A DNA stretch of 62,768 nt, taken from positions 1-62,768 of IMG/VR virus record IMGVR_UViG_3300027852_000042, one strand, 5' to 3'. Numbering within the stretch: position 1 is the stretch's first letter; each line of letters opens with the position of its first letter. The stretch is from a virus. Under the pieces are notes generated by a model. The model saw nothing but the letters and a program-made list of their open reading frames with translations, ran no database searches and was not told where the DNA came from. This document shows, in pieces, positions 1 through 62,768 of this stretch. Both the position numbers and the translations under genes were made by a program.

Positions 1-1
1 C

Positions 2-127
2 CCAGCCATATTTTTAAGAGATACCCAGATTGAAGACATTAAGGAAAGAACGGATAGACTCCAGTACGATAGTTCTGATTATGTTAGAAGTGTTCAAGTC
101 TATCCTACCGGTGTTGTAGTTGCTGGT
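2..127. repeat. Terminal duplication of the contig, left copy
   Basis: These 126 bases are identical to 62643-62768. The base before each copy differs (C at 1, A at 62642), a change that is synonymous in the reading frame crossing the junction (GTC or GTA, both valine). The simplest reading is a circular or circularly permuted molecule whose assembly overlap was not trimmed. A true terminal repeat this short inside a coding frame would be unusual. Confidence 0.9.
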
Positions 128-340
128 GGTGGGAATACTAAAACTCAGTTTAAAACTGATCTCACTGAGACGGAAACAGATGCGTGGCGTGGGTCTATGT
201 TACAATTTACAAGTGGTACAAATAATAAAGAGGTTCGCAAGATAGATGTCTATAATGGGTCAACCAACGTATTAAGGTTGACAATACCATTTTCTAGTAT
301 ACCATCACCAGGAGACAACTTTAAACTTATCAATGAATAG
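2..340 (+). CDS. Repeat-containing tail fibre-like protein, 3' part
   Basis: This is the C-terminal part of the gene that begins at 61407; joined across the circle it encodes 524 aa. The frame enters at base 2 and stops with TAG at 338-340. The segment from about base 130 is a diverged fourth copy of a roughly 99-residue repeat seen three times in the 5' part. It keeps the order T-x-L-T-E, then FTSG, then R-x-I-D-V-Y, then P-S-P-G-D-x-F. Such repeats are common in extended virion appendages. Which part of the tail it builds is inference from position among fibre-like genes. Confidence 0.75.
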   Translation, partial: PAIFLRDTQIEDIKERTDRLQYDSSDYVRSVQVYPTGVVVAGGGNTKTQFKTDLTETETDAWRGSMLQFTSGTNNKEVRKIDVYNGSTNVLRLTIPFSSIPSPGDNFKLINE

Positions 341-349
341 GGGTTTATT

Positions 350-850
350 ATGGCTGTTGATTCAGCACAAATAATTTTTTACTTAACTCCGTCTGGCAAC
401 AGTGATCCGTTATTGTCGTTGGGTGGGGCCGGTCAGGGGAGCGTAATAAGTGAGGATATCCACGAACTCTTTGATATTGTTCAACCAGAGGAGGCTGTTG
501 CCGGTGATGTTGAATACAGAGCTATCGATATAAAAAATACTCATCCTACTGAAACGGTATATTCTCCATATGTGTGGATTGATACGGAAACGGTTTCCAC
601 CGATACTGTAATTGACCTGGCTTATGACTCTGCCGGAGTACAATCTGTTCCAGACGAATCAACGGCACCCTCTAGCCCCACTTTAACTTTTACCCACCCA
701 ACAGGCAAGGCCGGTGGAATCTCTCTTGGTGATATGGTAGCGGGCTCTACAAGAAGGATTTGGCTTAGGAGAACAATTACCGCATTGGCTACGAAAATGG
801 CAGAAGATTATGGGCAATTAATCCTTGGTGGCGCGACATATGATGTCTAA
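350..850 (+). CDS. Probable virion structural protein
   Basis: 166 aa, no family recognised with certainty. It follows the fibre gene by 9 bp and its stop overlaps the next ATG (TAATG), so it belongs to the late operon. The sequence looks like an all-beta protein: a short N-terminal strand region, an IDIKNTHPTETV segment near residues 61-72, and a basic RRIWLRRTI segment near residues 135-143. I recall this layout from uncharacterised phage virion proteins. A tail appendage or decoration role is inference from the neighbours. Confidence 0.6.
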   Translation: MAVDSAQIIFYLTPSGNSDPLLSLGGAGQGSVISEDIHELFDIVQPEEAVAGDVEYRAIDIKNTHPTETVYSPYVWIDTETVSTDTVIDLAYDSAGVQSVPDESTAPSSPTLTFTHPTGKAGGISLGDMVAGSTRRIWLRRTITALATKMAEDYGQLILGGATYDV

Positions 851-1209
851 TGAGCTTAATACTTCTTTCCTCAGAAAAAGACGTAGAAAATACTAAGCGG
901 TATTCCTGGTCCATTACGGAAGCTGTTACGTCTACCATTCGTTACTCTTGGATAATCACTGAAGCAGTTGAATCAACCTTAAGATATTCTTGGGCGATTT
1001 GGAATTTTGTCGAATCAGCTTTAGGGTATTCCTGGGCAATTATGTATTCGGTAGAATCAACCCTGGAATACTCGTGGAATATTTTAGGGTCTTTGAGTGG
1101 TAAGGTAATACATTCTTTTTCTGCATTACGTAAGAATATATTTCATTCTAGTGGACAGTCCCCTGTCAAGGGAGATGTTAAGCGGTCTCGTTTTTGGAAC
1201 ACCAAGTAA
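850..1209 (+). CDS. Small tail protein with five YSW repeats
   Basis: 119 aa starting at an ATG that overlaps the previous stop. Residues about 16-86 are five consecutive copies of a 14-residue unit whose core is Y-S-W-x-I followed by V-x-S-x-L. The last third is basic. The strict spacing of Tyr-Ser-Trp suggests a regular stack or a trimeric stalk rather than an enzyme. Similar YSW or YAW repeats occur in tail-associated proteins of other phages, from memory. The function is unknown. Confidence 0.65.
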   Translation: MSLILLSSEKDVENTKRYSWSITEAVTSTIRYSWIITEAVESTLRYSWAIWNFVESALGYSWAIMYSVESTLEYSWNILGSLSGKVIHSFSALRKNIFHSSGQSPVKGDVKRSRFWNTK

Positions 1210-1224
1210 TAGGCGTGGTAAAAA

Positions 1225-1812
1225 ATGAATAAAATAACTAAGCATCCAGAGGAAGCACTTCCTGTCTATATAAATTTCTTCAATGAGTTGGTAGTTGATG
1301 AAACCGTTTCTAGTGTCGGTATTTTGTGTGTGAGTATCGATAGTGGGGCAGACGGTTTGTCTGAGATTGTTCAGAGCAGTACACTTACAACCCCAGAGTT
1401 GAAGCTTGTGTTGCAGGCCGGTGTTAATGGGGGTCAATATAAGATTACAGTCAGGGCGACAACAAGTTTGAGTAATGTTTTTGAATTTGACTTACTGTTA
1501 ACTGTATCTAACCATCCTATAGATAGGTTCTACAAACAACCGGTAGATACTTTTCTTATTAAGTTTGACTTTGAGAAACAAATTGAACCCGGGGATTCTA
1601 TCAATACTCACGAAGTAATAATTACAGATAAGAGGGGTGTCGATGTAACGGATGACAATTCGTATGGTAGTGAGATTGATGGTGATTATGCCGTTCTAGT
1701 AGGTGTTCAAAGTGGAATAACAAACGATATTTTTGTGGTGGCAGGAAAGGTTGTAACGGTAAATGGATATACCTATATGCTTAGAGTTTTAATGGAGATA
1801 GTAGATAAGTAA
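1225..1812 (+). CDS. Virion protein with two tandem Ig-like domains
   Basis: 195 aa. The two halves appear to be copies of one domain. Residues about 6-94 start K-H-P-E-E-A-L and residues about 103-195 start K-Q-P-V-D-T-F; each continues with a hydrophobic-F-x-F strand, an acidic turn, VDETVSS or PGDSINT, and then G-Q-Y or G-Y-T before the last strands. This suggests a pair of beta-sandwich domains, as in many tail accessory proteins. The stop overlaps the next start (TAATG), so translation is coupled. Confidence 0.6.
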   Translation: MNKITKHPEEALPVYINFFNELVVDETVSSVGILCVSIDSGADGLSEIVQSSTLTTPELKLVLQAGVNGGQYKITVRATTSLSNVFEFDLLLTVSNHPIDRFYKQPVDTFLIKFDFEKQIEPGDSINTHEVIITDKRGVDVTDDNSYGSEIDGDYAVLVGVQSGITNDIFVVAGKVVTVNGYTYMLRVLMEIVDK

Positions 1813-3032
1813 TGGCTGAATCTGTTTTTGTGGGATATGGAGAGTTAGATCCAACATCGGGTGGGGGTCATAATTCCACTAGAACTAGCGATGGCCGAAT
1901 ACATGTCGTATATCATTCTGCACTCAGTCTTCGTTATCAATATTCTGATGATAACGGTCTAACTTGGTCAACCCCACTTACTTTAGCCACTAACACTCAG
2001 TATCCTCCCCTGTGCCAAATTATTTGCGATGAAGAGGATAACTTGTATGTTGTGGCGAATAATACTCCAGAGAACAACGATATTGGATTTTTCAAATATA
2101 ATGCTTCAACTCAGTCTTGGGAAACTATTAAGTGGTTAAGCTACCCAGGCCAATATTTTTCTCCACCTGTATCGATAGCAATTGCCCCAGATGGTGTAAT
2201 TTATGTGGTGGCAATGTGTGCACATGTTGCGATGCAGCAAGGATGCGCTGTAATTTATAGTGATGATAGGGGTGAAACTTGGAACGCTGCCGGGATAATA
2301 AGTTTAACACATTTTACATCGGCAGCAATTGCTGTGGGAACAAATGGAACTATACATATTCCATATGTTAACAGGGTTGCGGATCCTTGGTATACATACG
2401 AACTGGGGTACCTTAGTGGAACTCCGTTTAGTTGGGGAATAGAGATAGTAGACGCTGCAATAGCACCCATTAGAACGTACTATTACAACCCAAGAGTTAT
2501 TTTAGACATTAATGGTGATTGCCACATTCAATACCTTAGAAATTATAGGGATAATCCTGGTGGTGTTCAATATCGACACGCAAAAAAAGTAGTAACCTCT
2601 TGGGTAAAAACAGATATTTATGAGGGAACTATACAGGGTATATCGTATTATACGGCTTCAGGGTTTAGTCACACAAGAGAAGGTTTAATTTTAGCATCTA
2701 TACAGAAGGGGTTTCCTGATGGTGGGTTGTATATTTTTACAAGTGATGATGGTGGTGATACTTGGGTTGAGACTCAGGAGATAGAAAACCCCGGCGGTGT
2801 GTATCCTGGTTATAGATCTGACTTACTTTGGCAAAATTATCCAAGTAACTGTGAACCCTTGTCTGGGTTTGGATGTCTGATGGAGACGAACGCTGGTATT
2901 TATTGGAATACGGGTTGGACATGGCCCGGTCTTATGGGGCTCAAATATACCTTCACTCCAGAAACAAGGAAAAATAATTTTCTATCGAAGAACTTAAGTG
3001 TTAAGACTTTTGAGAATAGTATTGAGGTATAG
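1812..3032 (+). CDS. Beta-propeller virion protein with Asp-box (BNR/sialidase-like) repeats
   Basis: 406 aa. It holds at least three Asp-box motifs (S-x-D-x-G-x-T-W): YSDDNGLTW near residue 44, YSDDRGETW near 149 and TSDDGGDTW near 310. These mark blade turns in sialidase-type beta-propellers. Family knowledge suggests a carbohydrate-binding or cleaving domain exposed on the particle. I do not see a convincing set of sialidase active-site arginines, so binding or structural use is as likely as catalysis. It lies between fibre-like genes and the tail hub gene. Confidence 0.7.
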   Translation: MAESVFVGYGELDPTSGGGHNSTRTSDGRIHVVYHSALSLRYQYSDDNGLTWSTPLTLATNTQYPPLCQIICDEEDNLYVVANNTPENNDIGFFKYNASTQSWETIKWLSYPGQYFSPPVSIAIAPDGVIYVVAMCAHVAMQQGCAVIYSDDRGETWNAAGIISLTHFTSAAIAVGTNGTIHIPYVNRVADPWYTYELGYLSGTPFSWGIEIVDAAIAPIRTYYYNPRVILDINGDCHIQYLRNYRDNPGGVQYRHAKKVVTSWVKTDIYEGTIQGISYYTASGFSHTREGLILASIQKGFPDGGLYIFTSDDGGDTWVETQEIENPGGVYPGYRSDLLWQNYPSNCEPLSGFGCLMETNAGIYWNTGWTWPGLMGLKYTFTPETRKNNFLSKNLSVKTFENSIEV

Positions 3033-3035
3033 AAA

Positions 3036-4577
3036 GTGCCAATACCATATGAAATAAGACAATCAGTGATAAACAACGGCATAGTAATGAACGCTCCGAC
3101 AACGGATGTTGTGTGGAGTATTGGTCGGAATGTAGTATTTAGGTCTGGAACTGTCTCGAAAACACTAGGTAAGACGTTAATTACGACAACGCCAGACAGT
3201 AGGCCGGTTAGGGAACTGTTTACCTTTAGGGGGTTAGATAATATAGTCAGGACGGTCTGTTGCTGTGATTCTAGGTTATATCGATACATAGACGACTTTA
3301 CTGGAGTTGAAGATATTACCGGAGCCAACCCGCCTTCTGGAAATGAGAATTCTATTTGGAATTTTGCATTGGTTGCCGGTATACCGGTGCTATCTAATGG
3401 TGTTGATAAGCCATGGAAGTGGGACTACCGTGATCACATTAATGATGCTGAACAATTAAGTAATCTTCCCGTTGCCAATGCGATAACTACGGCATTAAAT
3501 AGGTTGATGCTTGGAGGTGTAACGAACTTTCCAAGTAGGGTTGCTTGGAGTTCAATAGGGGACCCTTCAAGTATAGAAATAACGCCAGAAACAACTGCCG
3601 GTAGGTCAGATATCATTAACCCGAACAATACTGGACACTCAACCATAGAGATAATTAGATCATTTAGTCAATCCGGAGAAAGAAAAAGGGTTTATACTGA
3701 TCATAGCATATGGCATGGAACCCCGGTTGAGTCTATCATTGACTTCAACTGGACATTATCTCCAGATGGAATAGGGTTGATTTCTCCAAAAGCCTTTGTC
3801 CATATAAATGGAATAGATTTTTTCATGGGGTGTGATGATTTTTATACTTACAGTTCGGAGTTAACTTCTATTGGGGAACCAATTAGAAACGCTGTGTTTC
3901 CAAACCTCAATAATGGTCAGGTGGGCAAGTCTTTTGCATATTATAAATCATCTACAAAGGAGATTTGTTTTTGTTTTCCGACAGGCTCTAATACTTATCC
4001 GGATACAATGGCAATCTTTAATCTTATTTTAAACAACTGGTCCTTTGCGGATGTTGATTATTCTGCACATACTTATGGGTGGACCCAGACATCATATGAG
4101 TGGGATGCTATACCTTATGGAAGTTGGGATACAATAGAAGACAGTCAGTGGGATAGGTTTGGAGACACTGGTGTCATCCCATACGAAGTAGTAGGCGACG
4201 AGAATGGTCAAATATTTAAGCTTGACGATGGGTATAACAATAATGGTAATGCCATAGAGGGATACATTGAAAGTGGTGATATCGTTGTGAAGAGGAGTGG
4301 AGCCAAGAAAAATATTACCGTATTACGGGTGGTCCCACACTTTAAGCCACATGAAGTTAAGACACCGGTTATGGTTCAGGTTGGGACTAGGAGAACCCTT
4401 GGCGATGATATAGAGTGGTCTCAACCTCAACCGTTTACCGTTGGTGTAAGTAAAAAGTTGGACTACAGAAAGGCTGGGAGGTATATTAGGTTCAGATTTT
4501 TTACCGACCAAGTGGACTCACCTTGGATATTGTCAGGATTTACATTTTACTTTAAGATAACAGGAGGGTATTATTAA
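3036..4577 (+). CDS. Tail hub / DNA-stabilisation protein (P22 gp10-like)
   Basis: 513 aa from a GTG start preceded by a GAGG at suitable spacing. The middle of the protein carries a V-A-W-S-S-I-G-D-P-S segment near residues 168-177. That WS-x-G-D-P pattern is typical of the podovirus packaged-DNA stabilisation proteins that plug the connector after packaging, as in P22 gp10. Repeated Trp-rich stretches, such as WDTIEDSQWDRFG near residue 365, fit a beta-propeller. A general podovirus tail protein is the alternative call. Confidence 0.65.
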   Translation: MPIPYEIRQSVINNGIVMNAPTTDVVWSIGRNVVFRSGTVSKTLGKTLITTTPDSRPVRELFTFRGLDNIVRTVCCCDSRLYRYIDDFTGVEDITGANPPSGNENSIWNFALVAGIPVLSNGVDKPWKWDYRDHINDAEQLSNLPVANAITTALNRLMLGGVTNFPSRVAWSSIGDPSSIEITPETTAGRSDIINPNNTGHSTIEIIRSFSQSGERKRVYTDHSIWHGTPVESIIDFNWTLSPDGIGLISPKAFVHINGIDFFMGCDDFYTYSSELTSIGEPIRNAVFPNLNNGQVGKSFAYYKSSTKEICFCFPTGSNTYPDTMAIFNLILNNWSFADVDYSAHTYGWTQTSYEWDAIPYGSWDTIEDSQWDRFGDTGVIPYEVVGDENGQIFKLDDGYNNNGNAIEGYIESGDIVVKRSGAKKNITVLRVVPHFKPHEVKTPVMVQVGTRRTLGDDIEWSQPQPFTVGVSKKLDYRKAGRYIRFRFFTDQVDSPWILSGFTFYFKITGGYY

Positions 4578-4578
4578 A

Positions 4579-5124
4579 ATGGATGACCGTAGAACAAAAC
4601 ATGGGCTACCACCCCAAGAACTCAAGGCAAGTAAAGAAGGAAGAGAAATAATTCTAGGTATTGTTCCATGTTTGAATCATCTTTTCGTTGATAAGGCTTG
4701 GAACTTAATCAAACCACATGTAGAAAATATTGCAAGGCAAACCATGGGGGAGTATACCGCATATAAGGTTTGGGAGTCTATTTTTTATGGCTCCGCTCAT
4801 TTATACCTATGTTATATGGGAGATGAAAATATTGATTCTCAAGCCCTTGTATTGGACAGACTGGTAAACAACCCCAAAGAAAACTGGGTGGGATATTTCC
4901 TAATTAGACCAGATCCTACCTGTGTTCATATTTGGCAAGCACACATTCAGCCTGAATTCCAGGGTCATGATGTAATAGATATGGGGTTGGCATTTTTAGA
5001 GCAAAATGCAAGGAATATTGGAGCCCCAGCTTTATCTTTTTCGGCCTATCAGGATAGATGGAGCAAGGCTGCAAATACAATCGGATTCAAAAAAACGGCT
5101 ACGATCTATAGGAAGGAACTATGA
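4579..5124 (+). CDS. GNAT-fold N-acetyltransferase-like protein in the tail module
   Basis: 181 aa, with a GGAGG site about 11 bases before the start. The C-terminal half has the GNAT layout: a WVGYFLIRPDP strand near residues 98-108, then IWQAHIQPEFQGHDV near 115-129 (beta4 and pyrophosphate loop region), then IGAPALSFSA and a terminal IGFKKTATIYRKEL strand. The Q/R-x-x-G-x-G/A acetyl-CoA loop is poorly kept, so activity is uncertain. Similar proteins sit beside internal-virion genes in other podoviruses. A structural role or modification of a virion protein is inferred. Confidence 0.65.
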   Translation: MDDRRTKHGLPPQELKASKEGREIILGIVPCLNHLFVDKAWNLIKPHVENIARQTMGEYTAYKVWESIFYGSAHLYLCYMGDENIDSQALVLDRLVNNPKENWVGYFLIRPDPTCVHIWQAHIQPEFQGHDVIDMGLAFLEQNARNIGAPALSFSAYQDRWSKAANTIGFKKTATIYRKEL

Positions 5125-5125
5125 G

Positions 5126-6034
5126 ATGGGCGGCAGTGGCGGTGGAAGTTACAATACAATAATAGAAGATCCTCTTCCGGATTATGCTCAATCACACGTT
5201 GAATCTTACTTAACTAGGGCTTTTACGCTTTCCGATGAGGCATATGCTCCCTATGATGGTGATGTTTATGCCGCTCAGAATGTGTATGAAACTGACGGTA
5301 TCACTGCCATAGCTACTAGGGCTACAAGTGGTCATGTAATCATCACTAAAGCTGAAACATATCTTCAGGCTAAGTTTGGTGGTAATCATGTTGGTGTAAA
5401 CGCGAAGTTAGATGATGTTTTTACTGCGGACAAAGAAGAACTTCTTGAGGATTTTAAAGAAAGTTTGGCCGGTATATCCAGACAGTTGAATGCTTCTGGA
5501 AATTTTGGAAGTGGTGCCCACCACGTCTTACAAGCCATAGCTTTAAAGGCGTTCGCGCGTCAACTTGGTCGTATCCCTATAGATGTATATGGCGAAGATC
5601 ATTTTGGTGAACGGAGAAACCAAGTCCATGGACTATCTCATGGTATACCATATGGTCAAGAATCTGCTAAAGATGCTATATTCCAAAGGCAGGCTGGCCT
5701 ATACCAGAGGGAATATACTCAAGGTGAATATGAAGCTAATTATAAAGACTGGAAAGACCAGGAGGTATCCAAGGTTAGAAGGTTGGAAATAATTGGTAAC
5801 GCTATTCGAGCAATGGTTGGAGCCAACATTGTTACAACTGAACCCTTCTATAGACCATCGACATTTCAGGAGATTGCTGGTTTGGCATTGACCGGATTGT
5901 CTTTGTACTCTAAGCTTTATAAGCCAGGGTCTCCCATGGTAGAATCTTCTACGGGTGGAGGTCCTTCTGGCAAGTTTCTTTCGTATCAAAATACTGGTAT
6001 GGCAGACATGGGTATTATGGGAGAGCCACAATGA
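5126..6034 (+). CDS. Internal virion protein, first of two tandem paralogs
   Basis: 302 aa from the ATG at 5126, just after the previous stop; longer in-frame starts would run far into the upstream gene. It opens with a Gly/Ser-rich stretch, then a YAQSHVESYLTRAF segment matched in the next gene by YAEVYVESYLDRSL. Residues about 190-245 (QAGLYQREYTQGEYE, then a YKDWKDQE helix and GNAIRAMVG) also match the neighbour. Helical and probably carried inside the capsid or at the tail base; role in DNA ejection is inference. Confidence 0.6.
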   Translation: MGGSGGGSYNTIIEDPLPDYAQSHVESYLTRAFTLSDEAYAPYDGDVYAAQNVYETDGITAIATRATSGHVIITKAETYLQAKFGGNHVGVNAKLDDVFTADKEELLEDFKESLAGISRQLNASGNFGSGAHHVLQAIALKAFARQLGRIPIDVYGEDHFGERRNQVHGLSHGIPYGQESAKDAIFQRQAGLYQREYTQGEYEANYKDWKDQEVSKVRRLEIIGNAIRAMVGANIVTTEPFYRPSTFQEIAGLALTGLSLYSKLYKPGSPMVESSTGGGPSGKFLSYQNTGMADMGIMGEPQ

Positions 6035-6888
6035 GCGGAAGTACTGGATCGTCAACAACAACAGTAAAGAGATTGCCTTCGTATGCTGAGGTGTATGTCG
6101 AATCCTATCTTGATAGGTCTTTAGCTTTATCTGAGGAAGAATTTGTACCATATTGGGATGGCGGAGCCTTGACACATGCGGCACTTACAAGTGACGAAAC
6201 CGCTGGGGTTAACAAATTAGCCTTACGTGCTACTTCAGGAAACACTACAATTAATGGCGGTGCGGATCTAATCGAAGAGGTTTTAGATGGTGATTTCCTC
6301 GATGGAAGTGACTCTAAGTTTCAGACCATGATAGCACATGCTCATGATGAATTAATTGCAGCCGTTGACGAGGGTAAGGCCTTGCTTGGCGGCAATATGT
6401 ACTATATTGGAGATTTAATCGGTGAAAATTTAGCTCAAGACCTTTCGGTTAATACCGGGCCAGATGTTTCCGCAAAGATGCAAGCGATCATGTACCTCAT
6501 GAACTACAAAAATTCAAGGGGAATACAAGATGTTGTTTTACCGCACGGCATAAACTATGCCTCTCAACCATACCAAGATGCAGAGTGGTTGCGTGAGGCT
6601 GGTTTGTATTTGAGAGAGTGGGACCAAGATGAAATTGAAGACCAATATAAACGGTGGCAAGAAGTAGAAGCAGCGCAGGTTATAAAGCTTGAGGTGCTTG
6701 GTAATGCTATTCGTAGTATGGTTGGAACTCAGAGAAAAACTACCGAACCATACTACAAGCCAAGTAAGGCTGTTGGTGCCGTGGGTGGTGCCATAACTGG
6801 GGCTGCGATAGGGACTCAGATTAATCCAGGGTGGGGGACCGCGATAGGTGCTGTTGTTGGTGGCGTTGCTGGGCTTGTAGCTCAATAA
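6031..6888 (+). CDS. Internal virion protein with C-terminal glycine zipper, second paralog
   Basis: 285 aa, starting in an ATGA overlap with its paralog. It shares the YVESYLDR segment, the REAGLYLREWDQDEIE helix and GNAIRSMVG with the upstream protein. Its last 35 residues are distinct: a GxxxG-rich stretch (GGAITGAAIG, then GTAIGAVVGGVAG) that looks like a glycine-zipper membrane segment. Such segments occur in podovirus ejection proteins that insert into the host envelope, so a membrane-inserting ejection role is a reasonable inference. Confidence 0.65.
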   Translation: MSGSTGSSTTTVKRLPSYAEVYVESYLDRSLALSEEEFVPYWDGGALTHAALTSDETAGVNKLALRATSGNTTINGGADLIEEVLDGDFLDGSDSKFQTMIAHAHDELIAAVDEGKALLGGNMYYIGDLIGENLAQDLSVNTGPDVSAKMQAIMYLMNYKNSRGIQDVVLPHGINYASQPYQDAEWLREAGLYLREWDQDEIEDQYKRWQEVEAAQVIKLEVLGNAIRSMVGTQRKTTEPYYKPSKAVGAVGGAITGAAIGTQINPGWGTAIGAVVGGVAGLVAQ

Positions 6889-6902
6889 TATGGGGGTATG
6901 AA

Positions 6903-8732
6903 ATGGCTAGATATTATTTACCTGAAATCAAAGAAGAATACATAGGTAGTCCCGGGTCGTTTGGAGATAGTCGTATATTGCCAAAAATAAAACCCAAACC
7001 AAAACCAAAGTCTTTATTGGCAACTTCCCCCAGTCTTCGCTATAAAGATCCCACGGTGTATACCGATCCAAGAACAGGTAAACCGCTTCAAAAAGAGGTG
7101 CAGCCAGATGGAAGTACTCGCTTTGTTGAAGTTGACCCAATACCTCTAAGGTCAGATGAGGATTTAATGAACGTATTGTATAAACAAAAGCCAGGTACGT
7201 TTAGGTCACAACCTTCTCGTAGTGGTAGGAAACCCTCATTGCCGGTACGACTTACCGATACTTATCTACCTGATTGGCCTCCAGAAGATACTGCCTTGGA
7301 TGGCGTTGCGCCTTCGCCATATGATGAGGAGTTAAGAACTGTTAGGTCGAGACCCACCGACATTTCAGGTCTCGATGATATAGACCTGAGTAGCCTACGA
7401 AGACCTTCTCGGGAAACTAGAGAGACGCAACCAGAAAAGCCTAAAACACTTTTAGATAGATTAAAACTTGATATCTCCAAGGATGAAAGCAGGGCTCTAA
7501 CAGACGCTTTGTTATCAACAGGGTTAAGTCTGATGGCACAGGCCGGTCCATCTAAGTATCCTCAATCGTTTCTTAGTCAAGTAGGTAGGGCTGGATTAAA
7601 GGGGTTTGAACAATATCAAGTTACGGAAGAAGCTATTCGTAAGAATAAACTGGCAGAGGCGGCGGAAGCAAGAGCAGGATATGAATCTGAATTGGATTTA
7701 CTTAAAGAAGCAAGGGCTCAAGGTAAATATCCATACGAAATACAGAAACTAGAGAAAGAAGCAGAGAAGGCTGGTGTAGATATTGCTAAAGTTAAGGGTG
7801 ATCGATACGAAAAAAAGGGCGACTCAATATACTACACACACTATGATGACAAAACGGGTAGTTTTGTTTCAACAAAACAGGGTCCTGCCGATTCAAGTAA
7901 GGAAAGCATTGACAGGATAAAGAAATACGAAGCATGGGATAAGCATGTACAGGCAAACTTTAATAATAAAATAAAGGCATTGGGTGTTGAGGGGATGGCA
8001 ACCGAATTTTTCAGTAGGGTAATGGAAAATGTAAAGGCTGGAAGAACACCAAAGGAAATGAGGGATACGCTACATGCGTTGGTCGGGAGCGGTCGCGTTT
8101 CTGTTGATCCAGTAAAAGTCAAAGAACTGTACACAGCGTTAGACACAGTTCACGACATGGTAACTGAAGGTAAGGTAGCTATTGGAAAGAATGAGGATCC
8201 ATGGCAAACAGTCGAAGGGTTTGGACCTAAGTACAAAAAGGCCTTCCATACGAGAAATGTTAAGGATCAAAAGAAAATGTTTAAAGGATTAGAACTTTTA
8301 TTCGAAGATAAACCCAAGGCGTTAAAGGCTTTAGAACCATTAAAGGGCGGTGAATTGTGGACTACAGAGCAAATTGAAGGCGCAATGGATCTAACAGAAA
8401 AAGAACCCGGTGAAAAAGTGGATTGGGTTAAATATGTTTTAGCTAACAGGCTTTTGGGTAAAACTGCTGAAGAGTTTTATGCCAGTAAACATGTAACCCC
8501 AAAGGAAAGACGTAAGGCGTTGGCTAGAGAGTACTTTAGAAGGGGTGAATTATTGGACGAACGCCTAGGCTTGGCTCTTTTGCGTATAGATGAACCCAAC
8601 CTAGAAAAGTTTATGATAAGTCTTAAAAACTTCTTTGGAGTACAATTTGAAGAGAGATATCCAGGGCTTCCCCAAAGACACCCATTCATATTTGATTTTT
8701 CCGGAAAGAGGAAGGGTCCATTCCCTCGATAG
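6903..8732 (+). CDS. Large helical internal virion (ejection) protein
   Basis: 609 aa. I take the ATG at 6903, with GGGGGT six bases upstream; an in-frame start further up would read through the end of the previous gene in the wrong frame. The N-terminal 180 residues are proline-rich and basic (KIKPKPKPKS near 27). The rest is charged and helical with a long KEARAQGKYPYEIQKLEKEA coiled-coil-like stretch near residue 270. No enzyme motif is visible. The position between the glycine-zipper protein and the giant gene fits an ejection protein. Confidence 0.55.
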   Translation: MARYYLPEIKEEYIGSPGSFGDSRILPKIKPKPKPKSLLATSPSLRYKDPTVYTDPRTGKPLQKEVQPDGSTRFVEVDPIPLRSDEDLMNVLYKQKPGTFRSQPSRSGRKPSLPVRLTDTYLPDWPPEDTALDGVAPSPYDEELRTVRSRPTDISGLDDIDLSSLRRPSRETRETQPEKPKTLLDRLKLDISKDESRALTDALLSTGLSLMAQAGPSKYPQSFLSQVGRAGLKGFEQYQVTEEAIRKNKLAEAAEARAGYESELDLLKEARAQGKYPYEIQKLEKEAEKAGVDIAKVKGDRYEKKGDSIYYTHYDDKTGSFVSTKQGPADSSKESIDRIKKYEAWDKHVQANFNNKIKALGVEGMATEFFSRVMENVKAGRTPKEMRDTLHALVGSGRVSVDPVKVKELYTALDTVHDMVTEGKVAIGKNEDPWQTVEGFGPKYKKAFHTRNVKDQKKMFKGLELLFEDKPKALKALEPLKGGELWTTEQIEGAMDLTEKEPGEKVDWVKYVLANRLLGKTAEEFYASKHVTPKERRKALAREYFRRGELLDERLGLALLRIDEPNLEKFMISLKNFFGVQFEERYPGLPQRHPFIFDFSGKRKGPFPR

Positions 8733-8741
8733 GAGTTAGTG

Positions 8742-11700
8742 ATGCCACCTGAAATTCCATCAGATAGAGAATTTCTTAAAAGACTTAGAGCTATGGGGAA
8801 AACTGCCAAGGAAGAAATTGCTTCACCTTCTAAGGTTAACCTTAGTGATGTTCCCGGAAATCCGATAACCAAAGGCTTACCTCTTGTTCCAAAAGAAGAG
8901 CCCTATGGTGCTACCATTGAGGGTGATCAGTTTCATTTAACTAGATATAAACCACATGAACCTACTGTTGGAGAAGAGCCAAGGGTAAAATCTATAGGAA
9001 GACTTTTCCGTCAGGTTGGGGAAGGTGGTCGAACTATTGCTCAGAACTTGTTGGAACTTTCTAAGGGGATGGGAGAGAGTGAGGCGTTAAGGCAGGACGA
9101 CAAGGAAGATGAGGGGTTTTTACCTTACCTGAAGGAAGAATATTTAGGTGATTTTAAGCAGGGAACATCTCTTCTATCTAAACTGAAGGGTGCAGAAAGA
9201 TTTACACCTGCGAAGCTTGGCCCCAAAGTATTTAAAGATGTCGTTACCAGGGTTATCGATAAGATCCACCCTCCTGCATGGGAAAAGCTGTCCAAGAAAA
9301 GCAGAGAGGCCCTTGAGACCGACATAATGACCACCCCCGAGGCATACAAAGAGTCTCTTGGTTTCTTTGAAGACGCTGCAAATATGGCTCCACAGTTACT
9401 TACTCTGTTGGGGACCACCTATCTATTTAAAACTCCGGTAGCAGGTAGCCTTTTTATAGGTACGCAAATTGCCGGTGGTCAATATGGGGAACTATCAAGG
9501 CAAGGTGTTGACCCGAGACGTGCCATTGATTTGTCTGTTTTAAATGCAACACTGCAAACAATTCCAGAAGTATTGTCCGCTAAAATAGCCATTAAGGGGT
9601 TTAAGCAGGTAGCAGAAAGAACGGACATTGCTAATAGGTTGATAAATCTAACTAAAACCTTAGCTATTGCTCCACCGGTTGAGTTCTTTACCGAGTGGGT
9701 GCAGAAATATCCGGAGGAGATCACAAATATAGCTGCTTTAAATCCAGACAAGGGAACCCTTGAGAGGACGAAATTACTTTTCGACAACCTTGGTAGGGTT
9801 AATAGGGAGGGTGCCTATGAAGGTTTAGTTGCAGCCTTTATGACCTCTTTCGTTCCGTTTGCTGGACTTGTACGGACCGGTAAGTCTCATACCATGTCAG
9901 AGAAGGAGGCAAACAACCTTAGTGCTCAAGCAAAGATACTGCGAATAGGTGGAGACAATATCGATATCGACCCAGAGGTGGGGTCGAGAATCCTTGAGAT
10001 AGGTAACATTGTAGATGAAGCTATAGACAGAGTAGGCAAGGGAAAGTCTGTTGTTTTTAACAAAAGGGATGTCAATAGGATCTCAGAACTTCAGGGTGAA
10101 GTAAGGGAATTAACTGAAAGTTTTGAAGCTGATGAGGCAGTAAGGGCAACAGAAGAAGAGGTGGTTGTTGAGCCTGAAGCGGAGGTGCCACCAGTAGTAG
10201 AAGAAGATGTTACTGTAGAACCAGAGGTTGAGGCAATACCTCCAGTGGAGGGTGGGGTAGCGGAACCACCGGTGGCGGAATCTGAAGTTGTTCCCCAACA
10301 GACCTATGATGAGGTTCAGGCTGAAATTGACGATACAATAGATGCTTTAATGGAGGATGGGTTATCTTTTGAAGAAGCTGATAGCCATCCAAGTGTTGAG
10401 CAACTTTACGAAACCAGAAATAAAATTGGGCAAAAAGAACTTGAGCAATCCTACAACGAAATATCTCCCATCATAAACAAAACCACCGGTGATCAAAAGC
10501 AAACAGATTCTATTCTTAGTCGTATTTACAGTCTTGACCCAAAAGATTTAACCGGACAATATTTTGCTTCCGAATATACTGTTGAGCAAGTTGATAATAG
10601 GGAGGAAACCAGGGGGAAAATACTCCGTAAGATTGTGGAAGATTATGGTAGAGAACACAATCTTGATATGGATGGAGTTTTCTCAGGTGCTTCCGGGTTT
10701 ACAGCGAAAGGCCAAAGAAATTTACTTAAAAAATTAACGGACAAGGCGAACAAAATTGAAGAAGATGTTTATGGATATTTTCACGAAGACATTGATGTGG
10801 TTCAAGAAGTGCAACAGGTAGAAGAACAGCCATTAATTGAAGAAGAAAAGAAAACTGATGGAGTTTCTGTAAGAAAATTACCTATTGCCAAGCCACCCAT
10901 CAAACATGTAGCCAGGAAAGATAAGGAAATAGTAGACACAGAAAAGTTTTACGTGTTGAATGAGAAGACTGGCAAGTTCAAGAAGGTGGAAGTTAAGACA
11001 CGTAAGCAGATACCCGGATTCGAAACTTTCGATTTGTTTATACATAAGACAGGTGATGTGTGGGCTATAGCTGAGGGGTTAACCGGGAAGGAGTATGCTA
11101 CTGGTACAACACAGAAGGAAGCAATGGAGTCATTTTTAGAGAAAACTACTCCAGCAAAACTTACGGCAGACTTGAAGCGTATAACCAAAACCGGCAAGAA
11201 GGTACCTGTTACGGGTAAACCCATTCCCGATACTAAGCTTTCACCTAGATATACTAAGGATAAGAAAGAGACTCCTCCCAAGAAGAAAGAGACTCCTCCC
11301 AAGAAGAAAGAGACTCCTCCCAAGAAGAAAGAGACTCCTCCCAAGAAGAAAGAGACTCCTCCCAAGAAACTAGAGGATAAGGTATCCGATACTCAAAAGA
11401 AACTGGAAGAATTAAGAGCCTTGAGTGATACCCTTCCTGAAAATTCTGAGGCAAAGGCTGAGGTTGACCGGCAAATAGAAAATGAGATACTAAAGATAGG
11501 AAAGGAGGAACAGAAGCCAGCCCCAAAAAGGAAATCTGACAAGAAAAAACCCCCAAAGAAGATAGTTACTAGAAAGAAAACCACAAAACCAAAAACTCAG
11601 CCAAAGAAAAAGAAGTTAGTTCCCCCGTTTTTTAAGGAAACTGAAGAGGCTAATGCTTCAACACATGCAGCCGCATGGGTTAAGAACCTGTCCACCAAAG

Positions 11701-14700
11701 ACTTTAATGCATTTACTGATACATATCAAGAGGGTTTGATACGTATCAGTGAAGATAAGGAAGGTCTTTCCAGGGAAGAAATAGTAAAAGAAATAGAGTT
11801 TATGCAACAGCATGGACTGTGGGGAGAGGCAATAAAGACAAGAGGTGGGGAAGAATATTTACTCGTAGTGAGTGATAGTGCAGATGAACTGAATAGGAAG
11901 CGAGAAGGTCTACCTCCTGGTCCAGAGACCAATAAAGAACTTGTAGACAGAAGAGTAAACCTTGGTGATCGTAAGATAGTTGAAGATCTTTTAGAGAAAG
12001 GTAGTAAGAAGGGACTTTCTAAGGCCGAGACAAAGAAGCTACAGACCCATATTTTTCACGATACGTTAACCGGCATACCTAGCCATAGGGGATGGGAAGC
12101 CAAAAAGCGATTACTTCACCAAGCTTTTCTTGATGGAGATGGTACTAAGTGGCTTAACGATAATGTGGGTTACGATGAGGGTGGAGATGTCCTGCTCGTA
12201 GCTATGGGTAATGCTATTAAAAACGCCACTAAGTTTGGCTCAAGGTTTCACGGGGATGAGTTCCAGTATGAAGCTTACTCAAGGACTGAGCTTAAGGAAG
12301 TAGCTGAAAAAATACACCAATACATGAAAGATAATCCTCTGAAAATAACCATGCCCAATGGAGAGGTTAGATATTATGAGGGTAAGGTAACGATAGGGCT
12401 TGGTAGAACTGAAGCTGAGGCCGAAAGGTCTATGAAAACACAAAAGAAGCTAAAGAAAGAGGATAGTGAATTATCCGGAAGGGGTGATGAGCTTACCAGG
12501 GTGTACCCTGAAGGAGATAAAGTAAAGGAAGGAAAAGAAAAAAAGGTTACTGATGATTTAGAGGGTAAGGTAGACACTGTAAAGAAACTTCTCAAAGATG
12601 AGGGTGGTGAAATAAACATAGACCCCAAAGCTCTCTTTGATGGACTGGTTGACGTTGGTAAGATTGTTATAAATAAGGGCGCTAAAACCTTAAAGAGTTT
12701 CAGTCGGGCAATGCGTAATCTGTTCGATGGTAAAACATGGAACAGGATTAAGAGCCTTGTGCCAAAGGTATTTAAGCGGTCTAGTTTAGAATTCACAGAA
12801 ACAGATGGGTTTAATCAACCTGACTACAAACAAACAGTCGAAGGTATTGACAGGGCAGAGGGTAATATTCCTCACGAAAAACCCATTGCTAAGGTTATTG
12901 AAGGAACGAAGAACTTTTTCGTTGGTTTTACTAAGCAGTGGGTCACACTGCCAGAAAAGGCAGAGTTTGCAAAGGCAAAATCGGAACTGCTTAAACAGGC
13001 GGGGCTCCCTGAGTATGGATGGATTAGAGGTAAGAACACAACCGATAATATCTTCGGAAAGATAGACAGGGAAACAGCTATAAAGGTTCGTAATGTTATG
13101 ATCATTAAGGATCTTAATGAAAGTATCGAAAAAATGGGGGAACGCGGGGAAGATATTTCCGAAAAAAAGTTTCCATTTAACCTGACTAGGGACCGGATTG
13201 TTACTCTTAATGAATGGGCAGATGAAACACTTGAAAACAATCTTGAAGTTAAGACCGTGGCAGATAAAGCATGGGCTGAGACCTTAAGGTTAAATGGAGA
13301 GCTTGTTAAGGCTTATGCTGCACTTGACCCATCACTTGGTAAGTGGATAGGAAACCGAGTGACTCGGCAACACTACTTTCCTCATATGATATTGAAACAT
13401 ACTCCATCTATACCCGGCATTCGTGGAGCCCAAGGATTGAAGATACAACAATATAGAACCCAACTAAAAACAAGGTTCGGGTCGGCTGAAGATTACAATA
13501 CTAACATACCAGAAGTGATGTTGGTATCCTGGGGGCAAGTCGAAGCTGACATAGAGATTGCTAAAAGTCTTAGTAGAATGGAGAAGGAGTATAATGTTAC
13601 AGAAGAACTAAGGGCCGGATTAAATGAGTTAAAGTTAAGCGTTAAAAAAGGATTAACTTGGAGGTCAGGGTTCCTATCTGAATCTCCATTCTTTGGTCAG
13701 GAGATCGATACACCTTCGGAGCTAATGGCTGAATTGTGGGCAATCGGTAAAAAGCGGGGGAAGTTAATTGATAGTGGTGAGATTAAAGACAGCGATTGGG
13801 TTAGATTTGAAAATGAAACCAAGATAATTCTTAGAAGCTTACGAGACAAGATAGGATTATATAGAAACGCCCTCTCCGACCCAACATTTTACCAACAAGA
13901 AGAGCAGAGGTTGGCAGAATGGTATGAAGAGAAGCAGGAAGGTAAACTCTCTGAAGAAGACCAGACTGCCATGGAGGAATATGGTGTAGACATAAGAGAA
14001 GTGCTTGGTGATCAATGGAATGAACCTACACTCGGGTATATGTCTCAATCTGTAAGTGAGTTTCAGGCAGCATTACTACAGGGTGATGTTAATGCAACCG
14101 GTCAATGGTTCAGAGAGAAGATGTTCCCAGGATATGAGACTGTAAACGTAAGAGACATGATGTACTATGCTCATACTGTTGCAGACGATTTAGTTAAGGA
14201 AATCTTGGACGGTCTTTCTGTTAACATAGAAGGTGTTGATTTGAATAAGGTCCTTGTCCGTTCGGATCCGATTGCATGGGTAATTCCTAAAGAAATTGCT
14301 GATACTGTTGAACATATAAAAAGAGAAAAGTTAAAGGCTGGGCTCCAGGGGCCGATAGAAACTTTAGCTATAGAGATGACTAAGTTTGTGAGGGGATATT
14401 TTTTATATGCCCCAGAAAACTTCCCAAGGTATATTATAAACAATACTGTAGCTGATTCTACCTTCATGCTTGGTATAGTTCCTAGCGCGGTGAAGAAAAA
14501 ATATGTTACCCTTGCTAGTAAAATGTTAAGTGCATTGAGTAACCCTAACAAACTGGAGGGTCTTACTGGAAAACAAAAGACCTTACTCCGAGAGTTTTTT
14601 GTTAGGGGCGGACGTTCTGCCGGGTTTACCAACTTTGAATTTGGAGTAAGGGTTCCCCGCCCAAAGTGGAAGGGGTTTAAGACTAAAAAGAAATCAGTAG

Positions 14701-16121
14701 TTGAGTTGCCAGTTTCCGGTGTAAGTACATATATGAACGGGGTGCATGCTGCTAATACATGGACTGAGGTTAACCGTAGACTTGTTGGGTTTTTAGCTGC
14801 TTACGATATGCTAACAAGTGAAACGAAAAAGAAATCTCATTGGGTTTCTCGCGCTGAATTCATAGATGCTCAACCTACAAACTACGATAAGGCCTATCAT
14901 TTAGCAAATGACTTAATGATATCATACGATAAAACGTCAGAAACAGGTAGGAAGCTTGGGAAGTTAAGTCTTATTTTCTATTCGTTTAGGGAGGGTAATG
15001 TAAGAAGATTTTTTCATATGTTTCGGAATGCAAAGATAGATAGCACAGAGGCACAGGCTATAGCAAAGATGGCGTTAGGACCAAGTGTTAAAGTTGGTAC
15101 GCAGACTGCCACGACAATTGGTATAAACTTTTTTAGGTTGGCCGGGCTCCAGGTAGCTGCTTTTCTTTGGAATACCCTTGTTTTCCCAGATGCCGAGAGA
15201 GAGCTTGCTAATGATGTACGATCTAGGATACACTTCATTTATCACCACAATAAAGAAACCGGGGTAACAAGATTCTATGATACTTACGATTCTTTACACG
15301 AAATTTTCAGGTTAATCGGGTTGGCACATTTAGGTAATAAGGTAGATGGTGGGTGGAAGAACATAGTAAGAGACATTGCCCTTTCCCCTATCAACGAAGC
15401 TTATGGGTTGTTGAATCCATTTATTAAGATAGGATTAGAAGAGATTCTTGGTATGAGTCTGTGGCCTGAAGTTCAAGACCCTCGATATATAAAAGATCGT
15501 ATTGAATATTTCATGCGAATGTGGAAGAAAGATGTTGAGTATGCATGGTTAACTGACAAGCCAGATAGGGGATTCCTGAAAGAAAAGGTTAGGCGGATAC
15601 TTTTCAAGGAAATTGATCTTGGAGAGGTGGCGTATTTTAAAACCCTTAAGACTCAGGGTGATTTTTTGGACACGAAGGGAGTGCCACACTTAAGGTTTGG
15701 TTCGACTAAAGGGAGTAAGGCTTTATATTACTGGAAGAAAGCAATTGTCTTGAACGACAAGAAGGCAATAGAGAAGTATTCCAGGGAATATATAAAGTGG
15801 TCGGTTGAAAATAACATGGAACCAAAAGATGTGGTTGATATAGCAAAGTCCTTGTCTCCTATGAATGTTGTGTCTACTAAATATCTTGATGAGTTTCATT
15901 CTCAACTTACATCTTCTGAGTCCAGAACAATAAATACCGCGATGAAGTATTACCAAAGCTTATTTATGACTGATAATTTTATGGAGCGTTTAGACAGATC
16001 AAAACGTGAGGCTGCTAGATATTTTATGGGTTCCCTTGAAGATGATACCGAGATTGATATAAGAGAATTGCGTGACTATTTGGATGTATGGGTGTCTCCA
16101 CAGTCTGAAGGCACGGAGTAA
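8742..16121 (+). CDS. Giant 2459-aa virion/polyvalent protein with a GGDEF-like domain
   Basis: ATG at 8742 follows AGGAG by six bases. Regions in order: a basic N-terminus; a hydrophobic helical block about 214-375; an acidic Pro/Glu/Val block about 470-520; a Lys/Pro-rich block with five KKKETPP-type repeats about 840-875; a GGDEF-like domain about 1105-1240 with HDTLTG (1106-1111), RFHGDEF (1168-1174) and a VTIGLG strand near 1216; then about 1200 helical residues. These include VRGYFLYAPENFPRY near 1885 and a late block near 2140-2195, which recall large polyvalent phage proteins. The signature reads HGDEF instead of GGDEF. Probably packaged and ejected. I see no RNA-polymerase motifs of the N4 type. 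Confidence 0.7.
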   Translation: MPPEIPSDREFLKRLRAMGKTAKEEIASPSKVNLSDVPGNPITKGLPLVPKEEPYGATIEGDQFHLTRYKPHEPTVGEEPRVKSIGRLFRQVGEGGRTIAQNLLELSKGMGESEALRQDDKEDEGFLPYLKEEYLGDFKQGTSLLSKLKGAERFTPAKLGPKVFKDVVTRVIDKIHPPAWEKLSKKSREALETDIMTTPEAYKESLGFFEDAANMAPQLLTLLGTTYLFKTPVAGSLFIGTQIAGGQYGELSRQGVDPRRAIDLSVLNATLQTIPEVLSAKIAIKGFKQVAERTDIANRLINLTKTLAIAPPVEFFTEWVQKYPEEITNIAALNPDKGTLERTKLLFDNLGRVNREGAYEGLVAAFMTSFVPFAGLVRTGKSHTMSEKEANNLSAQAKILRIGGDNIDIDPEVGSRILEIGNIVDEAIDRVGKGKSVVFNKRDVNRISELQGEVRELTESFEADEAVRATEEEVVVEPEAEVPPVVEEDVTVEPEVEAIPPVEGGVAEPPVAESEVVPQQTYDEVQAEIDDTIDALMEDGLSFEEADSHPSVEQLYETRNKIGQKELEQSYNEISPIINKTTGDQKQTDSILSRIYSLDPKDLTGQYFASEYTVEQVDNREETRGKILRKIVEDYGREHNLDMDGVFSGASGFTAKGQRNLLKKLTDKANKIEEDVYGYFHEDIDVVQEVQQVEEQPLIEEEKKTDGVSVRKLPIAKPPIKHVARKDKEIVDTEKFYVLNEKTGKFKKVEVKTRKQIPGFETFDLFIHKTGDVWAIAEGLTGKEYATGTTQKEAMESFLEKTTPAKLTADLKRITKTGKKVPVTGKPIPDTKLSPRYTKDKKETPPKKKETPPKKKETPPKKKETPPKKKETPPKKLEDKVSDTQKKLEELRALSDTLPENSEAKAEVDRQIENEILKIGKEEQKPAPKRKSDKKKPPKKIVTRKKTTKPKTQPKKKKLVPPFFKETEEANASTHAAAWVKNLSTKDFNAFTDTYQEGLIRISEDKEGLSREEIVKEIEFMQQHGLWGEAIKTRGGEEYLLVVSDSADELNRKREGLPPGPETNKELVDRRVNLGDRKIVEDLLEKGSKKGLSKAETKKLQTHIFHDTLTGIPSHRGWEAKKRLLHQAFLDGDGTKWLNDNVGYDEGGDVLLVAMGNAIKNATKFGSRFHGDEFQYEAYSRTELKEVAEKIHQYMKDNPLKITMPNGEVRYYEGKVTIGLGRTEAEAERSMKTQKKLKKEDSELSGRGDELTRVYPEGDKVKEGKEKKVTDDLEGKVDTVKKLLKDEGGEINIDPKALFDGLVDVGKIVINKGAKTLKSFSRAMRNLFDGKTWNRIKSLVPKVFKRSSLEFTETDGFNQPDYKQTVEGIDRAEGNIPHEKPIAKVIEGTKNFFVGFTKQWVTLPEKAEFAKAKSELLKQAGLPEYGWIRGKNTTDNIFGKIDRETAIKVRNVMIIKDLNESIEKMGERGEDISEKKFPFNLTRDRIVTLNEWADETLENNLEVKTVADKAWAETLRLNGELVKAYAALDPSLGKWIGNRVTRQHYFPHMILKHTPSIPGIRGAQGLKIQQYRTQLKTRFGSAEDYNTNIPEVMLVSWGQVEADIEIAKSLSRMEKEYNVTEELRAGLNELKLSVKKGLTWRSGFLSESPFFGQEIDTPSELMAELWAIGKKRGKLIDSGEIKDSDWVRFENETKIILRSLRDKIGLYRNALSDPTFYQQEEQRLAEWYEEKQEGKLSEEDQTAMEEYGVDIREVLGDQWNEPTLGYMSQSVSEFQAALLQGDVNATGQWFREKMFPGYETVNVRDMMYYAHTVADDLVKEILDGLSVNIEGVDLNKVLVRSDPIAWVIPKEIADTVEHIKREKLKAGLQGPIETLAIEMTKFVRGYFLYAPENFPRYIINNTVADSTFMLGIVPSAVKKKYVTLASKMLSALSNPNKLEGLTGKQKTLLREFFVRGGRSAGFTNFEFGVRVPRPKWKGFKTKKKSVVELPVSGVSTYMNGVHAANTWTEVNRRLVGFLAAYDMLTSETKKKSHWVSRAEFIDAQPTNYDKAYHLANDLMISYDKTSETGRKLGKLSLIFYSFREGNVRRFFHMFRNAKIDSTEAQAIAKMALGPSVKVGTQTATTIGINFFRLAGLQVAAFLWNTLVFPDAERELANDVRSRIHFIYHHNKETGVTRFYDTYDSLHEIFRLIGLAHLGNKVDGGWKNIVRDIALSPINEAYGLLNPFIKIGLEEILGMSLWPEVQDPRYIKDRIEYFMRMWKKDVEYAWLTDKPDRGFLKEKVRRILFKEIDLGEVAYFKTLKTQGDFLDTKGVPHLRFGSTKGSKALYYWKKAIVLNDKKAIEKYSREYIKWSVENNMEPKDVVDIAKSLSPMNVVSTKYLDEFHSQLTSSESRTINTAMKYYQSLFMTDNFMERLDRSKREAARYFMGSLEDDTEIDIRELRDYLDVWVSPQSEGTE
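11259..11363 (+). repeat. Five tandem 21-bp repeats inside the giant gene
   Basis: Each unit encodes seven residues, K/D-K-K-E-T-P-P. The nucleotide copies are nearly identical, so they are recent or kept by slippage. They lie in a Lys/Pro-rich linker before the GGDEF-like domain. Copy number is a multiple of seven residues and can change without breaking the frame. Confidence 0.9.
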
Positions 16122-16126
16122 ATATA

Positions 16127-16516
16127 ATGGAAAGAGTATTAGACGAAGAAGGCGAAGTATTAGTCATACACGGTGACAAGGAAACAAAAAGTCAGAATGT
16201 AAACCTTCGCATATGGGACGACACTGGTACTTTAAGTTGGATTAGACTGTCTAAGTCTATGATGGGTATAGAGGTTGGCGATCTCACGGTTACTATGGGA
16301 GATGTTGAAGCCCTGCTTGCGGATAGATATTGGTTGGATGAGAGGCTTGAATATAATGGGGATGGACAGCCTATTTATGTTGGAAAGAATGTTACGCTTG
16401 GTGTGTCTGAGGGCAGTACGACTTGGCACATTACAAGGTATGATTGGACGAGTGGGAATTGTGTAAGAATAAGAAGAAGGGTTACTTCTTGGACTCTTCG
16501 TGCGAGTGGGTGGTAA
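16127..16516 (+). CDS. Small tail-module structural protein
   Basis: 129 aa. Not a named family that I can assign. It has an ERLEYNGDGQPIYVGKNV segment near residues 75-92 and ends in a WHITRYDWTSGN beta region. I recall small proteins with an E-Y-x-G-x-P-x-Y-I/V-G-K motif from the fibre regions of other phages. It starts five bases after the giant gene and is followed closely by the next gene, so it is part of the late operon. Confidence 0.55.
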   Translation: MERVLDEEGEVLVIHGDKETKSQNVNLRIWDDTGTLSWIRLSKSMMGIEVGDLTVTMGDVEALLADRYWLDERLEYNGDGQPIYVGKNVTLGVSEGSTTWHITRYDWTSGNCVRIRRRVTSWTLRASGW

Positions 16517-16520
16517 AAAA

Positions 16521-17117
16521 ATGGGTTACACATTAAATCCTTTTACTGGAAAATTTGATTATTATACTGGATGGAAGCCCAAAGCTGCTGTAGTGTATGA
16601 TTTAGATTTTTCTGCTTCCACGTCTCAAAGTGTTACGATTCTTCTTGATGATGAAGTCCAACAACTTCTTAGGGGCAGGCTTTATATAGATGCTGACCCG
16701 GGAAGTGGCTTTGCCGCATGGGGAACAATATCGTTGCACAACAAGACTGCAAAACATAGCCATGATGTGTTTTATAGAACATCCTCTAAGCTTGTTTATA
16801 CGGAAATGGAAGTAGCGAGTACTGGAAGTGATGCCAACCTGATACTTGATGATGAAACAGATTTAAGTCCTAATGATTTAGTTCGATTTTTGGATGATGA
16901 TGAACAGGTAAGATTAACAACCATTGCCGATACGTGCGTAGCGGAAGATACCGTTGGCACTCATGCAATTGATGTGGGTGTTTCAAGGGTTGTAGAGCTT
17001 CATGATGTCTTACTTTGGAATGCCGAGGGCGATAAGGAAGTTTACCTTGACTTAGATTTTATTGCAAGTCAGACAGTTTCATTGAAGCTGGAACTAATTC
17101 TTATGGAAAGAAAGTAA
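16521..17117 (+). CDS. Tail-module protein with NPFTGKFD N-terminus
   Basis: 198 aa from the ATG at 16521, which has GGGTGG upstream. The N-terminus G-Y-T-L-N-P-F-T-G-K-F-D-Y-Y resembles a short capping peptide I have seen on small fibre or appendage proteins; it may dock the protein on a partner. The remainder is beta-rich and acidic. Its stop overlaps the start of the putative receptor-binding protein. Adaptor function is inference. Confidence 0.5.
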   Translation: MGYTLNPFTGKFDYYTGWKPKAAVVYDLDFSASTSQSVTILLDDEVQQLLRGRLYIDADPGSGFAAWGTISLHNKTAKHSHDVFYRTSSKLVYTEMEVASTGSDANLILDDETDLSPNDLVRFLDDDEQVRLTTIADTCVAEDTVGTHAIDVGVSRVVELHDVLLWNAEGDKEVYLDLDFIASQTVSLKLELILMERK

Positions 17118-18742
17118 TGGCTAGGTATTGGGTCGGTGTAGACGGAAATTGGCACCTTGCTTCAAACTGGTCTGCTACAAGTGGAGGGGCTGGCGGTGCA
17201 GGAATTCCCACTGCAAGTGACGATGTTTACATTGATGGAAATGGGTATGTTCTTTGCTGGCCTACCTCGGATATTGAGTGTAATAATTTATCCTTGCTTG
17301 CTGGTATGACAGAGATGTTGTTGATTGATGCGAGTGCTGTTATCAACGGTGATTTTTCTATAGCTGCTGGATACTTTGGACCTACTGGTGGGCCTGATCA
17401 TACTATTGAGTTTAAAGGTAACTGGTTAAAAACAGGGGGGAGCTTTTCGGTAGGAACAGGCACGGGGAAAGACCCGGAATGTATCTTTTCTGGAAAAACT
17501 AAAACGTATCAGCTTAATGATCTTGCAGCAGCCTCTTTTCAGCACTTAACAATAAGCGGGGAATATGTTTTTACTGGGACTAGATTAGGAGTGGCTAACG
17601 TCTCACAAACTCTTAAAGTGACAGGCATTCTGGACATTCAGGCAAACGGTTTAACCATTTGCGATGTAGACGTTAGTGGGAACAATGCTACAGTTGAGGT
17701 TTCCGGAGAGATTACTGGAACAGGCAGGCTTTGGTATCGGTATAAAGATGATAGTGAGATGGACACTGATGGAATAATCTCTGTTAGATATATGCGATAT
17801 GTCCTTCAAGATGCCACTGCTGAAATAGACGCAAGGGAGTATGTCAATCCTTGCGAGGTTGAAATAGAGTATATAAGCAGTAATCAGGTGTGTTCATTGA
17901 AAGCGGGGAACCATATATTTTATAAGCTGACCTTACAAGAAAACAACGCTGCCATTACAGCAGTTACGTTTGATTGGGATACTTACACTGCCCAAACGTG
18001 GTGTGAAAATACATTTAAAATAGATATGAATTCTTTTCCGGTTGCTGTAGTTACCTTGAAGTTCGGAGATGGAACACACGTATTTAAAAACGCAGTTATA
18101 TTTTTCTTCTCTTATTCTGCTGGAGCTAATGCTCAATTAGTTGTTGATCCTGGAGAAGGGACAATCATTCTTTGGTCTTATCGCCCCCCTGGATTTGGAT
18201 TAATCTCCATTCCTTCATATAGATTAAGCAGGGTACACTCCACTGGCGTGGATTACATTACTTACAATAGAGTTATTTTATTTAGTGAAGAATATGGTAG
18301 TGTTTTGAACCCGAGGTTTATGGAGGGATTTAAAGCTAGAGAATTATTAGTGGAGAGTTATCAAACTTCCTGGCAATTCAGAAGATATGCAGCTCTCCCT
18401 AACATGATGTTTGAGTTTGATAAGCTGAAGGTGGTTGGTAGTGAAGTTTATCAACCTCAGTTGTTAGCTTCCAGATCTTTAAGTGCTCCTTATGAATGGG
18501 GACTAAAAGTTAACCAGGAAGAGGATGTATTTAGTTGTAAGCTTAGAAATGTAGATGCATCTTATGGAAAGGAACTTAATGCTTATAACTCTACGGCAGT
18601 TGCAAGTACCATTGATATTAATTTTTATGATAGGGGTGTAAGAAAGATAGGTGGACAAAGGAATGTGTTGAATGCACGGACGGGCTTAAGTCCTACTCCT
18701 GCTCCTGAAAGAATTACAGAGCAGTTATTGGAGGCTTTTTAA
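17117..18742 (+). CDS. Probable receptor-binding / tail-spike-like protein
   Basis: 541 aa, ATG overlapping the previous stop. The N-terminus reads R-Y-W-V-G-V-D-G-N-W, then LASNWSATSGG, and DDVYIDGNG near residue 41. This opening is typical of long beta-helical surface proteins of phages and bacteria. The following 300 residues alternate short beta strands (INGDFSI, IEFKGNW, TLKVTGILDI), as in a right-handed beta-helix. The C-terminal 180 residues look different and may be the receptor head. Position next to a small fibre-associated gene supports host recognition. Confidence 0.6.
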   Translation: MARYWVGVDGNWHLASNWSATSGGAGGAGIPTASDDVYIDGNGYVLCWPTSDIECNNLSLLAGMTEMLLIDASAVINGDFSIAAGYFGPTGGPDHTIEFKGNWLKTGGSFSVGTGTGKDPECIFSGKTKTYQLNDLAAASFQHLTISGEYVFTGTRLGVANVSQTLKVTGILDIQANGLTICDVDVSGNNATVEVSGEITGTGRLWYRYKDDSEMDTDGIISVRYMRYVLQDATAEIDAREYVNPCEVEIEYISSNQVCSLKAGNHIFYKLTLQENNAAITAVTFDWDTYTAQTWCENTFKIDMNSFPVAVVTLKFGDGTHVFKNAVIFFFSYSAGANAQLVVDPGEGTIILWSYRPPGFGLISIPSYRLSRVHSTGVDYITYNRVILFSEEYGSVLNPRFMEGFKARELLVESYQTSWQFRRYAALPNMMFEFDKLKVVGSEVYQPQLLASRSLSAPYEWGLKVNQEEDVFSCKLRNVDASYGKELNAYNSTAVASTIDINFYDRGVRKIGGQRNVLNARTGLSPTPAPERITEQLLEAF

Positions 18743-19077
18743 TGCGTTATGCTGTGGAAAGACAAGACGGAGTTGATCTTTTAGTAGGCTGGAGTCCCTT
18801 GCCGGAAGGGGCTATCGAGCCGGTTCCTAATTGGGCTGACTTTACGGACATTCCCTGGTATTATCTGAAGATAGTAGGTGGGGCCGTGGTTGAAAAGACT
18901 CAGGCTGAGAAGGATGCGTATGATCAGGCTAATCCACCTACGATAGAAGAACTACAAGCAGAGGCCTTACAACACTTATTAGACACTGACTGGTATGCGT
19001 GTAGAAAAGCTGATTCAAGTGTGGATATACCTACTGAAATTGAGGTCTCAAGACAGGAAGCAAGGGAGTTATTATAA
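18742..19077 (+). CDS. Small fibre-associated protein (tail fibre assembly-like)
   Basis: 111 aa, overlapping the previous stop by one base. The first half is beta-like with WYYLKIVGGAVVEKTQAEKDA near residues 37-57. The second half is a helix beginning EELQAEALQHLL. Proteins of this size and layout follow the receptor-binding gene in many phages and often act as fibre chaperones or caps. I cannot assign a family with confidence. Confidence 0.4.
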   Translation: MRYAVERQDGVDLLVGWSPLPEGAIEPVPNWADFTDIPWYYLKIVGGAVVEKTQAEKDAYDQANPPTIEELQAEALQHLLDTDWYACRKADSSVDIPTEIEVSRQEARELL

Positions 19078-19295
19078 TGGATGGAATAACGAAGGAAAAG
19101 TTGGAGAATCTAAGAAAGGAACTTCTTGTGGACATAGCAGAACTGGAGACTGATGAGAAAGCACAGAGTTCCGTCATACACCTTGCAGTAAGCAAGAAAT
19201 CTGAATTACGGGCACAGGTTGTGTTTGCTAAGAATGAGCTTGTATTATTAGATGGATTGATTGGGGATTGCGTAGATCTAGGGAGCATAAAATAG
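19077..19295 (+). CDS. Small coiled-coil protein, function unknown
   Basis: 72 aa, overlapping the previous stop by one base. Residues 3-60 form an uninterrupted amphipathic helix of heptad type (ITKEKLENLRKELLVDIAEL). No enzyme motif. Likely a small trimerising or scaffolding helix encoded with the tail genes. Confidence 0.5.
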   Translation: MDGITKEKLENLRKELLVDIAELETDEKAQSSVIHLAVSKKSELRAQVVFAKNELVLLDGLIGDCVDLGSIK

Positions 19296-19495
19296 ACAAT
19301 CTACCCGAATTAAAGTGTACATATTGTGGTTGGACTGGTATGATTGAAGTCGCCTTATCTTCCCCGGGCGATGACTTCAATATTTGCCCTAACTGCAAAG
19401 AGGATTGGCTCGAAGATACAACACTGCAAGACAAGAAAATATTTGCTTTCATGATGTGGTCAAAGTGGTATAAATATTTAGATATAAGGAGGTGA
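19268..19495 (+). CDS. Small zinc-ribbon protein
   Basis: 75 aa if it starts at the TTG at 19268, overlapping the previous gene by 28 bases. No in-frame ATG precedes the first Cys pair, so the exact start is uncertain. Two Cys pairs, CTYC near residue 17 and CPNC near residue 39, form a C-x2-C...C-x2-C zinc ribbon. The C-terminus is aromatic (FMMWSKWYKYL). Function unknown. Confidence 0.5.
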   Translation: MRRSREHKIDNLPELKCTYCGWTGMIEVALSSPGDDFNICPNCKEDWLEDTTLQDKKIFAFMMWSKWYKYLDIRR

Positions 19496-19500
19496 TATGA

Positions 19501-19701
19501 ATGAAAGGGAAATTAGTTTCAATGTTGATCTCAATGTTGGTCAATATGCTTACACCGGAATTGATGAAGAATCTGCTGGATATGCTGTTAGACTGGATTG
19601 AGAATATGGTGCTTGGGTCAGCTTCAACGGTTGACGATAAGATGGTACTACCTTTGTGTGAAATGATCAGGTCTGCCTTTGATATACCTGATGACGATTA
19701 A
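19501..19701 (+). CDS. Small hydrophobic/amphipathic protein near the lysis region
   Basis: 66 aa with a strong AGGAGGTG site upstream. The first 38 residues are hydrophobic and Met/Leu-rich (MLISMLVNMLTPELMKNLLD). The rest ends VDDKMVLPLCEMIRSAFDIP. I recall similar 60-80 residue proteins beside lysis genes in other phages. It could be a holin-like or membrane-associated protein, but there is no clear long transmembrane span, so the role is left open. It is the last gene before the late terminator. Confidence 0.5.
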   Translation: MKGKLVSMLISMLVNMLTPELMKNLLDMLLDWIENMVLGSASTVDDKMVLPLCEMIRSAFDIPDDD

Positions 19702-19718
19702 CACTTTTGATTTACAGT

Positions 19719-19750
19719 GGCCGGGGCCTTTTATTAGGCCCCCGGTTTTA
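19719..19750 (+). terminator. Rho-independent terminator of the late operon
   Basis: A GC-rich stem (CCGGGGCC at 19721-19728 pairing with GGCCCCCGG at 19737-19745) with an eight-base loop is followed by a TTTTA tract. It lies 18 bases after the stop at 19701 and closes the long rightward late transcript. Confidence 0.85.
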
Positions 19751-19764
19751 TCTTGGAGGATAAA

Positions 19765-20106
19765 ATGTTACGTTTCGCGATAATAAAAAGTAGAAAGGAT
19801 ACTAATGGTACCATAGTAACATCTCTTTCTCCGAAGCATGTTCTCCGAAGTTTGGTTAATAAAACTTTGGATGGGTTTAACGTAGATGATTTTATTTCAG
19901 ATGTAATCATTAGAGCTACGAAGCTTTATCCTACAGGAAGGTTGACGACAAAAAAGAAGAAGGAAAAAATAGAGAAAATACTTCTCGTAGTTATGACTGA
20001 AGCTATTAAAGAGATGGACGTTGAGAAAAGGATATCGAGTAATATTGAAAAAGCTTTCTCGCATACAATCAAAGAAGTAAAGATGAGAACTCAAACTCTC
20101 TCATAA
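19765..20106 (+). CDS. Small basic protein, function unknown
   Basis: 113 aa from the ATG at 19765, which has GGAGGA at 19755-19760; an in-frame TTG at 19753 is less likely because it overlaps that site. Lys-rich and helical, with KKKKEKIEKILLVVMTEAI near the middle. It lies directly after the late terminator, so it needs read-through or its own promoter. No family recognised. Confidence 0.55.
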   Translation: MLRFAIIKSRKDTNGTIVTSLSPKHVLRSLVNKTLDGFNVDDFISDVIIRATKLYPTGRLTTKKKKEKIEKILLVVMTEAIKEMDVEKRISSNIEKAFSHTIKEVKMRTQTLS

Positions 20107-20123
20107 CTAGGAGAAGACTTTCA

Positions 20124-20495
20124 ATGGAAACCGTTTTAATAATCACCGCCACCCTAACTGTTGTTATACCTCTGATCGTAGTTTTTTATAAAATACTTTC
20201 GGGTCGGATTGACCTTAAAATAGATAAAACATTTATAGAAACATGCAATTCAAAATGTAAATCAATCCAAGCAGAGATAAAATCACAGGAGAAGGCGATG
20301 ATCACACTACAAAAGGAGTATGATAGAAGATTTTCTAAGGGTGAGGTGGTTTTTGGTGAGCTTATGAAAGAAATAAAGGGACATGGGTTGTTAATTGTAA
20401 AAGTAGACTCTAATGTAGAAAATCTCATTAAAGAAATGACCGAGTTTAAAAAAGAAATGAAATGTGACAGGAAAAACCAAACCCCCCCTACGTAA
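20124..20495 (+). CDS. Membrane-anchored coiled-coil protein (possible lysis accessory)
   Basis: 123 aa. Residues 4-24 are a single N-terminal transmembrane helix (VLIITATLTVVIPLIVVFY). The rest is a charged periplasmic or cytoplasmic coiled coil. This topology matches inner-membrane spanins (Rz-like) and some phage regulators. I see no partner lipoprotein (Rz1-like) overlapping it, so the spanin call is only a possibility. Confidence 0.5.
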   Translation: METVLIITATLTVVIPLIVVFYKILSGRIDLKIDKTFIETCNSKCKSIQAEIKSQEKAMITLQKEYDRRFSKGEVVFGELMKEIKGHGLLIVKVDSNVENLIKEMTEFKKEMKCDRKNQTPPT

Positions 20496-20533
20496 TAATC
20501 CGCACAAAAATAACACTCGACATTGTTTTGTAG

Positions 20534-20562
20534 TTGACAATCTTTAATGTTAGTGTTATAAC
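20534..20562 (+). promoter_or_regulatory. Sigma70-type promoter for the recombination genes
   Basis: TTGACA at 20534-20539, a 17-base spacer, and TATAAC at 20557-20562. The expected transcription start falls at or next to the ATG at 20569, which suggests a leaderless mRNA. Confidence 0.8.
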
Positions 20563-20570
20563 TGCAACAT
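20551..20570. promoter_or_regulatory. Putative operator over the recombination promoter
   Basis: TAGTGTTATAACTGCAACAT matches 17 of 20 bases with 35931-35950 at the replication promoter. The core is an imperfect inverted repeat, GTTATA..TGCAAC. It covers the -10 box and the start codon. A repressor site is inferred from the shared sequence and position. Confidence 0.6.
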
Positions 20571-21096
20571 GCTACCCAGCGTAACAACAATCATTAATTC
20601 TAAATTTCCTTTTGTGACAGATGAGGACTTAAAGTTAGCTCAATACCGTGGGACTGAGGTTCATTCAGCATGCCATGCTTATGTGACCAATACGTGGTAT
20701 CCTCTCGATAGAGAGTTTGGTGGATACATTGAGTCTTTTACCCTTTGGTATGACTTAATGGTTGAGGAGTTTATCTTTGGAGAGGAGAGGATTATTGATT
20801 ATGTTCTTGGCTTCTCAGGTAAACCTGATTTAGTGGTTAAGTTAATGGGGGATAAGGGGTTTAGTCTTTGGGATATAAAAACCTCTGCGGCTATGATGAG
20901 GAGTTACGAGATTCAGGTTGCCGGATATAAACACTTAATCCAAAACATAGAAGGAATACCTATAGAAAGATATGGAGGATTACAGTTGTTTAAGGATGGA
21001 CGAACAGCCAAAATAAAGGAGTATCAAAACTTTGTGTACTCGTTTGATGTTTTAATGGCACTTCTAACAATACATAGGTGGGAGAAAAATCTATGA
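20569..21096 (+). CDS. PD-(D/E)XK exonuclease of the recombination cassette
   Basis: 175 aa. It has the RecB/Cas4-type nuclease layout: RGTEVH near residues 27-32, GKPDLVV at 84-90 (catalytic D87), WDIKTS at 101-106 (D102 and K104), and a Q-x-A-G-Y helix near 120. The family degrades one strand of double-stranded DNA to give tails for an annealase. The Bet-like gene two steps downstream supports this. The start is fixed by the LPSVTTI N-terminus usual in the family. There is no Shine-Dalgarno site, consistent with a leaderless message. Confidence 0.85.
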   Translation: MLPSVTTIINSKFPFVTDEDLKLAQYRGTEVHSACHAYVTNTWYPLDREFGGYIESFTLWYDLMVEEFIFGEERIIDYVLGFSGKPDLVVKLMGDKGFSLWDIKTSAAMMRSYEIQVAGYKHLIQNIEGIPIERYGGLQLFKDGRTAKIKEYQNFVYSFDVLMALLTIHRWEKNL

Positions 21097-21872
21097 CAAA
21101 TTTTTTTGAGGACTTATTTTCAGAGGAAACTCAAGAGGATAGCGTTGTTGATGCTGAGTTCGTAGAAGATAATATTGTTGTACTTCCGGAACTTAACATA
21201 ACTGACAGCATGGTTAAGGAAACTCTCGGGGAAATTAAGGCTGTATTGATTGAAAAGTATTACGGGAAAATAGAACAGCTTGAGACTTTAGCTAATAACC
21301 ACCTAATCAAAGATGAGGCTACTGAGGTTCAGGCGGTTGACATGGTTTCTCAATTAAAGGAGATGCGAAACACACTGGAAACCAAGAGAAAGGATATCAT
21401 AAAGGTTCCAGGATCATACGTGAACGGCGTAAACGCTATCGTTAAGCCCTTCCGTGACAAAATAGATACCATTTGTAAGATAAAGAACAAAGACCTCTTA
21501 GAGTATCAAAGAAAGGTTCGTGAGGAAAGAAAGAAACAAGAAAAGAAAGCCGCCGAGGTTATCGAGAAAGTAAAGAAAGATACAGAGGAGGAAGCTAAGA
21601 GGGCCGGGATAGATCCAGGTGTATTTGACATACAGGTACCATCATTATCAAAGGATAAGGTTACGGTAGGTCAAACAGGTGGTACTGCTACTATCAAGGA
21701 AGAGTGGGTATATGAAGTTGTTGACATAAAAGAAGTACCCGTGGAATTAATTGAAGTCATAGATAAGGAGGTGAAGAAGTTAATAAAGGCTGGTACTAGA
21801 AACATTCCAGGACTTAATATTTATCTTGATGATAAGTTGAAGACCCGGAAGGCGAGGAAGAAAAAACCTTAA
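21093..21872 (+). CDS. Recombination-cassette accessory protein (DUF1351-like)
   Basis: 259 aa from the ATG at 21093, overlapping the nuclease stop (ATGA) with GGGAGA upstream. Residues about 60-185 are a long charged coiled coil. The C-terminal 50 residues (PVELIEVIDKEVKKLIKAG, then IPGLNIYLDDKL) match the ending of proteins encoded between exonuclease and annealase genes in many phages. It probably binds the annealase or single-stranded DNA; that is inference. Confidence 0.65.
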   Translation: MTNFFEDLFSEETQEDSVVDAEFVEDNIVVLPELNITDSMVKETLGEIKAVLIEKYYGKIEQLETLANNHLIKDEATEVQAVDMVSQLKEMRNTLETKRKDIIKVPGSYVNGVNAIVKPFRDKIDTICKIKNKDLLEYQRKVREERKKQEKKAAEVIEKVKKDTEEEAKRAGIDPGVFDIQVPSLSKDKVTVGQTGGTATIKEEWVYEVVDIKEVPVELIEVIDKEVKKLIKAGTRNIPGLNIYLDDKLKTRKARKKKP

Positions 21873-21887
21873 CATGGAGGAAGTTAA

Positions 21888-23138
21888 ATGGGTGACATTG
21901 TAGAGTATAAGTCGAAAGATGGGACCGATATTCAACTCAGTTTTGATATCGTTCGGAATTATCTTGTGCAGGGTAAGCCTAACCTTGTGCAAGACGGTGA
22001 GATAGTTTATTTTATGGGTGTGTGTAAGGCCAGGGGGTTAAACCCGTTCAAAAAGGACTGCTATCTTATCAAGTATTCAGACAAAACATCCGCACAGATA
22101 ATAACCAGTATCGATTACTTCCGGAGCCGAGCCAGGGCACAAGACGATTGTACTGGGTGGAGTGTTGGGTTGCTTGTTTACGATCCCGAAACAAAGATTG
22201 TTTCTGATACTAAGGGATTGGTTCTCCCTGGGAGTACAGTTCTTGGTGCTTGGTTTGAAGCTAAACCTGAAGGCTGGGAAAATGTACATAGGAGAGAGGT
22301 TAATCTTAGTGGGTATCTTCAGTATAAATCTGACGGTAAACTCACTAAGTTTTGGCTGCCAGAGAAACAGCCATCGCAGATTATGAAAGTTGCCGAGTCT
22401 CAAGGGCTAAGAGCTATATGGCCTGATCAATTTCAGAATTTGTATACAGATGGTGAAGCTGACTTGGGGGGCATGCCCAATGTAACTATAGGTGGGGCTT
22501 CACTCCCAAACCCTCCCGATCCTCAATATTCAGGGGTCTTGCCCCCACTTACCAAAAAGAGAACATATACCGAGCCAAAAAACAAGCCCAAACCTGACCC
22601 CAGTAATGATAAAAAACAGGCAGATGATTCCGAAACCTTTGACCTTATCGTTGCTAAGAAAGCTGATAAGGAGCAAATGGACAAGTTCCTGGAGGTTTGT
22701 TCTGGTAAGGCCAATATGACGGTTGCTCAGATTAAAACTCAGGCAATACGTAACATCGGAAAGTTCATGGGGCAGTATGAAAAGTGGGCTGTTGATATGG
22801 ATGTCCAGAAGAGAAGGGAGAACACTGAACAACTTGCGCCAAAGGATAGAGCCAGAGGAAGGAATGTAAAAAAGGATGAAGAAGAGGATCCACCGCTTAA
22901 AATGAGACCGGAGGAGGTTCTTGACAGTAAAAAAACAGATCCAAAAACTGACCCCGAGGAAACCAATGATACGGAAACTGAACAGGGTGTTCCAATAGAT
23001 CCAGGTCCTACTGCTGATGTGGTAAAGTGCAATAAGAACGATGGCGATATGATGCTTGCGGAGTATTGCATGAACTCGTGCGAAGGTAGGTTTAACTGTG
23101 ATAGTTTGCAGTCCTACCTCGCCGGTCAATATTCATAG
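21888..23138 (+). CDS. bet: Bet/RecT-family single-strand annealing protein
   Basis: 416 aa with GGAGG upstream. Residues 1-200 match the Bet family: YLVQGKPNLVQDGEIVYFMG, then CKARGLNPFKKDCYLIKY, ITSIDYFRSRA, and KVAESQGLRAIWPDQF. These proteins anneal complementary strands during phage recombination and recombination-dependent replication. The C-terminal 200 residues are an extra charged tail rich in Pro, Lys and Asp, ending with four Cys residues (CNKN...CMNSC...CD) that could bind a metal. That tail is long for the family and may recruit a partner. Confidence 0.9.
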   Translation: MGDIVEYKSKDGTDIQLSFDIVRNYLVQGKPNLVQDGEIVYFMGVCKARGLNPFKKDCYLIKYSDKTSAQIITSIDYFRSRARAQDDCTGWSVGLLVYDPETKIVSDTKGLVLPGSTVLGAWFEAKPEGWENVHRREVNLSGYLQYKSDGKLTKFWLPEKQPSQIMKVAESQGLRAIWPDQFQNLYTDGEADLGGMPNVTIGGASLPNPPDPQYSGVLPPLTKKRTYTEPKNKPKPDPSNDKKQADDSETFDLIVAKKADKEQMDKFLEVCSGKANMTVAQIKTQAIRNIGKFMGQYEKWAVDMDVQKRRENTEQLAPKDRARGRNVKKDEEEDPPLKMRPEEVLDSKKTDPKTDPEETNDTETEQGVPIDPGPTADVVKCNKNDGDMMLAEYCMNSCEGRFNCDSLQSYLAGQYS

Positions 23139-23189
23139 ATATGTGGGGGGGGGGGCTATCCCCTCCCTATCTAGGTTTGGAATAATCAA

Positions 23190-23378
23190 ATGAAAGAGAA
23201 GATAAATACTGAACTACTATTAGCTGTAAGTAGTGTTGCTAGAAGGCTGGGGCTCTCGACTATGACTATATATCGAAAGCTTGAACTTGGCGTTTTCACA
23301 CCCATTATTATTGACGGTTCCATGTTTATCCACAATAGGGAAGTAGAGAAGTACATTGAATCCCAAGAAGATCGATAA
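23190..23378 (+). CDS. Small helix-turn-helix protein (excisionase/MerR-like)
   Basis: 62 aa. The sequence SSVARRLGLSTMTIYRKLELG near residues 14-34 is a typical MerR/excisionase helix-turn-helix, followed by the wing and REVEKYI helix. It may be a DNA-bending or regulatory factor. With no integrase in the genome, an excision role is unlikely; transcription control of the nearby early genes is more plausible. Confidence 0.7.
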   Translation: MKEKINTELLLAVSSVARRLGLSTMTIYRKLELGVFTPIIIDGSMFIHNREVEKYIESQEDR

Positions 23379-23634
23379 GTTTAATAGGTTTATTAAGGGT
23401 AGGACAGATGTTAAGAAATATCCTGCCGGTATGATGATGAGCTATCAAGCTATAGTCCGATTTCGATATCACCTCAATAGAGATCCTACCAACACGGAAA
23501 TATCGAAGGAAATTGGTGTTGCGAAAAGTATTGTGACAAGGCATATCCAACTATTAATAGCCGCTAAACTAATCAAGCGGCTACCAAAGAGTAAAAGAAA
23601 TAAAATGGCAGGCAAATTGTACGAAGTTATGTAA
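23356..23634 (+). CDS. Winged-helix DNA-binding protein
   Basis: 92 aa if started at the TTG at 23356 (23 bases overlap with the previous gene, GAGAAG upstream). An in-frame ATG at 23431 would give 67 aa. NTEISKEIGVAKSIVTRHIQ near residues 47-66 is a helix-turn-helix, followed by LLIAAKLIKRLPKSK, a typical winged-helix wing. Probably a transcription regulator. It ends one base before the convergent leftward gene. Confidence 0.6.
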   Translation: MNPKKIDKFNRFIKGRTDVKKYPAGMMMSYQAIVRFRYHLNRDPTNTEISKEIGVAKSIVTRHIQLLIAAKLIKRLPKSKRNKMAGKLYEVM

Positions 23635-23635
23635 A

Positions 23636-24019
23636 TCAAATGAAACTCCGAAAGAACCCCTCTCTCATCATCTTCAGTTTTCTATCTGTTCCAATGCACG
23701 GTACCAGGCTTACCACTTGACCCGGGTAAGCCTGGGCTGTGATCTTACTACCCACTATCAAGTACCATGGGTAGTCTCTCTCTAGTTCTTTAAGAGTATC
23801 TAATCCAATCTTGGTGGGGTGGAAGGTTCGCTTGAAGACCTTATATGGGAAGCTCTCCATGTACTCATCTTTCTCTTTACCGGACAAAACTATACCGCTT
23901 TGGTGTAGGGTATACGTAAGGTTCCCCCTCTTGTCCGAGAAATTAATGTCGTGAGGACACACGTTTATTAGTTTCCTGAAGTTTATTTCTTCAATTATAT
24001 CTTCCCTAAACCGTATCAT
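23636..24019 (-). CDS. Hypothetical early protein
   Basis: 127 aa from the ATG at 24019, with a GGGGGAG site just upstream; a TTG at 24037 is an alternative. It is the last gene of the leftward early operon. I recognise no family. A YPWYLIVGSKITAQAYPGQVV segment near residues 83-103 suggests a small beta domain. It overlaps the upstream gene by 14 bases. Confidence 0.5.
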   Translation of the reverse strand: MIRFREDIIEEINFRKLINVCPHDINFSDKRGNLTYTLHQSGIVLSGKEKDEYMESFPYKVFKRTFHPTKIGLDTLKELERDYPWYLIVGSKITAQAYPGQVVSLVPCIGTDRKLKMMREGFFRSFI

Positions 24020-24188
24020 CTTCTCCCCCTTCTTCAACTTTCACTGTGAGTTCTCTAAGAATTTTCCATTTTTGACCATATGTTCCACCTTCTCTTACTA
24101 CTTTGAGGGCTTCAATTGCAGTATTGTATGGCTCTAAACCCCACCCTTCATAGCAACCGTTGTGTATGGCTAAGTATACTTGACCCAT
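24006..24188 (-). CDS. Small hypothetical protein
   Basis: 60 aa, in the leftward operon just after the hairpin at 24202-24234. The sequence YLAIHNGCYEGWGLEPYNTA near residues 5-24 looks like a small folded domain, and the tail is acidic. No family recognised. Confidence 0.5.
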   Translation of the reverse strand: MGQVYLAIHNGCYEGWGLEPYNTAIEALKVVREGGTYGQKWKILRELTVKVEEGGEDDTV

Positions 24189-24201
24189 CTTATCCTCCCA
24201 T

Positions 24202-24234
24202 AAAAAGAGGGGGCTTAATATACCCCCTCTTTTT
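24202..24234 (-). terminator. Strong hairpin terminator inside the leftward early operon
   Basis: A perfect 12-bp stem (24202-24213 with 24223-24234) and a nine-base loop; the stem has A/T-rich ends, so it gives a U-tract in either direction. It falls after the DUF3150-like gene and before the last two leftward genes, which would be transcribed only by read-through. Confidence 0.75.
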
Positions 24235-24243
24235 ACTCAGTTT

Positions 24244-25110
24244 TTAATTCACGTCTATCTCCCTTCCAACATCGGTTAAGTTTTCATCAAAGTTATTCTT
24301 AACCTTGCTCATCTCATCAAGGATAATATTTGCGAGACCATCATTGTCTCGCATGTCATTTCCAGAATAGTATCCTATAATTTCGTGGGCTTTGTCAACC
24401 AGTGATTCTAATTCACTGTCATCGAAAGCATTTCTGTCCTTGAAATTATCGAGGAAACTCTGAAAGCCTTCAACCGAAGAGTTTTTAAATATTTTCCTTT
24501 TCCCATCTTCATCTGGGGTCAACTTGTCACACAAATGTTGTACCATGCCTCCAAATTCTGTACGTAGGGCCATGATACCCATTTCCCTGGCCTCTTCCAT
24601 GGTTGTAAGGAACTTTTCCTTCTCTCTTGCATATAGTTCCGGGGAAAGAAGGCTTGCCTTGTCCGGAGTGGTAAGTATTAAAAACTTCCACTCGAACTTA
24701 AACTTTTTGTTTATATCTGATGGGTAGTCTTTGGGGTCAAACAATCCTTTCAGGACATACTCTGCCCTTTCTATAAGCGTTTCGTATGGAAACCTGGACA
24801 CCCTCTCGTAAAATTCTTCTTGGAACTCTGTAAGTTTCGCATCTATCTTATCGATAGAGTCTTTGGATACAAAGACAAGTCCTTTGATCGGAAAGGGAAG
24901 GGCGTGGGACTCAAGATACTTCCGAGCCAATGATGCAATCTTGTTAATCCTGGATATCTCGTTGGGATCTACAAGGTTTTTTGTACCCTTGACCCATTGC
25001 CCCATTTTATCTTCTACCACCTTGGAATTAATCTTCTTTGTTCCCATCCACCTTGAAATGGATAGTTGTATCAGACACCCTAATTCGAATATGTTACTTT
25101 CGTCATGCAT
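24244..25110 (-). CDS. DUF3150-like protein paired with the AAA+ ATPase module
   Basis: 288 aa. The N-terminal region (SISRWMGTKKINSKVV, then GTKNLVDPNEISRI and a FPIKGLVFVSKDSIDK segment) resembles the DUF3150 family, which is often encoded with phage AAA+ ATPases. The remainder is helical, with a FEWKFLILTTPD strand near residue 148. Function unknown. Same operon as the Ycf46-like ATPase, so a shared complex is a reasonable inference. Confidence 0.55.
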   Translation of the reverse strand: MHDESNIFELGCLIQLSISRWMGTKKINSKVVEDKMGQWVKGTKNLVDPNEISRINKIASLARKYLESHALPFPIKGLVFVSKDSIDKIDAKLTEFQEEFYERVSRFPYETLIERAEYVLKGLFDPKDYPSDINKKFKFEWKFLILTTPDKASLLSPELYAREKEKFLTTMEEAREMGIMALRTEFGGMVQHLCDKLTPDEDGKRKIFKNSSVEGFQSFLDNFKDRNAFDDSELESLVDKAHEIIGYYSGNDMRDNDGLANIILDEMSKVKNNFDENLTDVGREIDVN

Positions 25111-25124
25111 TTTACTTACCTCCT

Positions 25125-25301
25125 TTAAGGTATTACTACCTTTGCTTCTCGCACTACACCTTCATCGTCAATCTTGATTTCAAGTACAACCTCATTGAAA
25201 TGCCTGAACATCTTTAGTGCTTCTTCTGTCAGACCAATTTCTACTCCCTTGTTATAGGCTGCCTCGCTACTTATTTCCGCACTGATTGTCGCTGTTTTCA
25301 T
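25125..25301 (-). CDS. Small hypothetical protein
   Basis: 58 aa from the ATG at 25301, which has a GGGGGGTGAG site; longer in-frame starts would overlap the upstream gene. Sequence pattern: a short N-terminal strand, a helix GLTEEALKMFRHFNEV, and a final pair of strands (VVLEIKIDDEG, VREAKVVI). A compact alpha/beta miniprotein in the ATPase operon; no family recognised. Confidence 0.55.
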   Translation of the reverse strand: MKTATISAEISSEAAYNKGVEIGLTEEALKMFRHFNEVVLEIKIDDEGVVREAKVVIP

Positions 25302-25305
25302 CTTC

Positions 25306-25494
25306 TCACCCCCCTTGATCAAACTGACTAAAGTAATCATCTTCCAGTTTTTTCTTTTGAGCCTTAAGGTATAGCTCATTAGGCTCTCCCCATGTTGCCC
25401 CACAAGTATCGCATGTGATATAAATCACCGCGTCCTGATCTGTTGGAACCTTATACGAATAGTTACATGTGTTACAAACGTGACAACTTGTCAT
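25306..25494 (-). CDS. Small zinc-ribbon protein
   Basis: 62 aa from the ATG at 25494, with AGGAG upstream. Cys residues form CHVCNTC near residues 4-10 and CDTC near residues 29-32, followed by a W-G-E-P turn, a rubredoxin-type zinc ribbon. The tail is a charged helix. It lies between the DUF2997-like gene and the 58-aa gene in the ATPase operon. Confidence 0.6.
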   Translation of the reverse strand: MTSCHVCNTCNYSYKVPTDQDAVIYITCDTCGATWGEPNELYLKAQKKKLEDDYFSQFDQGG

Positions 25495-25505
25495 AGTAGC
25501 TTCTC

Positions 25506-25703
25506 CTATCCACAAAGGTTTGAGTTTAAGTTGTGCTTAATGTTAGTCTCATACCACTCAGCTTTCTTTTTGAAGTCTGTACTTTCTCCAAGAGTTTTTG
25601 TAATCAACTCCATGGCACTCTTACACCCTTTACCATGGAACCCATTAGCTTCTACTTTGGCCTCTCCTGTATTAAGATCGAACTCCAGTGTTATTGTTTC
25701 CAT
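25506..25703 (-). CDS. DUF2997-like protein
   Basis: 65 aa. The pattern M-E-T-I-T-L-E-F-D, then G-E-A-K-V-E-A-N-G-F-H-G-K-G-C, then helix SAMELITKTLG is the DUF2997 layout: two strands, a G-x-x-G-x-x-C turn and a helix. Genes of this family are commonly next to DUF1257/Ycf35 and Ycf46-like ATPase genes, exactly as here. Function is not known to me. Confidence 0.7.
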   Translation of the reverse strand: METITLEFDLNTGEAKVEANGFHGKGCKSAMELITKTLGESTDFKKKAEWYETNIKHNLNSNLCG

Positions 25704-25719
25704 TTATACCTCCTCCTCC

Positions 25720-26070
25720 TTACATGTAAACCACCAGCTTCAATTCACCCTGTTTTGTCACACTTTCCGAGAAGGTGTGTCCTAGCTTACGAGCTTCTAG
25801 TTTAGCCTTCTCTACGCCATAGTAAGCTGTCAGTTTTGATAGCTCTTTCTCATCTCCCCACTGTCCATGGTAAGTATCATATGATACCACCCCATTGGGT
25901 TTTAATACAACCGGGTATCGCCACTCCGGGAGAAACACCCCAAATCCCTCCTCTTCAGAAGCATATAGCTTGAAACTACCCTCTCTTCCCTCTATGCCAA
26001 GCCTTTTACATGCTTCTTTCAGTGCAGTTTTATCCTTCATCTCTGTCTTTACGTTCATTGTGCTACTCAT
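25720..26070 (-). CDS. Ycf35/DUF1257-like protein
   Basis: 116 aa, starting in an ATGA overlap with the ATPase gene. It matches the DUF1257 plan: an N-terminal strand MNVKTEMKD, helix KTALKEACKRLG, a central beta region with WRYPVVLK, YDTYHGQWGD, then helix LSKLTAYYGVEKAKLEARKLG and a final GELKLVVYM strand. In cyanobacteria and plastids this family is Ycf35. Its association with the AAA+ ATPase suggests a cofactor or substrate adaptor; unproven. Confidence 0.7.
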   Translation of the reverse strand: MSSTMNVKTEMKDKTALKEACKRLGIEGREGSFKLYASEEEGFGVFLPEWRYPVVLKPNGVVSYDTYHGQWGDEKELSKLTAYYGVEKAKLEARKLGHTFSESVTKQGELKLVVYM

Positions 26071-27470
26071 AAACTTAACCTCCTTTCCTTGGCTTTCTTT
26101 GGGTTATCTTGAATGGTTGCATATCTTGCGTTGTTCTTGGCCCACCCCCTCGTCTTTTCTATGTTATCTTTGTTCTGTATGTAGATAGGCTTAATGTTTT
26201 CAAGGGCACTTTCTTCGCCATCGTAGATAGAGGCTACCACAAACTTTTCTATTTCTGCACCGGTCCAGTTCATCATCTTTTTGGTGAGAGGGAGCTTGTG
26301 TTTTGTCCCGTACCTTTTGTTCATAATCTTGAGAATCTGCTTCCTTTCTTTGTCGTTCGGTAAATCGAGGAAGAAGATATCATCAAACCTACGTAGTAAG
26401 GCCCCCTGTGAGACGGCTAACAGGTCTTCAACGTCATTGCAGGTAGCTACTACATACTTTGGTTTAACACTTTCCTGCATCCACGTTAGAAGTGTACCAA
26501 ACATTGCAGACCCGGTACCACCGTCTGTTTTGTTGGATGATATGGCACCCCCGACATTCTTCTCTATCTCATCACACATTACTACGCATGGCGAGATAGC
26601 GTCAATCAAGGACAATGCCTGGCTCATATTCTTTTCGGATTCCCCTACGCGAGATCCTTTCAGGCTTGCTATGTTAAGGTTAACCAATGGGAACCCCAAC
26701 ACTGAAGCCGTAACCTTTGATGATAGAGATTTACCAGCACCAGGAAGGCCAACTAAAAGGATACCTCTAGGTGTGGGTAGGTTGGTATCCCAGAAGCCTT
26801 TTTTTCTATTGTGAAGGTACTTTTTAAGCCCATCGAGCCCACCAAGCTCTGACTCCTTAACTGCGGTGCCTATCTCCATAAGCCCAGACTTTTTAATTCC
26901 CTGAAGTTTCTCTTCTTCGAGTATACTCATGTCTATTTTCTTTGTTGATACCAGACTTCGAGCTAAAGCATTCTCTGCTTCAAATGCTGTAAGCCCACAA
27001 GCGGCAGCCATTGCCTCTTTATCTATCTTGATAGAGAGATTGTTATCCTTATTTACCTTGCCAATAATATCTTTAGCCATACCTACCAACTCCTCCTGTG
27101 TTGGTAATGGAAAATCGATTAACGTAATATCCTTTTCTAACTCTATTGGAATGTTGACCACCGGAGAAACTATTATCAGGTGCTTTTTCTTGGTCTTCAA
27201 TGTGTCCCGCAGGTTTTTTATTGTCCTGAAGATCTCGGTGCCACCAATGAACTTGTGGTAATCTTTCAGGAACATTATACTGTGTATCTCCATTGATTCT
27301 ATGCCTATGAGTGGAGACATGGGGTCTCCATCGCCCATAGCTATATCCCAGGACAGACATTCATATCCAAGTTCAACTGCCTCCACTCCCATAGCACTGA
27401 TTGCCCTGTCTTCCTCATGGGTTTGTACCCACAAGATGGGATACCCTCCCTTCAGGTATTGTGTTATCAT
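26067..27470 (-). CDS. AAA+ ATPase of the Ycf46 type
   Basis: 467 aa, start preceded by GGAGG. An N-terminal domain (1-200) begins GGYPILWVQTHEEDRA, typical of Ycf46. The AAA+ core has Walker A GLPGAGKS (241-248), Walker B VVMCDE (296-301), sensor 1 VVATCND (340-346) and arginine finger LLRRFD (359-363). These ATPases act as ring machines on unknown substrates; Ycf46 has been linked to photosynthetic CO2 use in cyanobacteria. Here it is encoded with Ycf35-like, DUF2997-like and DUF3150-like genes, so a remodelling complex is likely. A role in replication or host takeover would be a guess. Confidence 0.85.
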   Translation of the reverse strand: MITQYLKGGYPILWVQTHEEDRAISAMGVEAVELGYECLSWDIAMGDGDPMSPLIGIESMEIHSIMFLKDYHKFIGGTEIFRTIKNLRDTLKTKKKHLIIVSPVVNIPIELEKDITLIDFPLPTQEELVGMAKDIIGKVNKDNNLSIKIDKEAMAAACGLTAFEAENALARSLVSTKKIDMSILEEEKLQGIKKSGLMEIGTAVKESELGGLDGLKKYLHNRKKGFWDTNLPTPRGILLVGLPGAGKSLSSKVTASVLGFPLVNLNIASLKGSRVGESEKNMSQALSLIDAISPCVVMCDEIEKNVGGAISSNKTDGGTGSAMFGTLLTWMQESVKPKYVVATCNDVEDLLAVSQGALLRRFDDIFFLDLPNDKERKQILKIMNKRYGTKHKLPLTKKMMNWTGAEIEKFVVASIYDGEESALENIKPIYIQNKDNIEKTRGWAKNNARYATIQDNPKKAKERRLSL

Positions 27471-27691
27471 GATCGCCTCCTTCTTATTGCTTCATTGACA
27501 TCCTTTGGCACCCTGTCGATAGATACTTCTATACCTGTGTAATAATCAGGGTGTATGTCTTCTACTGTCCCACCGTATTGATTGAATCCTTGGGGGCTTA
27601 AGGGATTGTGGGACATGGTGTACGTGCTTCTCCCAATTATTACAGTGTATCTATCGAAGGTTTCCCCCTCGTTATCATAAATTTTTATCAT
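27467..27691 (-). CDS. Small conserved phage/plasmid-type protein
   Basis: 74 aa from the ATG at 27691, which has GGAG eight bases upstream; earlier in-frame ATG and TTG codons lie too close to that site. The motif DRYTVIIGRSTYTMSHNPLS near residues 12-31, then GFNQYGG, is familiar from small hypothetical proteins of phages and plasmids. It overlaps the ATPase start by four bases. Function unknown. Confidence 0.6.
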   Translation of the reverse strand: MIKIYDNEGETFDRYTVIIGRSTYTMSHNPLSPQGFNQYGGTVEDIHPDYYTGIEVSIDRVPKDVNEAIRRRRS

Positions 27692-27724
27692 GATCATATC
27701 TCCAGCCAACAAGTATCAACCATC

Positions 27725-27901
27725 TCAATCCTCCTCTCTAAAGTATCCGTCAATCTCCATGTCCTCTTGATATAGATCTTGAATGATATCCGGATCTATT
27801 TTTCTTGCGAGGAACAACAGTTCCTCCCTCATTTTTTTCCTGTCCCACTTTCTAACCTTAAACTTTAGCCAGTGGTATGGAGTTTTCCATTTATAACTCA
27901 T
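27725..27901 (-). CDS. Small basic-then-acidic hypothetical protein
   Basis: 58 aa. The ATG overlaps the stop of the upstream zinc-ribbon gene (ATGA), and the stop sits close before the next gene. The N-terminus is basic (KVRKWDRKKMREEL) and the C-terminus acidic (YQEDMEIDGYFREED). The coupling to both neighbours is the main support. No family recognised. Confidence 0.6.
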   Translation of the reverse strand: MSYKWKTPYHWLKFKVRKWDRKKMREELLFLARKIDPDIIQDLYQEDMEIDGYFREED

Positions 27902-28362
27902 GCATTACCTCCACTATCGGCACAAACAGGGCACTGTTCCTTCGTGATCATCACCCCAATATGACCTGGTGGGTTAACCCCAGTTTGCTCTCTTACTATT
28001 TCGGAAAACCTTGCATTGGCTTTTACGATGCCCTCACTGCTACAATTATCACATTTCCAGAACACCCCGCCCTTCTCCACCTCTTCAACCTCCCCCTTTC
28101 TTTTTTCCTCACACTTGTCACACAGGGATGAGGGGATTTTACGCCCTTCATACTCGCCATTATTAATGAACCCAATGTTCTTGTGACAGTGTGGACAAAA
28201 TGAAGGACGTTTGCCTACTATTCTACCCTTACAGCTTCTACACTCATACTCATGCACCTTTCCGAGCAGAAGAAGTTCTCCATTATCCTCACCACACCGT
28301 GGGCACACACCTATTGCTGGGTTTACACCAAACTTGTCACTCAATATTATGTTTCCGTTCAT
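27898..28362 (-). CDS. Protein with multiple zinc ribbons
   Basis: 154 aa with an AGGAGGTGTG site. Six Cys pairs: CPRC, CRSC, CPHC, CDKC, CDNC and CPVC, which would make three zinc ribbons. The end (ITKEQCPVC) closely matches the end of the protein at 28690 (FTKEQCPVC), so the two share a domain. Such ribbons bind nucleic acid or protein partners. No enzyme domain visible. Confidence 0.65.
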   Translation of the reverse strand: MNGNIILSDKFGVNPAIGVCPRCGEDNGELLLLGKVHEYECRSCKGRIVGKRPSFCPHCHKNIGFINNGEYEGRKIPSSLCDKCEEKRKGEVEEVEKGGVFWKCDNCSSEGIVKANARFSEIVREQTGVNPPGHIGVMITKEQCPVCADSGGNA

Positions 28363-28373
28363 GTCACACCTCC

Positions 28374-28703
28374 TTAAATTGTTATCGATCTTATTGTATT
28401 ACCAATCTCTTCGGTTTTATTCTGGTTGAATATTTCGTTGAATAGTTCATCAAACTTTTCCTGTGGAAGCCTTTTATTCTTATTGGGTTGTATCCAGTTT
28501 AAGTGCTTACCAGTTGTCGGACCCCACACATTCTCTGTGCATACCAATCCAGTCTTAAGTGTACGGAAGGCAACGATAGTATCGTAAGAGTAATAGAATA
28601 CCATGTTGCCGACACTTATTCTTATGCAGTGTGCTCCATAGCCACCTGATTGATAGTTCCCGTAACTTCCAAATGATATCGGTACACCCTTAAGTGGTAT
28701 CAT
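28374..28703 (-). CDS. Conserved hypothetical protein
   Basis: 109 aa from the ATG at 28703; a GTG at 28742 would overlap the upstream gene by 53 bases. The segment YYSYDTIVAFRT, then GLVCTENVWGPTTGKHLN near residues 53-70, is a pattern I recall from small phage and bacterial hypothetical proteins. It looks like a small beta domain followed by a helix. Function unknown. Confidence 0.55.
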   Translation of the reverse strand: MIPLKGVPISFGSYGNYQSGGYGAHCIRISVGNMVFYYSYDTIVAFRTLKTGLVCTENVWGPTTGKHLNWIQPNKNKRLPQEKFDELFNEIFNQNKTEEIGNTIRSITI

Positions 28704-28959
28704 CTTCTCGGACTCTCCCTTCAAGTCTCCCAGGTATTTCACCAGTACAAACAGGGCACTGTTCTTTGGTGAACACTAACTTCTCTGGAAGCCCCGTTGT
28801 TGTTTTTAAAGTACCTTTACTGCCACAATCTTCACACTCCCAGGGCACCTCATCTACCCAATTTTCTACGTAATGGTTCTCGCAACCAACACACGTATTA
28901 TCATCGTCTCCTTCCATTGCCTCTTGGATTATTTCCTGATCATCTTCAAGGATTGTCAT
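28690..28959 (-). CDS. Zinc-ribbon protein sharing a TKEQCPVC ending
   Basis: 89 aa from the ATG at 28959, with GAGG eight bases upstream; a start at 29019 would overlap the previous gene by 41 bases. Cys pairs CVGC, CEDC and CPVC, with FTKEQCPVC near the end as in the protein at 27898. The N-terminus is acidic. Function unknown. Confidence 0.55.
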   Translation of the reverse strand: MTILEDDQEIIQEAMEGDDDNTCVGCENHYVENWVDEVPWECEDCGSKGTLKTTTGLPEKLVFTKEQCPVCTGEIPGRLEGRVREDDTT

Positions 28960-28978
28960 GAACACAACCTCGTGTTGT

Positions 28979-29755
28979 TCAGTCCAACTTACCTTTACTC
29001 TCCTTCCCTTCTTCATCACTATCCCCTCCTAGTAAAAGTTTTAACTCCTCAATGTCTTCGTCTAATTGTCTTTCTTCCATCTCTAAGTCAAAAGATATCG
29101 AATCAATTAATGAACACCTACAACGTACTAGGTCGTGCAAGCGGTTAGATCTCAGTCCATCTGCGTGAGACCAAACCATATCATTGACAATATCGGGTTC
29201 TTCTACGGTTACGTGGTGAGCAAGTATCCGCGCCACCACTACCTTGTTTTTAATCGATAGCATCCTCCTCCTTCTCTTCTCCTCCTTCTCTTCTTCTTCT
29301 TCTTCTTCAAATATTGATCGTTTATCGGCACACTGTTCCGAACAGTACTTGTCCCCATCATAAAATGGTGAGAAGTTACCAGAGGTATCGTATACCCCAG
29401 CCTGCCACCACTCATAAAGATCTCCTGTAATCTCATTACAGTTGGGGCATCTCTCTAACTTCTTGCCCTCCTCCTTTCCCCACCTCAAGGCTTCCTTAAA
29501 TGTACATGTTTCAAACGGCATGGTGTATCCTCCGGTTGCACCTATCCCGAGATGTGATGGTTGACCGCCCTCTCTCCATTTGCGGCAGATTGAGATTGCA
29601 GCTTTAACCGCACCTTCTGGGTCGCTGTATTCTACCATCTCGCCATCATATTCAGGGGAGAGAGCGTCAGGGTTTGATTTGTCAATCCCACCGGAGGATA
29701 TTTCTACAACACAATTTCCGGTAGGATATTGTATTTGTCTTGTTACTGTATACAT
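28979..29755 (-). CDS. Hypothetical protein with a zinc-binding CPNC/CSEQC pair
   Basis: 258 aa from the ATG at 29755, which has a perfect AAGGAGGTG site. Residues 1-90 look like a small alpha/beta domain (NCVVEISSGG, then EGAVKAAISICRKWREGG). A Cys quartet (CPNC near 102 and CSEQC near 140) follows, then a poly-Glu/Arg stretch near 150-165 and a helical C-terminus. The Glu run is coded by GAA/GAG repeats. Function unknown. Confidence 0.5.
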   Translation of the reverse strand: MYTVTRQIQYPTGNCVVEISSGGIDKSNPDALSPEYDGEMVEYSDPEGAVKAAISICRKWREGGQPSHLGIGATGGYTMPFETCTFKEALRWGKEEGKKLERCPNCNEITGDLYEWWQAGVYDTSGNFSPFYDGDKYCSEQCADKRSIFEEEEEEEKEEKRRRRMLSIKNKVVVARILAHHVTVEEPDIVNDMVWSHADGLRSNRLHDLVRCRCSLIDSISFDLEMEERQLDEDIEELKLLLGGDSDEEGKESKGKLD

Positions 29756-29756
29756 G

Positions 29757-30725
29757 TTACACCTCCTTATTAATGGTTGACTTACAGTTAGGACAGACAG
29801 GATTCCAATTGTATCTGTCCGGGTATCTGCGGCTAAGGAGTAGTTGCCATGTGTATCCACAACAGGACCACTCCTTAGCCTTGAATGTCCACTTCCCAGA
29901 CCTGTGGGTAAGGTATCTAACTTTCATCCCCCCTTCACCTTCTTCGTAGTCGTAGTACTCTTCTGGAACACAGTATGTTAGGTAGTCTCCTGGTGTATCC
30001 AGATCCCCTTGACCTGGGAAACAAGGGGAACAAAGAGCCCGCCTTTTTATCGTTTCCGATCTGACTATTTGAACGTGTTGTTTATTCCAGATTGCGGAAA
30101 TATCTGCTTCTGGATCGGGTTCATAAAGACCGTCATCGTTTTTTATGAATCCAAGTAGGTAAGTTCCCCCTTCGAAGTCTTCAGACTCTCTCTCTATTTT
30201 CTCCTCTGTGAATCCACGTTCCCTCATCCCCTTAACGAAGTTTTCGTAGCCTAGGTCAACACCTTCTTCCATCATCTCATCTATTAACCACTGAACGTTG
30301 TATGCCGGAACAACTCCACCTATTGGGATGTCTTTGCATACAAGCACTCTGTAGTGGTAAAAATATTCTTGCTTAACATCGGGTTTGTTTTCAATGTAAC
30401 CTCGAAGGTGAGCCTCCATGAAATCAAGCACTATGGCGCATGATTTCAATGCTCCGGCGTAGTTTCTATCGTCAGCCTTACTTAAGGCTGAGTAGGCGTG
30501 TGAAACATGTATGCTTTGAGCTGAATAGCACACGACCATTGGGCCGACAAGACTAAAGAGTGGGCATTTTTCGCAATCAATGTACTGATCGCAATACCCG
30601 CATGATCCTTCTACCCAGTAATCCATGACCCACTGTTGGTTTATCTTTGTTATCAGTTCTCTTCTTATCGTTCTCCATTTATCGATTGACTTTTTTATAT
30701 TATCAATTTCTTCTCCTGTCATCAT
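29757..30725 (-). CDS. Cys-rich hypothetical protein, relative of the 31638 product
   Basis: 322 aa. It begins with IKKSIDKWRTIRREL and a CGYCDQYIDCEKCPLF segment; the product at 31638 has SIRSSLKKWERIEESL and CGYCEYYDQCSRC in the same order, so the two share an N-terminal domain. Other Cys pairs: CSPC near 234, SCCGY near 287 and CPNC near 314. The CSPCFPGQGDLDTPGD segment recalls small phage-encoded proteins of unknown function. It probably binds zinc. Confidence 0.55.
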   Translation of the reverse strand: MMTGEEIDNIKKSIDKWRTIRRELITKINQQWVMDYWVEGSCGYCDQYIDCEKCPLFSLVGPMVVCYSAQSIHVSHAYSALSKADDRNYAGALKSCAIVLDFMEAHLRGYIENKPDVKQEYFYHYRVLVCKDIPIGGVVPAYNVQWLIDEMMEEGVDLGYENFVKGMRERGFTEEKIERESEDFEGGTYLLGFIKNDDGLYEPDPEADISAIWNKQHVQIVRSETIKRRALCSPCFPGQGDLDTPGDYLTYCVPEEYYDYEEGEGGMKVRYLTHRSGKWTFKAKEWSCCGYTWQLLLSRRYPDRYNWNPVCPNCKSTINKEV

Positions 30726-30737
30726 GTTCCTCTCTCC

Positions 30738-31064
30738 TTATGTGTGTGATGAAACCGTATTGTCATGGACAAGGATACACCCGGCAAACAACCACTGGCT
30801 GGTTTCCTGTCCGTGCCAGTTGTAGCTCCCTTCAACTTTCTTTCCAAGGTCCTTCACCCAGAAGTGTGACGTGTGTTGCTTCCCTGCCGTACAAAATGGC
30901 CTGAATCCAAGCTCGATATCTCTGCCATCGAAATCATATTTTTCCATGGATATCATAACCCTGTTGTACATCCTTTCTATCTCCTCTTCCGTTCCTTCTG
31001 TCCCCTCAACTTGTGGGAGACTCCCTATCAGATCTTTTATCGATAACACTTTGTCCTTATTCAT
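30738..31064 (-). CDS. Hypothetical protein
   Basis: 108 aa in the leftward early operon. The C-terminal half has an aromatic, His-rich stretch (GKQHTSHFWVKDLG, then YNWHGQETSQWLFAG). The N-terminal half is an acidic helix. No family recognised. Confidence 0.5.
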   Translation of the reverse strand: MNKDKVLSIKDLIGSLPQVEGTEGTEEEIERMYNRVMISMEKYDFDGRDIELGFRPFCTAGKQHTSHFWVKDLGKKVEGSYNWHGQETSQWLFAGCILVHDNTVSSHT

Positions 31065-31084
31065 CTTGCATATCCCTCCTTTTT

Positions 31085-31666
31085 TTAGTAGTAAAACCTT
31101 CCGTTTCCCATGAACTCGTACTCATTAGCGATGAGTAAATCCTTAAGATATTCATCGCTCTGTGTTGATTTCACATCGATAGAACACTCCCTTACCCATG
31201 CTCCAAGACATTCCATTAGGATATCATGAAGATGTATGCAGGAAGGAAATTTATCAATGAAGTTGTGGAACGGATCTCTTATTGACACGTCTAAATAGCG
31301 TCCAGTAGGCATAGCCCGTTGGAGACTCACCTTACTGTAAACTGGTTTATCCTTCACATGGCCTAAATATCTCGGTTCATAGAGGTAATCCCAAAGGTTA
31401 TTTATAATCCATGTGCGGAGCCTTAATCCTTCGAGTTCCATCACCTCCTCTCTCTCTGTACATTCACATGTTATGTAGTGGTTTCCCAGGTCCCCTCCAT
31501 AAGACCAGTTTGAAGCCTTCACCGGAAACTCTTGTTCAAATGTTTCCAGTGATTTAAGGTTGTCTTCATGCCAAGGATACTCAATATCTTCCCTGGCATC
31601 TTCAATAGCCCTGTCTTGGGCTTCCCTGGGCAGTTCCTCAAACAGATATACCCGTACCCACCTCAT
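31085..31666 (-). CDS. Conserved phage protein of the 'antitoxin-like' ELSDEAKE family
   Basis: 193 aa. It follows a plan I know from many phages: Y-x-F-E-E-L-P-x-E-A-Q-D-R-A-I-E near residues 7-22, E-x-F-E-Q-E-F-P-V-K-A-S-N-W-S-Y-G near 43-58, then ECLGAWVRE near 155, and SDEYLKDLLIANEYEF near 172-187. Homologues are sometimes annotated as toxin-antitoxin stability proteins, without proof that I know of. It overlaps the upstream gene by 29 bases. Confidence 0.65.
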   Translation of the reverse strand: MRWVRVYLFEELPREAQDRAIEDAREDIEYPWHEDNLKSLETFEQEFPVKASNWSYGGDLGNHYITCECTEREEVMELEGLRLRTWIINNLWDYLYEPRYLGHVKDKPVYSKVSLQRAMPTGRYLDVSIRDPFHNFIDKFPSCIHLHDILMECLGAWVRECSIDVKSTQSDEYLKDLLIANEYEFMGNGRFYY

Positions 31667-32162
31667 TTTTTTCCTCCTCTTTCTTTAGGTGGTCTCTCAT
31701 TACTACGATAACCACCTCGCACTTTTCTATTGCATCATTGAACTCACCTATATTTGCTATCAGTAGTGTATCAAGTGCCCATGATTTACCGACTTCTACA
31801 TTACATGAATCTAAACATATGGGTATCCCATCGACACTCTTTTCGCACAGGTAGCAACGACTACACTGATCGTAGTATTCACAGTATCCACAACTATGCC
31901 AGTACTCGCTAACCCAGTTAATAATGGGTGGAGCTTTAAGATCGTTTGTTTCCCAAAGCTTTAGACTCTCTTCGATTCTTTCCCACTTCTTAAGGGACGA
32001 TCTGATTGAATCGATCAGGTTTATTTCTTCCACATCTTTTTCTTCTGGTACTTTATGGCTATCCACAGTTATTCTCTCCGTAAGTTCCTCCCACTTCTTA
32101 ATGGAGGACTTGATTGAGTCAATCGGATTTACTTCTTCATTATCTCTTTCATGGTTATCCAT
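31638..32162 (-). CDS. Cys-rich protein with duplicated N-terminal helix
   Basis: 174 aa. Residues about 10-25 (VNPIDSIKSSIKKWEE) and 46-61 (INLIDSIRSSLKKWER) are an internal duplication. Then comes CGYCEYYDQCSRC and further Cys residues (CLDSC), as in the product at 29757, so zinc binding is likely. The C-terminus is a charged helix. Function unknown. Confidence 0.5.
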   Translation of the reverse strand: MDNHERDNEEVNPIDSIKSSIKKWEELTERITVDSHKVPEEKDVEEINLIDSIRSSLKKWERIEESLKLWETNDLKAPPIINWVSEYWHSCGYCEYYDQCSRCYLCEKSVDGIPICLDSCNVEVGKSWALDTLLIANIGEFNDAIEKCEVVIVVMRDHLKKEEEKNEVGTGISV

Positions 32163-32343
32163 AGCTATTCTCCCTTAATGGGTTCCAGCCCCTTAGTATT
32201 GAGATAGGTTTCCCATCGATAAACTCCCTGAAAACTCTATCTCTTTCCTCTTGTTGGAGGTGTTGTGATTGTTCTATCCACCTCCAACCCCAGTCTCTAC
32301 CGGCTGCGTGTTCCCACTCCAACCACTTGAGTAACGTGTTCAT
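32155..32343 (-). CDS. Small Trp-rich hypothetical protein
   Basis: 62 aa. Its ATG overlaps the upstream stop (ATGA) and its own stop overlaps the downstream start, so it is translationally coupled on both sides. Six Trp in 62 residues (LKWLEWEH, WGWRWIEQ, RGWNP). No family recognised. Confidence 0.5.
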   Translation of the reverse strand: MNTLLKWLEWEHAAGRDWGWRWIEQSQHLQQEERDRVFREFIDGKPISILRGWNPLRENSYG

Positions 32344-32570
32344 TCTCCCTCCTTTCTTAAGACGTTTTCCCAGAAGTCTACATCTCCATCATCAATCCTG
32401 TTTACTACAGGACTGGAAAGAATTGCTGACGACCCGGGACTAATCTCTACTGTTTCGTCAAACCCATCGGTATCCAGATCGACAACGGTTATGTTCACGT
32501 CAACGTCCTCTGAAACATCGATACTTTGTATCAGGCCTCCTTCAACTGTTATGAAGATTTGCTTCTCCAT
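32340..32570 (-). CDS. Small acidic beta protein
   Basis: 76 aa. It opens KQIFITVEGGLIQSIDV, then VDVNITVVDLDTDG, two strand pairs with an acidic turn. I recall short phage proteins with the same I-T-V-E-G-G-x-I/V-Q start and no known function. The operon places it third from the leftward promoter. Confidence 0.55.
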   Translation of the reverse strand: MEKQIFITVEGGLIQSIDVSEDVDVNITVVDLDTDGFDETVEISPGSSAILSSPVVNRIDDGDVDFWENVLRKEGE

Positions 32571-32790
32571 CTTTCTTTTCCTCCTTCATCTTGCTCATTA
32601 CTATAATGTCCTCGTTAATCTTCTTCTCATCCTCCGTTATTGTAAGATGAGAACCATGCCTATTGATAGCCCGCCACTTCGACCCATCAATATACTTCCA
32701 GACTAAATCAATTTCACTACTTGTTTCCAGTCTATCGCAGATGTCCAGAGCTAAGTTGTAAGCTGTTCTGAACTTCTCCTTTATACTCAT
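32542..32790 (-). CDS. Small helical hypothetical protein
   Basis: 82 aa from the ATG at 32790, with GTAGGTG upstream. It is helical (IKEKFRTAYNLALDICDRLE) with a Lys-rich C-terminus. Second gene behind the leftward promoter. No family recognised. Confidence 0.5.
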   Translation of the reverse strand: MSIKEKFRTAYNLALDICDRLETSSEIDLVWKYIDGSKWRAINRHGSHLTITEDEKKINEDIIVMSKMKEEKKDGEANLHNS

Positions 32791-32812
32791 CTTACACCTA
32801 CCCATTCTCCGG

Positions 32813-33172
32813 TTAGATTACAATGGTTAACTCTCCGGCCCACCCTCTGGCCCGCTTCTTCTCCTCCTTCTCCTCCCCCTTCTCTTTCTTTAACTCCTCA
32901 TTTATTTTATGCAATCTCTCCCCAGACTTCTTGAGTATGCGAATGTATTTTTCCATACATACTTTGTGGTAAACTCCTCCGATGTTAAGGTACTGTCGGT
33001 AAACATCTTCACCAGCTAAGACGAAGATCTCATGGTTTAACTTCTTACACCATGGCACATCCTCGAAGTAAGTCACGGGTAATTGATCCTCGCCCAACAT
33101 GTCAAAGGAGACTATCCGGAAACTCTCTTGATCTCCTATCAGGACCTTCTCTAACTTAAGTTCTATGCTCAT
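32813..33172 (-). CDS. First gene of the leftward early operon, hypothetical
   Basis: 119 aa from the ATG at 33172, with a strong GGAGGTG site. A small alpha/beta N-terminus is followed by a helix and a Lys/Glu-rich stretch (ELKKEKGEEKEEKKRARG). It is the first product made from the promoter at 33255-33283. First genes of phage early operons often act on the host, but nothing in the sequence shows this here. Confidence 0.5.
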   Translation of the reverse strand: MSIELKLEKVLIGDQESFRIVSFDMLGEDQLPVTYFEDVPWCKKLNHEIFVLAGEDVYRQYLNIGGVYHKVCMEKYIRILKKSGERLHKINEELKKEKGEEKEEKKRARGWAGELTIVI

Positions 33173-33254
33173 CTCACACCTCCATGCTCTCATGTTATCG
33201 TTTAGATACCCTTACTTACAGGATACCCAGTGTCAGTGACGTAAAAGCAAAACC

Positions 33255-33283
33255 ATGATATCGCAACACCTGATTTTTGTCAA
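33255..33283 (-). promoter_or_regulatory. Leftward early promoter
   Basis: Reading leftward: TTGACA (33278-33283), a 17-base spacer and TATCAT (33255-33260). It would drive the leftward genes from 33172 to 23636. An 11-base direct repeat, ACAGGATACCC, lies just downstream at 33218-33228 and again at 33424-33434 beside the divergent promoter. Confidence 0.8.
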
Positions 33284-33420
33284 GAAAAAAGTTTTTTTAT
33301 TTTTTTTGTGCGCTGTAGTAAGGGGTTTCCGAGCTGAAAAAAATTAATCGTTTTTTTTGGCATGTGCCTTGCAATTTTATGTGCCCAGCACACTGAGACT
33401 AAGACCCCGCGCTTCTGTTA

Positions 33421-33449
33421 TTGACAGGATACCCGTTGTTCTCGATAAC
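33421..33449 (+). promoter_or_regulatory. Candidate rightward promoter
   Basis: TTGACA (33421-33426), a 17-base spacer and GATAAC (33444-33449). The -35 box is perfect and the -10 box weak (4 of 6). It points to a cluster of very small ORFs at 33545-33720. The operator-like array overlaps its -10 box. Confidence 0.5.
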
Positions 33450-33478
33450 ATTTTCTATCGATAACATTTTCTATCGAG
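33441..33478. repeat. Operator-like inverted repeat array
   Basis: CTCGATA, TATCGATA and TATCGAG separated by two identical ACATTTTC spacers, so the block reads as a large palindrome with a central TATCGATA. The spacing is regular at 15-16 bases. It overlaps the -10 box of the candidate promoter, which suggests a repressor or activator site. Confidence 0.55.
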
Positions 33479-33544
33479 AGAAATCTTCTTATCTATTCCT
33501 TTATTGGGATAGCTTTCGCTTCTTACAGGAGGAGAACTGCGGGT

Positions 33545-33598
33545 GTGAAACCAGCCGGAACCCGTGCCTATCAGTGGTTTAACTATGGGTATCAATAG
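33545..33598 (+). CDS. Candidate 17-aa peptide gene
   Basis: GTG start ten bases after a full AGGAGGAG site (33527-33534), 17 codons, with an aromatic end (YQWFNYGYQ). The strong ribosome site in otherwise non-coding sequence is the only support. It overlaps the next tiny ORF, so it may be a leader peptide. Confidence 0.3.
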   Translation: MKPAGTRAYQWFNYGYQ

Positions 33599-33665
33599 AG
33601 GAGTTGTCCTGGAAAAAACCCTGAAAAAACCGATTTCAAAGCGTGATTTTAAAAATGGATTGTAA
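33585..33665 (+). CDS. Candidate 26-aa basic peptide gene
   Basis: ATG at 33585 inside the previous mini-ORF; product is basic (VLEKTLKKPISKRDFKNGL). It would be translated by coupling from the upstream GTG. It overlaps a further 21-codon ORF (33655-33720). Size makes this uncertain. Confidence 0.25.
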   Translation: MGINRGVVLEKTLKKPISKRDFKNGL

Positions 33666-33720
33666 GCGGTTAAAACTTGAAGGCATACCGGAGTATAGGA
33701 AATCAAAGAAAGTGGTTTAA
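33655..33720 (+). CDS. Candidate 21-aa basic peptide gene
   Basis: ATG at 33655 overlaps the end of the previous mini-ORF; product is Lys/Arg-rich (MDCKRLKLEGIPEYRKSKK). Third of three chained very small ORFs behind the promoter at 33421. Listed with low confidence. Confidence 0.2.
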   Translation: MDCKRLKLEGIPEYRKSKKVV

Positions 33721-33813
33721 AAGTTACGTATCGTTATCCTGGTACAATGTTTTAACCCATGTTTGAACCTGGTTTTACGGTCGCCGGTAGGTAAATCCCT
33801 GGAAACAAGGCAT

Positions 33814-33851
33814 AAAAAAAGGGCGCAAAGCCTTAACGACTTCACGCCCTT
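33814..33851 (-). terminator. Leftward rho-independent terminator
   Basis: Reading leftward: stem AAGGGCG (33845-33851) with CGCCCTT (33819-33825), then a run of Ts. It ends the short leftward operon that starts at 34785. Rightward it lacks a U-tract. Confidence 0.7.
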
Positions 33852-33876
33852 GATCTTCCTCGAATGTTTTACCGGG

Positions 33877-34017
33877 TTATTTTTTCCCTAAACCTTGCAG
33901 TAATTTAATTCTCGCTATCAAGTGTTGTCTATATAGGGATGAATCCCTTAGTACTAGCTTGTTTAATGCAAGGGACAGTTCCCTTACTGACATTTTGTTA
34001 ATCTTCTTTGGTTTCAT
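33877..34017 (-). CDS. Small basic 46-aa protein
   Basis: ATG at 34017 with GAGAGGA upstream; stop at 33877-33879 just before the terminator. The product is basic and helical (KKINKMSVRELSLALNKLV, then RQHLIARIKLLQGLGKK). It could be a small DNA- or RNA-binding protein. It follows a terminator-like hairpin at 34033-34079, so its expression depends on read-through. Confidence 0.5.
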   Translation of the reverse strand: MKPKKINKMSVRELSLALNKLVLRDSSLYRQHLIARIKLLQGLGKK

Positions 34018-34032
34018 TCTCTTATCCTCTCT

Positions 34033-34079
34033 TAAAAAAGAAAAGGGGATGAGTACGGTTATCTATTGCACTCATCCCC
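34033..34079 (-). terminator. Leftward terminator between two small genes
   Basis: A perfect 10-bp stem (GGGGATGAGT at 34045-34054 with ACTCATCCCC at 34070-34079) and, reading leftward, a T-rich tract at 34033-34044. It follows the 76-aa gene. Confidence 0.75.
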
Positions 34080-34095
34080 ACTGGTTACGTTACGT

Positions 34096-34326
34096 TTAGA
34101 CAGGCTGATAAACATTCAATCCCAGCTTAAGGATTTCGCCTTCATAGGCGATAGGCTGGTTACCCTGAGAAGATGCAATAATTGTACTCTTTCCCGATGA
34201 GGAAACCTTGCCTTTCTTTCCAAGATCGATTGACAACGTTAAAGTTTTACCTGTAACGTTATATTTTACATTCCGTCCCAATTCTGAAAAGCTCTGTCCG
34301 TTTCCATTCTTCTTTGTTCCTGCCAT
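34096..34326 (-). CDS. Small conserved hypothetical protein
   Basis: 76 aa with AGGAG upstream. The core VKYNVTGKTLTLSIDLGKKG, then SSSGKSTIIASSQGN and GLNVYQP, is a beta-rich pattern I recall from small conserved bacterial hypothetical proteins. Between the two strand groups lies a Gly/Ser/Lys loop that could bind nucleic acid; this is a guess. It is followed by a strong terminator. Confidence 0.6.
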   Translation of the reverse strand: MAGTKKNGNGQSFSELGRNVKYNVTGKTLTLSIDLGKKGKVSSSGKSTIIASSQGNQPIAYEGEILKLGLNVYQPV

Positions 34327-34427
34327 AATATTTAACTCCTTAACTCTGATAGATAATCCATACGGATATATCTTTATTCTTATTCCTCATTCAATTTTCA
34401 AAGATCGATACCACAATCAAGGGCACT

Positions 34428-34490
34428 TTAAAGGTTATAGCTTATAATCATTGATATGATCAACACCGCTATTACTATTGAGATTATCAT
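34428..34490 (-). CDS. 20-aa transmembrane micropeptide
   Basis: ATG at 34490 with GGGAGGT upstream, TAA at 34428-34430. The product is almost entirely Ile/Val/Leu/Ser (MIISIVIAVLIISMIISYNL), one membrane helix. It starts four bases after the stop of the 55-aa Cys-rich gene, so coupling is likely. Short membrane peptides often tune a membrane protein or pump; the target is unknown. Confidence 0.5.
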   Translation of the reverse strand: MIISIVIAVLIISMIISYNL

Positions 34491-34494
34491 AACG

Positions 34495-34662
34495 TTACCT
34501 CCCAGCAAGATAGGATTCCTCATCAGGACAAGCGGTAAAAGATCGATTGCACCCTTGACACCTGCCCATATTCTTTTGACAATCCCTGCAAGTATAAACA
34601 CCGCACTGATAACACCTTTCTATTTTATTCGTTTCTTTCCCGCATATCTCACATATTTCCAA
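34495..34662 (-). CDS. 55-aa Cys-rich zinc-finger protein
   Basis: TTG start at 34662 with a strong GGGAGGTG site; no ATG fits the site. Nine Cys residues: CEIC, CYQC, CRDC, CQGC and a last Cys near 45, spaced like a B-box or RING-type cross-brace of two zinc sites. First gene behind the promoter at 34757-34785. Function unknown; small zinc fingers of this kind usually bind protein. Confidence 0.55.
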   Translation of the reverse strand: MEICEICGKETNKIERCYQCGVYTCRDCQKNMGRCQGCNRSFTACPDEESYLAGR

Positions 34663-34756
34663 GTGTGTCACCTCCCTTCATTAAGATTTTTTAGGCCGTG
34701 TAAGTTTGATTTTAGTTTCTCCGTGTCCTGGTAGGGCAATGCACGGCACAAGAACG

Positions 34757-34785
34757 ATAATAGTTGTTCTGAGATGTTATGTCAA
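34757..34785 (-). promoter_or_regulatory. Leftward promoter of the small-protein operon
   Basis: Reading leftward: TTGACA (34780-34785), 17-base spacer, TATTAT (34757-34762). It would start transcription near 34750 and serve the Cys-rich, micropeptide, 76-aa and 46-aa genes. Confidence 0.75.
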
Positions 34786-35912
34786 ACTGTTTTTTTGATA
34801 TATTTTTGTTCTGGGCGTTAACTTGCTGATTTTATTTGTTTTATTTGTCGTGATTTTTTGAGAGACTATGGTTTTGGTTGAGCGGAACACCAACATAACA
34901 CCTATGCAATGTTTTATTTTAGGGGGGAAGATTCTTTTTCCGCAAACCCTTGCTAGGCTTGCGTTTCCTCGCTTTGCTCCTTCAGGGTACTGAAACCTTA
35001 GTTCTAAGGGATTCGCTAGTTTATCCATATCTGTGTTAACCTATACCCAGTACAACCTCTTAGATCATTGGTTTTAGAATCCTCACATGATGTTTGATAT
35101 CCTACCAGCACCGCTTATTTCATGGTCAAAAAGATAGAGAATGTTATTAAAAAGAAAGAAACCCCCCAGATTTATCTTCACTGTAACCCGGTATGTTGCC
35201 CTTACAACTCAAGTCCGGTATACGTTTCCGCAGGGACAGGAAAGGGATGATTTCTCCCATGGAATAGAAGAGATATCCGATAGGGGGGGGCATTTCGTGA
35301 GTGAAATCAAGGGGATCGGGACTCCTGCCCCCCATAATATATATATCCCCCCCAGACAAGAAACCCAAAAAATTTTAAACCCCCCTAAAAAGGGTGAACC
35401 CCAGAATAAAACCCACAAAAACACCTTCTCACCCCCTGCGCACCCGCGCTTAACATTCAAAACCCGGAAAAACTTTTAGTTTCCCTTGGAATAACCCCCC
35501 CGTTCTTTGATCTCCCAAAAATTTCAACCGAAAAACTTTTCTACCGAAGTGGTTCCGACCACATAATCTTCCGAAAACCCCTTAAACCGCAAATTTCACC
35601 CCAATTTTCCGCAAAGTTCCTCTCCCAACCGCTTTTTTGCCATTTCTTGAATTCTAAATCACTTCTAAGTAGTGGATTTCTGCTGTATTTCCCTAAAACA
35701 CTGCCGCTTAGTACCTACTTCTAAACTAAGTTACTACTACATAACTTCAGCCAAGTTCATCTTAAGTACTTAGTTATTATATTGTCTTTAAACCTAGTCA
35801 TATATAATAACTCGGATATATATTAATATTATTAACTATAGTAAACACAAAATGCTGCCATACGCGCGTAAATATACTGTAACGCAATTACATTATAAGC
35901 TTAAAAAAAGAC
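34786..35912. other. Long non-coding region, strand-biased then AT-rich
   Basis: About 1.1 kb with no ORF that looks like a protein. From about 35280 to 35640 the + strand is very rich in C and A and poor in G, with runs of eight G (35283-35290) and eight C. From about 35640 to 35870 it becomes AT-rich with repeated ACTTAG/CTAAGT-type motifs, several of them as short inverted repeats (e.g. CACTTCTAAGTAGTG). It lies between the divergent leftward and rightward operons and could hold replication or packaging signals. Confidence 0.5.
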
Positions 35913-35942
35913 TTGACATAGCGTAATTAATAGTGTTATAGT
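35913..35942 (+). promoter_or_regulatory. Rightward promoter of the replication/early region
   Basis: TTGACA (35913-35918), an 18-base spacer and TATAGT (35937-35942). It drives the rightward genes beginning at 36000. Confidence 0.8.
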
Positions 35943-35950
35943 TGTAACAT
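35931..35950. promoter_or_regulatory. Putative operator over the rightward promoter
   Basis: TAGTGTTATAGTTGTAACAT, matching 17 of 20 bases at 20551-20570. The core GTTATAGTTGTAAC is an imperfect inverted repeat (GTTAYA half-sites). It covers the -10 box. Confidence 0.6.
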
Positions 35951-35999
35951 CGAGTTCGGGAGCGGTTTAGCGACGATAACACTTTAAAGGGGGGTAAAT

Positions 36000-36179
36000 G
36001 TGAATAAGCCAAAACCGAGACAAGCAAGGGTTAAGATAACGCGCACCGTGACAGAAATTGCGATTGTGCGACTTGACCGTGAAGGCAATATTGAAGAGGT
36101 AGAAGATATCTGTGATGAACTAGACTATGAAGTAACAGAGTTGCACAGTATCAACGATGTTTTGTCTGTGTACAGTTAA
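36000..36179 (+). CDS. Small hypothetical protein, first gene of the rightward operon
   Basis: 59 aa from a GTG with GGGGGG just upstream. Sequence: a basic N-terminus, an ITRTVTEIAIVRLDREGNI strand pair and an acidic helix (EEVEDICDELDYE). First gene behind the promoter at 35913. No family recognised. Confidence 0.5.
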   Translation: MNKPKPRQARVKITRTVTEIAIVRLDREGNIEEVEDICDELDYEVTELHSINDVLSVYS

Positions 36180-36215
36180 TGTTGTTGTATTTTTCACTTA
36201 AGAGGAGACTTAGAA

Positions 36216-36542
36216 ATGAGCGAAAAGGGGAGTTTTATAACCGAGTTTATTTATTGTGAAAAGTGCCTTAGCGGTGTCAGTAGGGTATTACTGGAGAACG
36301 AAAAATATTTAAACTCTATTCAAATTCCTCACTGGGTTGAAGGGTATAAACCGCTTCCTATTGTAGCCGGTAAAATAGGTGGTTTATATCCGGGGGAAGA
36401 ACTTTTTACTTTTGAACTGGAGTTCATACCGAAAATAAAAAGCTTAATTTGCCATGAGGTTAGGATTGCAGTTTTAGCGGAGACCGGTGAGAGAATATTT
36501 AAAATAACACCCGATCAACGGCCTGGCTCCGTGTCCCAGTGA
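36216..36542 (+). CDS. Hypothetical early protein
   Basis: 108 aa with GAGGAGAC upstream. A YCEKC pair near residues 13-17 could bind metal. The middle has PLPIVAGKIGGLYPGEE and a hydrophobic strand. No family recognised. Confidence 0.45.
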   Translation: MSEKGSFITEFIYCEKCLSGVSRVLLENEKYLNSIQIPHWVEGYKPLPIVAGKIGGLYPGEELFTFELEFIPKIKSLICHEVRIAVLAETGERIFKITPDQRPGSVSQ

Positions 36543-36569
36543 GAGCTTATCCGTAAAGGAGGTAGTACT

Positions 36570-36842
36570 ATGAAGTACCGGGACGCGCTTAAAATTATTA
36601 ACAATGATAACAGTAGGGGGTTTATTGTCTGCTTTGCGTGGGTTAAGGGAATTTTTCTATCCTCCGATCATTTTCCGGATCAATATGAAAGTGAAAAACC
36701 AATTCCCACAGAAGAGGAGGCGTGGGAGTTAGCGAGAAAGTTTGCGAATAAGACAAAGGGTAAGTGTGTAGAGATCTATGTCGCAAAAGCTAACTATACT
36801 CCGGTTAAGGGATGGAAATCGAAACTCATTACAAACAGATAA
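36570..36842 (+). CDS. Hypothetical early protein
   Basis: 90 aa with AAAGGAGG upstream. Compact alpha/beta protein: GFIVCFAWVKG strand, TEEEAWELARKFANKTKG helix, and a CVEIYVAKANY strand, reminiscent of a small ferredoxin-like fold. Function unknown. Confidence 0.5.
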   Translation: MKYRDALKIINNDNSRGFIVCFAWVKGIFLSSDHFPDQYESEKPIPTEEEAWELARKFANKTKGKCVEIYVAKANYTPVKGWKSKLITNR

Positions 36843-36861
36843 TACCGAAAGGAGGTAAAAG

Positions 36862-37389
36862 ATGAAGCTTAATTTTACGGTAGACGTAGAGGACTTACAG
36901 GAACTAGACTTCGATTCTATTTTTACGGAAGAATTGGTGAAGGAGGTCGCTAAAAGATGTAAGGAAGAACTGGGGACCGATGAGTTTAAGAAGCTTTCGA
37001 TTCTCATTTCCGAGACCATCGTTGCAGAAACAAAACTGAAGATGGAGAACTTTCTGCTGGAAGACATCTCCCTGACAGACAGTTGGGGGAAAACGACTTT
37101 TATCGGGAATATCGAAGACCTTATAAAAAAGCGGTTTGACGATATACTTCTAAGGCCCGTTGATAGTAGCGGTAAAACTATGCAGGGTTGTACCTCTTCC
37201 CAGAGTACATGGCTGGAGTGGGAAATGAATAGAATTCTGAATACCGGGATAAAAAATAAAATTGAGTCTGCGGCGAAGGGAGTAGAAAGAGAATGTCGGG
37301 ACTACATAGACAGTAAAATAATCGAGATTAAAAATGATGTCATAAAGAAAGAGATCGATAGCGCGTTTATCGGCTTTTTAAAAAAGTAG
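36862..37389 (+). CDS. Hypothetical helical protein
   Basis: 175 aa with GGAGG upstream. Mostly charged helices, with KETLKMENFLL-type stretches and no motif I can place. Its stop is followed within 13 bases by the MmcB-like gene. Confidence 0.45.
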   Translation: MKLNFTVDVEDLQELDFDSIFTEELVKEVAKRCKEELGTDEFKKLSILISETIVAETKLKMENFLLEDISLTDSWGKTTFIGNIEDLIKKRFDDILLRPVDSSGKTMQGCTSSQSTWLEWEMNRILNTGIKNKIESAAKGVERECRDYIDSKIIEIKNDVIKKEIDSAFIGFLKK

Positions 37390-37402
37390 AGCGGGAGTGG
37401 TG

Positions 37403-38185
37403 ATGAAGATAACGGCGAGAGAAATACTTAAACTGCTGGAAAAGAAATACCCTATAGATAAGTTCCTGTCTGTTGCGGAATGCAAGACCGGACCCACCTA
37501 CGGAGGACACTCTAGGTTTGATATGTGGGCAATGGCTAGGTCGTGGAAAAACCCGCGCTTTATAGGGTTTGAGATTAAAGTAAGCCGTTCGGACTTCCTT
37601 AAGGATGAGAAGTGGAGGAGCTACCTTAAGTACTGTACGGAATTCTATTTTGTAGCACCGAGCGATATAATAGCACCAGAGGAGGTTCCTGATCATGCCG
37701 GACTGTTGACGGTTTCAAAAAACTGTAAGCGGTTGACCGTCCGGAAAAAAGCACCGGTAAGGGACTTTATTATCCTTCGTGACGTATTGCTTTATGTCCT
37801 GATGTGTAGGACAAAGATTACAAGCAACCCCACAAAGATAGAGAACGCAGAGATATGGAGACAACGGCTTGAGGAGATGAAGGCCGACAAGAATCTGGGG
37901 AGTGAGGTTGCGTATTATATCAAGAGTTATTCGGATAGGCGCACTAAGGAGGTGAGAAGAGAAAACGACAGACTTATCTCAGAAAACAATAAACTTCTGG
38001 AAGCAAAGAAGTGTTTAGAGAAAATGGGTATTGACCTTGAAACAACATCTGTGTGGTCAATACAGAATAAACTGGAAAGGGCTCTCAGTTCTGGGATAGA
38101 AGGATATTTAGAACAGGTTGATTATAACACAAAGCAAGCTTTAAAGGTTTTAAAGGAGGTGAAAGCATGGGTACCGACCACATAA
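37403..38185 (+). CDS. MmcB-like DNA repair / PD-(D/E)XK-type protein
   Basis: 260 aa from the ATG at 37403 (two GTG codons precede it in frame). The first 110 residues match the MmcB plan: FDMWAMARSW near 38-47, IGFEIKVSRSDFLKDEKW near 54-71, then YCTEFYFVAP and PDHAGLLTV. E-I-K is the probable nuclease core. The family is linked to DNA repair and phage DNA handling. The C-terminal half is a coiled coil (ENDRLISENNKLLEAK), unusual for the family. Confidence 0.7.
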   Translation: MKITAREILKLLEKKYPIDKFLSVAECKTGPTYGGHSRFDMWAMARSWKNPRFIGFEIKVSRSDFLKDEKWRSYLKYCTEFYFVAPSDIIAPEEVPDHAGLLTVSKNCKRLTVRKKAPVRDFIILRDVLLYVLMCRTKITSNPTKIENAEIWRQRLEEMKADKNLGSEVAYYIKSYSDRRTKEVRRENDRLISENNKLLEAKKCLEKMGIDLETTSVWSIQNKLERALSSGIEGYLEQVDYNTKQALKVLKEVKAWVPTT

Positions 38186-38508
38186 GAAGACCATGTATAC
38201 TTAACTTTGCCGAAGAGATGGAGAAAAAACTAGAGACTAGGGATGATGAACTCGGAGAAAAAGGATGGTGGTCTAAAGATACTACCGTACAGTTCTTGAT
38301 TGACCGGCTTAACGAGGAAGTCCATGAGTTAATCATTGCCGCGCTTAACTACAATCCCTACGAAATAATGAATGAGTGTGTCGATGTGGCTAATTTTGCG
38401 ATGATGGTACACGACCGACTAAACGTTATGATGTCTAAACATCCGGGATACACAGAATACGGTATCGGACATAGAATTAAGGGTGGAGGTGAGAACAAAA
38501 ATGGTTAA
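38167..38508 (+). CDS. MazG-like nucleotide pyrophosphohydrolase
   Basis: 113 aa, overlapping the previous gene by 19 bases. Residues 13-85 follow the MazG-like plan: FAEEMEKKLETRDDELGEKG, then QFLIDRLNEEVHELIIAA and the NECVDVANFAMMVHD helix, which supplies the E-x-x-D metal site. The family hydrolyses non-canonical or damaged NTPs, or dCTP/dATP pools. Together with dUTPase and thymidylate synthase this suggests control of nucleotide pools. Confidence 0.7.
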   Translation: MGTDHIRRPCILNFAEEMEKKLETRDDELGEKGWWSKDTTVQFLIDRLNEEVHELIIAALNYNPYEIMNECVDVANFAMMVHDRLNVMMSKHPGYTEYGIGHRIKGGGENKNG

Positions 38509-38653
38509 AGATTTCATGAAGTATCTCATATCTAGGGCTGTAAACGAACTGGATAGAAACAACAGAGTACTACAAAACCCTACAAAACATCCAAGAGACA
38601 TCTATCGCCGCAAATCGAAAACCTTCAAGAAGAACAAAAGAAAGGGGTTATAG
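38501..38653 (+). CDS. Small basic 50-aa protein
   Basis: ATG at 38501, eight bases inside the MazG-like gene and after a GGTGGAGGTGAG site; TAG at 38651-38653. Lys/Arg-rich tail (YRRKSKTFKKNKRKGL) suggests nucleic acid binding. No family recognised. Confidence 0.5.
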   Translation: MVKDFMKYLISRAVNELDRNNRVLQNPTKHPRDIYRRKSKTFKKNKRKGL

Positions 38654-38657
38654 TAAG

Positions 38658-38948
38658 ATGTTTAGAATGAAGATATACAAAGAACACAACTTAGAAATAT
38701 ATTCATTTAATGTCTCTCGGGAGACAGAAAAGTATTACTGGCTTGAAACTCACGAACCGGCCTTTAACTGGTCCAGAAGAGTAAAAAAGGCTGATGCCAG
38801 TCTATCCCAGGAAGATGCTATACGAAAAGCCATTAAGCATAATAAGGTTTTGGAGTGCAACCTTAAGCATAAGCTAACCGTAACCGAAGACGCGATCTTC
38901 GTTCTTAACAAGCTTTTACATGAGACAGGTGAGGAGAAAGGAGAATAA
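38658..38948 (+). CDS. Hypothetical early protein
   Basis: 96 aa. A FRMKIYKEHNLEIYSFNVSRE beta region is followed by helices (QEDAIRKAIKHNKVLE). Start overlaps no neighbour; stop overlaps the next ribosome site. No family recognised. Confidence 0.45.
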   Translation: MFRMKIYKEHNLEIYSFNVSRETEKYYWLETHEPAFNWSRRVKKADASLSQEDAIRKAIKHNKVLECNLKHKLTVTEDAIFVLNKLLHETGEEKGE

Positions 38949-38950
38949 TT

Positions 38951-39142
38951 ATGAAATACGACCCATTAGAATATATCAGAGACTATTACGGTGTTCCGGC
39001 AAAAAAAGGTGTGGTTGTCAAATATAAAGAGAAGTTTGGGGTTATTACAGGAGCAAGCGGCCCATACGTCAAGGTAAGGTTGGATGGCGAAAAGAACGCC
39101 AACCCATACCATCCGGATGATCTCGACTATAACCCGGCGTAA
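38951..39142 (+). CDS. Small beta protein with KOW-like turn
   Basis: 63 aa with GGAG upstream; its stop overlaps the next start. YIRDYYGVPAKKGVVVKYKEKFGVITGASG near residues 9-38, then VKVRLDGEK, is a pattern I know from small phage proteins. The G-x-V-x-x-Y...G-V-I-x-G turn resembles a KOW or Tudor-like barrel. Function unknown. Confidence 0.55.
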   Translation: MKYDPLEYIRDYYGVPAKKGVVVKYKEKFGVITGASGPYVKVRLDGEKNANPYHPDDLDYNPA

Positions 39143-39351
39143 TGTGCCAACAAATAGAGGAGGGGAATAAGATAGGGATCTGCATGAGGGATGATACGTT
39201 TGAACTTAACGTAATTCCCAATAGATCTAATGTCTCAGGTTGGCACAGGGTAAACATGGAAACCCTTGAGGTAGAAAAAATGTATATAGGGACAGTATAT
39301 AATGACCCACGCACGGACCCGGTGTTAATTAACCCAGAGGAGGAGGATTAA
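39142..39351 (+). CDS. Small hypothetical protein with DPVL ending
   Basis: 69 aa, overlapping the previous stop by one base. The last residues, RTDPVLINPEEED, resemble the ending of the next protein (AADPVLVHPTKEN), which is otherwise different. This may be a shared docking peptide. No family recognised. Confidence 0.45.
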   Translation: MCQQIEEGNKIGICMRDDTFELNVIPNRSNVSGWHRVNMETLEVEKMYIGTVYNDPRTDPVLINPEEED

Positions 39352-39657
39352 ATGTGGCAATGTGAGAAGTGTCGTGAATATAAGCAAAACAAAGAAACCC
39401 TTTGCGATTGCAAAGAATACAAAGTCACAAACGAAGACGATGAAACATGCGTAAGATGGGGGTTTAACTGCAAGGAAGTTGCCCTAAAATATGCGAGGGA
39501 ATCTAACCTTGCTGGAGACCTCTACCTATTAGACGGTGGCGTTGAGATTACCATTACTACAGCCGAGGGTAAAAAAGAAGTATTTTTCATTAGCGCGGAG
39601 GCTGAAATATTTTACGCGGCGGACCCGGTGTTGGTTCACCCGACAAAGGAGAACTAA
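39352..39657 (+). CDS. Small Cys-rich protein with DPVL ending
   Basis: 101 aa, starting directly after the previous stop. N-terminal Cys motif CEKC...CDC (residues 4-20) suggests a zinc site. A central segment (WGFNCKEVALKYARESNLAGD) and a beta C-terminus follow. Ends AADPVLVHPTKEN. Function unknown. Confidence 0.5.
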   Translation: MWQCEKCREYKQNKETLCDCKEYKVTNEDDETCVRWGFNCKEVALKYARESNLAGDLYLLDGGVEITITTAEGKKEVFFISAEAEIFYAADPVLVHPTKEN

Positions 39658-40068
39658 ATGAGGCGAGATAAACTAAAGAAGCTGAGAAAGGAAAAAGGTA
39701 TAACCTTAGAGCAACTTGCGGTGGCTGTTGACAGTTCCAAGGGGTATCTATGGGAAATTGAAAACACAAATGTTAATCCAGGAATAACCCTGTTCTACCG
39801 AATTTGTAAGGAACTAGGGTGTTCAGTAGAAGATCTAATGTCCAACATTGGTGAAGATGAAACAGACTTCAATAAAATATTGTCTGCCATTACCTACAAA
39901 ATAGACGAGGTAACCAAGTACTACACCAAAAAGGTTGCTCTTTTAAATAAAATAACAAATGACTACATTGCAATATCAAGAGAATCCGATATTGTTGGTG
40001 GCAAACTACTACTCGTAAGATTAAACAGGTTAAGAGAGGAGGGTCAAAATGGTGAAAAAGAAAGTTGA
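39658..40068 (+). CDS. Xre-family transcription regulator
   Basis: 136 aa, starting directly after the previous stop. Residues 1-62 are an Xre helix-turn-helix: LKKLRKEKGITLEQLAVAVD, SSKGYLWEIENTNVNPGI, then LFYRICKELGCSVEDLM. The C-terminal half is helical and could dimerise. It is the best candidate in the genome for the repressor of the two matching operators at 20551 and 35931; there is no direct evidence. Confidence 0.8.
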   Translation: MRRDKLKKLRKEKGITLEQLAVAVDSSKGYLWEIENTNVNPGITLFYRICKELGCSVEDLMSNIGEDETDFNKILSAITYKIDEVTKYYTKKVALLNKITNDYIAISRESDIVGGKLLLVRLNRLREEGQNGEKES

Positions 40069-40396
40069 ATGTACCTGTAGGGTTTGTGGGGAAACCTTTT
40101 TGGCATCACACAACCGTACCCTCTACTGCCCAAAACCAGCCTGTCAAGATCGCAAGAGTTACTGGTCAAAAAAACGAGATGAAAGAATGGCTGAAGGTAG
40201 AGAACCACTGGAAGACCGGTCATTAAAATCAAACACGCCGAGGGAAAGAGTTTGGCCCGAACATAGGTGCAGTAAGCCTGGGTGTAGCAACATAACAACA
40301 AACCGGTTTCTCTGTGATTTTTGTTTTGACACAACCAAAATGGAGTCAAGCCCAGAAGTGATTAACCAGGGTGGCAGTAGAGTTTTACTTTACTAA
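40049..40396 (+). CDS. Zinc-finger protein
   Basis: 115 aa, overlapping the regulator by 20 bases, with GAGGAGGG upstream. First module CTCRVCGETF plus YCPKPAC near residues 8-31, second CSKPGC plus CDFC near residues 73-92. The first resembles a ribosomal-type C-x2-C...C-x4-C finger. Likely binds nucleic acid. Confidence 0.6.
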   Translation: MVKKKVECTCRVCGETFLASHNRTLYCPKPACQDRKSYWSKKRDERMAEGREPLEDRSLKSNTPRERVWPEHRCSKPGCSNITTNRFLCDFCFDTTKMESSPEVINQGGSRVLLY

Positions 40397-40409
40397 CAGG
40401 AGAACAATA

Positions 40410-40619
40410 ATGGAAAGTGAAAACGTGAAACATATGATTACAGGGGCGTTATTCGAGTTCGTTGGGTTCCTAACCTCAAGGATGCCGAATGCCACCGCAT
40501 ACGGTTCCAGTATCTCTATGTTAATTATCCGGACCCTTGAAGAGTTTTTAGACGAACGTGGTATTTCAAAAGAATATCCGGCCATTAACTGGGAAGACAA
40601 GCTAAGAAACTTAACATAG
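40410..40619 (+). CDS. Small hypothetical protein
   Basis: 69 aa from the ATG at 40410 with CAGGAGAA upstream. A hydrophobic central stretch (MITGALFEFVGFLTSRMP, then ISMLIIRTLEEFLDERG) suggests a helical or membrane-associated protein. No family recognised. Confidence 0.5.
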   Translation: MESENVKHMITGALFEFVGFLTSRMPNATAYGSSISMLIIRTLEEFLDERGISKEYPAINWEDKLRNLT

Positions 40620-40644
40620 GATTAAAGGAAGGGGTTATAGAAAA

Positions 40645-41508
40645 ATGGCGAGCCCCCAAAAGGAAGACGGTCACATTGATATTGCAAATGAAATTGTAGA
40701 CAAATTGTGCTCATATCGTATTAGTGGTCAGGAATGGCAAATTCTGTGGGTGATAATTAGGAAAACCTGGGGGTGGGAAAAGAAAATAGATTGGATAACT
40801 CTTTCTCAATTTCAAAGGTTAACTGGGATAGACAGAAGAAGGTGCCACAGTCTTTTGCAAAAACTATGCGGTAAAAATATTATAAAGAAATCTGTCACCA
40901 AAAAAGGTGACACTTTGAATGTAACATATGGTATTCAAAAGGATTTTGAGAAATGGAGGGTGTCACCAAAAAAGGTGTCACCTGTCACCAAAAAAGGTGA
41001 CACTTTGAATGTAACATATGGTATTCAAAAGGATTTTGAGAAATGGAGGGTGTCACCAAAAAAGGTGTCACCTGTCACCAATATTGGTGATGAGCTGTCA
41101 CCAAAAAAGACACCCACAAAAGACACTATTACAAAAGACACTATAAAAGATATTAGTCTTTTCAATTTTTGGAATGATCAAAAAATTATTGTTCACAGGA
41201 AAATTGCTGATTTCATCTCACCTATGAAAATTGCTTTAAAAAAATATACAGAGGAAGAAATAAAGGGGGCGATGAAAAACCTGGGGATAATAATAAACTC
41301 ATCGGAATATTGGTGGACCCATAAATACCCTTTAAATAAATTTCTTCTATCAAAGGGGGTGATTGATCAGTTTTTAACAGTAAACAATCCATTAGACAGT
41401 TATAAGAAAAACGTGACAGCTAAAAGCAAACCTAAAAACAGTGGATATGTAAGTGTTGAAGAAAAAATGGAGGAGACGAGGGGTGCTAAAATACGAGGTA
41501 ACACTTAA
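40645..41508 (+). CDS. Replication initiator, lambda O / Phage_rep_O type
   Basis: 287 aa. Residues 10-90 form the winged-helix O N-terminal domain: IANEIVDKLCSYRISGQEWQ, WVIIRKTWGWEKKIDWI, and a RRCHSLLQKLCGKNIIKK recognition region. O proteins bind repeated sites in their own gene, melt the neighbouring AT-rich DNA and recruit the helicase. The middle (residues 83-155) is a low-complexity linker encoded by the iterons, including a 90-bp (30-residue) tandem duplication. A helical C-terminal domain follows, next to a DnaB-like gene. Confidence 0.85.
   Translation: MASPQKEDGHIDIANEIVDKLCSYRISGQEWQILWVIIRKTWGWEKKIDWITLSQFQRLTGIDRRRCHSLLQKLCGKNIIKKSVTKKGDTLNVTYGIQKDFEKWRVSPKKVSPVTKKGDTLNVTYGIQKDFEKWRVSPKKVSPVTNIGDELSPKKTPTKDTITKDTIKDISLFNFWNDQKIIVHRKIADFISPMKIALKKYTEEEIKGAMKNLGIIINSSEYWWTHKYPLNKFLLSKGVIDQFLTVNNPLDSYKKNVTAKSKPKNSGYVSVEEKMEETRGAKIRGNT
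40893..41072 (+). repeat. 90-bp tandem duplication in the replication gene
   Basis: 40893-40982 and 40983-41072 are the same 90 bases repeated in frame, adding 30 residues. The copies are identical by eye, so the duplication is recent or strongly selected. Each copy carries two of the iterons. Confidence 0.95.
40893..41114. other. Putative replication origin: six iterons in the O-like gene
   Basis: Core TGTCACCAAAAAAG occurs at 40893, 40961, 40983, 41051 and 41096, with a variant at 41073 (TGTCACCAATATTGGTGA). Copies at 40893 and 40983 are perfect inverted repeats, TGTCACCAAAAAAGGTGACA. Neighbouring iterons start 22-23 bases apart (two helical turns) or 68 apart. An AT-rich stretch (41110-41250) follows. 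This is the arrangement of the lambda origin inside gene O. Confidence 0.8.
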
Positions 41509-41671
41509 AAATGGTAAAATTATAAAGATATCGAGTGAAAAGTTTCTCATTGTTAAAGATGTTTTGGCTATGGAAACAAAGCCTGAGTTTATCGAACTGG
41601 ATCCTTTAACAATTATTTCAACTTCTATGATAGCAAGCATCGAAAGGGAGGATGATGGAAGTTTGGAGTAA
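41483..41671 (+). CDS. Small hypothetical protein
   Basis: 62 aa from a GTG at 41483 with GGAGACGAGGG upstream, overlapping the O-like gene by 26 bases. Beta-rich: LKYEVTLKNGKIIKIS, then FIELDPLTIISTSMIASIERE. No family recognised. Confidence 0.5.
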   Translation: MLKYEVTLKNGKIIKISSEKFLIVKDVLAMETKPEFIELDPLTIISTSMIASIEREDDGSLE

Positions 41672-41843
41672 GGAAGAGGTTTTGTCATCACTAAAAGACG
41701 CTGAACTTGCTCTAGCTAGGCTTTATTCTTTGCGAAAAGAGTGGCGTGATAGTGAAGATAAGGATATGAAGTTTTTAATCGAGAAAAACATAGCACTTGA
41801 CTTTGAGGGAATACGATGGCTAAGAAACCAGTTAACTGGTTAG
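41655..41843 (+). CDS. Small helical hypothetical protein
   Basis: 62 aa from the ATG at 41655 (an ATG at 41652 is the alternative, closer to the AGGGAGG site). A helical hairpin (EVLSSLKDAELALARLYSLRKEW). It overlaps the helicase gene, whose ATG is at 41816, by 28 bases. Position between initiator and helicase would suit a helicase-loading partner, but I see no motif for this. Confidence 0.5.
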   Translation: MEVWSKEEVLSSLKDAELALARLYSLRKEWRDSEDKDMKFLIEKNIALDFEGIRWLRNQLTG

Positions 41844-42601
41844 AGTATGATGGTGGAGATCAGATACTTCCCTTTCACGTTGTGAAAGAAAAATATGCCG
41901 GACAAAAAGATGTTATAAGTTTTTCAACCGGCATTCCAAAACTTGATGGATATTTAAACGGTGGTATAATGCTCGGAGAGTTGTATACGGTTACAGGTCC
42001 AACAAAACAAGGAAAAACTTTATTATTACAAACCATAACCAAAAACCTAGAGCCCCAAGGTGCCAACCCACTTTGGTTTCAATTTGAGGTTCCTCAGCGA
42101 CAATTTCTCAATCAATTCCCACAACTACCAACAGGGTTTATGCCGTCAGAGTTGGTGCCAAACTCACTTTCTTGGTTAGCTGAACGAGTTCTCGAAAGTA
42201 AGGCTAAGTTTTTTTCTCAAATTATTTTTGTGGATCATCTACACTATCTTTTTGATATGGCAAGGTCGCGAAACCCAAGCCTGGAGATTGGGACACTTGT
42301 TAGGGGGTTGAAAAGAATTGCAGTTACTATGGATGTGGTAATATTTTTAGCTTGTCATACAACTAAAATATCAAAAGAAACCAAGTCGAAAGACTTAGAT
42401 TACAGTATCTTGAGAGATAGTGGGATTATCTCTCAAGAAAGCGACAGTGTTTTTATTATTACCAGGGTTGATAGTGACGCAAGTGATAACCTTGCTCAAA
42501 TGAAAATCGAGTTTCACAGGAGGACCGGCGTTAGGAAAAAAGTAGTACCTCTGGTAAAAATTAGAGGTTGGTTAGAAGAATTAGAGGAAGAAAGAAGTTA
42601 A
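41816..42601 (+). CDS. DnaB-like / RecA-fold replicative helicase ATPase
   Basis: 261 aa. It is only the RecA-like core: GIPKLDGYLNGG near 39-50, Walker A GPTKQGKT (61-68), Walker B IIFVDHLHYL near 136-145 (Asp140), and SILRDSGIISQESDSVFIITR late in the protein, a DnaB-family signature. The N-terminal collar domain of DnaB is missing. Single-domain versions of this kind serve as phage helicases. Together with the O-like gene upstream it forms the replication pair. Confidence 0.8.
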   Translation: MAKKPVNWLEYDGGDQILPFHVVKEKYAGQKDVISFSTGIPKLDGYLNGGIMLGELYTVTGPTKQGKTLLLQTITKNLEPQGANPLWFQFEVPQRQFLNQFPQLPTGFMPSELVPNSLSWLAERVLESKAKFFSQIIFVDHLHYLFDMARSRNPSLEIGTLVRGLKRIAVTMDVVIFLACHTTKISKETKSKDLDYSILRDSGIISQESDSVFIITRVDSDASDNLAQMKIEFHRRTGVRKKVVPLVKIRGWLEELEEERS

Positions 42602-42753
42602 CCACTGAACTAAACATAAAAGTGTCGTGGATGGAACGAAACGCATCGTCTCTGCCACGAAAAACAAAAATACATACTTTGGTATTGGTGTGGAGTAAAG
42701 GTGGCCTAGGGTTGGAATAAGGGTGTTAAAATTTAATGTTAGAAAAAGGAGAG

Positions 42754-42798
42754 ATGAAATGGAGTTTGGGAAATCCACTTAAGGGGGACTTGAAGTGA
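42754..42798 (+). CDS. Candidate 14-codon leader peptide
   Basis: ATG directly after AAAGGAGAG, 14 codons, TGA overlapping the GTG start of the next gene (GTGA). This would couple translation of the 67-aa gene. Size makes it uncertain. The 42602-42753 stretch before it holds no gene that I can see. Confidence 0.3.
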   Translation: MKWSLGNPLKGDLK

Positions 42799-42998
42799 AA
42801 AAATGGGAAGCAATCGGAACGAAAGAGGTGGCGTTCGACATCATTGTTACAGCAAAAAATAAGGCGGAGGCTATCGAAAAAATCAGAAGAGGTGATGTTG
42901 ATAGTTTTGAGTTCCGTTACTCTAGGCCAGGCTTTGCTCTTAGCGGTGGCGGAGATACTGGTGTTATGGAGGTAGTGGAAGGTGAAGAAAGGGATTAA
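42795..42998 (+). CDS. Small hypothetical protein with A-x-x-x-A-E-A motif
   Basis: 67 aa from a GTG; AAGGGGGA lies upstream. VAFDIIVTAKNKAEAIEKIRRGDVDSFEF fits a strand-helix unit (VxAxNxAEAxxxI) also seen in the next gene, and reminiscent of the DpnD/PcfM-type small proteins. Function unknown. Confidence 0.5.
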   Translation: MKKWEAIGTKEVAFDIIVTAKNKAEAIEKIRRGDVDSFEFRYSRPGFALSGGGDTGVMEVVEGEERD

Positions 42999-43185
42999 GA
43001 AAACCTACGTTGTTCTGTGTCCAATAAGTGGTACACAAGTGTATTCGGTTGTGGCGGAGAGTGCGGCAGAGGCAAAGCGACTGGTGGACGAAAATGATCT
43101 GTCTATTGAACCAGTTGATGGTATTATTGACAAGAGAGGAAGGGCAAGTAAAGCGTTTTTGGATGGAGGTGAACATGAAAGTTAA
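42982..43185 (+). CDS. Small hypothetical protein, possible relative of the previous gene
   Basis: 67 aa from a GTG, overlapping the previous gene by 17 bases. It repeats the strand-helix pattern (YSVVAESAAEAKRLVDEND) and ends KAFLDGGEHES. No family assigned. Confidence 0.5.
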   Translation: MKKGIKKTYVVLCPISGTQVYSVVAESAAEAKRLVDENDLSIEPVDGIIDKRGRASKAFLDGGEHES

Positions 43186-43729
43186 AGAGTTTTTAGAGTT
43201 GGTGGCCCATAAAGGAAAGCTTGATTGTGGAGATATTGAGGAATCGGAGGTTTGGTTAAGTAATTTTGATGATAGCTACCTAATCCATGTCGGCCTGGAA
43301 GATAAAATTAAATTTCTAGCTGACAGAGAAATTACTGAAGAATTAACGCATGGCGTGGGGTTTAGCCCAAAAGACAATAAGTGGTACGGATGGAGTCATA
43401 GGGCAATTTATGGCTTTACTATTGGCTCTACGTGCAAAAAAGGTGACTGCCATTATCGAGCGGCAAGTGAAAAGGATGAGATTGAGGCCGCCATTAATTT
43501 TTGGTCTGATGAAAACCACATAAACGTAAGGGCTGAAAAAGTAAAAGATGGAGAAATTATTGTTTCTTGGGAGTGCGACGATAAAACTCCAAACGAGAAA
43601 TTGAGGGGCACAATTAGAAGCGTAGATTGGCAATATGATCATGAAAACTTTGGGAAGGGTGAGTGGGTTGCCGAGACAATGGAGGAAGCTAAAAGAATGG
43701 CCCAAGATTTTAATGAGGGCGTAAGTTAA
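43175..43729 (+). CDS. Conserved phage hypothetical protein
   Basis: 184 aa from the ATG at 43175 with GGAGG upstream. The segment KWYGWSHRAIYGFTIGSTC near residues 70-88 and a DEIEAAINFWSDENH helix later are features I recall from conserved phage proteins of unknown role. Acidic overall. Confidence 0.6.
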   Translation: MKVKEFLELVAHKGKLDCGDIEESEVWLSNFDDSYLIHVGLEDKIKFLADREITEELTHGVGFSPKDNKWYGWSHRAIYGFTIGSTCKKGDCHYRAASEKDEIEAAINFWSDENHINVRAEKVKDGEIIVSWECDDKTPNEKLRGTIRSVDWQYDHENFGKGEWVAETMEEAKRMAQDFNEGVS

Positions 43730-43755
43730 TTAAGCGTGAATGGGAGGGGGCAATA

Positions 43756-44214
43756 ATGGATGGGTGGTATTACTTACACACAAATGGAGATTTAATTTAC
43801 AAGTCGGACTCGCCGGGAATGTCGGCTGATATTAGGGAGAGCTCATTTGCTAGGGCCTTATGGCCGATTAACACTAAAAATAGGGCAAACGCATGGCAAG
43901 TATTGGTTGAAGCTCTTGCTATTGGAGCTAATAAAGCAAGGGTTGATGAACTAGCTAAAAAATGGGGGTGTGATAACGATGATGCGATGCATTACGCAGA
44001 ATATCTTGGTGTTGGGTTGGAAATGGATGGGGATAAGTGGTGTGCGACCACTCCCGGGTTTATTAACTTACAAGAATCGCCTGCTGGATTTGGGGATACT
44101 TGCCTAGAAGCTTTGGCCGATTTAGCTAAAGGTCTAGGGTTTAAGGGTGGTAAAATGTGGAACGCTACCTTTAAAAGTCTATTGTCTCGGTCAGTTAGTG
44201 AGAACAAAAAATAG
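43756..44214 (+). CDS. Conserved phage hypothetical protein
   Basis: 152 aa with GGGAGGGGG upstream. Opens M-D-G-W-Y-Y-L-H-T-N-G-D-L-I-Y-K, an aromatic start typical of a small family of phage proteins that I know only as hypothetical. Alpha/beta; no catalytic motif seen. Confidence 0.6.
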   Translation: MDGWYYLHTNGDLIYKSDSPGMSADIRESSFARALWPINTKNRANAWQVLVEALAIGANKARVDELAKKWGCDNDDAMHYAEYLGVGLEMDGDKWCATTPGFINLQESPAGFGDTCLEALADLAKGLGFKGGKMWNATFKSLLSRSVSENKK

Positions 44215-44258
44215 CTAAGAAAAAATTGGGAACATGTAAATTGAAAGGAGAAGGAAAA

Positions 44259-44600
44259 ATGTCAATACCAGTAATAGAAATGCCAAGAATGATAAGAAAA
44301 ACAGCTAAGTATGTCGGGGAAAAGACAGTTGAAAAGAATGAGGCCTATGGTAATAGTGTTGTAACCACTGAAAAAGCCTTGAAAATTTATTACCCGAATG
44401 GCATAAAACTTAGCCAGTATAAAGATGTTTTTTTAGTGGTGAGAACGCTTGATAAGATAAGCCGAATCGCCCACAAGAAGCGTGCTTTTGGTGAAAACCC
44501 CTGGTCAGATATCGCCGGATATGGTGTCCTCGGAAGCGTTGAAAGTGGGAAAGTTGTCGATGGGGACGATGTGGAGGTAAAGATTTCAGTTGACATATAA
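44259..44600 (+). CDS. Hypothetical protein
   Basis: 113 aa from the ATG at 44259 with AAAGGAGAAGG upstream. Middle segment YYPNGIKLSQYKDVFLVVRTLDKISRIAHKK, then NPWSDIAGYGVLG, is a pattern I recall from short phage proteins. Function unknown. Confidence 0.55.
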   Translation: MSIPVIEMPRMIRKTAKYVGEKTVEKNEAYGNSVVTTEKALKIYYPNGIKLSQYKDVFLVVRTLDKISRIAHKKRAFGENPWSDIAGYGVLGSVESGKVVDGDDVEVKISVDI

Positions 44601-44606
44601 TGTAAT

Positions 44607-44819
44607 GTGCCATACTATAGGCACACAACGTGTGGCCGAAGAATGGGGTTAGCCGAAAAAATGGTAAAAGAAGTAATAACTTGCGTAGATTGTGGAAAGG
44701 TGTTGAAGGGTAGGGCTGAGATATGTATTTCAGTTGGGGACATGCAGTATCGGTGTCCTTTTCATGCCTTTGTGTTTGATAAACTGAACAAAAATAAGCA
44801 AGTAGGGAGGGTAAAATGA
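44607..44819 (+). CDS. Small Cys-containing protein
   Basis: 70 aa if it starts at the GTG at 44607, which lacks a clear ribosome site; in-frame ATGs at 44643 and 44661 are alternatives. CVDC near residue 26 and a CPFH near residue 50 could form a zinc site. Its stop overlaps the next gene by four bases. Confidence 0.4.
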   Translation: MPYYRHTTCGRRMGLAEKMVKEVITCVDCGKVLKGRAEICISVGDMQYRCPFHAFVFDKLNKNKQVGRVK

Positions 44820-45181
44820 AAAAGCTGAAGGTGTTTTTGTTTTTAGTTAGTGTTCTGATGATTTTATCACCACTGGTTTTCGCTGGCAAGTCTATCCAGC
44901 CGATATATTGGGATGCCATAACAGATCCGGATGTCGATCAGATTAAAGTTTTCATGTATTCAAATACCGGTGCCCCTGATCTTGATTCACCGGCTATGGT
45001 TTTAACCCCAATAGCGACCTCTACCATCATAGAAAACATTCCCAATGGAACGTGGTATTTTATAGTCTTGCCATATGATAACGGGGTAACTGATACTGCC
45101 TGCATATCATCGGGGGAAATTTCTAAAACATTTGAGGTTAAGCCTGGGTGTGCTTCCAATGTTAGGTTTGAGGAGGAGTAG
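44816..45181 (+). CDS. Secreted Fn3-like protein, first of a pair
   Basis: 121 aa with GGGAGGG upstream. Residues 1-23 are a signal peptide (KKLKVFLFLVSVLMILSPLVFA, cleavage after A-x-A-like FAG). The rest is a single fibronectin type III-like domain (W-D-A-I-T-D-P-D-V-D-Q-I-K-V, then ENIPNGTWYFIVLPYDNG). Ends CASNVRFEEE, nearly the same as the ending of the second protein (CVRNIRFEL). A phage-encoded exported Fn3 protein may act at the envelope, for example in superinfection exclusion; this is inference. Confidence 0.65.
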   Translation: MKKLKVFLFLVSVLMILSPLVFAGKSIQPIYWDAITDPDVDQIKVFMYSNTGAPDLDSPAMVLTPIATSTIIENIPNGTWYFIVLPYDNGVTDTACISSGEISKTFEVKPGCASNVRFEEE

Positions 45182-45627
45182 TGGTGATTCTCAATGTTGA
45201 GTATCTTGAAAACTATAAGGACGAATGGGAAAGACTTTCTTTAAGGCACCCTGGAGACAGTGGTTTTGACTTAAGGTGTGCCATGGAACACAGGTGTAGG
45301 CTTTTGCCTGGGCAAATAGTAACCCTTGTTGCTGGCATAAAAATCGAACTCCCTTTTGGATATGAAATGCAGATACGACCGAGATCTGGATTGTCAGCGA
45401 AGGGGTTACATGTTGTTTTTGGTACCATTGATTCTGGGTATAGGGGTGAGATTATGATAACTTTAGCCAATATTAATGGGGAGGGTTATCTTGTCGTTGC
45501 TCCTGGTGATAGAGTTGCCCAGGGGGTAATACAGAAGGTTCACGAAGTAAGTATAGTAGAGGTTGGCACGGTTAATCCTAATACTTCTCGCGGGAGTAGC
45601 GGTCTTGGTGATAGCGGAGTTAAGTGA
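45181..45627 (+). CDS. dut: dUTP diphosphatase
   Basis: 148 aa (GTG at 45181 or 45184). All five dUTPase motifs are present: DSGFDL, RPRSGLS, GTIDSGYRGEI, DRVAQGVIQ and RGSSGLGDSG. It hydrolyses dUTP to dUMP and pyrophosphate, keeping uracil out of DNA and feeding thymidylate synthase, which lies 2 kb downstream. It overlaps the previous gene by one base and the next by four. Confidence 0.95.
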   Translation: MVILNVEYLENYKDEWERLSLRHPGDSGFDLRCAMEHRCRLLPGQIVTLVAGIKIELPFGYEMQIRPRSGLSAKGLHVVFGTIDSGYRGEIMITLANINGEGYLVVAPGDRVAQGVIQKVHEVSIVEVGTVNPNTSRGSSGLGDSGVK

Positions 45628-46034
45628 AGATCTTTCGATATATAACAATAATAATGTTAGTCATCCTGAGTGTCGCAGGGCTTTTCGTAGGAAAAGTAAC
45701 CGCGATGGACGTAACCTTAAGCTGGGATGCGAATACCGAAAGTGATTTAGCCGGTTACAAGGTCTATTATGATCTGGACTCTGGTGAACCATACCATGGT
45801 ACAGGGGGAACCTTACAGAACGGAACCCCATCCCCATCCCCAATAAGCATGTCGCTTAACCAAGATGAGAACATAGATCCCGATTTGGTTGAATTTACTG
45901 TATATAACTTACCTGGTGTGTATATTTACTACTTCGCGGTTAAGGCAATCGATGACCAGGGACTTGAAAGTGACTATTCAAATGAAGTTAATACTGGCGA
46001 AAGGTGTGTTCGAAATATAAGGTTTGAGTTATGA
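45624..46034 (+). CDS. Secreted Fn3-like protein, second of a pair
   Basis: 136 aa from a GTG overlapping the dUTPase stop. Residues 1-27 are a signal peptide (FRYITIIMLVILSVAGLFVG, then KVTA). The rest is a clear fibronectin type III domain: VTLSWDANTESDLAGYKVYY near the start and YYFAVKAIDDQGLESDYSNEV near the end. It shares the C-terminal C-x-x-N-x-R-F-E motif with the protein at 44816. Confidence 0.75.
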   Translation: MKIFRYITIIMLVILSVAGLFVGKVTAMDVTLSWDANTESDLAGYKVYYDLDSGEPYHGTGGTLQNGTPSPSPISMSLNQDENIDPDLVEFTVYNLPGVYIYYFAVKAIDDQGLESDYSNEVNTGERCVRNIRFEL

Positions 46035-46231
46035 GCTTAATGTGTAAGATTTTTAAACATAAATATTTTGTTTATGCCAAACCTAAAGAGTCTTTTCTTC
46101 GTGGAACAAGGTGGCTGAAGTGCGAAAGGTGTAATAGGGATTTCATAATTAATGATAGTGTGAGGGTTTTGTTGCCAATGGACTTTGAAATGATGGATAT
46201 GCATGAATGGGAAGCCGTTGAAGGGAGGTAA
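46031..46231 (+). CDS. DUF1660-like small protein
   Basis: 66 aa, overlapping the previous gene by four bases. MCKIFKHKYFVYA, then WLKCERCNRDF, fits the DUF1660 prophage-protein plan (C-x-L-x-G/K-H-K...C-x-R-C), a small zinc-binding unit. Function unknown. Confidence 0.6.
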   Translation: MSLMCKIFKHKYFVYAKPKESFLRGTRWLKCERCNRDFIINDSVRVLLPMDFEMMDMHEWEAVEGR

Positions 46232-46233
46232 CT

Positions 46234-46689
46234 GTGTCTCAATACGTCCCAAATGAAAAATATTTTTCAATAAAAGAGTTTGTTCCAGAGAGCCTTCATA
46301 TTTCCTGCAAGGCTTTAGGTAGTATCGCTTTTTTGTGGCGACTGTTTGACAATAGGATTCTTAAGGCCGTAACGGCTTTAAGGGGTGTGTATGGCCCTGT
46401 TTACCTAAATACGTGGTCAATACATAGCCAACCCTCAAAGTTTAACTACCGTGGTTTTCGTGGGGCTGAATGTAGGATTGGTGGAGGTTTTTCTCAGCAC
46501 AGATTTGGTAGAGCGTTAGACATGCACTTTAAAGACGTTGAGGTTGATAATGTAAGAGAGGATTTGATACATGGCAGGGTCGTAAGAGATGGCCTTGAGA
46601 ATATTACTGCCATAGAGAAAAGTGTAAATTGGTTACACATAGACTGTAGAAATTGGGACGCAGAAAAGAATGGCATTTTCCTTTTTTAG
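46234..46689 (+). CDS. Peptidase M15-type endolysin (probable)
   Basis: 151 aa from a GTG with GGGAGG upstream. It has the M15 zinc site: SQHRFGRALDMHF near residues 88-100 (His90 and Asp97) and WLHIDCR near 134-140 (His136). M15 peptidases cleave the peptide of peptidoglycan and are common phage endolysins. No separate cell-wall binding domain. It is not next to an obvious holin, which lies near 19.5-20.5 kb if present at all. Confidence 0.75.
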   Translation: MSQYVPNEKYFSIKEFVPESLHISCKALGSIAFLWRLFDNRILKAVTALRGVYGPVYLNTWSIHSQPSKFNYRGFRGAECRIGGGFSQHRFGRALDMHFKDVEVDNVREDLIHGRVVRDGLENITAIEKSVNWLHIDCRNWDAEKNGIFLF

Positions 46690-46702
46690 AAGTGTTTAGA
46701 CT

Positions 46703-46894
46703 ATGAAAAAAACAACGATTTATTTGACTAATATGGAATCAAGGGCTCTTGATTTTTTGTCTCGCGAAACAGAACTAAATAAGTCAGAGATAATTAGAAG
46801 AGCTATAGATGAATACCTAGAAAGGGTTTTAGAGCACCATGGGTACAGTGAAACCAAAATCACTGGGAATTTTAGCCTTAGACCAAGCTTCTAG
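46703..46894 (+). CDS. Ribbon-helix-helix (CopG-like) protein
   Basis: 63 aa. KKTTIYLTNMESRALDFLSRETELNKSEIIRRAIDEYLE is a textbook ribbon-helix-helix DNA-binding domain. It overlaps the resolvase gene by 56 bases. Probably a transcription regulator of nearby late or middle genes. Confidence 0.75.
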   Translation: MKKTTIYLTNMESRALDFLSRETELNKSEIIRRAIDEYLERVLEHHGYSETKITGNFSLRPSF

Positions 46895-47327
46895 TTGTGG
46901 CTGGGCTCTACAAACTAGAGGAACAAACAGCCATTCTGGTGTTAAGAAGTTCTTTATAGACCGTGGCGAATCCCCTGGAATGAGGTTTCTTAGGTTTAGG
47001 TCGTGGCTCAATCAAATGTATAGGCTTGCAAGTAATGAGATAGATGTCATAATATATGAAGCCCCCCACCATAGGGGTGGACATTCAACCCAGGTAGCCT
47101 ACGGATTTATTACCGAGATATTGTCCTTTGCCGCAGATCGTGGAATCGAAACTATGAAACCGGTTCACACTGGAACCTTGAAGAAGTTTGCCACCGGAAA
47201 GGGTAATGCAGGAAAGGAAGAAATGATTCTTGCTGCTAGGCGTATGGGGTGGGACGTTGAAGATGGTAATGACGATGAGGCGGACGCTATTTTAATGTTG
47301 GAATATGCGAAGAAAGAATTGGGGTGA
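46839..47327 (+). CDS. RuvC-like Holliday junction resolvase
   Basis: 162 aa. RNase H-fold resolvase plan: ILALDQASSCGWAL near 11-24 (first Asp15), VIIYEAPHHRGGHSTQ near 69-84 (Glu73), HTGTLKKFATGKGNAGKEEM near 107-126, and DDEADAILML near 146-155 (acidic pair). The family cuts branched DNA, so it fits recombination-dependent replication and clearing of junctions before packaging. ATG start; GTG-linked alternatives are shorter. Confidence 0.8.
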   Translation: MGTVKPKSLGILALDQASSCGWALQTRGTNSHSGVKKFFIDRGESPGMRFLRFRSWLNQMYRLASNEIDVIIYEAPHHRGGHSTQVAYGFITEILSFAADRGIETMKPVHTGTLKKFATGKGNAGKEEMILAARRMGWDVEDGNDDEADAILMLEYAKKELG

Positions 47328-47337
47328 GCTTAAAACA

Positions 47338-48009
47338 ATGTTACCTGTTGCATATGTTGAGGCAAGAGATATTCCCGATGCATGGTTTCAGTGTGTGTCA
47401 AAAGTTTTAGATGTTGGGTTTAAGTATCAAGTTCAACATGGGTCATATGTTGGTCAAACTAGGTTGGAATTCGATTGGATTACGGTTCAAATCAATTATC
47501 CTTATTCTGAGCCTTATGACACAATGTTACCGGAGATTCCGGTACAGTTAGGAATTCCTAATCCGGTGTCCCCGGGGTATATTGCAGCCTACCTGTCCTA
47601 TTTGATGACTGAGCATAAAGAACCCAACGAAGATTATACGTATGGCTCAAGAATTTGGCATCAGGTGCCACGCTTTATTGAATTACTGAAGAACACACCG
47701 AATACTAATCAAGCTGTTTTGCAGGTGGCTCAAGTTACCGATCACGCGCTCAATGATCCTCCCTGTCTTCGACATATAGACATCAGGATTAAAGATGGAG
47801 CATTAATATTCTATCCATACTTCCGATCGTGGGATTTGTGGGGAGGGTTTCCGGCAAATCTTGCCGCAATTGCTGTGTTGCAAAAGTATGTGGCCGATGG
47901 AGTTGGTGTTGATAGTGGACCGATTATAGCATCAAGCAAGGGTCTTCATGTCTATGGGTATGTTGAAGATCTTGCAAGAATCAGGTGTTATAAATATGGG
48001 GGGGGATAG
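47338..48009 (+). CDS. Thymidylate synthase (archaeal-type) or dUMP/dCMP hydroxymethylase-like
   Basis: 223 aa from the ATG at 47338 with GGGGTGAG upstream. C-terminal half: DPPCLRHIDIRIKDGALIFY near 137-156 (catalytic Cys140), then FRSWDLWGGFPANLAAIAVL and SKGLHVYGYVEDLA. This matches the methanogen-type ThyA family more than the bacterial one (R-S-W-D in place of R-S-x-D). It makes dTMP from dUMP supplied by the dUTPase. A hydroxymethylase for modified bases cannot be ruled out. Confidence 0.75.
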   Translation: MLPVAYVEARDIPDAWFQCVSKVLDVGFKYQVQHGSYVGQTRLEFDWITVQINYPYSEPYDTMLPEIPVQLGIPNPVSPGYIAAYLSYLMTEHKEPNEDYTYGSRIWHQVPRFIELLKNTPNTNQAVLQVAQVTDHALNDPPCLRHIDIRIKDGALIFYPYFRSWDLWGGFPANLAAIAVLQKYVADGVGVDSGPIIASSKGLHVYGYVEDLARIRCYKYGGG

Positions 48010-48010
48010 T

Positions 48011-48283
48011 ATGGTGGACATGGACTTTGGTGGGATAATAAAGCCGAAATACGATAAGGTCAAAACCGTAAAGGGTGTTAAGTATTACATAATTTATCGT
48101 TGGTGGGAAGTCGTAATATTAAGGGTTGTGAAGGCTGCACAAAAAGGTATGTGGTTCTGTGGTATCGCCTGGCATGACCCTGTTTTCGGTGAGTGTACAC
48201 CCGACTTTAATTGTTGTTGTAACATTGGTAGAAAGGCATGGATTAAGTTTTCACAGAAATCGGTGGTTAATCATGGAAAATGA
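48011..48283 (+). CDS. Small hypothetical protein
   Basis: 90 aa from the ATG at 48011 with a run of Gs as ribosome site. Beta-rich, with YYIIYRWWEVVILRVV near 30-45 and a Cys cluster (FNCCCNIG). It lies between thymidylate synthase and small terminase. Function unknown. Confidence 0.45.
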   Translation: MVDMDFGGIIKPKYDKVKTVKGVKYYIIYRWWEVVILRVVKAAQKGMWFCGIAWHDPVFGECTPDFNCCCNIGRKAWIKFSQKSVVNHGK

Positions 48284-48806
48284 CCCAACAGTTCTTGGCC
48301 CAGAAGATTACTCAAGTAAGCTACCGGCCACCATAACTGAACAAGAAAGACTTTTTATGGAAGGGGTGCAAGACGGACTAAGTATGCCCCAGGCATGGGT
48401 ACAGGCCGGGTTTGAGTCTGAGAACAGAATAGATGCAGCAAGAAAGGCCAGGAGATTATTTAGGGAGATCACAAGGGACTCTATGGAGTTGGCTAAAGAG
48501 TTTCTTTTGGATGACATATTTCTCTATGGTCAACTACGGTTCCTCATTGTTTCTGCTACTAATGAGAACGCCAAGGTCAGTGCCTTAAAACTAGCTTTTG
48601 AGGTTAGAAAACTTCTTTCTGCAAACTACCAAACCGGTAAAAACATTTTAATCATAAGAAACGAAAGAGAAACCAAGGTTCAAATGGATGATGGCGCAAT
48701 AATAGACATCACCCAGATTAAAGAAGATGCTGTTTCTACCAAACCTCAACTACTACTAGAGGAAGAAGGTAGAAACGTGCCGGAGGAATCCGAAGATGCT
48801 ATCTGA
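48273..48806 (+). CDS. Terminase small subunit (probable)
   Basis: 177 aa from the ATG at 48273; overlaps both neighbours by 11 bases. Residues 20-60 have a helix-turn-helix-like helix set (TITEQERLFMEGVQDGLS, then MPQAWVQAGFESENRID), and the rest is helical with a flexible acidic tail. The call rests on size, DNA-binding-like helices and position directly before the large subunit. It would recognise the packaging site. Confidence 0.6.
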   Translation: MENDPTVLGPEDYSSKLPATITEQERLFMEGVQDGLSMPQAWVQAGFESENRIDAARKARRLFREITRDSMELAKEFLLDDIFLYGQLRFLIVSATNENAKVSALKLAFEVRKLLSANYQTGKNILIIRNERETKVQMDDGAIIDITQIKEDAVSTKPQLLLEEEGRNVPEESEDAI

Positions 48807-51099
48807 TAAAATAGAACTATCTAAGTCACAGGAAAGATTTGCTTTTTCAGATGCCGTGGTAGTTGTTATATATTCCAACACCGGTGAAGGTAAAACGTAT
48901 GCTGGTGTTATTGCCATGTTGATACATGCCAGTAGGTGTGGTAGGCCAATTAACTGCGCCATTGTAAGAGATACCCATGAAAACATAAAACTTAGCCCCG
49001 TTAGAACAATTCAAAGGGCCCTCGATGGCATAAATCCACCAGCAAAAGATGGAACTCAAAACCTATACACCTTCAAAAACGATTACAAACAACTTACAAT
49101 TCACACTCATCCAGCTATTATGGTTGATTTGTTTGGGATAGATGACCCAGCAAGTCTTTCAAGACTTCAGGGGCCTGAATATGACCTTATCTGGTTAGAG
49201 GAACCCGCCCCAATGGTATCGAAAGTAAATGCAGGATTAAGCGAGGATGTTTTTAATGCGGCTCTAGTTAGGGCCACGAGGGGTACTGCTGGTAAGTTTA
49301 ACCGACTACAGATAACTATGAATCCGGCAGAAGATACACATTGGACATTCCGTAGGTTAATAGATTGTGACCAAATCGATCCGGATAACCCTCTCATTAC
49401 TAAAGAGGTTATTAGGATACCGTATGGTGAGAATAGATTTGTTTCAGAGGTTTCAAGGCAGGGTGTAAAGGCTGCATATAAAGATGATCCAGATTCGTAT
49501 AAGAGATATGTTGGCGGAGAATTTACTGAAGTATATGGAGGTATAAAAGTTTCCCCAGATTATGTTGGTGATATCCATAGAAGTAAAGATTTTCTTTACC
49601 CTTTAGATGGTTTACAGGGGTTTAGGGGGTGGGACGGATGGACAAACCCATCTTGTTACGACATTAAAACGAAGATATTAACGAACAATGGATGGAAACA
49701 TTACTCGAACTTCGATAAGAAAAGTGATTTGGTTTTAACTCTAAACCCTGATACCAGAATTATAGAGTATCAGGAAGCCACGGGCGTTATAGTCAAACTA
49801 TTTACCGGTCAGATGTGTCACTGGAATAACAAGAACTATGATGTGAGGGTTACGTTTGACCATGATATGTGTCATGATCAAAAGGGTAAAATAGATTTTG
49901 TCAAGGCATATGCATACGAAGAGTATGTATTGCCTGGGAGTGGCATTTGGCCTGGCAATATAAAAAAGGGAATGAGTGATATTCTGGGTGACGTTTCACC
50001 CGTAGATTTCTGCGCGTTTTATTTTATTTTTATGAAATATGGTTTTTTAAGTTCATTCGAAGTAGGAATTAACTCTAAGGTCACAGCTCTTTTTGACAAA
50101 CAAAAAGATAGTATAGATGATTTTTTATCTCGCGTTGGTGATTCACATTGGGATGGTTTATGTTGGTGGGTAAGGGTGTCTGACACAATGTTTGATTTTT
50201 TAAGACGGTCGAGGGCAACCAGTGATTTTATGCCCAGTTGGCTTGAAGATATGCCTGGGGATGCAATAGGGGCTGGTTTATATTTTTCTAACAAGTTTTC
50301 TGAGGCTAATGAATCACGACCACACTTAGAGGGAAGGTCTACTGGGTTAACTATGAAGTCATCGAGACGTAAGGGGGCCGAACTTAGGGGTGATTTTCTT
50401 TCTACACAAGAAGTATCTGAGGAAAAAGTATGGTGCATCTCCGTTCCAAACAGGATTATAGCTGTTCAAAGAAATGGTCCTCCTGTATGGAATGGCAACT
50501 GTATCTTGGGCCAAATAGCTCACAACGGAAGATTGACCTTTCTTGATTCGGTAAGAATATCTAATTCAGATGTCGGTGTTTTGATTAATTCTAAGGTAAA
50601 TCCCCTCCTGCAATCTCCTCGATGGAAAGGTAAGTGTAATGGTTGGAGGGATATTGGTGATGTTTCAATGAAAACTCCAGATCAAAGTAATAGGGAAGAA
50701 TCGGCCTCTAGGGTTGTAGAGGCCGAATTAGATACTTACTTTGAATGCGGACCTAAACATTGGACGTACTTAAAGAAGGCTGTTATTCGGGCTCTAAACA
50801 TGTCTATCCAGGGTAAGCCAGCCATTTGTCTAAGTTCGCGAGAGAAGCTTTTACATGCTGCCTTACGTGGTGGTTGGCAATATAAGACCGATCATTCCGG
50901 AAATATAGTAAGTGGTATCCCGGATAAAAATGAACATAGTCATATTGGAGATTGTTTTGCAAACCTTGTTAGCGTTTTATTGCCGGGCACAAATTTACGA
51001 AGCGCGAAAAGAGAACAGTTGCGTAAAATGAGTGCTCGGGGTAGGAAAAGGGCTGCATCCTATAGTCAAGGAGGAAGCCAAAGGAAGATAACTTTGTAA
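48796..51099 (+). CDS. terL: Terminase large subunit interrupted by an intein
   Basis: 767 aa precursor; about 485 aa after intein removal, a usual length for a terminase. ATPase: Walker A GEGKT at 30-34 in SNTGEGKTYAG, Walker B LIWLEE at 131-136. Nuclease: RGWDGWTNPS at 277-286 (Asp280) continues across the intein into CILGQIAHNGRLTFLD. The intein (282 aa) sits in the nuclease active site, just after its first Asp. The enzyme packages DNA into the procapsid using ATP and cuts it. Confidence 0.9.
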   Translation: MLSDKIELSKSQERFAFSDAVVVVIYSNTGEGKTYAGVIAMLIHASRCGRPINCAIVRDTHENIKLSPVRTIQRALDGINPPAKDGTQNLYTFKNDYKQLTIHTHPAIMVDLFGIDDPASLSRLQGPEYDLIWLEEPAPMVSKVNAGLSEDVFNAALVRATRGTAGKFNRLQITMNPAEDTHWTFRRLIDCDQIDPDNPLITKEVIRIPYGENRFVSEVSRQGVKAAYKDDPDSYKRYVGGEFTEVYGGIKVSPDYVGDIHRSKDFLYPLDGLQGFRGWDGWTNPSCYDIKTKILTNNGWKHYSNFDKKSDLVLTLNPDTRIIEYQEATGVIVKLFTGQMCHWNNKNYDVRVTFDHDMCHDQKGKIDFVKAYAYEEYVLPGSGIWPGNIKKGMSDILGDVSPVDFCAFYFIFMKYGFLSSFEVGINSKVTALFDKQKDSIDDFLSRVGDSHWDGLCWWVRVSDTMFDFLRRSRATSDFMPSWLEDMPGDAIGAGLYFSNKFSEANESRPHLEGRSTGLTMKSSRRKGAELRGDFLSTQEVSEEKVWCISVPNRIIAVQRNGPPVWNGNCILGQIAHNGRLTFLDSVRISNSDVGVLINSKVNPLLQSPRWKGKCNGWRDIGDVSMKTPDQSNREESASRVVEAELDTYFECGPKHWTYLKKAVIRALNMSIQGKPAICLSSREKLLHAALRGGWQYKTDHSGNIVSGIPDKNEHSHIGDCFANLVSVLLPGTNLRSAKREQLRKMSARGRKRAASYSQGGSQRKITL
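49654..50499 (+). other. Intein (Hint domain) inserted in the terminase nuclease site
   Basis: Residues 287-568 of the precursor. Block A begins with Cys1: CYDIKTKILTNNGWKHYSNF; block B contains VRVTFDHDMCH (T-x-x-H); the C-terminal end is VWNGN followed by Cys+1 of the extein. The penultimate residue is Gly rather than His. The middle 130 residues have no clear LAGLIDADG motif, though FCAFYFIFMKYGF and WLEDMPGDAIGAGLYF could be decayed versions. Confidence 0.85.
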
Positions 51100-51323
51100 T
51101 GGTAAAACTAGAAACGAGTGGACATAAGGCGTGGTGGCCGATGCTCCAACAGATTAGTAAGGGGGTATCTATTGAATGTTATAGAAACATGGATACCGGG
51201 GAAGAATATGTTTCGGAGAAAGGTTGGAACGGGGAACCCCCATCTGGCGGATCTGGTATACAGATTTCGATGAGTGCAAATAAAAAATATTTAGATGGAT
51301 ATGATAAAATAAAATGGGATTAA
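51099..51323 (+). CDS. Small hypothetical protein
   Basis: 74 aa, overlapping the terminase stop by one base (TAATG). WWPMLQQISKGVSIECYRNMDTGEEY, then GGSGIQISMS. No family recognised. Position between terminase and portal is common for small head-assembly proteins. Confidence 0.5.
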   Translation: MVKLETSGHKAWWPMLQQISKGVSIECYRNMDTGEEYVSEKGWNGEPPSGGSGIQISMSANKKYLDGYDKIKWD

Positions 51324-51335
51324 TAAATATTTTTC

Positions 51336-51365
51336 TTGACATTTTATATCTTATTGTTTTTTAAT
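51336..51365 (+). promoter_or_regulatory. Candidate promoter for the structural genes
   Basis: TTGACA (51336-51341), 18-base spacer, TTTAAT (51360-51365). It lies in the only sizeable gap between terminase and portal. It may add transcription of the structural genes. Confidence 0.5.
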
Positions 51366-51401
51366 AAAAAAAACAGTTTAACTTTTTGGGGGTTAAAATA
51401 G

Positions 51402-53288
51402 ATGGCCATAATAGACCCTGTCGATATAAAAAAACGGATTGCCGAAATAGCTTCAGAAACAAGTTCCAAGAGGTTTGACGACCAAGAACTAGGCGAACGA
51501 GAGGAAGCTGCGACAAGATATGCTGGAGAAAATGAGAAACACTTTGTAGACTATTGCTACGATAACATTAGGGTCTCGACTTCAAGCATGACCGAAGTTA
51601 GGGCTGCCCAGAAAGAGTGTTTAGCTGTTTACGAGGAAAGGGAACCAGATTCCTTTAGTGACAAAGAGTTTTGGCAAACAAAAGCAACCATACCTAAGCC
51701 ACATAGTGCTGTTCAGTATGCTATGTCAACAATTAAAAAAGCTTTCCCATCAAATTTCTTTACCATAGACAGCGAGACCCGCCCATCTTATGCCGAATTC
51801 TGGAAAACCCTATTAGGCCATTATCTCGGAAGAGACAGAGCTAATTTTGGGTTGAAGTTTTCTGATGCCACTGGAATGGGTTTTGCAATCGGACAAAGCC
51901 TTGAAATAATTCCAAGGTGGGACAGTAAAACTGGGTTGTCTATTGTTTTGGTTGAGCCATGGAAAATTCATCGAGACCCTGAAGCTATCCCAAGGGAACC
52001 CCAATCCGGACTGTATTGGATACATCAAGAGTTTTTAGATCTGTTTGTTTTGAAGAAATCTGAGGAGCTTGGACGGTACACTAACATAAGCAAGGTATCT
52101 GATTTTTGCAGCAACAATCCTACCGAAAATAAAGATTTAACGGAAGAGGAGATTGCCAGGCGAAAGCAAATGATTTGGACTAAATCGTCCTTTCGTAAGT
52201 CTGTATTGACCTCTGAGTTTTGGGGGACCATCCTTGATTCAAGGGGTGATCTTTTGTTGCCGGATGCAACTTATACCATTGCTGGTGTTAATGTTATTAA
52301 GATCCCAAAAAGAACACCTTTCAAATCTATGAGGTGGCCCGGCACGTCTTTTAGTCCATTACCACATTTTACTAGATATGAAGGTAGGGGACTTCTTAAT
52401 GGTGTTCTTTCAATTTGGTATCTCATGAATAATCTTCTCTGTTTACATGCAGACAACTTAAATTGGGCGGTTAACCCAATGACAGAGATTGTCCTTAATT
52501 CTCTAGTTGATCAAGATGATATAGACTCATATCCAGGTAAGCAAGTTCTGGTAAAGGAATCAATAAATGGTCAACAGGTAATTAGAGACGTTGGCAGTAG
52601 GTCAAGCACAAACGAAGCTCTTGCTAACCTACAGTTTTTTGATCAATCGTTTCAAAGGGGATCATATGTGACTGATGCCGTTCAGGGGTTACCTGGATAC
52701 CGAAAAGAAATTACGTTGGGAGAATTTGAGAACAATCTTAGTCAAGCACTTGGTGTATTTTCATTAATTGGTGACACACTTGAAAGCGCGGCTATATGGG
52801 TAATCAAAGCTGCTTCGGAGACGATAAGGTTAAATGTTGGATTTAAAGAGTTGCTGGAGATATTTGATCCGGAGGTCGTAACAGCCTTATATGACAGTCA
52901 ATCTCCCAATAAGGTTGGATTACCTCCACTAAGTGGGGCTATCTCTGTTGGTGGTCTTTCTTCTGTAACAAGAGAAAAGGAAATACTCAGGGCTATCTTT
53001 AATTACATTCTACCATTGTTCGACAATGATGTGTTTAAGCCATATTTAAAGCCATACGAGGTGTTGTCTGCTATTATAGAAAAATCAGACTTAAAGGCGG
53101 AGGGATTAATAATAAAGCCAGAAAAAGCTATGCCAATAGATGACGCTCAACAGGGGGTTCAAGAAGAGAATATAGGTAGTGATGACGCAAGAGCAATGGA
53201 AGAACATGAGGCAAAATTGGCAAACTTTGATGTACAGAAAATGGCCGCACAGAATAAACTTCGGGAGGTAGGTAATGCCAGAGTATGA
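51402..53288 (+). CDS. Portal protein
   Basis: 628 aa, GGGGG site upstream. Known portal features in order: an N-terminal helix, YDNIRVSTSSMTEVRAAQKECLA, PKPHSAVQYAMSTIKKAFPSNFF near 99-121 (a segment typical of podovirus portals), IVLVEPWKIHRDPEA, then a clip and stem region (GLLNGVLSIWYLMNNLLCLHADN) and a C-terminal helical barrel. It forms the dodecameric ring at one capsid vertex. Position between terminase and scaffold supports the call. Confidence 0.85.
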   Translation: MAIIDPVDIKKRIAEIASETSSKRFDDQELGEREEAATRYAGENEKHFVDYCYDNIRVSTSSMTEVRAAQKECLAVYEEREPDSFSDKEFWQTKATIPKPHSAVQYAMSTIKKAFPSNFFTIDSETRPSYAEFWKTLLGHYLGRDRANFGLKFSDATGMGFAIGQSLEIIPRWDSKTGLSIVLVEPWKIHRDPEAIPREPQSGLYWIHQEFLDLFVLKKSEELGRYTNISKVSDFCSNNPTENKDLTEEEIARRKQMIWTKSSFRKSVLTSEFWGTILDSRGDLLLPDATYTIAGVNVIKIPKRTPFKSMRWPGTSFSPLPHFTRYEGRGLLNGVLSIWYLMNNLLCLHADNLNWAVNPMTEIVLNSLVDQDDIDSYPGKQVLVKESINGQQVIRDVGSRSSTNEALANLQFFDQSFQRGSYVTDAVQGLPGYRKEITLGEFENNLSQALGVFSLIGDTLESAAIWVIKAASETIRLNVGFKELLEIFDPEVVTALYDSQSPNKVGLPPLSGAISVGGLSSVTREKEILRAIFNYILPLFDNDVFKPYLKPYEVLSAIIEKSDLKAEGLIIKPEKAMPIDDAQQGVQEENIGSDDARAMEEHEAKLANFDVQKMAAQNKLREVGNARV

Positions 53289-53571
53289 TAGGATATCCCC
53301 ACTTTCTTTAGACGTTATAGTTGGGAAGCCCAAAAAAACAAAGGAGCCTATACGAAGGGAAGAGTATCGAGATATTATACAAGACCTTACAGCCGATGGA
53401 GGTGTGGTTGTAAGACACGTAATAACTGCTTACGTTAAAAGGGTAGAGGAGTTGGCAAAACAAGATATTGCTTGTTGTACCTATATGAGCATATTAGAAC
53501 CCATTAAAAGGGAAATTAACCTTGGAGAAGCAATAAGAAGGAGCATGGAAAAAGAAATTCTCTCCAAATAA
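53275..53571 (+). CDS. Small protein between portal and scaffold
   Basis: 98 aa, overlapping the portal gene by 14 bases. Helical and charged, with a CC pair. No family recognised. Genes here can be head-assembly factors. Between it and the scaffold gene are two short hairpins (53577-53600 and 53613-53624). Confidence 0.45.
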   Translation: MPEYDRISPLSLDVIVGKPKKTKEPIRREEYRDIIQDLTADGGVVVRHVITAYVKRVEELAKQDIACCTYMSILEPIKREINLGEAIRRSMEKEILSK

Positions 53572-53642
53572 AAAGATCGCCCCCAAGGGATACCGATCTA
53601 AACATGGCCCCGTAACGGGTACGCCGAAAAAAGGAGAATAGT

Positions 53643-54521
53643 ATGGGTGACGATATTCAGGAAGTAGACGAACTGTCTCTTGATGATGCATTAGAGAAAG
53701 CAAGAAACGCTCATGTGGTTGTCGATATCATCGACAACGATGACCCCCCAATTAAAGATGATGATGTGGTGCTTGACCCACCTGTAGTAGATTCTGATGA
53801 TGATACGCTGGCTTTTAAGCCTAAGTATTCTTCTCATGAAGAAGCTGAGAAAGGTGTTAAAGAAGCCGAAAGGGTTATGCATGAGACAAGAATTGAAAAC
53901 AAGCGGCTAACCGAAAGGGTAGAGGAGCTTGAGGCTATGGACCGTGAAGGTAAGGATACTGATATTTCTGATCCTGAACCTCCGGACCTTGTTCAAGAGA
54001 CTGTTTTAGATACAATTAAAACCATAAACACACTAGACGTTACGGACCCAAATTACGATAAAAACGTTGCTGAATCGTGGTCTAACTCAATAAAAAAAGC
54101 GGTTGAAACGGCAGTTTCCGATGTTGATAAAAAGTTAGATGATCGGTTTAAGCAGGATGCATCCGCCCGAGAAGAGGATCAAAACATTACAAGAACAAGA
54201 ACCTTGGTTTCCAAGAAAGTTAAGGATGCCGGGTTAAATGGTGATAAGAATTCTCTTGACATGAAATTGTTTTGGATGTGCTCTGAAGAGGCTGTCGGTT
54301 CTACGTTAGGTGAACAAATAGATAATACTATTAACCTTGTAAACAGGGTTAAAGCCGATGTGTCTAAACCGTTTTTAGAGTCGCAACAACTTACTGATGA
54401 GCAACGAGCAGAAAATGAAGTTTTGGGTCTTAGTGGCAACCTTCCTGATGTTGACGATGAAAAAGAACATAAGCCCTTATCGTTCGATGATGCATTGCGT
54501 AAATCTGAACGGAGAATATAG
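53643..54521 (+). CDS. Scaffolding protein
   Basis: 292 aa with AGGAG upstream. Very acidic N-terminal 60 residues, coiled coil (RIENKRLTERVEELEAMD) and a C-terminal helix ending FDDALRKSERRI. This composition and position just before the capsid gene fit a scaffold that guides capsid assembly. Confidence 0.75.
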   Translation: MGDDIQEVDELSLDDALEKARNAHVVVDIIDNDDPPIKDDDVVLDPPVVDSDDDTLAFKPKYSSHEEAEKGVKEAERVMHETRIENKRLTERVEELEAMDREGKDTDISDPEPPDLVQETVLDTIKTINTLDVTDPNYDKNVAESWSNSIKKAVETAVSDVDKKLDDRFKQDASAREEDQNITRTRTLVSKKVKDAGLNGDKNSLDMKLFWMCSEEAVGSTLGEQIDNTINLVNRVKADVSKPFLESQQLTDEQRAENEVLGLSGNLPDVDDEKEHKPLSFDDALRKSERRI

Positions 54522-54532
54522 TGAGGTGAAAA

Positions 54533-55498
54533 ATGGCACCATTTAATTGGGAGTTTGATAGTGATATTGGTGTGTATAAGAACCGGTATCTTAGCGATAA
54601 GATGTTGGTTAGTTCTTTGGTCGAGACTAAAATAGTCCCATTCACGTCCAAGGTTGAGGGTTTTGGAAAGCAACAGGGTGAGTGGGTTAATATTATGCAC
54701 GTAAACGAGCTTCCCCAACCGGCTGACGCTAGGCTCGATGAGGAAACCAGAATTCCTATCGATAAGATAACTTACGGGGAACGTCCCATTAAGGTGTATG
54801 ACTGGGGCCGTGGGTGTGAGTACACAGATTTGGCTGTTCAGTTGGGTAAGTTCGACCCGGCAAGTGTTATTCAAAAGGCCTTAATGCGACAGATGAATGG
54901 GGCAATGGATACGGCTGCCGCCGATGCTTTTCAGAACACTGATGTAAAAATTTGTTTTGTCCCTACTGCTGCGGATGCCGGTACTTTTTATACTACAGGG
55001 AGTCCTGGTGGAGCGGCTGCCGCAAGTAACATTACCTTTGTTCATATGGGTATATTGGCAGATTACCTGTCAGGCGATATACATTGTCCTCCGTATACTG
55101 GTGAGGACTATATAATGTTGTCATGCCGAAAGACTCTTAGGGGGTTAAAGTCTGATTCCCTTTGGCAAAATGTTCACCTGTATCTGCAAAAGGGAGATCT
55201 TTTCTTCAAGGGAGAAAACGGTAAGGCCGAGAATATACGGTGTGTCCAGGTTGACAGGGAGGAGGCAATCAGTAACACTGCCGGAGCCTCTGCTGTGCTT
55301 GGAGATGCAATGGTGTTTGGTGATGAGGCTGTAAGTAGGGTTGAGGTTATGACACCTCAGCTTTTTGCTGATCCCAACTACCAAAGTGATTTCGGTCGAA
55401 CAAAAGCCATTGCATGGAGAGGTATTATTTCGTTTGCGTCCACATGGAATGTTGCCGATGACAGGAAAGCCAAGGTAATCCGGATAACAAGTACTTAA
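54533..55498 (+). CDS. Major capsid protein
   Basis: 321 aa, strong AGGTG site. Order typical of the podovirus/N4-type HK97-fold capsid proteins: WVNIMHVNELPQPADARLDEE near 59-79, YDWGRGCEYTDLAVQLG, DTAAADAFQNT, and ASTWNVADDRKAKVIRI at the end. Directly after the scaffold gene. Confidence 0.85.
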   Translation: MAPFNWEFDSDIGVYKNRYLSDKMLVSSLVETKIVPFTSKVEGFGKQQGEWVNIMHVNELPQPADARLDEETRIPIDKITYGERPIKVYDWGRGCEYTDLAVQLGKFDPASVIQKALMRQMNGAMDTAAADAFQNTDVKICFVPTAADAGTFYTTGSPGGAAAASNITFVHMGILADYLSGDIHCPPYTGEDYIMLSCRKTLRGLKSDSLWQNVHLYLQKGDLFFKGENGKAENIRCVQVDREEAISNTAGASAVLGDAMVFGDEAVSRVEVMTPQLFADPNYQSDFGRTKAIAWRGIISFASTWNVADDRKAKVIRITST

Positions 55499-55525
55499 TC
55501 AATCCGGTAAATAGGAGGTAAAATT

Positions 55526-55990
55526 ATGTATGGAACCGAAAATATAAGGGTGGAGATATTCCAGGATGAGACCAACGGCGTTGACGCTGTTCACGCTCTT
55601 GAGGTTGCGGCTGCCGACTTGGGACCTGTCTTCGATGTTGTTGAGCCCATCACGGTTACTCGTTTTGGGATTATGCCCACCGTAACCTTTGCTTATGATA
55701 CCCAAACCGCAGAGGGGGAGGTTACGCTTGATCGAAGGGTTGCCTATGGTAGTGATACCGGAAGGGTTGAACTCGCAAGAGTTAAGTCCGCAGATGCCAC
55801 TCCTGCTGGTACTACGATCAAAAAAGACTTCAACGGCATTGATTGTGATGTGGGAGATCAGCTTTTACTGGAGGCTGCGGTTGCGGCTACTGGTGGCGGT
55901 GCTATTGCCGGTGATTTTAAGGCATACTTCTGTTGGAAGCCAAGGCCTGAAACAACTGGGAACCAGGCAGAGCAAACCGATACACTTTAA
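55526..55990 (+). CDS. Minor head or decoration protein
   Basis: 154 aa, AGGAGG upstream. Beta-rich, with VTLDRRVAYGSD, VGDQLLLEAAVAATGGG and IAGDFKAYFCWKPRPE near the end. Position after the capsid gene and beta-sandwich-like pattern suggest a decoration protein; unproven. Followed by a hairpin at 55998-56027. Confidence 0.6.
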   Translation: MYGTENIRVEIFQDETNGVDAVHALEVAAADLGPVFDVVEPITVTRFGIMPTVTFAYDTQTAEGEVTLDRRVAYGSDTGRVELARVKSADATPAGTTIKKDFNGIDCDVGDQLLLEAAVAATGGGAIAGDFKAYFCWKPRPETTGNQAEQTDTL

Positions 55991-55997
55991 CCGGTTT

Positions 55998-56027
55998 AAA
56001 AAAGGGGGGGGTAAGCTCCCCCTTTTT
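55998..56027 (+). terminator. Hairpin after the capsid/decoration genes
   Basis: A run of As and eight Gs (55998-56011) pairs imperfectly with CCCCC TTTTT (56018-56027) around a six-base loop. It could end or attenuate the transcript, giving more head protein than tail protein. Confidence 0.55.
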
Positions 56028-56049
56028 GCTTTAAGAAGGAGATTTGTAT

Positions 56050-56487
56050 ATGCAGAAAATTTTTACAAAAAACAGGGGGTCATTTGATTTTCATCAAACG
56101 TGGATAAAAGAAGGGGGTAGACACCTTGGGTTGCTTTGTTCTGGTGGATACTTAATGACTAGCGGGCTGCCCATTCCGAACGAATCTTTTTTGAAAGATG
56201 TTATTCCTGAAGGGAAAGATCTTACTGCGGCCCTCAAGTGGTGGAAAAACAAGGATGATCCAAATACAAAAAAGAAGTCTATAAAAGTTAGCCCGGACAA
56301 TACCTATAGTTTTAATGACGGTTCGCCTATAGAGACCGTCACAGATCTTATAGAGAATATGCCATCGGGTCCAACCCTTGATGCCGCCCTAAGATGGTGG
56401 GCCAAGAAACAAGAACAAGAAGAGTTTGAGGCAATGAAAGCCAAAGCTAAGAGTGCTAAGGAGAATAGGAAACCGGTAAAAATATAG
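56050..56487 (+). CDS. Head-completion-type protein
   Basis: 145 aa from the ATG at 56050 with GAAGGAG upstream. Two similar segments, DLTAALKWWKNKDD and TLDAALRWWAKKQE, suggest internal repetition. Basic C-terminus. Role inferred from position only. Confidence 0.5.
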   Translation: MQKIFTKNRGSFDFHQTWIKEGGRHLGLLCSGGYLMTSGLPIPNESFLKDVIPEGKDLTAALKWWKNKDDPNTKKKSIKVSPDNTYSFNDGSPIETVTDLIENMPSGPTLDAALRWWAKKQEQEEFEAMKAKAKSAKENRKPVKI

Positions 56488-56499
56488 TGAGGGAGTAAG

Positions 56500-56886
56500 A
56501 TGTCTAAATGGCAAAACGATTTAATGCTTGATGCCGCGCTTGATTATGTTGCTGACGCCGATTTAATGACAGTGTGTACAAGTCAACCTACTTCATATGC
56601 TGAGGCTACCACCAACGTTGGATCTGGTGGGTATAAACTCGCTGATGTTGCATTAGTAGGGGGGGACTTTACTAAGGCAGATGGAGATGTTAGCGGAAGA
56701 AAACTAACTATCGGAGAGAAGGCAAGTGTTGATGTGGATGTAACTGGCTCTGCCCAACATGTCGCCCTGGTTACAATTGGAACCACTACCCTTCGATATG
56801 TTACAACCAAAGCGACTGAAACAATAAACTCTGGTACGCAGATAACTATTCCTGCGTGGGATATTGAACTCAGGGATTCAGCTTAA
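56500..56886 (+). CDS. Structural protein with WQND N-terminus
   Basis: 128 aa. Starts MSKWQNDLMLDAALDYVADAD and contains GDVSGRKLTIG and ITIPAWDIELRDS. I have seen this plan in small virion proteins from other phages. Beta-rich. Position suggests a head or tail-attachment role. Confidence 0.6.
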   Translation: MSKWQNDLMLDAALDYVADADLMTVCTSQPTSYAEATTNVGSGGYKLADVALVGGDFTKADGDVSGRKLTIGEKASVDVDVTGSAQHVALVTIGTTTLRYVTTKATETINSGTQITIPAWDIELRDSA

Positions 56887-56889
56887 ATC

Positions 56890-59667
56890 ATGCTTATTTC
56901 TAACGGTAGCATACTTAATGAGAAGTGTTACAACATAGCGTTAGCTAAACCTAACGTCTATGAAGATAGCTGTGGTGTTACACCACAACAGTCAAATTGT
57001 TCCGTATTTAGCGAAAATGGTTTAGGGCTTTCTGACTGGACTGATGCTGGTTCAGGAGATGGCGTAGTTTCTGAAGTAGAGTACGTTAATAAGAAAAGGT
57101 TTAAGTTTGATTCTGGTAGTGGTTCTGGTAACAATGCTTGGGTAACACAAGATGTTGGAAGCTTTGGTAACAGAGTAGTAGCTACAATTAAGCTAAACAG
57201 TTCTCTTTTGGGTCTTAAAGCCGATAATAATCATTTTTCTTTTGTAGTTGAAAGGGCAGGTGTTAGACTAGTTTTAGGTTTTGCCAGTGATGGTTTATTT
57301 ATTTATGTTACAGGGTATACTGAAGTGGGAACTAACTTGGTAAGTTTGGATACAGATCAAGTATGGACGTTTGATTGCGACTTTACCACGCCTGCAACTG
57401 CTTCTTGCGATATATACTTGAACGGGGTCTTACAAGCGTCTTCGGTGGACTGTAGTTCTACGGGTACATACACCGAAGGTAAAGTTTCAATGATCCAACA
57501 AGGTGAATCAATATCAAACTGTGTTACTTATGTTGACAGTATTGAAATCGGTGATGACTTAATTACAGATGGCATCGACACTTGGGTTGATACCGATAAC
57601 GGAACTGGCGCAGAAAGTTCTCAAGCAGTATTTCAGGGAGACAGTTGGTTTAAGTTAGATAGTGGTGTTCAATCAGGTAGTAATTATGCGCGGATAGAAA
57701 GAGATATTGGTTCTTTCGATGAGGATAGAATTGTCCTTGGTCTTGATACTTATTTCGAAGCTTTAGGGATTAGAGGCGATACCGACCTGCATCAATGTCT
57801 TTTACAAAAAGATGATGTACAAATACTTATACAATTCGCTACAGATGGGTTGTTTGTATATGATGGGGCAGCTTACAATGAAGCCGGAACAGATTTAGTT
57901 GAAGTCGGGGAGGAACAGTCCTGGACTTTTGATATTACAGTTACAACACCTGCTAGTGCTACGATGGATATTATGCTTAATGGTGTTGTGGTGGCAACGG
58001 GGATTGATTGTAGTTATGATACCGGGGGCACAGAAGGGTTTATACAGTTTACCCAACATGGCTACACCACAGCCAACAGAATAACCTATGTTAAAAACAT
58101 TAGCATCGGTGATAAGTTTCTATGGAATGATGATGATACTGGTACTGGTGTAAGCTCACAGGCAACACATTTAACTAAATCACGTTTCAAGTTCACTAAT
58201 GCTGGAAGTACTGGAAGTTCAAATACGCCTACTAGGACAATTTATTTTGATGAAGATTTAGGAGACAGGATAGTATTTTCTGTTGCCCTAAATTTTGATT
58301 TAATCGGTACTTATGTAAGCGGCGATACACCTTATTTATATTTAGCTCGTACCGATGTGTGTTTACATGTAGAATTTTCTACTAATGGTATATACGTTCA
58401 CGATGGGGCCGATTTTCAAAATATCATAAACTTGGCTGTTTTAGATACAGATCAAGTCTATACTTTTGATTGTGATTTTAGCACCCCAGCTTCGGCTAGT
58501 TGCGATATTTATTTAGATGGTGTACTAAAAATAGCGGGTGTTGACTGTAGCCATACTGGAACGTTTAACCAACGTCTGCTGCTTGGTTTTTACGAAACAA
58601 CTACAGCAGATCAAGTATTTTATGTAAACAATCTGCAAGTTGGGGATAATTTGGTTCAAACTAATGCTAATTACGAAGATTTCCTGGCTGATTATACGGA
58701 AACCGACCCAAATTCCCATATAACAGTAGAACAATTCCAAAATACAGTAGCCGCCTTAGCAAGAAATGAAGATGCTTACGTACATAAAGATTTTGGGGCC
58801 GGGCATTTCGCCGGTGACTTTAGAATCAGAACTGCTATTAGAGTTACAGCACATAGTGATAATGGAGAGGTCGTTGTACTTGGCCTTGCAAACACGGTTA
58901 ATGATTGGAGGGGCAATCAGGCAGCCAACGAGCCTCAACTATTACTTAAGCTGGATTATGCAACATCCACCTATCGAATCCAAATTCATGAAACGGATAG
59001 CGGGACACTTTACAGCGATACTTATAATTGCGTCCAAGGTAAAACTTATTATATAGAATTTGTACGATCTATTACCGAGGCTACACATGGAAAGCTATAC
59101 GCTTTCATCTACGAGGACGAGGATTACACGCTATGGCTTTATACCCTTGAGTTAGATTTACATGCAGATATTGATTTTAAGTGTCTCTTTCCTGTGCAAT
59201 CTGGAAACGACAGTGAAACCCATAATATTTCTGGCTGGGCCAAAAACCTTGAGTTAGTTTCTTATGAAGAAGGAGAAGCAGTTTTTACGGTTAACGACAC
59301 ATACCACGTTCACATAGCCGATGAAATTCAAGCTTTTCTCGGTGGTTTTACGGTAAATAGCTCTTATCATGAACATATAGTTGACCAACTTCAATGGTTC
59401 GGTAAAACTATTTCGTTGAACGATGCTTACCATGAACACTTCGCCGATGAGGTCACAGCCTTTATAGCTACCTTGTTGCTCGATAGTGCTTACCATGAAC
59501 ACTTCGCCGATAAAATAACAATACCATTTTATCCTACAGAGTATGTTACGTGGTGTAGAACTTGTAGTTTAGTTTATAGGCCTGACAATAGAATTTATAA
59601 TTCTCCTGAAGAAACTTGTCCTAGGTGTCATAATCTTATACAGAGGCCACTAGATGAATCTCAGTAA
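56890..59667 (+). CDS. Multi-domain virion protein: three LamG-like repeats, HEH repeats, zinc ribbon
   Basis: 925 aa. Three ~190-residue concanavalin/LamG-like copies, each with TFDCDF or TFDITV, TPA-x-A-x-x-D-I-x-L-N/D-G-V and an I-G-D ending. Then a fourth beta block, and near residues 790-880 four copies of N-D/S-x-Y-H-E/V-H-x-A-D, the HEH repeats. The end (CRTC...CPRC) is a zinc ribbon. LamG folds bind sugars; HEH repeats may bind metal. Likely a large exposed appendage. Nothing seen as catalytic. Confidence 0.65.
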   Translation: MLISNGSILNEKCYNIALAKPNVYEDSCGVTPQQSNCSVFSENGLGLSDWTDAGSGDGVVSEVEYVNKKRFKFDSGSGSGNNAWVTQDVGSFGNRVVATIKLNSSLLGLKADNNHFSFVVERAGVRLVLGFASDGLFIYVTGYTEVGTNLVSLDTDQVWTFDCDFTTPATASCDIYLNGVLQASSVDCSSTGTYTEGKVSMIQQGESISNCVTYVDSIEIGDDLITDGIDTWVDTDNGTGAESSQAVFQGDSWFKLDSGVQSGSNYARIERDIGSFDEDRIVLGLDTYFEALGIRGDTDLHQCLLQKDDVQILIQFATDGLFVYDGAAYNEAGTDLVEVGEEQSWTFDITVTTPASATMDIMLNGVVVATGIDCSYDTGGTEGFIQFTQHGYTTANRITYVKNISIGDKFLWNDDDTGTGVSSQATHLTKSRFKFTNAGSTGSSNTPTRTIYFDEDLGDRIVFSVALNFDLIGTYVSGDTPYLYLARTDVCLHVEFSTNGIYVHDGADFQNIINLAVLDTDQVYTFDCDFSTPASASCDIYLDGVLKIAGVDCSHTGTFNQRLLLGFYETTTADQVFYVNNLQVGDNLVQTNANYEDFLADYTETDPNSHITVEQFQNTVAALARNEDAYVHKDFGAGHFAGDFRIRTAIRVTAHSDNGEVVVLGLANTVNDWRGNQAANEPQLLLKLDYATSTYRIQIHETDSGTLYSDTYNCVQGKTYYIEFVRSITEATHGKLYAFIYEDEDYTLWLYTLELDLHADIDFKCLFPVQSGNDSETHNISGWAKNLELVSYEEGEAVFTVNDTYHVHIADEIQAFLGGFTVNSSYHEHIVDQLQWFGKTISLNDAYHEHFADEVTAFIATLLLDSAYHEHFADKITIPFYPTEYVTWCRTCSLVYRPDNRIYNSPEETCPRCHNLIQRPLDESQ

Positions 59668-60505
59668 TTTAGAGGAAGAGTTGGATATAATCATTAACAA
59701 CACTGTCTTTGAGGCTAATTTTGGTAGATGGCTAAACAATGCTGTCTTGGAAATAGCAAACGATTTTGAGCTTCCAGATCTTCGCTTAAAGAGGCCTGTT
59801 GAGTTTAATGTTCTCGAAACCGAGTGGCTTTATATCCTACCAACACTTAATGATGATTGGGTATTGGATAGATCATACGTAGTTGGTGGTAGGGTTGATA
59901 GCGGAGAAGATGTCTGTGTTTGCATATTGGCTCATACTGCAACGGCAGATGATGAACCCGGGACCGGGGTTAATTGGGAAACTTATTGGAGGCTTGAGAT
60001 AGGTGGTACAAGTGGATATCAGAAGAAGGTGTTTAAATGTAGGGATAGCGCGGGGGCCAAGGTTATAATTCATACAAACTTTGACTACATCGATCAGTTG
60101 GATTATGATCATAGCGAAACCGGTGATCACGTTCTTCGTCTTGGAGTTGAGGGAAATTCCTTTGCTGTTTACCCTATGGCCGAAGAGTCAATTTATCTCT
60201 GGTTTTACAGAAAGCCAGTCCCCATGGTAGAAGTGTATGATATTCCAGATGGAGTTCCTGAAGAGTTTCATAGGAGAGTTATTCTTCCAAAGGTAGTTTT
60301 GCAGAACTTTGAGATTATCGAGAATATAGCAGAGGGGACACTTTCTCAGTCTTTGGCATACTGGAGCGGTAAATATCACGAGGGTCTGTATGGTAGTTCT
60401 GGTGGCGATCTTGGTATGATTCATAGCATTGCAAAAAGTAAACCACCCAGAAAGCATGGTGGGTATCAATCTATAGGGGGGAACAGAAGACGTGGCTGGT
60501 CTTGA
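59654..60505 (+). CDS. Connector/adaptor protein with an inserted carbohydrate-binding-like module
   Basis: 283 aa, overlapping the previous gene by 14 bases. N-terminus WLNNAVLEIANDFELPDLRLK and C-terminus FHRRVILPKVVLQNFEIIEN fit podovirus head-tail adaptors. Residues about 67-115 (DRSYVVGG, VCVCILAHTATADDEPGTG and WETYWRLE) match the CBM5/12 layout (Y-x-x-G...Y-C-x-x-x-H-T...P-x-x-G-x-x-W-x-x-Y-W), as an insertion between the two halves. Confidence 0.6.
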   Translation: MNLSNLEEELDIIINNTVFEANFGRWLNNAVLEIANDFELPDLRLKRPVEFNVLETEWLYILPTLNDDWVLDRSYVVGGRVDSGEDVCVCILAHTATADDEPGTGVNWETYWRLEIGGTSGYQKKVFKCRDSAGAKVIIHTNFDYIDQLDYDHSETGDHVLRLGVEGNSFAVYPMAEESIYLWFYRKPVPMVEVYDIPDGVPEEFHRRVILPKVVLQNFEIIENIAEGTLSQSLAYWSGKYHEGLYGSSGGDLGMIHSIAKSKPPRKHGGYQSIGGNRRRGWS

Positions 60506-61400
60506 AGATATTGATGCATCAAATCCACATGGTAGTGAATCTCCAACACAGGGAGACAATAGGATTCGAGAACTGGCAAGTAAACTCTTAGAATCATTTG
60601 GGGTAGAACACCATCTTGCCGGGGAACATTCTTTTAGTGTGGGTAGTTTAGGGGAAAGGCCATCTGCTGGGCATGAAGGTAGGTTTTACATCCAGACAAG
60701 TGGTGTTGTTGAGACTGAATTGTATTATGATGATGGGGCTGATTGGATCCAACTTACCAGTAATCAGTCCTTGGCAGATTTACTGGATGCTATGGGTGGA
60801 GGGGGTGGTGATCTTTTATCTATACATAAGGCCGCTAATCCAATAGACCATCCAAGCAATAGTGTTCGATATAATCACATTGAAGCTGGTGCAATTGTTA
60901 AAAAGCACTTAGATGGTAGCTTGGACGTTGATCCTATTGCCGAATTGGTTGATGGTAGTGATATAACAGATACATTCCATAGTCACTCGCAATATGAAGC
61001 GTCTTCTACCATCCCAGATGGAAGCATTGCACCGATTAAGATGACCGATACTATAGTTGGTGATGTTATTATTGGGTCTGCCCCAACTACAGTATTGGTT
61101 ACAGAAACAAGTTATGCGAAAATTAAGGAAATAAAAATACTTAGACCTGGAAATATTAGAGTAAGGTGGGCTGTTGAAATTCCTATTGGTGGAACCGTTT
61201 ATACCCAAGTATATAAAAATGGATTCCCACAAGGGTCTGAACATAGTTCTTCTGTAGATGCTATTTTCTACGAAGATATTAGTGCTGTGGAAAACGATTT
61301 AATTCAGCTATATGCAAAGAAGACTGGTTCTGACAATAATTACATAAAGGATTTCAATATTTGCTGTGACTGGGCTTGTGAAACACTTTTAGATTCATAA
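60492..61400 (+). CDS. Tail fibre-like protein
   Basis: 302 aa from a GTG overlapping the previous stop. The start (EDIDASNPHGSESPTQGDNRIRELASKLLESFGVEH) is a pattern I know from fibre proteins. An FHSHSQYEASST segment and a C-terminal beta domain with SYAKIKEIKILRPGNIRVRW follow. Probably an oligomeric appendage. Confidence 0.6.
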   Translation: MAGLEDIDASNPHGSESPTQGDNRIRELASKLLESFGVEHHLAGEHSFSVGSLGERPSAGHEGRFYIQTSGVVETELYYDDGADWIQLTSNQSLADLLDAMGGGGGDLLSIHKAANPIDHPSNSVRYNHIEAGAIVKKHLDGSLDVDPIAELVDGSDITDTFHSHSQYEASSTIPDGSIAPIKMTDTIVGDVIIGSAPTTVLVTETSYAKIKEIKILRPGNIRVRWAVEIPIGGTVYTQVYKNGFPQGSEHSSSVDAIFYEDISAVENDLIQLYAKKTGSDNNYIKDFNICCDWACETLLDS

Positions 61401-61406
61401 GGATAA

Positions 61407-62768
61407 ATGATGTTAATAGAATCTGCTGGATATTTAGGTGATGTTGCCGAAAATGCTACCATTACTTTCTTCTGGAACACAAAAGGTGCTGATGGTGCCA
61501 GTATCACTAGGTCTACAGACGGATCTATCTCTGTCTATAAAGACGATAGCGATACGGAAATTACTGCTGGAATTACAGATGACGAAGACGCTGATGGTAA
61601 AACCGGAGTGCATAGGTGCGTAATTGTTTTAACTGATGCTGCTTATTCTATTGGATCTGATTACAATGTTGTACTGGGTGGGTCTGTTGTTGATACTAAA
61701 ACTGTTAACGCACCTATCGCTTCGTTTAGTATCCAAAATCGCTATCAACCTTTTACGCTTACTCAAATACGAACTCAGGTTGATGACGGATTAGTAGCCA
61801 TACACCTTGATCACCTATTATTGGCCTCAACTGTAAGCGATGCTACCCCCGGTGCCAGCGTTTTCGAAACAGCCTTAACTGAAATTTCAAACGATCACTA
61901 CAACGACTCTATTATTTTTTTTATTTCCGGAAATCTCGCTAATCAAGGTAGGCGCATTTCAGATTATGTTGGATCTTCAAAAGAGATTACGGTATCTCCT
62001 AGTTTTACGGAAGCACCTGGGGATGGAGATGCTTTTTTGATTATGACTTCAATCTATCTTAAGGACCCAGCCATTGATGGTATCGATAGTAGGACAGAAC
62101 ATATAGATCATCTATTTATATCTTCAACGGTAAACGATGTAACCCCAGCGACAGATAGTTTTGATACTAATCTAACCGAAGCATCGGATGACCATCATAA
62201 CGATTCAATTATTTTCTTTGTTGGGGCAAGCCCTCTAGCAAACCAAGCCAGGAGAATAAGCGATTATATTGGGTCAAGTAAAAACATTACTGTAACTCCA
62301 CCATTTACAGAGGCTCCTGCTAACGGCGATGAGTTTTTGATCTGCCCTGCTTTTTATCTGAAAGATTTACTTATAGATGGGGTCAACTCAAGGACATCGG
62401 ATATAGATCACTTGTTTTTATCTGCTGAAGTCGATGATGTTAGCGCGTCTACCACTGTCTTCATTACTGATCTAACCGAAGCATCGGATGATCACTACAA
62501 CGACTCTATTCTCTTTTTTGTTTCCGGGAATCTCGCTAATCAAGGTAGGAGAATACTTGACTATGATGGAACAACCAAGACAGTTACACTGGCAACTGCA
62601 TTGACCGAAGCCCCTGCTAACGGTGACGAGTTCCTAGTTGTACCAGCCATATTTTTAAGAGATACCCAGATTGAAGACATTAAGGAAAGAACGGATAGAC
62701 TCCAGTACGATAGTTCTGATTATGTTAGAAGTGTTCAAGTCTATCCTACCGGTGTTGTAGTTGCTGGT
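61407..62768 (+). CDS. Repeat-containing tail fibre-like protein, 5' part
   Basis: Starts at 61407 and runs past the right end; joined to 2-340 it makes 524 aa. Residues 1-105 are a beta domain (NATITFFWNTKGADGASITR). After that come three ~100-residue repeats (units start near 61810, 62106 and 62407), each with IDHLF/LL, a D-V-T-P-A-like turn, ALTE-x-S-N/D-D-H-Y/H-N-D-S-I and GNLANQGRRIS-D-Y. DNA of parts of the repeats is nearly identical, so the repeats were recently copied. Confidence 0.8.
   Translation, partial: MMLIESAGYLGDVAENATITFFWNTKGADGASITRSTDGSISVYKDDSDTEITAGITDDEDADGKTGVHRCVIVLTDAAYSIGSDYNVVLGGSVVDTKTVNAPIASFSIQNRYQPFTLTQIRTQVDDGLVAIHLDHLLLASTVSDATPGASVFETALTEISNDHYNDSIIFFISGNLANQGRRISDYVGSSKEITVSPSFTEAPGDGDAFLIMTSIYLKDPAIDGIDSRTEHIDHLFISSTVNDVTPATDSFDTNLTEASDDHHNDSIIFFVGASPLANQARRISDYIGSSKNITVTPPFTEAPANGDEFLICPAFYLKDLLIDGVNSRTSDIDHLFLSAEVDDVSASTTVFITDLTEASDDHYNDSILFFVSGNLANQGRRILDYDGTTKTVTLATALTEAPANGDEFLVVPAIFLRDTQIEDIKERTDRLQYDSSDYVRSVQVYPTGVVVAG
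62643..62768. repeat. Terminal duplication of the contig, right copy
   Basis: Same 126 bases as 2-127. Removing one copy gives a circle of about 62,642 bp and keeps the reading frame starting at 61407 open to its stop at 338-340. Confidence 0.9.

Follow-up and report, generated by a model that had tools for sequence, protein, structure and literature searches.

The window analysed here, a stretch of 62,768 nucleotides, is a single viral record in IMG/VR. It contains a gene for a lambda O-type replication initiator of the Phage_rep_O family, followed in the 3' direction by two small ORFs without an assigned family and then by a DnaB_C-type ATPase gene (Table 1). The initiator matched PF04492 with 70.2 bits (E 2.3e-19; curated cut-off 28.7) and TIGR01610 (phage_O_Nterm) with 54.2 bits (E 1.5e-14; cut-off 45.5), which places it in both families and upholds the gene class that an earlier sequence-only reading of this DNA had proposed. 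PHROG 277, "replication initiation O-like", was matched with an E-value of 8.4e-25. No solved structure of the window initiator or of lambda O was found by sequence, and a fold search with the O domain returned generic winged-helix matches, among them the DnaD N-terminal domain.

Judging from its profile matches, the product of the ATPase gene is probably a phage helicase or a helicase-related partner, although its match to TIGR03600 lies far under the cut-off of that model. The protein has only 261 aa, comprising the RecA/DnaB_C part without the DnaB N-terminal domain, and might be a helicase or a loader. No lambda P-like helicase loader gene, as a lambda-type origin would have beside O, is found next to the initiator gene.

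Two further observations concern other parts of the window. The terminase large-subunit ORF (PF04466, 48796-51099) carries a seeming in-frame mini-intein, running from NPS/CYDIKTKILTNNGW to PPVWNGN/CILG; no NCBIfam model matched this insert, and the call comes from reading the sequence. An exact 21-bp tandem array of 5.1 copies (AAGAAAGAGACTCCTCCCAAG) at 11262-11368 encodes KKKETPP repeats in an ORF of 2460 aa.

Table 1 Features of the initiator locus, in window coordinates
Feature	Position	Strand	Basis or remark
Lambda O-type replication initiator gene, 287 aa (Phage_rep_O)	40645..41508	+	PF04492, PHROG 277, TIGR01610
Recognition-helix codons, residues 64-76	40834..40872	+	AlphaFold2; residue 66 covaries with iteron base -5
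Beta-wing hairpin codons, residues 80-97	40882..40935	+	AlphaFold2, block pLDDT 92-95 over residues 81-100
90-bp unit, copy 1 (68+22 bp; from the wing tip through last strand and C-terminal helix to the linker start)	40892..40981	+	
Iteron 1, TGTCACC-A6-GGTGACA	40893..40912	+	within wing-tip codons 83-90
Iteron 2, first linker iteron	40961..40980	+	68 bp past iteron 1
90-bp unit, copy 2	40982..41071	+	identical to copy 1
Iteron 3	40983..41002	+	duplicate of iteron 1
Iteron 4	41051..41070	+	duplicate of iteron 2
Iteron 5, palindromic variant TGTCACCAATATTGGTGATG	41073..41092	+	
Iteron 6, right arm degenerate	41096..41115	+	abuts AT-rich element
AT-rich stretch, 72% AT	41110..41209	.	matched by only 0.7% of window 100-mers
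Two copies of the 15-mer ACAAAAGAMACTATW, predicted unwinding element	41116..41145	+	TRF 15-bp repeat; homologue comparison
DnaB_C/RecA-fold ATPase gene	41816..42601	+	PF03796 3.9e-15; PHROG 19 1.1e-26; TIGR03600 6.7e-16

Six iterons of 20 bp lie inside the initiator gene, in agreement with a lambda-type origin, which has at least four inverted-repeat iterons of about 19 bp in the initiator gene. The 14-mer TGTCACCAAAAAAG stands exactly at the starts of iterons 1 to 4 and 6, and a copy with three mismatches opens iteron 5, so that all core positions of the sequence-only reading were recovered. The start-to-start spacings measured 68, 22, 68, 22 and 23 bp, again as claimed (22-23 or 68). No further copy of the 14-mer with fewer than two mismatches occurs in the 62.8-kb window, and the exact 20-mer iteron has no match in viral contigs beyond the window's own record. 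The score of the iteron family was 34-35, against maxima of 4 and 9 in two runs with codon-shuffled regions. The 7-bp inverted arms TGTCACC and GGTGACA are perfect; the unit had been called a perfect inverted repeat, which holds for the arms but not for the whole, as the A6 spacer is asymmetric and the unit is no full palindrome. The copy at the start of iteron 5 (TCACCAATATTGGTGA), said to be a palindromic variant, is a full palindrome. Reverse-strand matches between the domain and the linker are few, and the signal that connects the two regions is one of direct repeats. The initiator contains no Rep_3 match, and its inverted-repeat units are unlike the direct-repeat iterons of a Rep_3/RepE-type iteron plasmid origin.

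An AlphaFold2 model of the initiator, built on 31 homologues, gave a confident winged helix with the recognition helix at residues 64-76 and the wing strands at residues 80-87 and 90-97. Iteron 1 coincides in this model with the tip of the beta-wing hairpin, and the 68 bp between the starts of iterons 1 and 2 encode what remains of the wing, together with the conserved YGIQKDFEKW at the end of the domain. In a lambda-type origin all iterons would be flanked by the DNA-binding domain on one side and the C-terminal part of the protein on the other. As iteron 1 sits in wing codons 83-90, the locus is filed as a variant of that type.

The exact in-frame duplication of 90 bp, proposed earlier to add 30 residues to the protein, is present: the two copies of the unit are identical. 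The 10 bp that follow copy 2, CTGTCACCAA, repeat the unit start and belong to iteron 5, whose left arm is the same as the unit start, and the period-90 match consequently spans 100 bp; no exact tandem match in the window is longer. Without one unit the spacings of the window gene would read 68, 22 and 23. The duplication was not found in the nearest homologues, L027 and L026, which supports the proposed growth of the iteron number by in-frame duplication. We infer that slippage between iteron 1 and the former iteron 3, or unequal recombination of the two, would have copied the 68+22-bp unit and turned four ancestral iterons into six; at the junction, 10 bp of iteron sequence are homologous.

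It was also considered that the duplication is an assembly artefact and that the real phage has four iterons (68-22-23), since the window is one metagenomic contig and the unit occurs only once in its nearest relatives. We regard this as unlikely: short-read assemblers usually collapse exact repeats and do not create them, the reading frame remains open across the duplication, and the period matches a distance between iterons and the junction has 10 bp of homology, which is what real slippage should leave.

The linker of the protein had been called the silent carrier of the extra iterons. For the second protein copy of the unit this idea is retained, as the low confidence of the model (pLDDT about 46-56 over residues 111-150) suggests that this copy would most likely be borne as a disordered linker. 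The linker is not the sole carrier, however; iteron 1 lies in codons for the wing tip, a folded part of the domain, where each 90-bp unit also begins before it goes on to include the last strand and the C-terminal helix. In another reading the origin is real but the two extra iterons are neutral, with only four in use. Six-iteron Stx origins show efficient occupancy at four iterons only (PMC7466680), but mutations in iterons 1 and 1' abolish transformation by an Stx-derived plasmid (PMC7466680). We consider neutral extra iterons quite conceivable, at somewhat under even odds.

A single-protein scan of viral contigs gave no close homologues of the initiator, whereas an alignment query of viral contigs did. 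Homologues drawn from viral contigs, bacterial genomes and cultured phages were anchored on the end of the DNA-binding domain and reduced to a non-redundant set of 71 representatives with less than 70% identity. The counting of iterons in related genes, a check suggested together with the original claim, gave intragenic arrays stronger than codon-shuffled controls in 63 of the 71 representatives. At least one iteron lies in codons of the DNA-binding domain in 42 of these 63 genes, a proportion that is not a family-wide frequency because homologues were recruited with patterns from the kin of the window. Between the last domain iteron and the first one in the linker, 22 genes have a distance of 68 bp and 5 genes one of 69 bp; a constant residue count is enough to produce this spacing, which is alone no evidence of selection on DNA spacing.

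The plain layout of 68, 18, 22 and 23 bp is found in L015, L030 and L039. The nearest relatives of the window gene show 68, 19 and 23 bp with a weak fifth match 34 nt on (L027) and 68, 15, 15, 22 and 24 bp (L026). These five uncultured contigs, together with L050 and L064, share with the window the wing-codon iteron and the 68 bp to the linker iterons but have no copy of the whole wing-spacer-linker unit. In other lineages (L032, L033, L045, L050 and L064) the array has instead been enlarged within the wing, with two to four wing-region iterons. L064 is the extreme case: its wing codons (approximately 1300-1400 of that contig) comprise four 21-bp iterons in tandem, coding for TFAETGN x4. No wing iteron was detected in 14 cultured phages that we re-examined; in lambda, phi80, ES18, Gifsy-2, P22 and the rest of the cultured phages analysed, iterons were located in the linker or not detected.

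The contig L002 has a helicase gene 76% identical to that of the window and similar small ORFs upstream of it. Its initiator slot (2839-3681) is occupied by a Lin1244_N-type protein, a swapped initiator module, and no repeats comparable to the iterons are found there. As the other initiator family comes without iterons, the iterons travel with the O gene and not with the neighbourhood. In L003 and L044 the O-type gene is located downstream of the helicase gene, not upstream.

The same 20 bp of iteron are read as VTKKGD in the wing and as SPKKVS in the linker, because 68 is not a multiple of 3, and iterons occupy more than one reading frame in 57 of the 63 arrays. In a recoding test the wing peptide was kept fixed and its codons were drawn randomly among synonyms, with a threshold of fewer than 5% of draws. 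The wing-to-linker DNA match exceeded the synonymous-recoding expectation in 41 of 42 wing-iteron genes, but in only 1 of 42 control segments from the N-terminal half of that domain and in 1 of 21 when the wing came from a linker-only gene; as the wing set was defined by such matches, the result excludes a peptide explanation and gives no estimate of frequency. The iteron match is kept at the DNA level. Conservation of the repeats as peptides, with DNA similarity as a by-product, would agree with a 90-bp unit that is in frame and adds 30 residues. It conflicts with the different peptides read from the same DNA, with the recoding test and with the near-invariant synonymous codons of the downstream TKDT motif, and we give it practically no weight.

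The AT-rich stretch that the sequence-only reading placed after the iterons was confirmed and ranks in the top 0.7% of the window. Two copies of ACAAAAGACACTATT start 20 nt past the start of iteron 6, and thus the AT-rich element comes right after the last iteron, as in a lambda-type origin. Matches to the consensus ACAAAAGAMACTATW were counted at no more than 2 mismatches of 15 and no more than 300 nt past the domain end. The 15-mer is present in 47 of the 63 array-bearing genes, with 2% expected, and in 38 of 54 once the nine genes recruited by that motif are removed. It usually starts 17-24 nt from the start of the last iteron and was never found on the reverse strand of array-bearing genes. 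Its copies are distributed over frames 0, 2 and 1 as 71, 11 and 6. The in-frame copies of the unselected set use ACA in 36 of 37, AAA in 36 of 37 and ACT in 34 of 37 cases (background 33%, 66% and 26%). When 2.9 million viral contigs were searched for the exact 29-mer, 15 matches were obtained, every one in an O-type gene past the iterons, and all three frames were represented. Among known phages, the AT-rich element of lambda at the same place begins ACAAAAGACACTATTACAAAAGA, ES18 carries the 15-mer itself and P22 has the similar sequence ACAAAAGACAATATACAAAAGACA. What very divergent phages conserve in the 15-mer is an oriented element, at the level of the DNA.

The O proteins of lambda and Stx phages bind such iterons and AT-rich single-stranded DNA (PMC7466680). 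The DnaA-trio and the DnaD recognition element in B. subtilis oriC are, like the 15-mer, strand-specific short motifs of the unwinding region beside double-strand sites (PMC10201434, PMC10797057), and in its fold the O domain is similar to the N-terminal domain of DnaD. Because of this binding and by this analogy, the 15-mer might be recognized as a single strand by O or by the helicase apparatus. The B. subtilis elements have another sequence and another initiator.

For residue-base associations, half-sites from 46 genes were registered on the dyad centre. Residue 66 in the recognition helix and base -5 show the strongest association outside the iteron-overlapping codons: H66 occurs with C in 13 of 13 genes and N66 with T in 7 of 9 (Fisher 6.9e-5 for H versus N). 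The association persists in pairs sharing no more than 42% identity, where an identical residue goes with an identical base at 0.77 versus 0.20. The covariation is not significant on the supported branches of a poorly resolved tree (3 independent pairs; same-way 2.4, opposite 0.0). Residues 85 and 88 associate with the site as expected, since the iteron encodes both. H66 with C and N66 with T appear as a candidate for a one-residue, one-base code.

The initiator locus is best explained as a phage replication origin of the lambda type with a variant layout, to which we assign a probability of roughly 0.85. The origin interpretation of the iterons is well supported; it draws on what can be read from the sequence, namely the array, its position in wing codons, the conservation at the DNA level, the exact duplication, the motif after the iterons and the residue-base covariation. 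Of the earlier origin claim, the intragenic iterons followed by an AT-rich element stand, the latter being conserved, and origin activity itself is carried over from lambda. Binding, melting and helicase loading are likewise proposed by analogy. Dimers of the O-like initiator would bind each inverted-repeat iteron through helix 3 and the wing, the first iteron lying in the DNA that encodes the initiator's own wing tip, 68 bp ahead of the first linker iteron. The dimers on the iterons would form an O-some adjoining the 15-mer array. The tandem 15-mer AT-rich element, touched by the last iteron, would melt and be held in one orientation, and the helicase, probably the DnaB_C/RecA-fold ATPase, would be loaded in a fixed orientation.

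A GC-skew profile around 41 kb had been proposed as a check, and no sign change was found there. The skew does change sign near 24 kb and 36 kb, apparently along with the orientation of the genes, and accordingly neither supports nor refutes an origin. The repeats could alternatively be regulatory sites, for autorepression or transcription control by O or another phage protein, with the origin elsewhere. Inverted-repeat sites of winged-helix proteins do look like operators, and origin activity is transferred here from lambda. We judge this explanation improbable, as the sites are inside the gene and directly ahead of the conserved AT-rich 15-mer array, lambda with the same order has a proven origin, and no further exact copy of the site occurs in the window.

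The lambda-type origin proposed for the window shares with lambda ori in gene O (NC_001416) the O-type initiator, the intragenic inverted-repeat iterons of about 19 bp and the AT-rich element that follows. In lambda, all four iterons lie behind the DNA-binding domain (from codon 117) with none in the wing, the wing is short and there is no 68-bp step. The Stx phages 933W and P27 have six iterons compared with the four of lambda, and an O protein with 13 extra residues (PMC7466680). Their extra iterons lie within the cluster, whereas the 90-bp unit of the window, with 30 residues added, comprises a wing iteron and the end of the domain. Gene 15 of phi80, gp59 of ES18, gene 18 of P22 and the O-like gene of Gifsy-2 contain iterons as well, but in the linker only. 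Origins inside O genes and the expansion from four to six iterons are already known (PMC7466680, PMC5043065). In a limited body of open-licence literature we found no description of iterons in the wing codons of an initiator, of a recurring 68-bp step or of a 15-mer shared across the family independently of frame; these three features appear to be new.

A joint reading, which we offer tentatively, is that the site and its reading head are the same DNA and that a strand-oriented "loading code" read on the single strand, ACAAAAGAMACTATW, is common to the O family. If true, the iteron encodes the wing that touches the iteron, and a change of the site in that copy would alter the wing at once. Arrays would grow only where the fold permits, that is, at the wing tip and in the linker. 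Comparable to the DnaA-trio, the code would be retained in lambda, have a similar counterpart in P22 and occur commonly in uncultured phages whatever the frame. The co-evolution of initiator and site becomes testable here, as one site also encodes the presumed DNA-contacting wing and natural H66/C and N66/T variants are at hand. For the question of what recognizes the unwinding element of lambda, the conserved strand-locked 15-mer is a concrete candidate. The duplication in the window illustrates how an iteron array can grow in steps dictated by the protein fold.

What the first reader, a model, noticed from the sequence alone, without database searches (positions are those of the whole stretch)
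49654..50499. 282-residue intein in the nuclease active site of the large terminase
Seen: a Hint block A beginning CYDIKTKIL directly after RGWDGWTNPS, a T-x-x-H block B, and the ending VWNGN before Cys+1. Removal restores a continuous nuclease motif. The penultimate His is replaced by Gly and the endonuclease centre seems decayed. Inteins favour essential conserved sites; this one splits the active site, so packaging needs splicing. A conditional splicing step is possible.
Basis: partly seen in the sequence, partly recalled or inferred. Interest (0 to 1): 0.72.

Follow-up and report, generated by a model that had tools for sequence, protein, structure and literature searches.

The report
Decayed intein splitting phage terminase nuclease
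A phage gene for the DNA-packaging motor carries a self-removing protein insert (an intein) right beside a catalytic residue of its DNA-cutting site; it looks able to splice itself out but has lost the enzyme that once let it spread, which makes it a clean but fairly ordinary example of a known kind of element.

Summary
ORF 48796-51099 is a large terminase (TerL) whose residues 287-568 (nt 49654-50499, 282 codons) are an intein. Profiles from 57 related inteins, built without this one, find both ends. AlphaFold gives a Hint fold (best match Z 19.7). In 44 of 44 close TerL relatives the site is empty and continuous, and 41 of 44 already carry Cys at the +1 position.

The insertion lies 6 residues after the motif I Asp of the nuclease domain. 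Splicing residues are intact (Cys1, TxxH, Asn282, Cys+1). The penultimate Gly is not a defect: 110 of 118 related phage inteins have it, and a Gly-ending phage intein splices well in published work.

The LAGLIDADG endonuclease looks dead: both catalytic acids are replaced and much of the second half is deleted. One IMG/VR terminase (L089) has an intein at the same bond with both motifs intact, and is the window intein's sister in the tree. Other inteins sit 1 codon downstream or 4 upstream, so this motif is a hotspot.

TerL inteins are known. Nothing here supports conditional splicing, and splicing itself was not tested. New member of a known kind.

The parts
48796..51099 (+). TerL precursor ORF (767 aa) with intein
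   Evidence: Terminase_3, E 5.7e-11; PHROG terminase profiles; precursor model matches terminase structures
48796..49653 (+). N-extein, 286 aa: ATPase domain and first strand of the nuclease domain up to RGWDGWTNPS; Asp280 = motif I
   Evidence: Asp280 invariant in TerL alignments; empty-site relatives
49654..50499 (+). Intein, 282 aa, class 1 type, Cys1 to Asn282
   Evidence: Profiles, Hint fold with pLDDT 86.4, structure matches, conserved residues
49654..49950 (+). N-terminal part of the splicing domain (blocks A to B: Cys1, Thr67, His70)
   Evidence: Profile match from residue 1; conservation
49999..50394 (+). Remnant of the LAGLIDADG endonuclease: first half folded but acid replaced (Tyr129), second half mostly deleted; limits approximate
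   Evidence: Alignment columns 310-513; low-confidence stretch 215-232 of the model; no Pfam LAGLIDADG hit
50398..50499 (+). C-terminal part of the splicing domain (blocks F and G: Cys261, Gly281, Asn282)
   Evidence: Profile match 249-282, 30.9 bits
50500..51096 (+). C-extein, 199 aa, from Cys+1 (CILGQ): rest of the nuclease domain with the invariant Asp at extein positions 340 and 437

Best explanation
This is a class 1 intein at motif I of the TerL nuclease domain. The 767-aa precursor is translated and the Hint domain folds. Cys1 attacks the Ser286-Cys1 bond (N-S acyl shift), Cys+1 takes over the N-extein, Asn282 cyclises, and the exteins join as RGWDGWTNPS-CILGQ, giving a 485-aa TerL with a complete nuclease site. 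The intein arrived as a homing element: a relative with an apparently intact LAGLIDADG endonuclease sits at the same bond in another phage. It has since lost that endonuclease and persists because a phage that loses splicing loses TerL. Shown here: boundaries, predicted fold, splicing residues, empty-site relatives, loss of endonuclease residues. Inferred: that it splices, that packaging needs splicing, and the homing history.
For: Profiles find both ends. Hint fold with pLDDT 86.4, 6zgq Z 19.7, 2.2 A over 143 residues, and endonuclease-bearing inteins over 257-266 residues. Empty site in 44 of 44 relatives, with Cys at +1 in 41. Cys1 in 118 of 118, His70 in 116 and Asn282 in 113 of 118 related inteins, all present here. 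Endonuclease acids lost: 55 of 56 relatives have an acid where the window has Tyr129; 55 of 55 have Asp where the window aligns Ala207. L089 has an intein at the same bond with both motifs and is the sister row, support 93/91. A Gly-ending phage intein splices completely in published work (PMC5050341).
Against: Splicing was not assayed. Both His that can help Asn cyclisation (penultimate and block F) are missing, although 47 of 110 Gly-ending relatives also lack both. Ser255 and Gln272 depart from nearly fixed Tyr and Arg. The sister relation to L089 rests on 133 columns, a long window branch and a bootstrap that had not settled. The alignment across the second LAGLIDADG motif is gappy, so the exact residue opposite the Asp is unsure.
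Confidence: 0.93

Rival explanations
1. The intein no longer splices efficiently: it mainly cleaves at one end or stays as precursor, so TerL is made as fragments or at low dose.
For: Both His that assist Asn cyclisation are absent, and two nearly fixed residues (Tyr255, Arg272) are changed. The intein branch is long (1.83).
Against: All nucleophiles, the TxxH motif and the terminal Asn are kept, the frame is open, and TerL is essential for packaging in tailed phages (established knowledge). Loss of the endonuclease without loss of the splicing domain is what selection for splicing alone would leave. Many relatives lack the same His.
Confidence: 0.05
2. Conditional splicing: the intein delays the terminase nuclease until a signal (redox, metal, stage of infection) allows splicing.
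For: Published proposals for TerL inteins (Mic1, PMC7156551) and general evidence that some inteins respond to stress (PMC5050341). Cys1, Cys+1 and several further Cys could form disulphides.
Against: Nothing in the sequence tests it. The intein is absent from 44 of 44 close relatives, so no such control is needed by the lineage. Cys1 is shared by all 118 relatives whatever the host gene.
Confidence: 0.05
3. Assembly chimera: the segment was joined into the terminase gene during metagenome assembly.
For: None of the 44 close relatives carries the segment, and the record is a metagenome contig.
Against: The frame is kept on both sides and the insert runs exactly from Cys1 to Asn before Cys+1. 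G+C is 39.1% against 40.9% and 41.7% in the exteins. Codon usage correlates with other structural genes at r = 0.90. The sister intein sits at the same bond in L089.
Confidence: 0.01

Closest known systems
IMG/VR L089 (UViG_3300035698_014395) TerL motif I intein, found here
   Same: Same insertion bond (HHPA|C, against TNPS|C), same ending GN|C, sister in the intein tree
   Different: 328 aa with both LAGLIDADG motifs kept; the same ORF has a second intein at motif III
IMG/VR TerL inteins at DFGL|TPA (L097, L124, L133, L184, L193 and others), found here
   Same: Same intein family, same nuclease motif I
   Different: Four codons upstream, Thr at +1, a separate clade in the tree, endonuclease motifs kept
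Mic1 cyanophage TerL inteins (PMC7156551)
   Same: Intein in the TerL nuclease domain; authors propose control of packaging
   Different: Nuclease-domain insertion is at motif III (DHL|C...SN|CDALRY), the other in the ATPase domain
Mycobacteriophage TerL1/TerL6 inteins and the RDF intein (Kelley et al. 2016, PMC5050341)
   Same: TerL as the favourite intein host; class 1 inteins with penultimate Gly that splice
   Different: All their TerL insertions are in the ATPase domain; the two TerL endonucleases they tested cut DNA
P1201 ThyX, Lak-A1 and BF766P4 phage inteins
   Same: Same block A, B, F and G patterns and GN|C/S ending
   Different: Other host genes (ThyX; an M15 peptidase in BF766P4; unassigned in Lak-A1); LAGLIDADG_3 detectable, below the cut-off in BF766P4
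delta-group crAss-like phage TerL inteins (PMC7886860)
   Same: Inteins in phage TerL
   Different: Hint-Hop type as described there; insertion points not given in the text read

Membership tests
Intein | In-frame insert; removal restores a continuous host protein | tested here: met
   44 of 44 relatives uninterrupted at the site; joined exteins align through it
Intein | Hint (hedgehog/intein) fold | tested here: met
   pLDDT 86.4 model; intein structures at Z 13 to 19.7; prediction only
Intein | Self-splicing | not testable with these tools
Class 1 intein | Cys or Ser at position 1, block B TxxH, terminal Asn, Cys/Ser/Thr at +1 | tested here: met
   Cys1, Thr67, His70, Asn282, Cys+1
Class 1 intein | Penultimate His | tested here: not met
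   Gly281; but 110 of 118 relatives have Gly and Gly-ending phage class 1 inteins splice (PMC5050341), so it is usual rather than defining
Class 3 intein | No nucleophile at position 1, and a Trp-Cys-Thr triplet | tested here: not met
   Cys1 present; Met72 in place of Trp, Asn280 in place of Thr; only the block F Cys (261) matches
Mobile intein with LAGLIDADG endonuclease | Two LAGLIDADG motifs with catalytic acids | tested here: not met
   First acid replaced by Tyr129, second Asp lost, following conserved block deleted; no Pfam hit
Phage large terminase (TerL) | Walker ATPase plus RNase H-like nuclease with three acidic positions | tested here: met
   Terminase_3; GxGK, Asp280, Asp340 and Asp437 of the joined protein invariant; terminase structures matched

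The most novel reading that the evidence does not exclude
A homing-dead intein at nuclease motif I has been kept as a switch that holds back DNA cutting by the terminase until a cellular or infection-stage signal allows splicing.
Probability: 0.05. Interest if true: 0.7.

Novelty: new member of a known kind. Interest (0 to 1): 0.3.

Why it matters
It adds nuclease motif I to the places in the phage packaging motor where inteins settle (ATPase domain and motif III were described before), and shows at least four insertion points within a few codons there, partly held by separate intein lineages. The window intein and L089 form a pair, dead and apparently live endonuclease, at one bond, which suits a study of the homing cycle in phages. 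The practical value is in annotation: Pfam and NCBIfam saw no intein here, so an automatic annotation would give a wrong terminase protein.

Tried and rejected
Pfam and NCBIfam scans of the intein found nothing, so the case rests on profiles made here. Single-sequence scans of IMG/VR and of bacterial genomes found no relative; alignment-led scans did. A class 3 mechanism was considered because the closest solved structure, 6zgq, is class 3 and Cys261 matches its block F Cys; rejected because Cys1 is present and the Trp and Thr are missing. BF766P4, the only tblastn hit of the precursor, might have been a TerL but is an M15 peptidase gene with an intein. Two GenBank terminases that matched an intein-bearing query (H91, H92) proved uninterrupted. 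The precursor AlphaFold model is poor in the intein because its alignment held few inteins; it is used only for the exteins. No second intein was found elsewhere in the window. Searches were scripts that failed on file names and gave no data.

Full report
What was checked. The window is a single IMG/VR virus record of 62,768 bases. ORF 48796-51099 encodes 767 residues. Residues 287-568 (nt 49654-50499) begin CYDIKTKILT and end PPVWNGN, followed by Cys. Outside this segment the ORF is a large terminase: Pfam Terminase_3, PHROG terminase profiles and, for the modelled precursor, Foldseek matches to the terminases of D6E, Sf6, P74-26, T4 and HK97.

The segment is an intein. Relatives were gathered from phage isolates and from IMG/VR. 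An alignment of 58 inteins was used to build profiles without the window sequence. The N-terminal and C-terminal profiles hit this ORF among 611 six-frame ORFs of the window (3.7e-25 and 1.6e-11) and no other ORF passes 0.1; the full profile gives 135.0 bits. AlphaFold with that alignment gives pLDDT 86.4. The model matches solved intein splicing domains (6zgq Z 19.7, 2.2 A over 143 residues) and, over 257-266 residues but at 5.3-7.6 A, endonuclease-bearing inteins such as PI-PfuI, PI-SceI and the VMA inteins.

The boundaries are exact. The joined exteins align to Pasteurella phage Pmp11 TerL through the junction (65.9 bits joined, 43.9 bits for the best unjoined piece). A capsid-protein search and a TerL alignment search brought closer relatives, 34-58% identical in TerL. 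In all 44 the site is uninterrupted: window FRGWDGWTNPS|CILGQIAHNGRLTFLD against, for example, FRLWDGWHNPSCLLGQITSIGRTVIID and FAFFDSWHNPSCVLGQITMANRLIFID. Cys stands at the +1 position in 41 of 44, so the native protein most likely supplied the nucleophile. Asp280 is invariant and is taken as the motif I catalytic Asp from established knowledge of the terminase nuclease fold. The insert begins 7 residues after it, between strands 273-280 and 566-574 of the precursor model.

Splicing residues. Cys1 (118 of 118 relatives), Thr67 (115), His70 (116), Cys261 (103) and Asn282 (113) are kept. The penultimate Gly is found in 110 of 118 relatives; 47 of those 110 also lack the block F His, which is Arg here. 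Kelley et al. (PMC5050341) report that mycobacteriophage class 1 inteins often lack the penultimate His, that a Gly-ending one splices completely, and that changing its Gly to His slows it. So this feature is not decay. Departures from near-fixed positions are Ser255 (Tyr in 115) and Gln272 (Arg in 108). It is not a class 3 intein: position 1 is Cys, and the Trp and Thr of the WCT triplet are missing (definition from PMC7664689).

The endonuclease looks dead. In the first LAGLIDADG motif the acid (55 of 56 relatives) is Tyr129 and the helix Gly (53 of 56) is Phe124. In the second the Asp (55 of 55) is lost and the following conserved block is deleted, although the alignment is gappy there. The intein is 282 aa where relatives have a median of 348; only two of 118 are shorter. 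Residues 215-232 have no confident structure. P1201 and Lak-A1 relatives pass the Pfam LAGLIDADG_3 cut-off and BF766P4 falls just below it; the window intein has no hit.

Where it came from. L089, a TerL from another IMG/VR contig, has an intein at the homologous bond (GWDFGYHHPA|C...GN|CVVAF) with both LAGLIDADG motifs. It is the window intein's sister in a 112-row tree, support 93/91; the window branch is long and the bootstrap had not settled, so this is good but not firm. Other inteins lie 4 codons upstream (DFGL|T; at least nine contigs, mostly one clade), 1 codon downstream (L130) and at DWGG|T (L158). Nuclease motif I is therefore a hotspot. The published Mic1 nuclease-domain intein is at motif III instead (PMC7156551), and mycobacteriophage TerL inteins are all in the ATPase domain (PMC5050341). 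No paper found describes the motif I site, but the library holds only open-licence papers and the search was short.

Judgement. Most likely a splicing-competent, homing-dead class 1 intein in TerL. That packaging needs splicing follows from the position and is likely, but was not tested; conditional splicing is unsupported. The kind is known; the exact site and the dead/live pair are modestly new.

Noticed in passing
window 43028-43729 (+): 233-aa ORF matches Pfam Tad6, a Type I Thoeris inhibitor, at E 2.4e-36: a likely anti-defence gene.
   Followed up: no
L089 ORF at 3626, downstream of the motif I intein: The same TerL ORF carries a second intein at nuclease motif III (DHL|C...SN|CDSLRY), the site used in Mic1. 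The ORF starts without an obvious ATPase domain, so that part may be a separate ORF.
   Followed up: partly
L130 ORF at 2270: TerL that appears to hold two inteins, one near the Walker A region and one at NPFV|C, a codon downstream of the window's site.
   Followed up: partly
L277 ORF at 3: An intein (PEAHFA|C...GN|TFPP) in what looks like a DNA methyltransferase, on a contig whose TerL site is empty.
   Followed up: no
window 47305-48009 (+) and L162 ORF at 3425: The window's thymidylate synthase-like ORF has no intein, while a similar-looking ORF in L162 has one.
   Followed up: no
window 24244-27470 (-): Minus-strand block with an AAA ATPase (26067-27470) and a DUF3150 protein (24244-25110); function unclear.
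   Followed up: no
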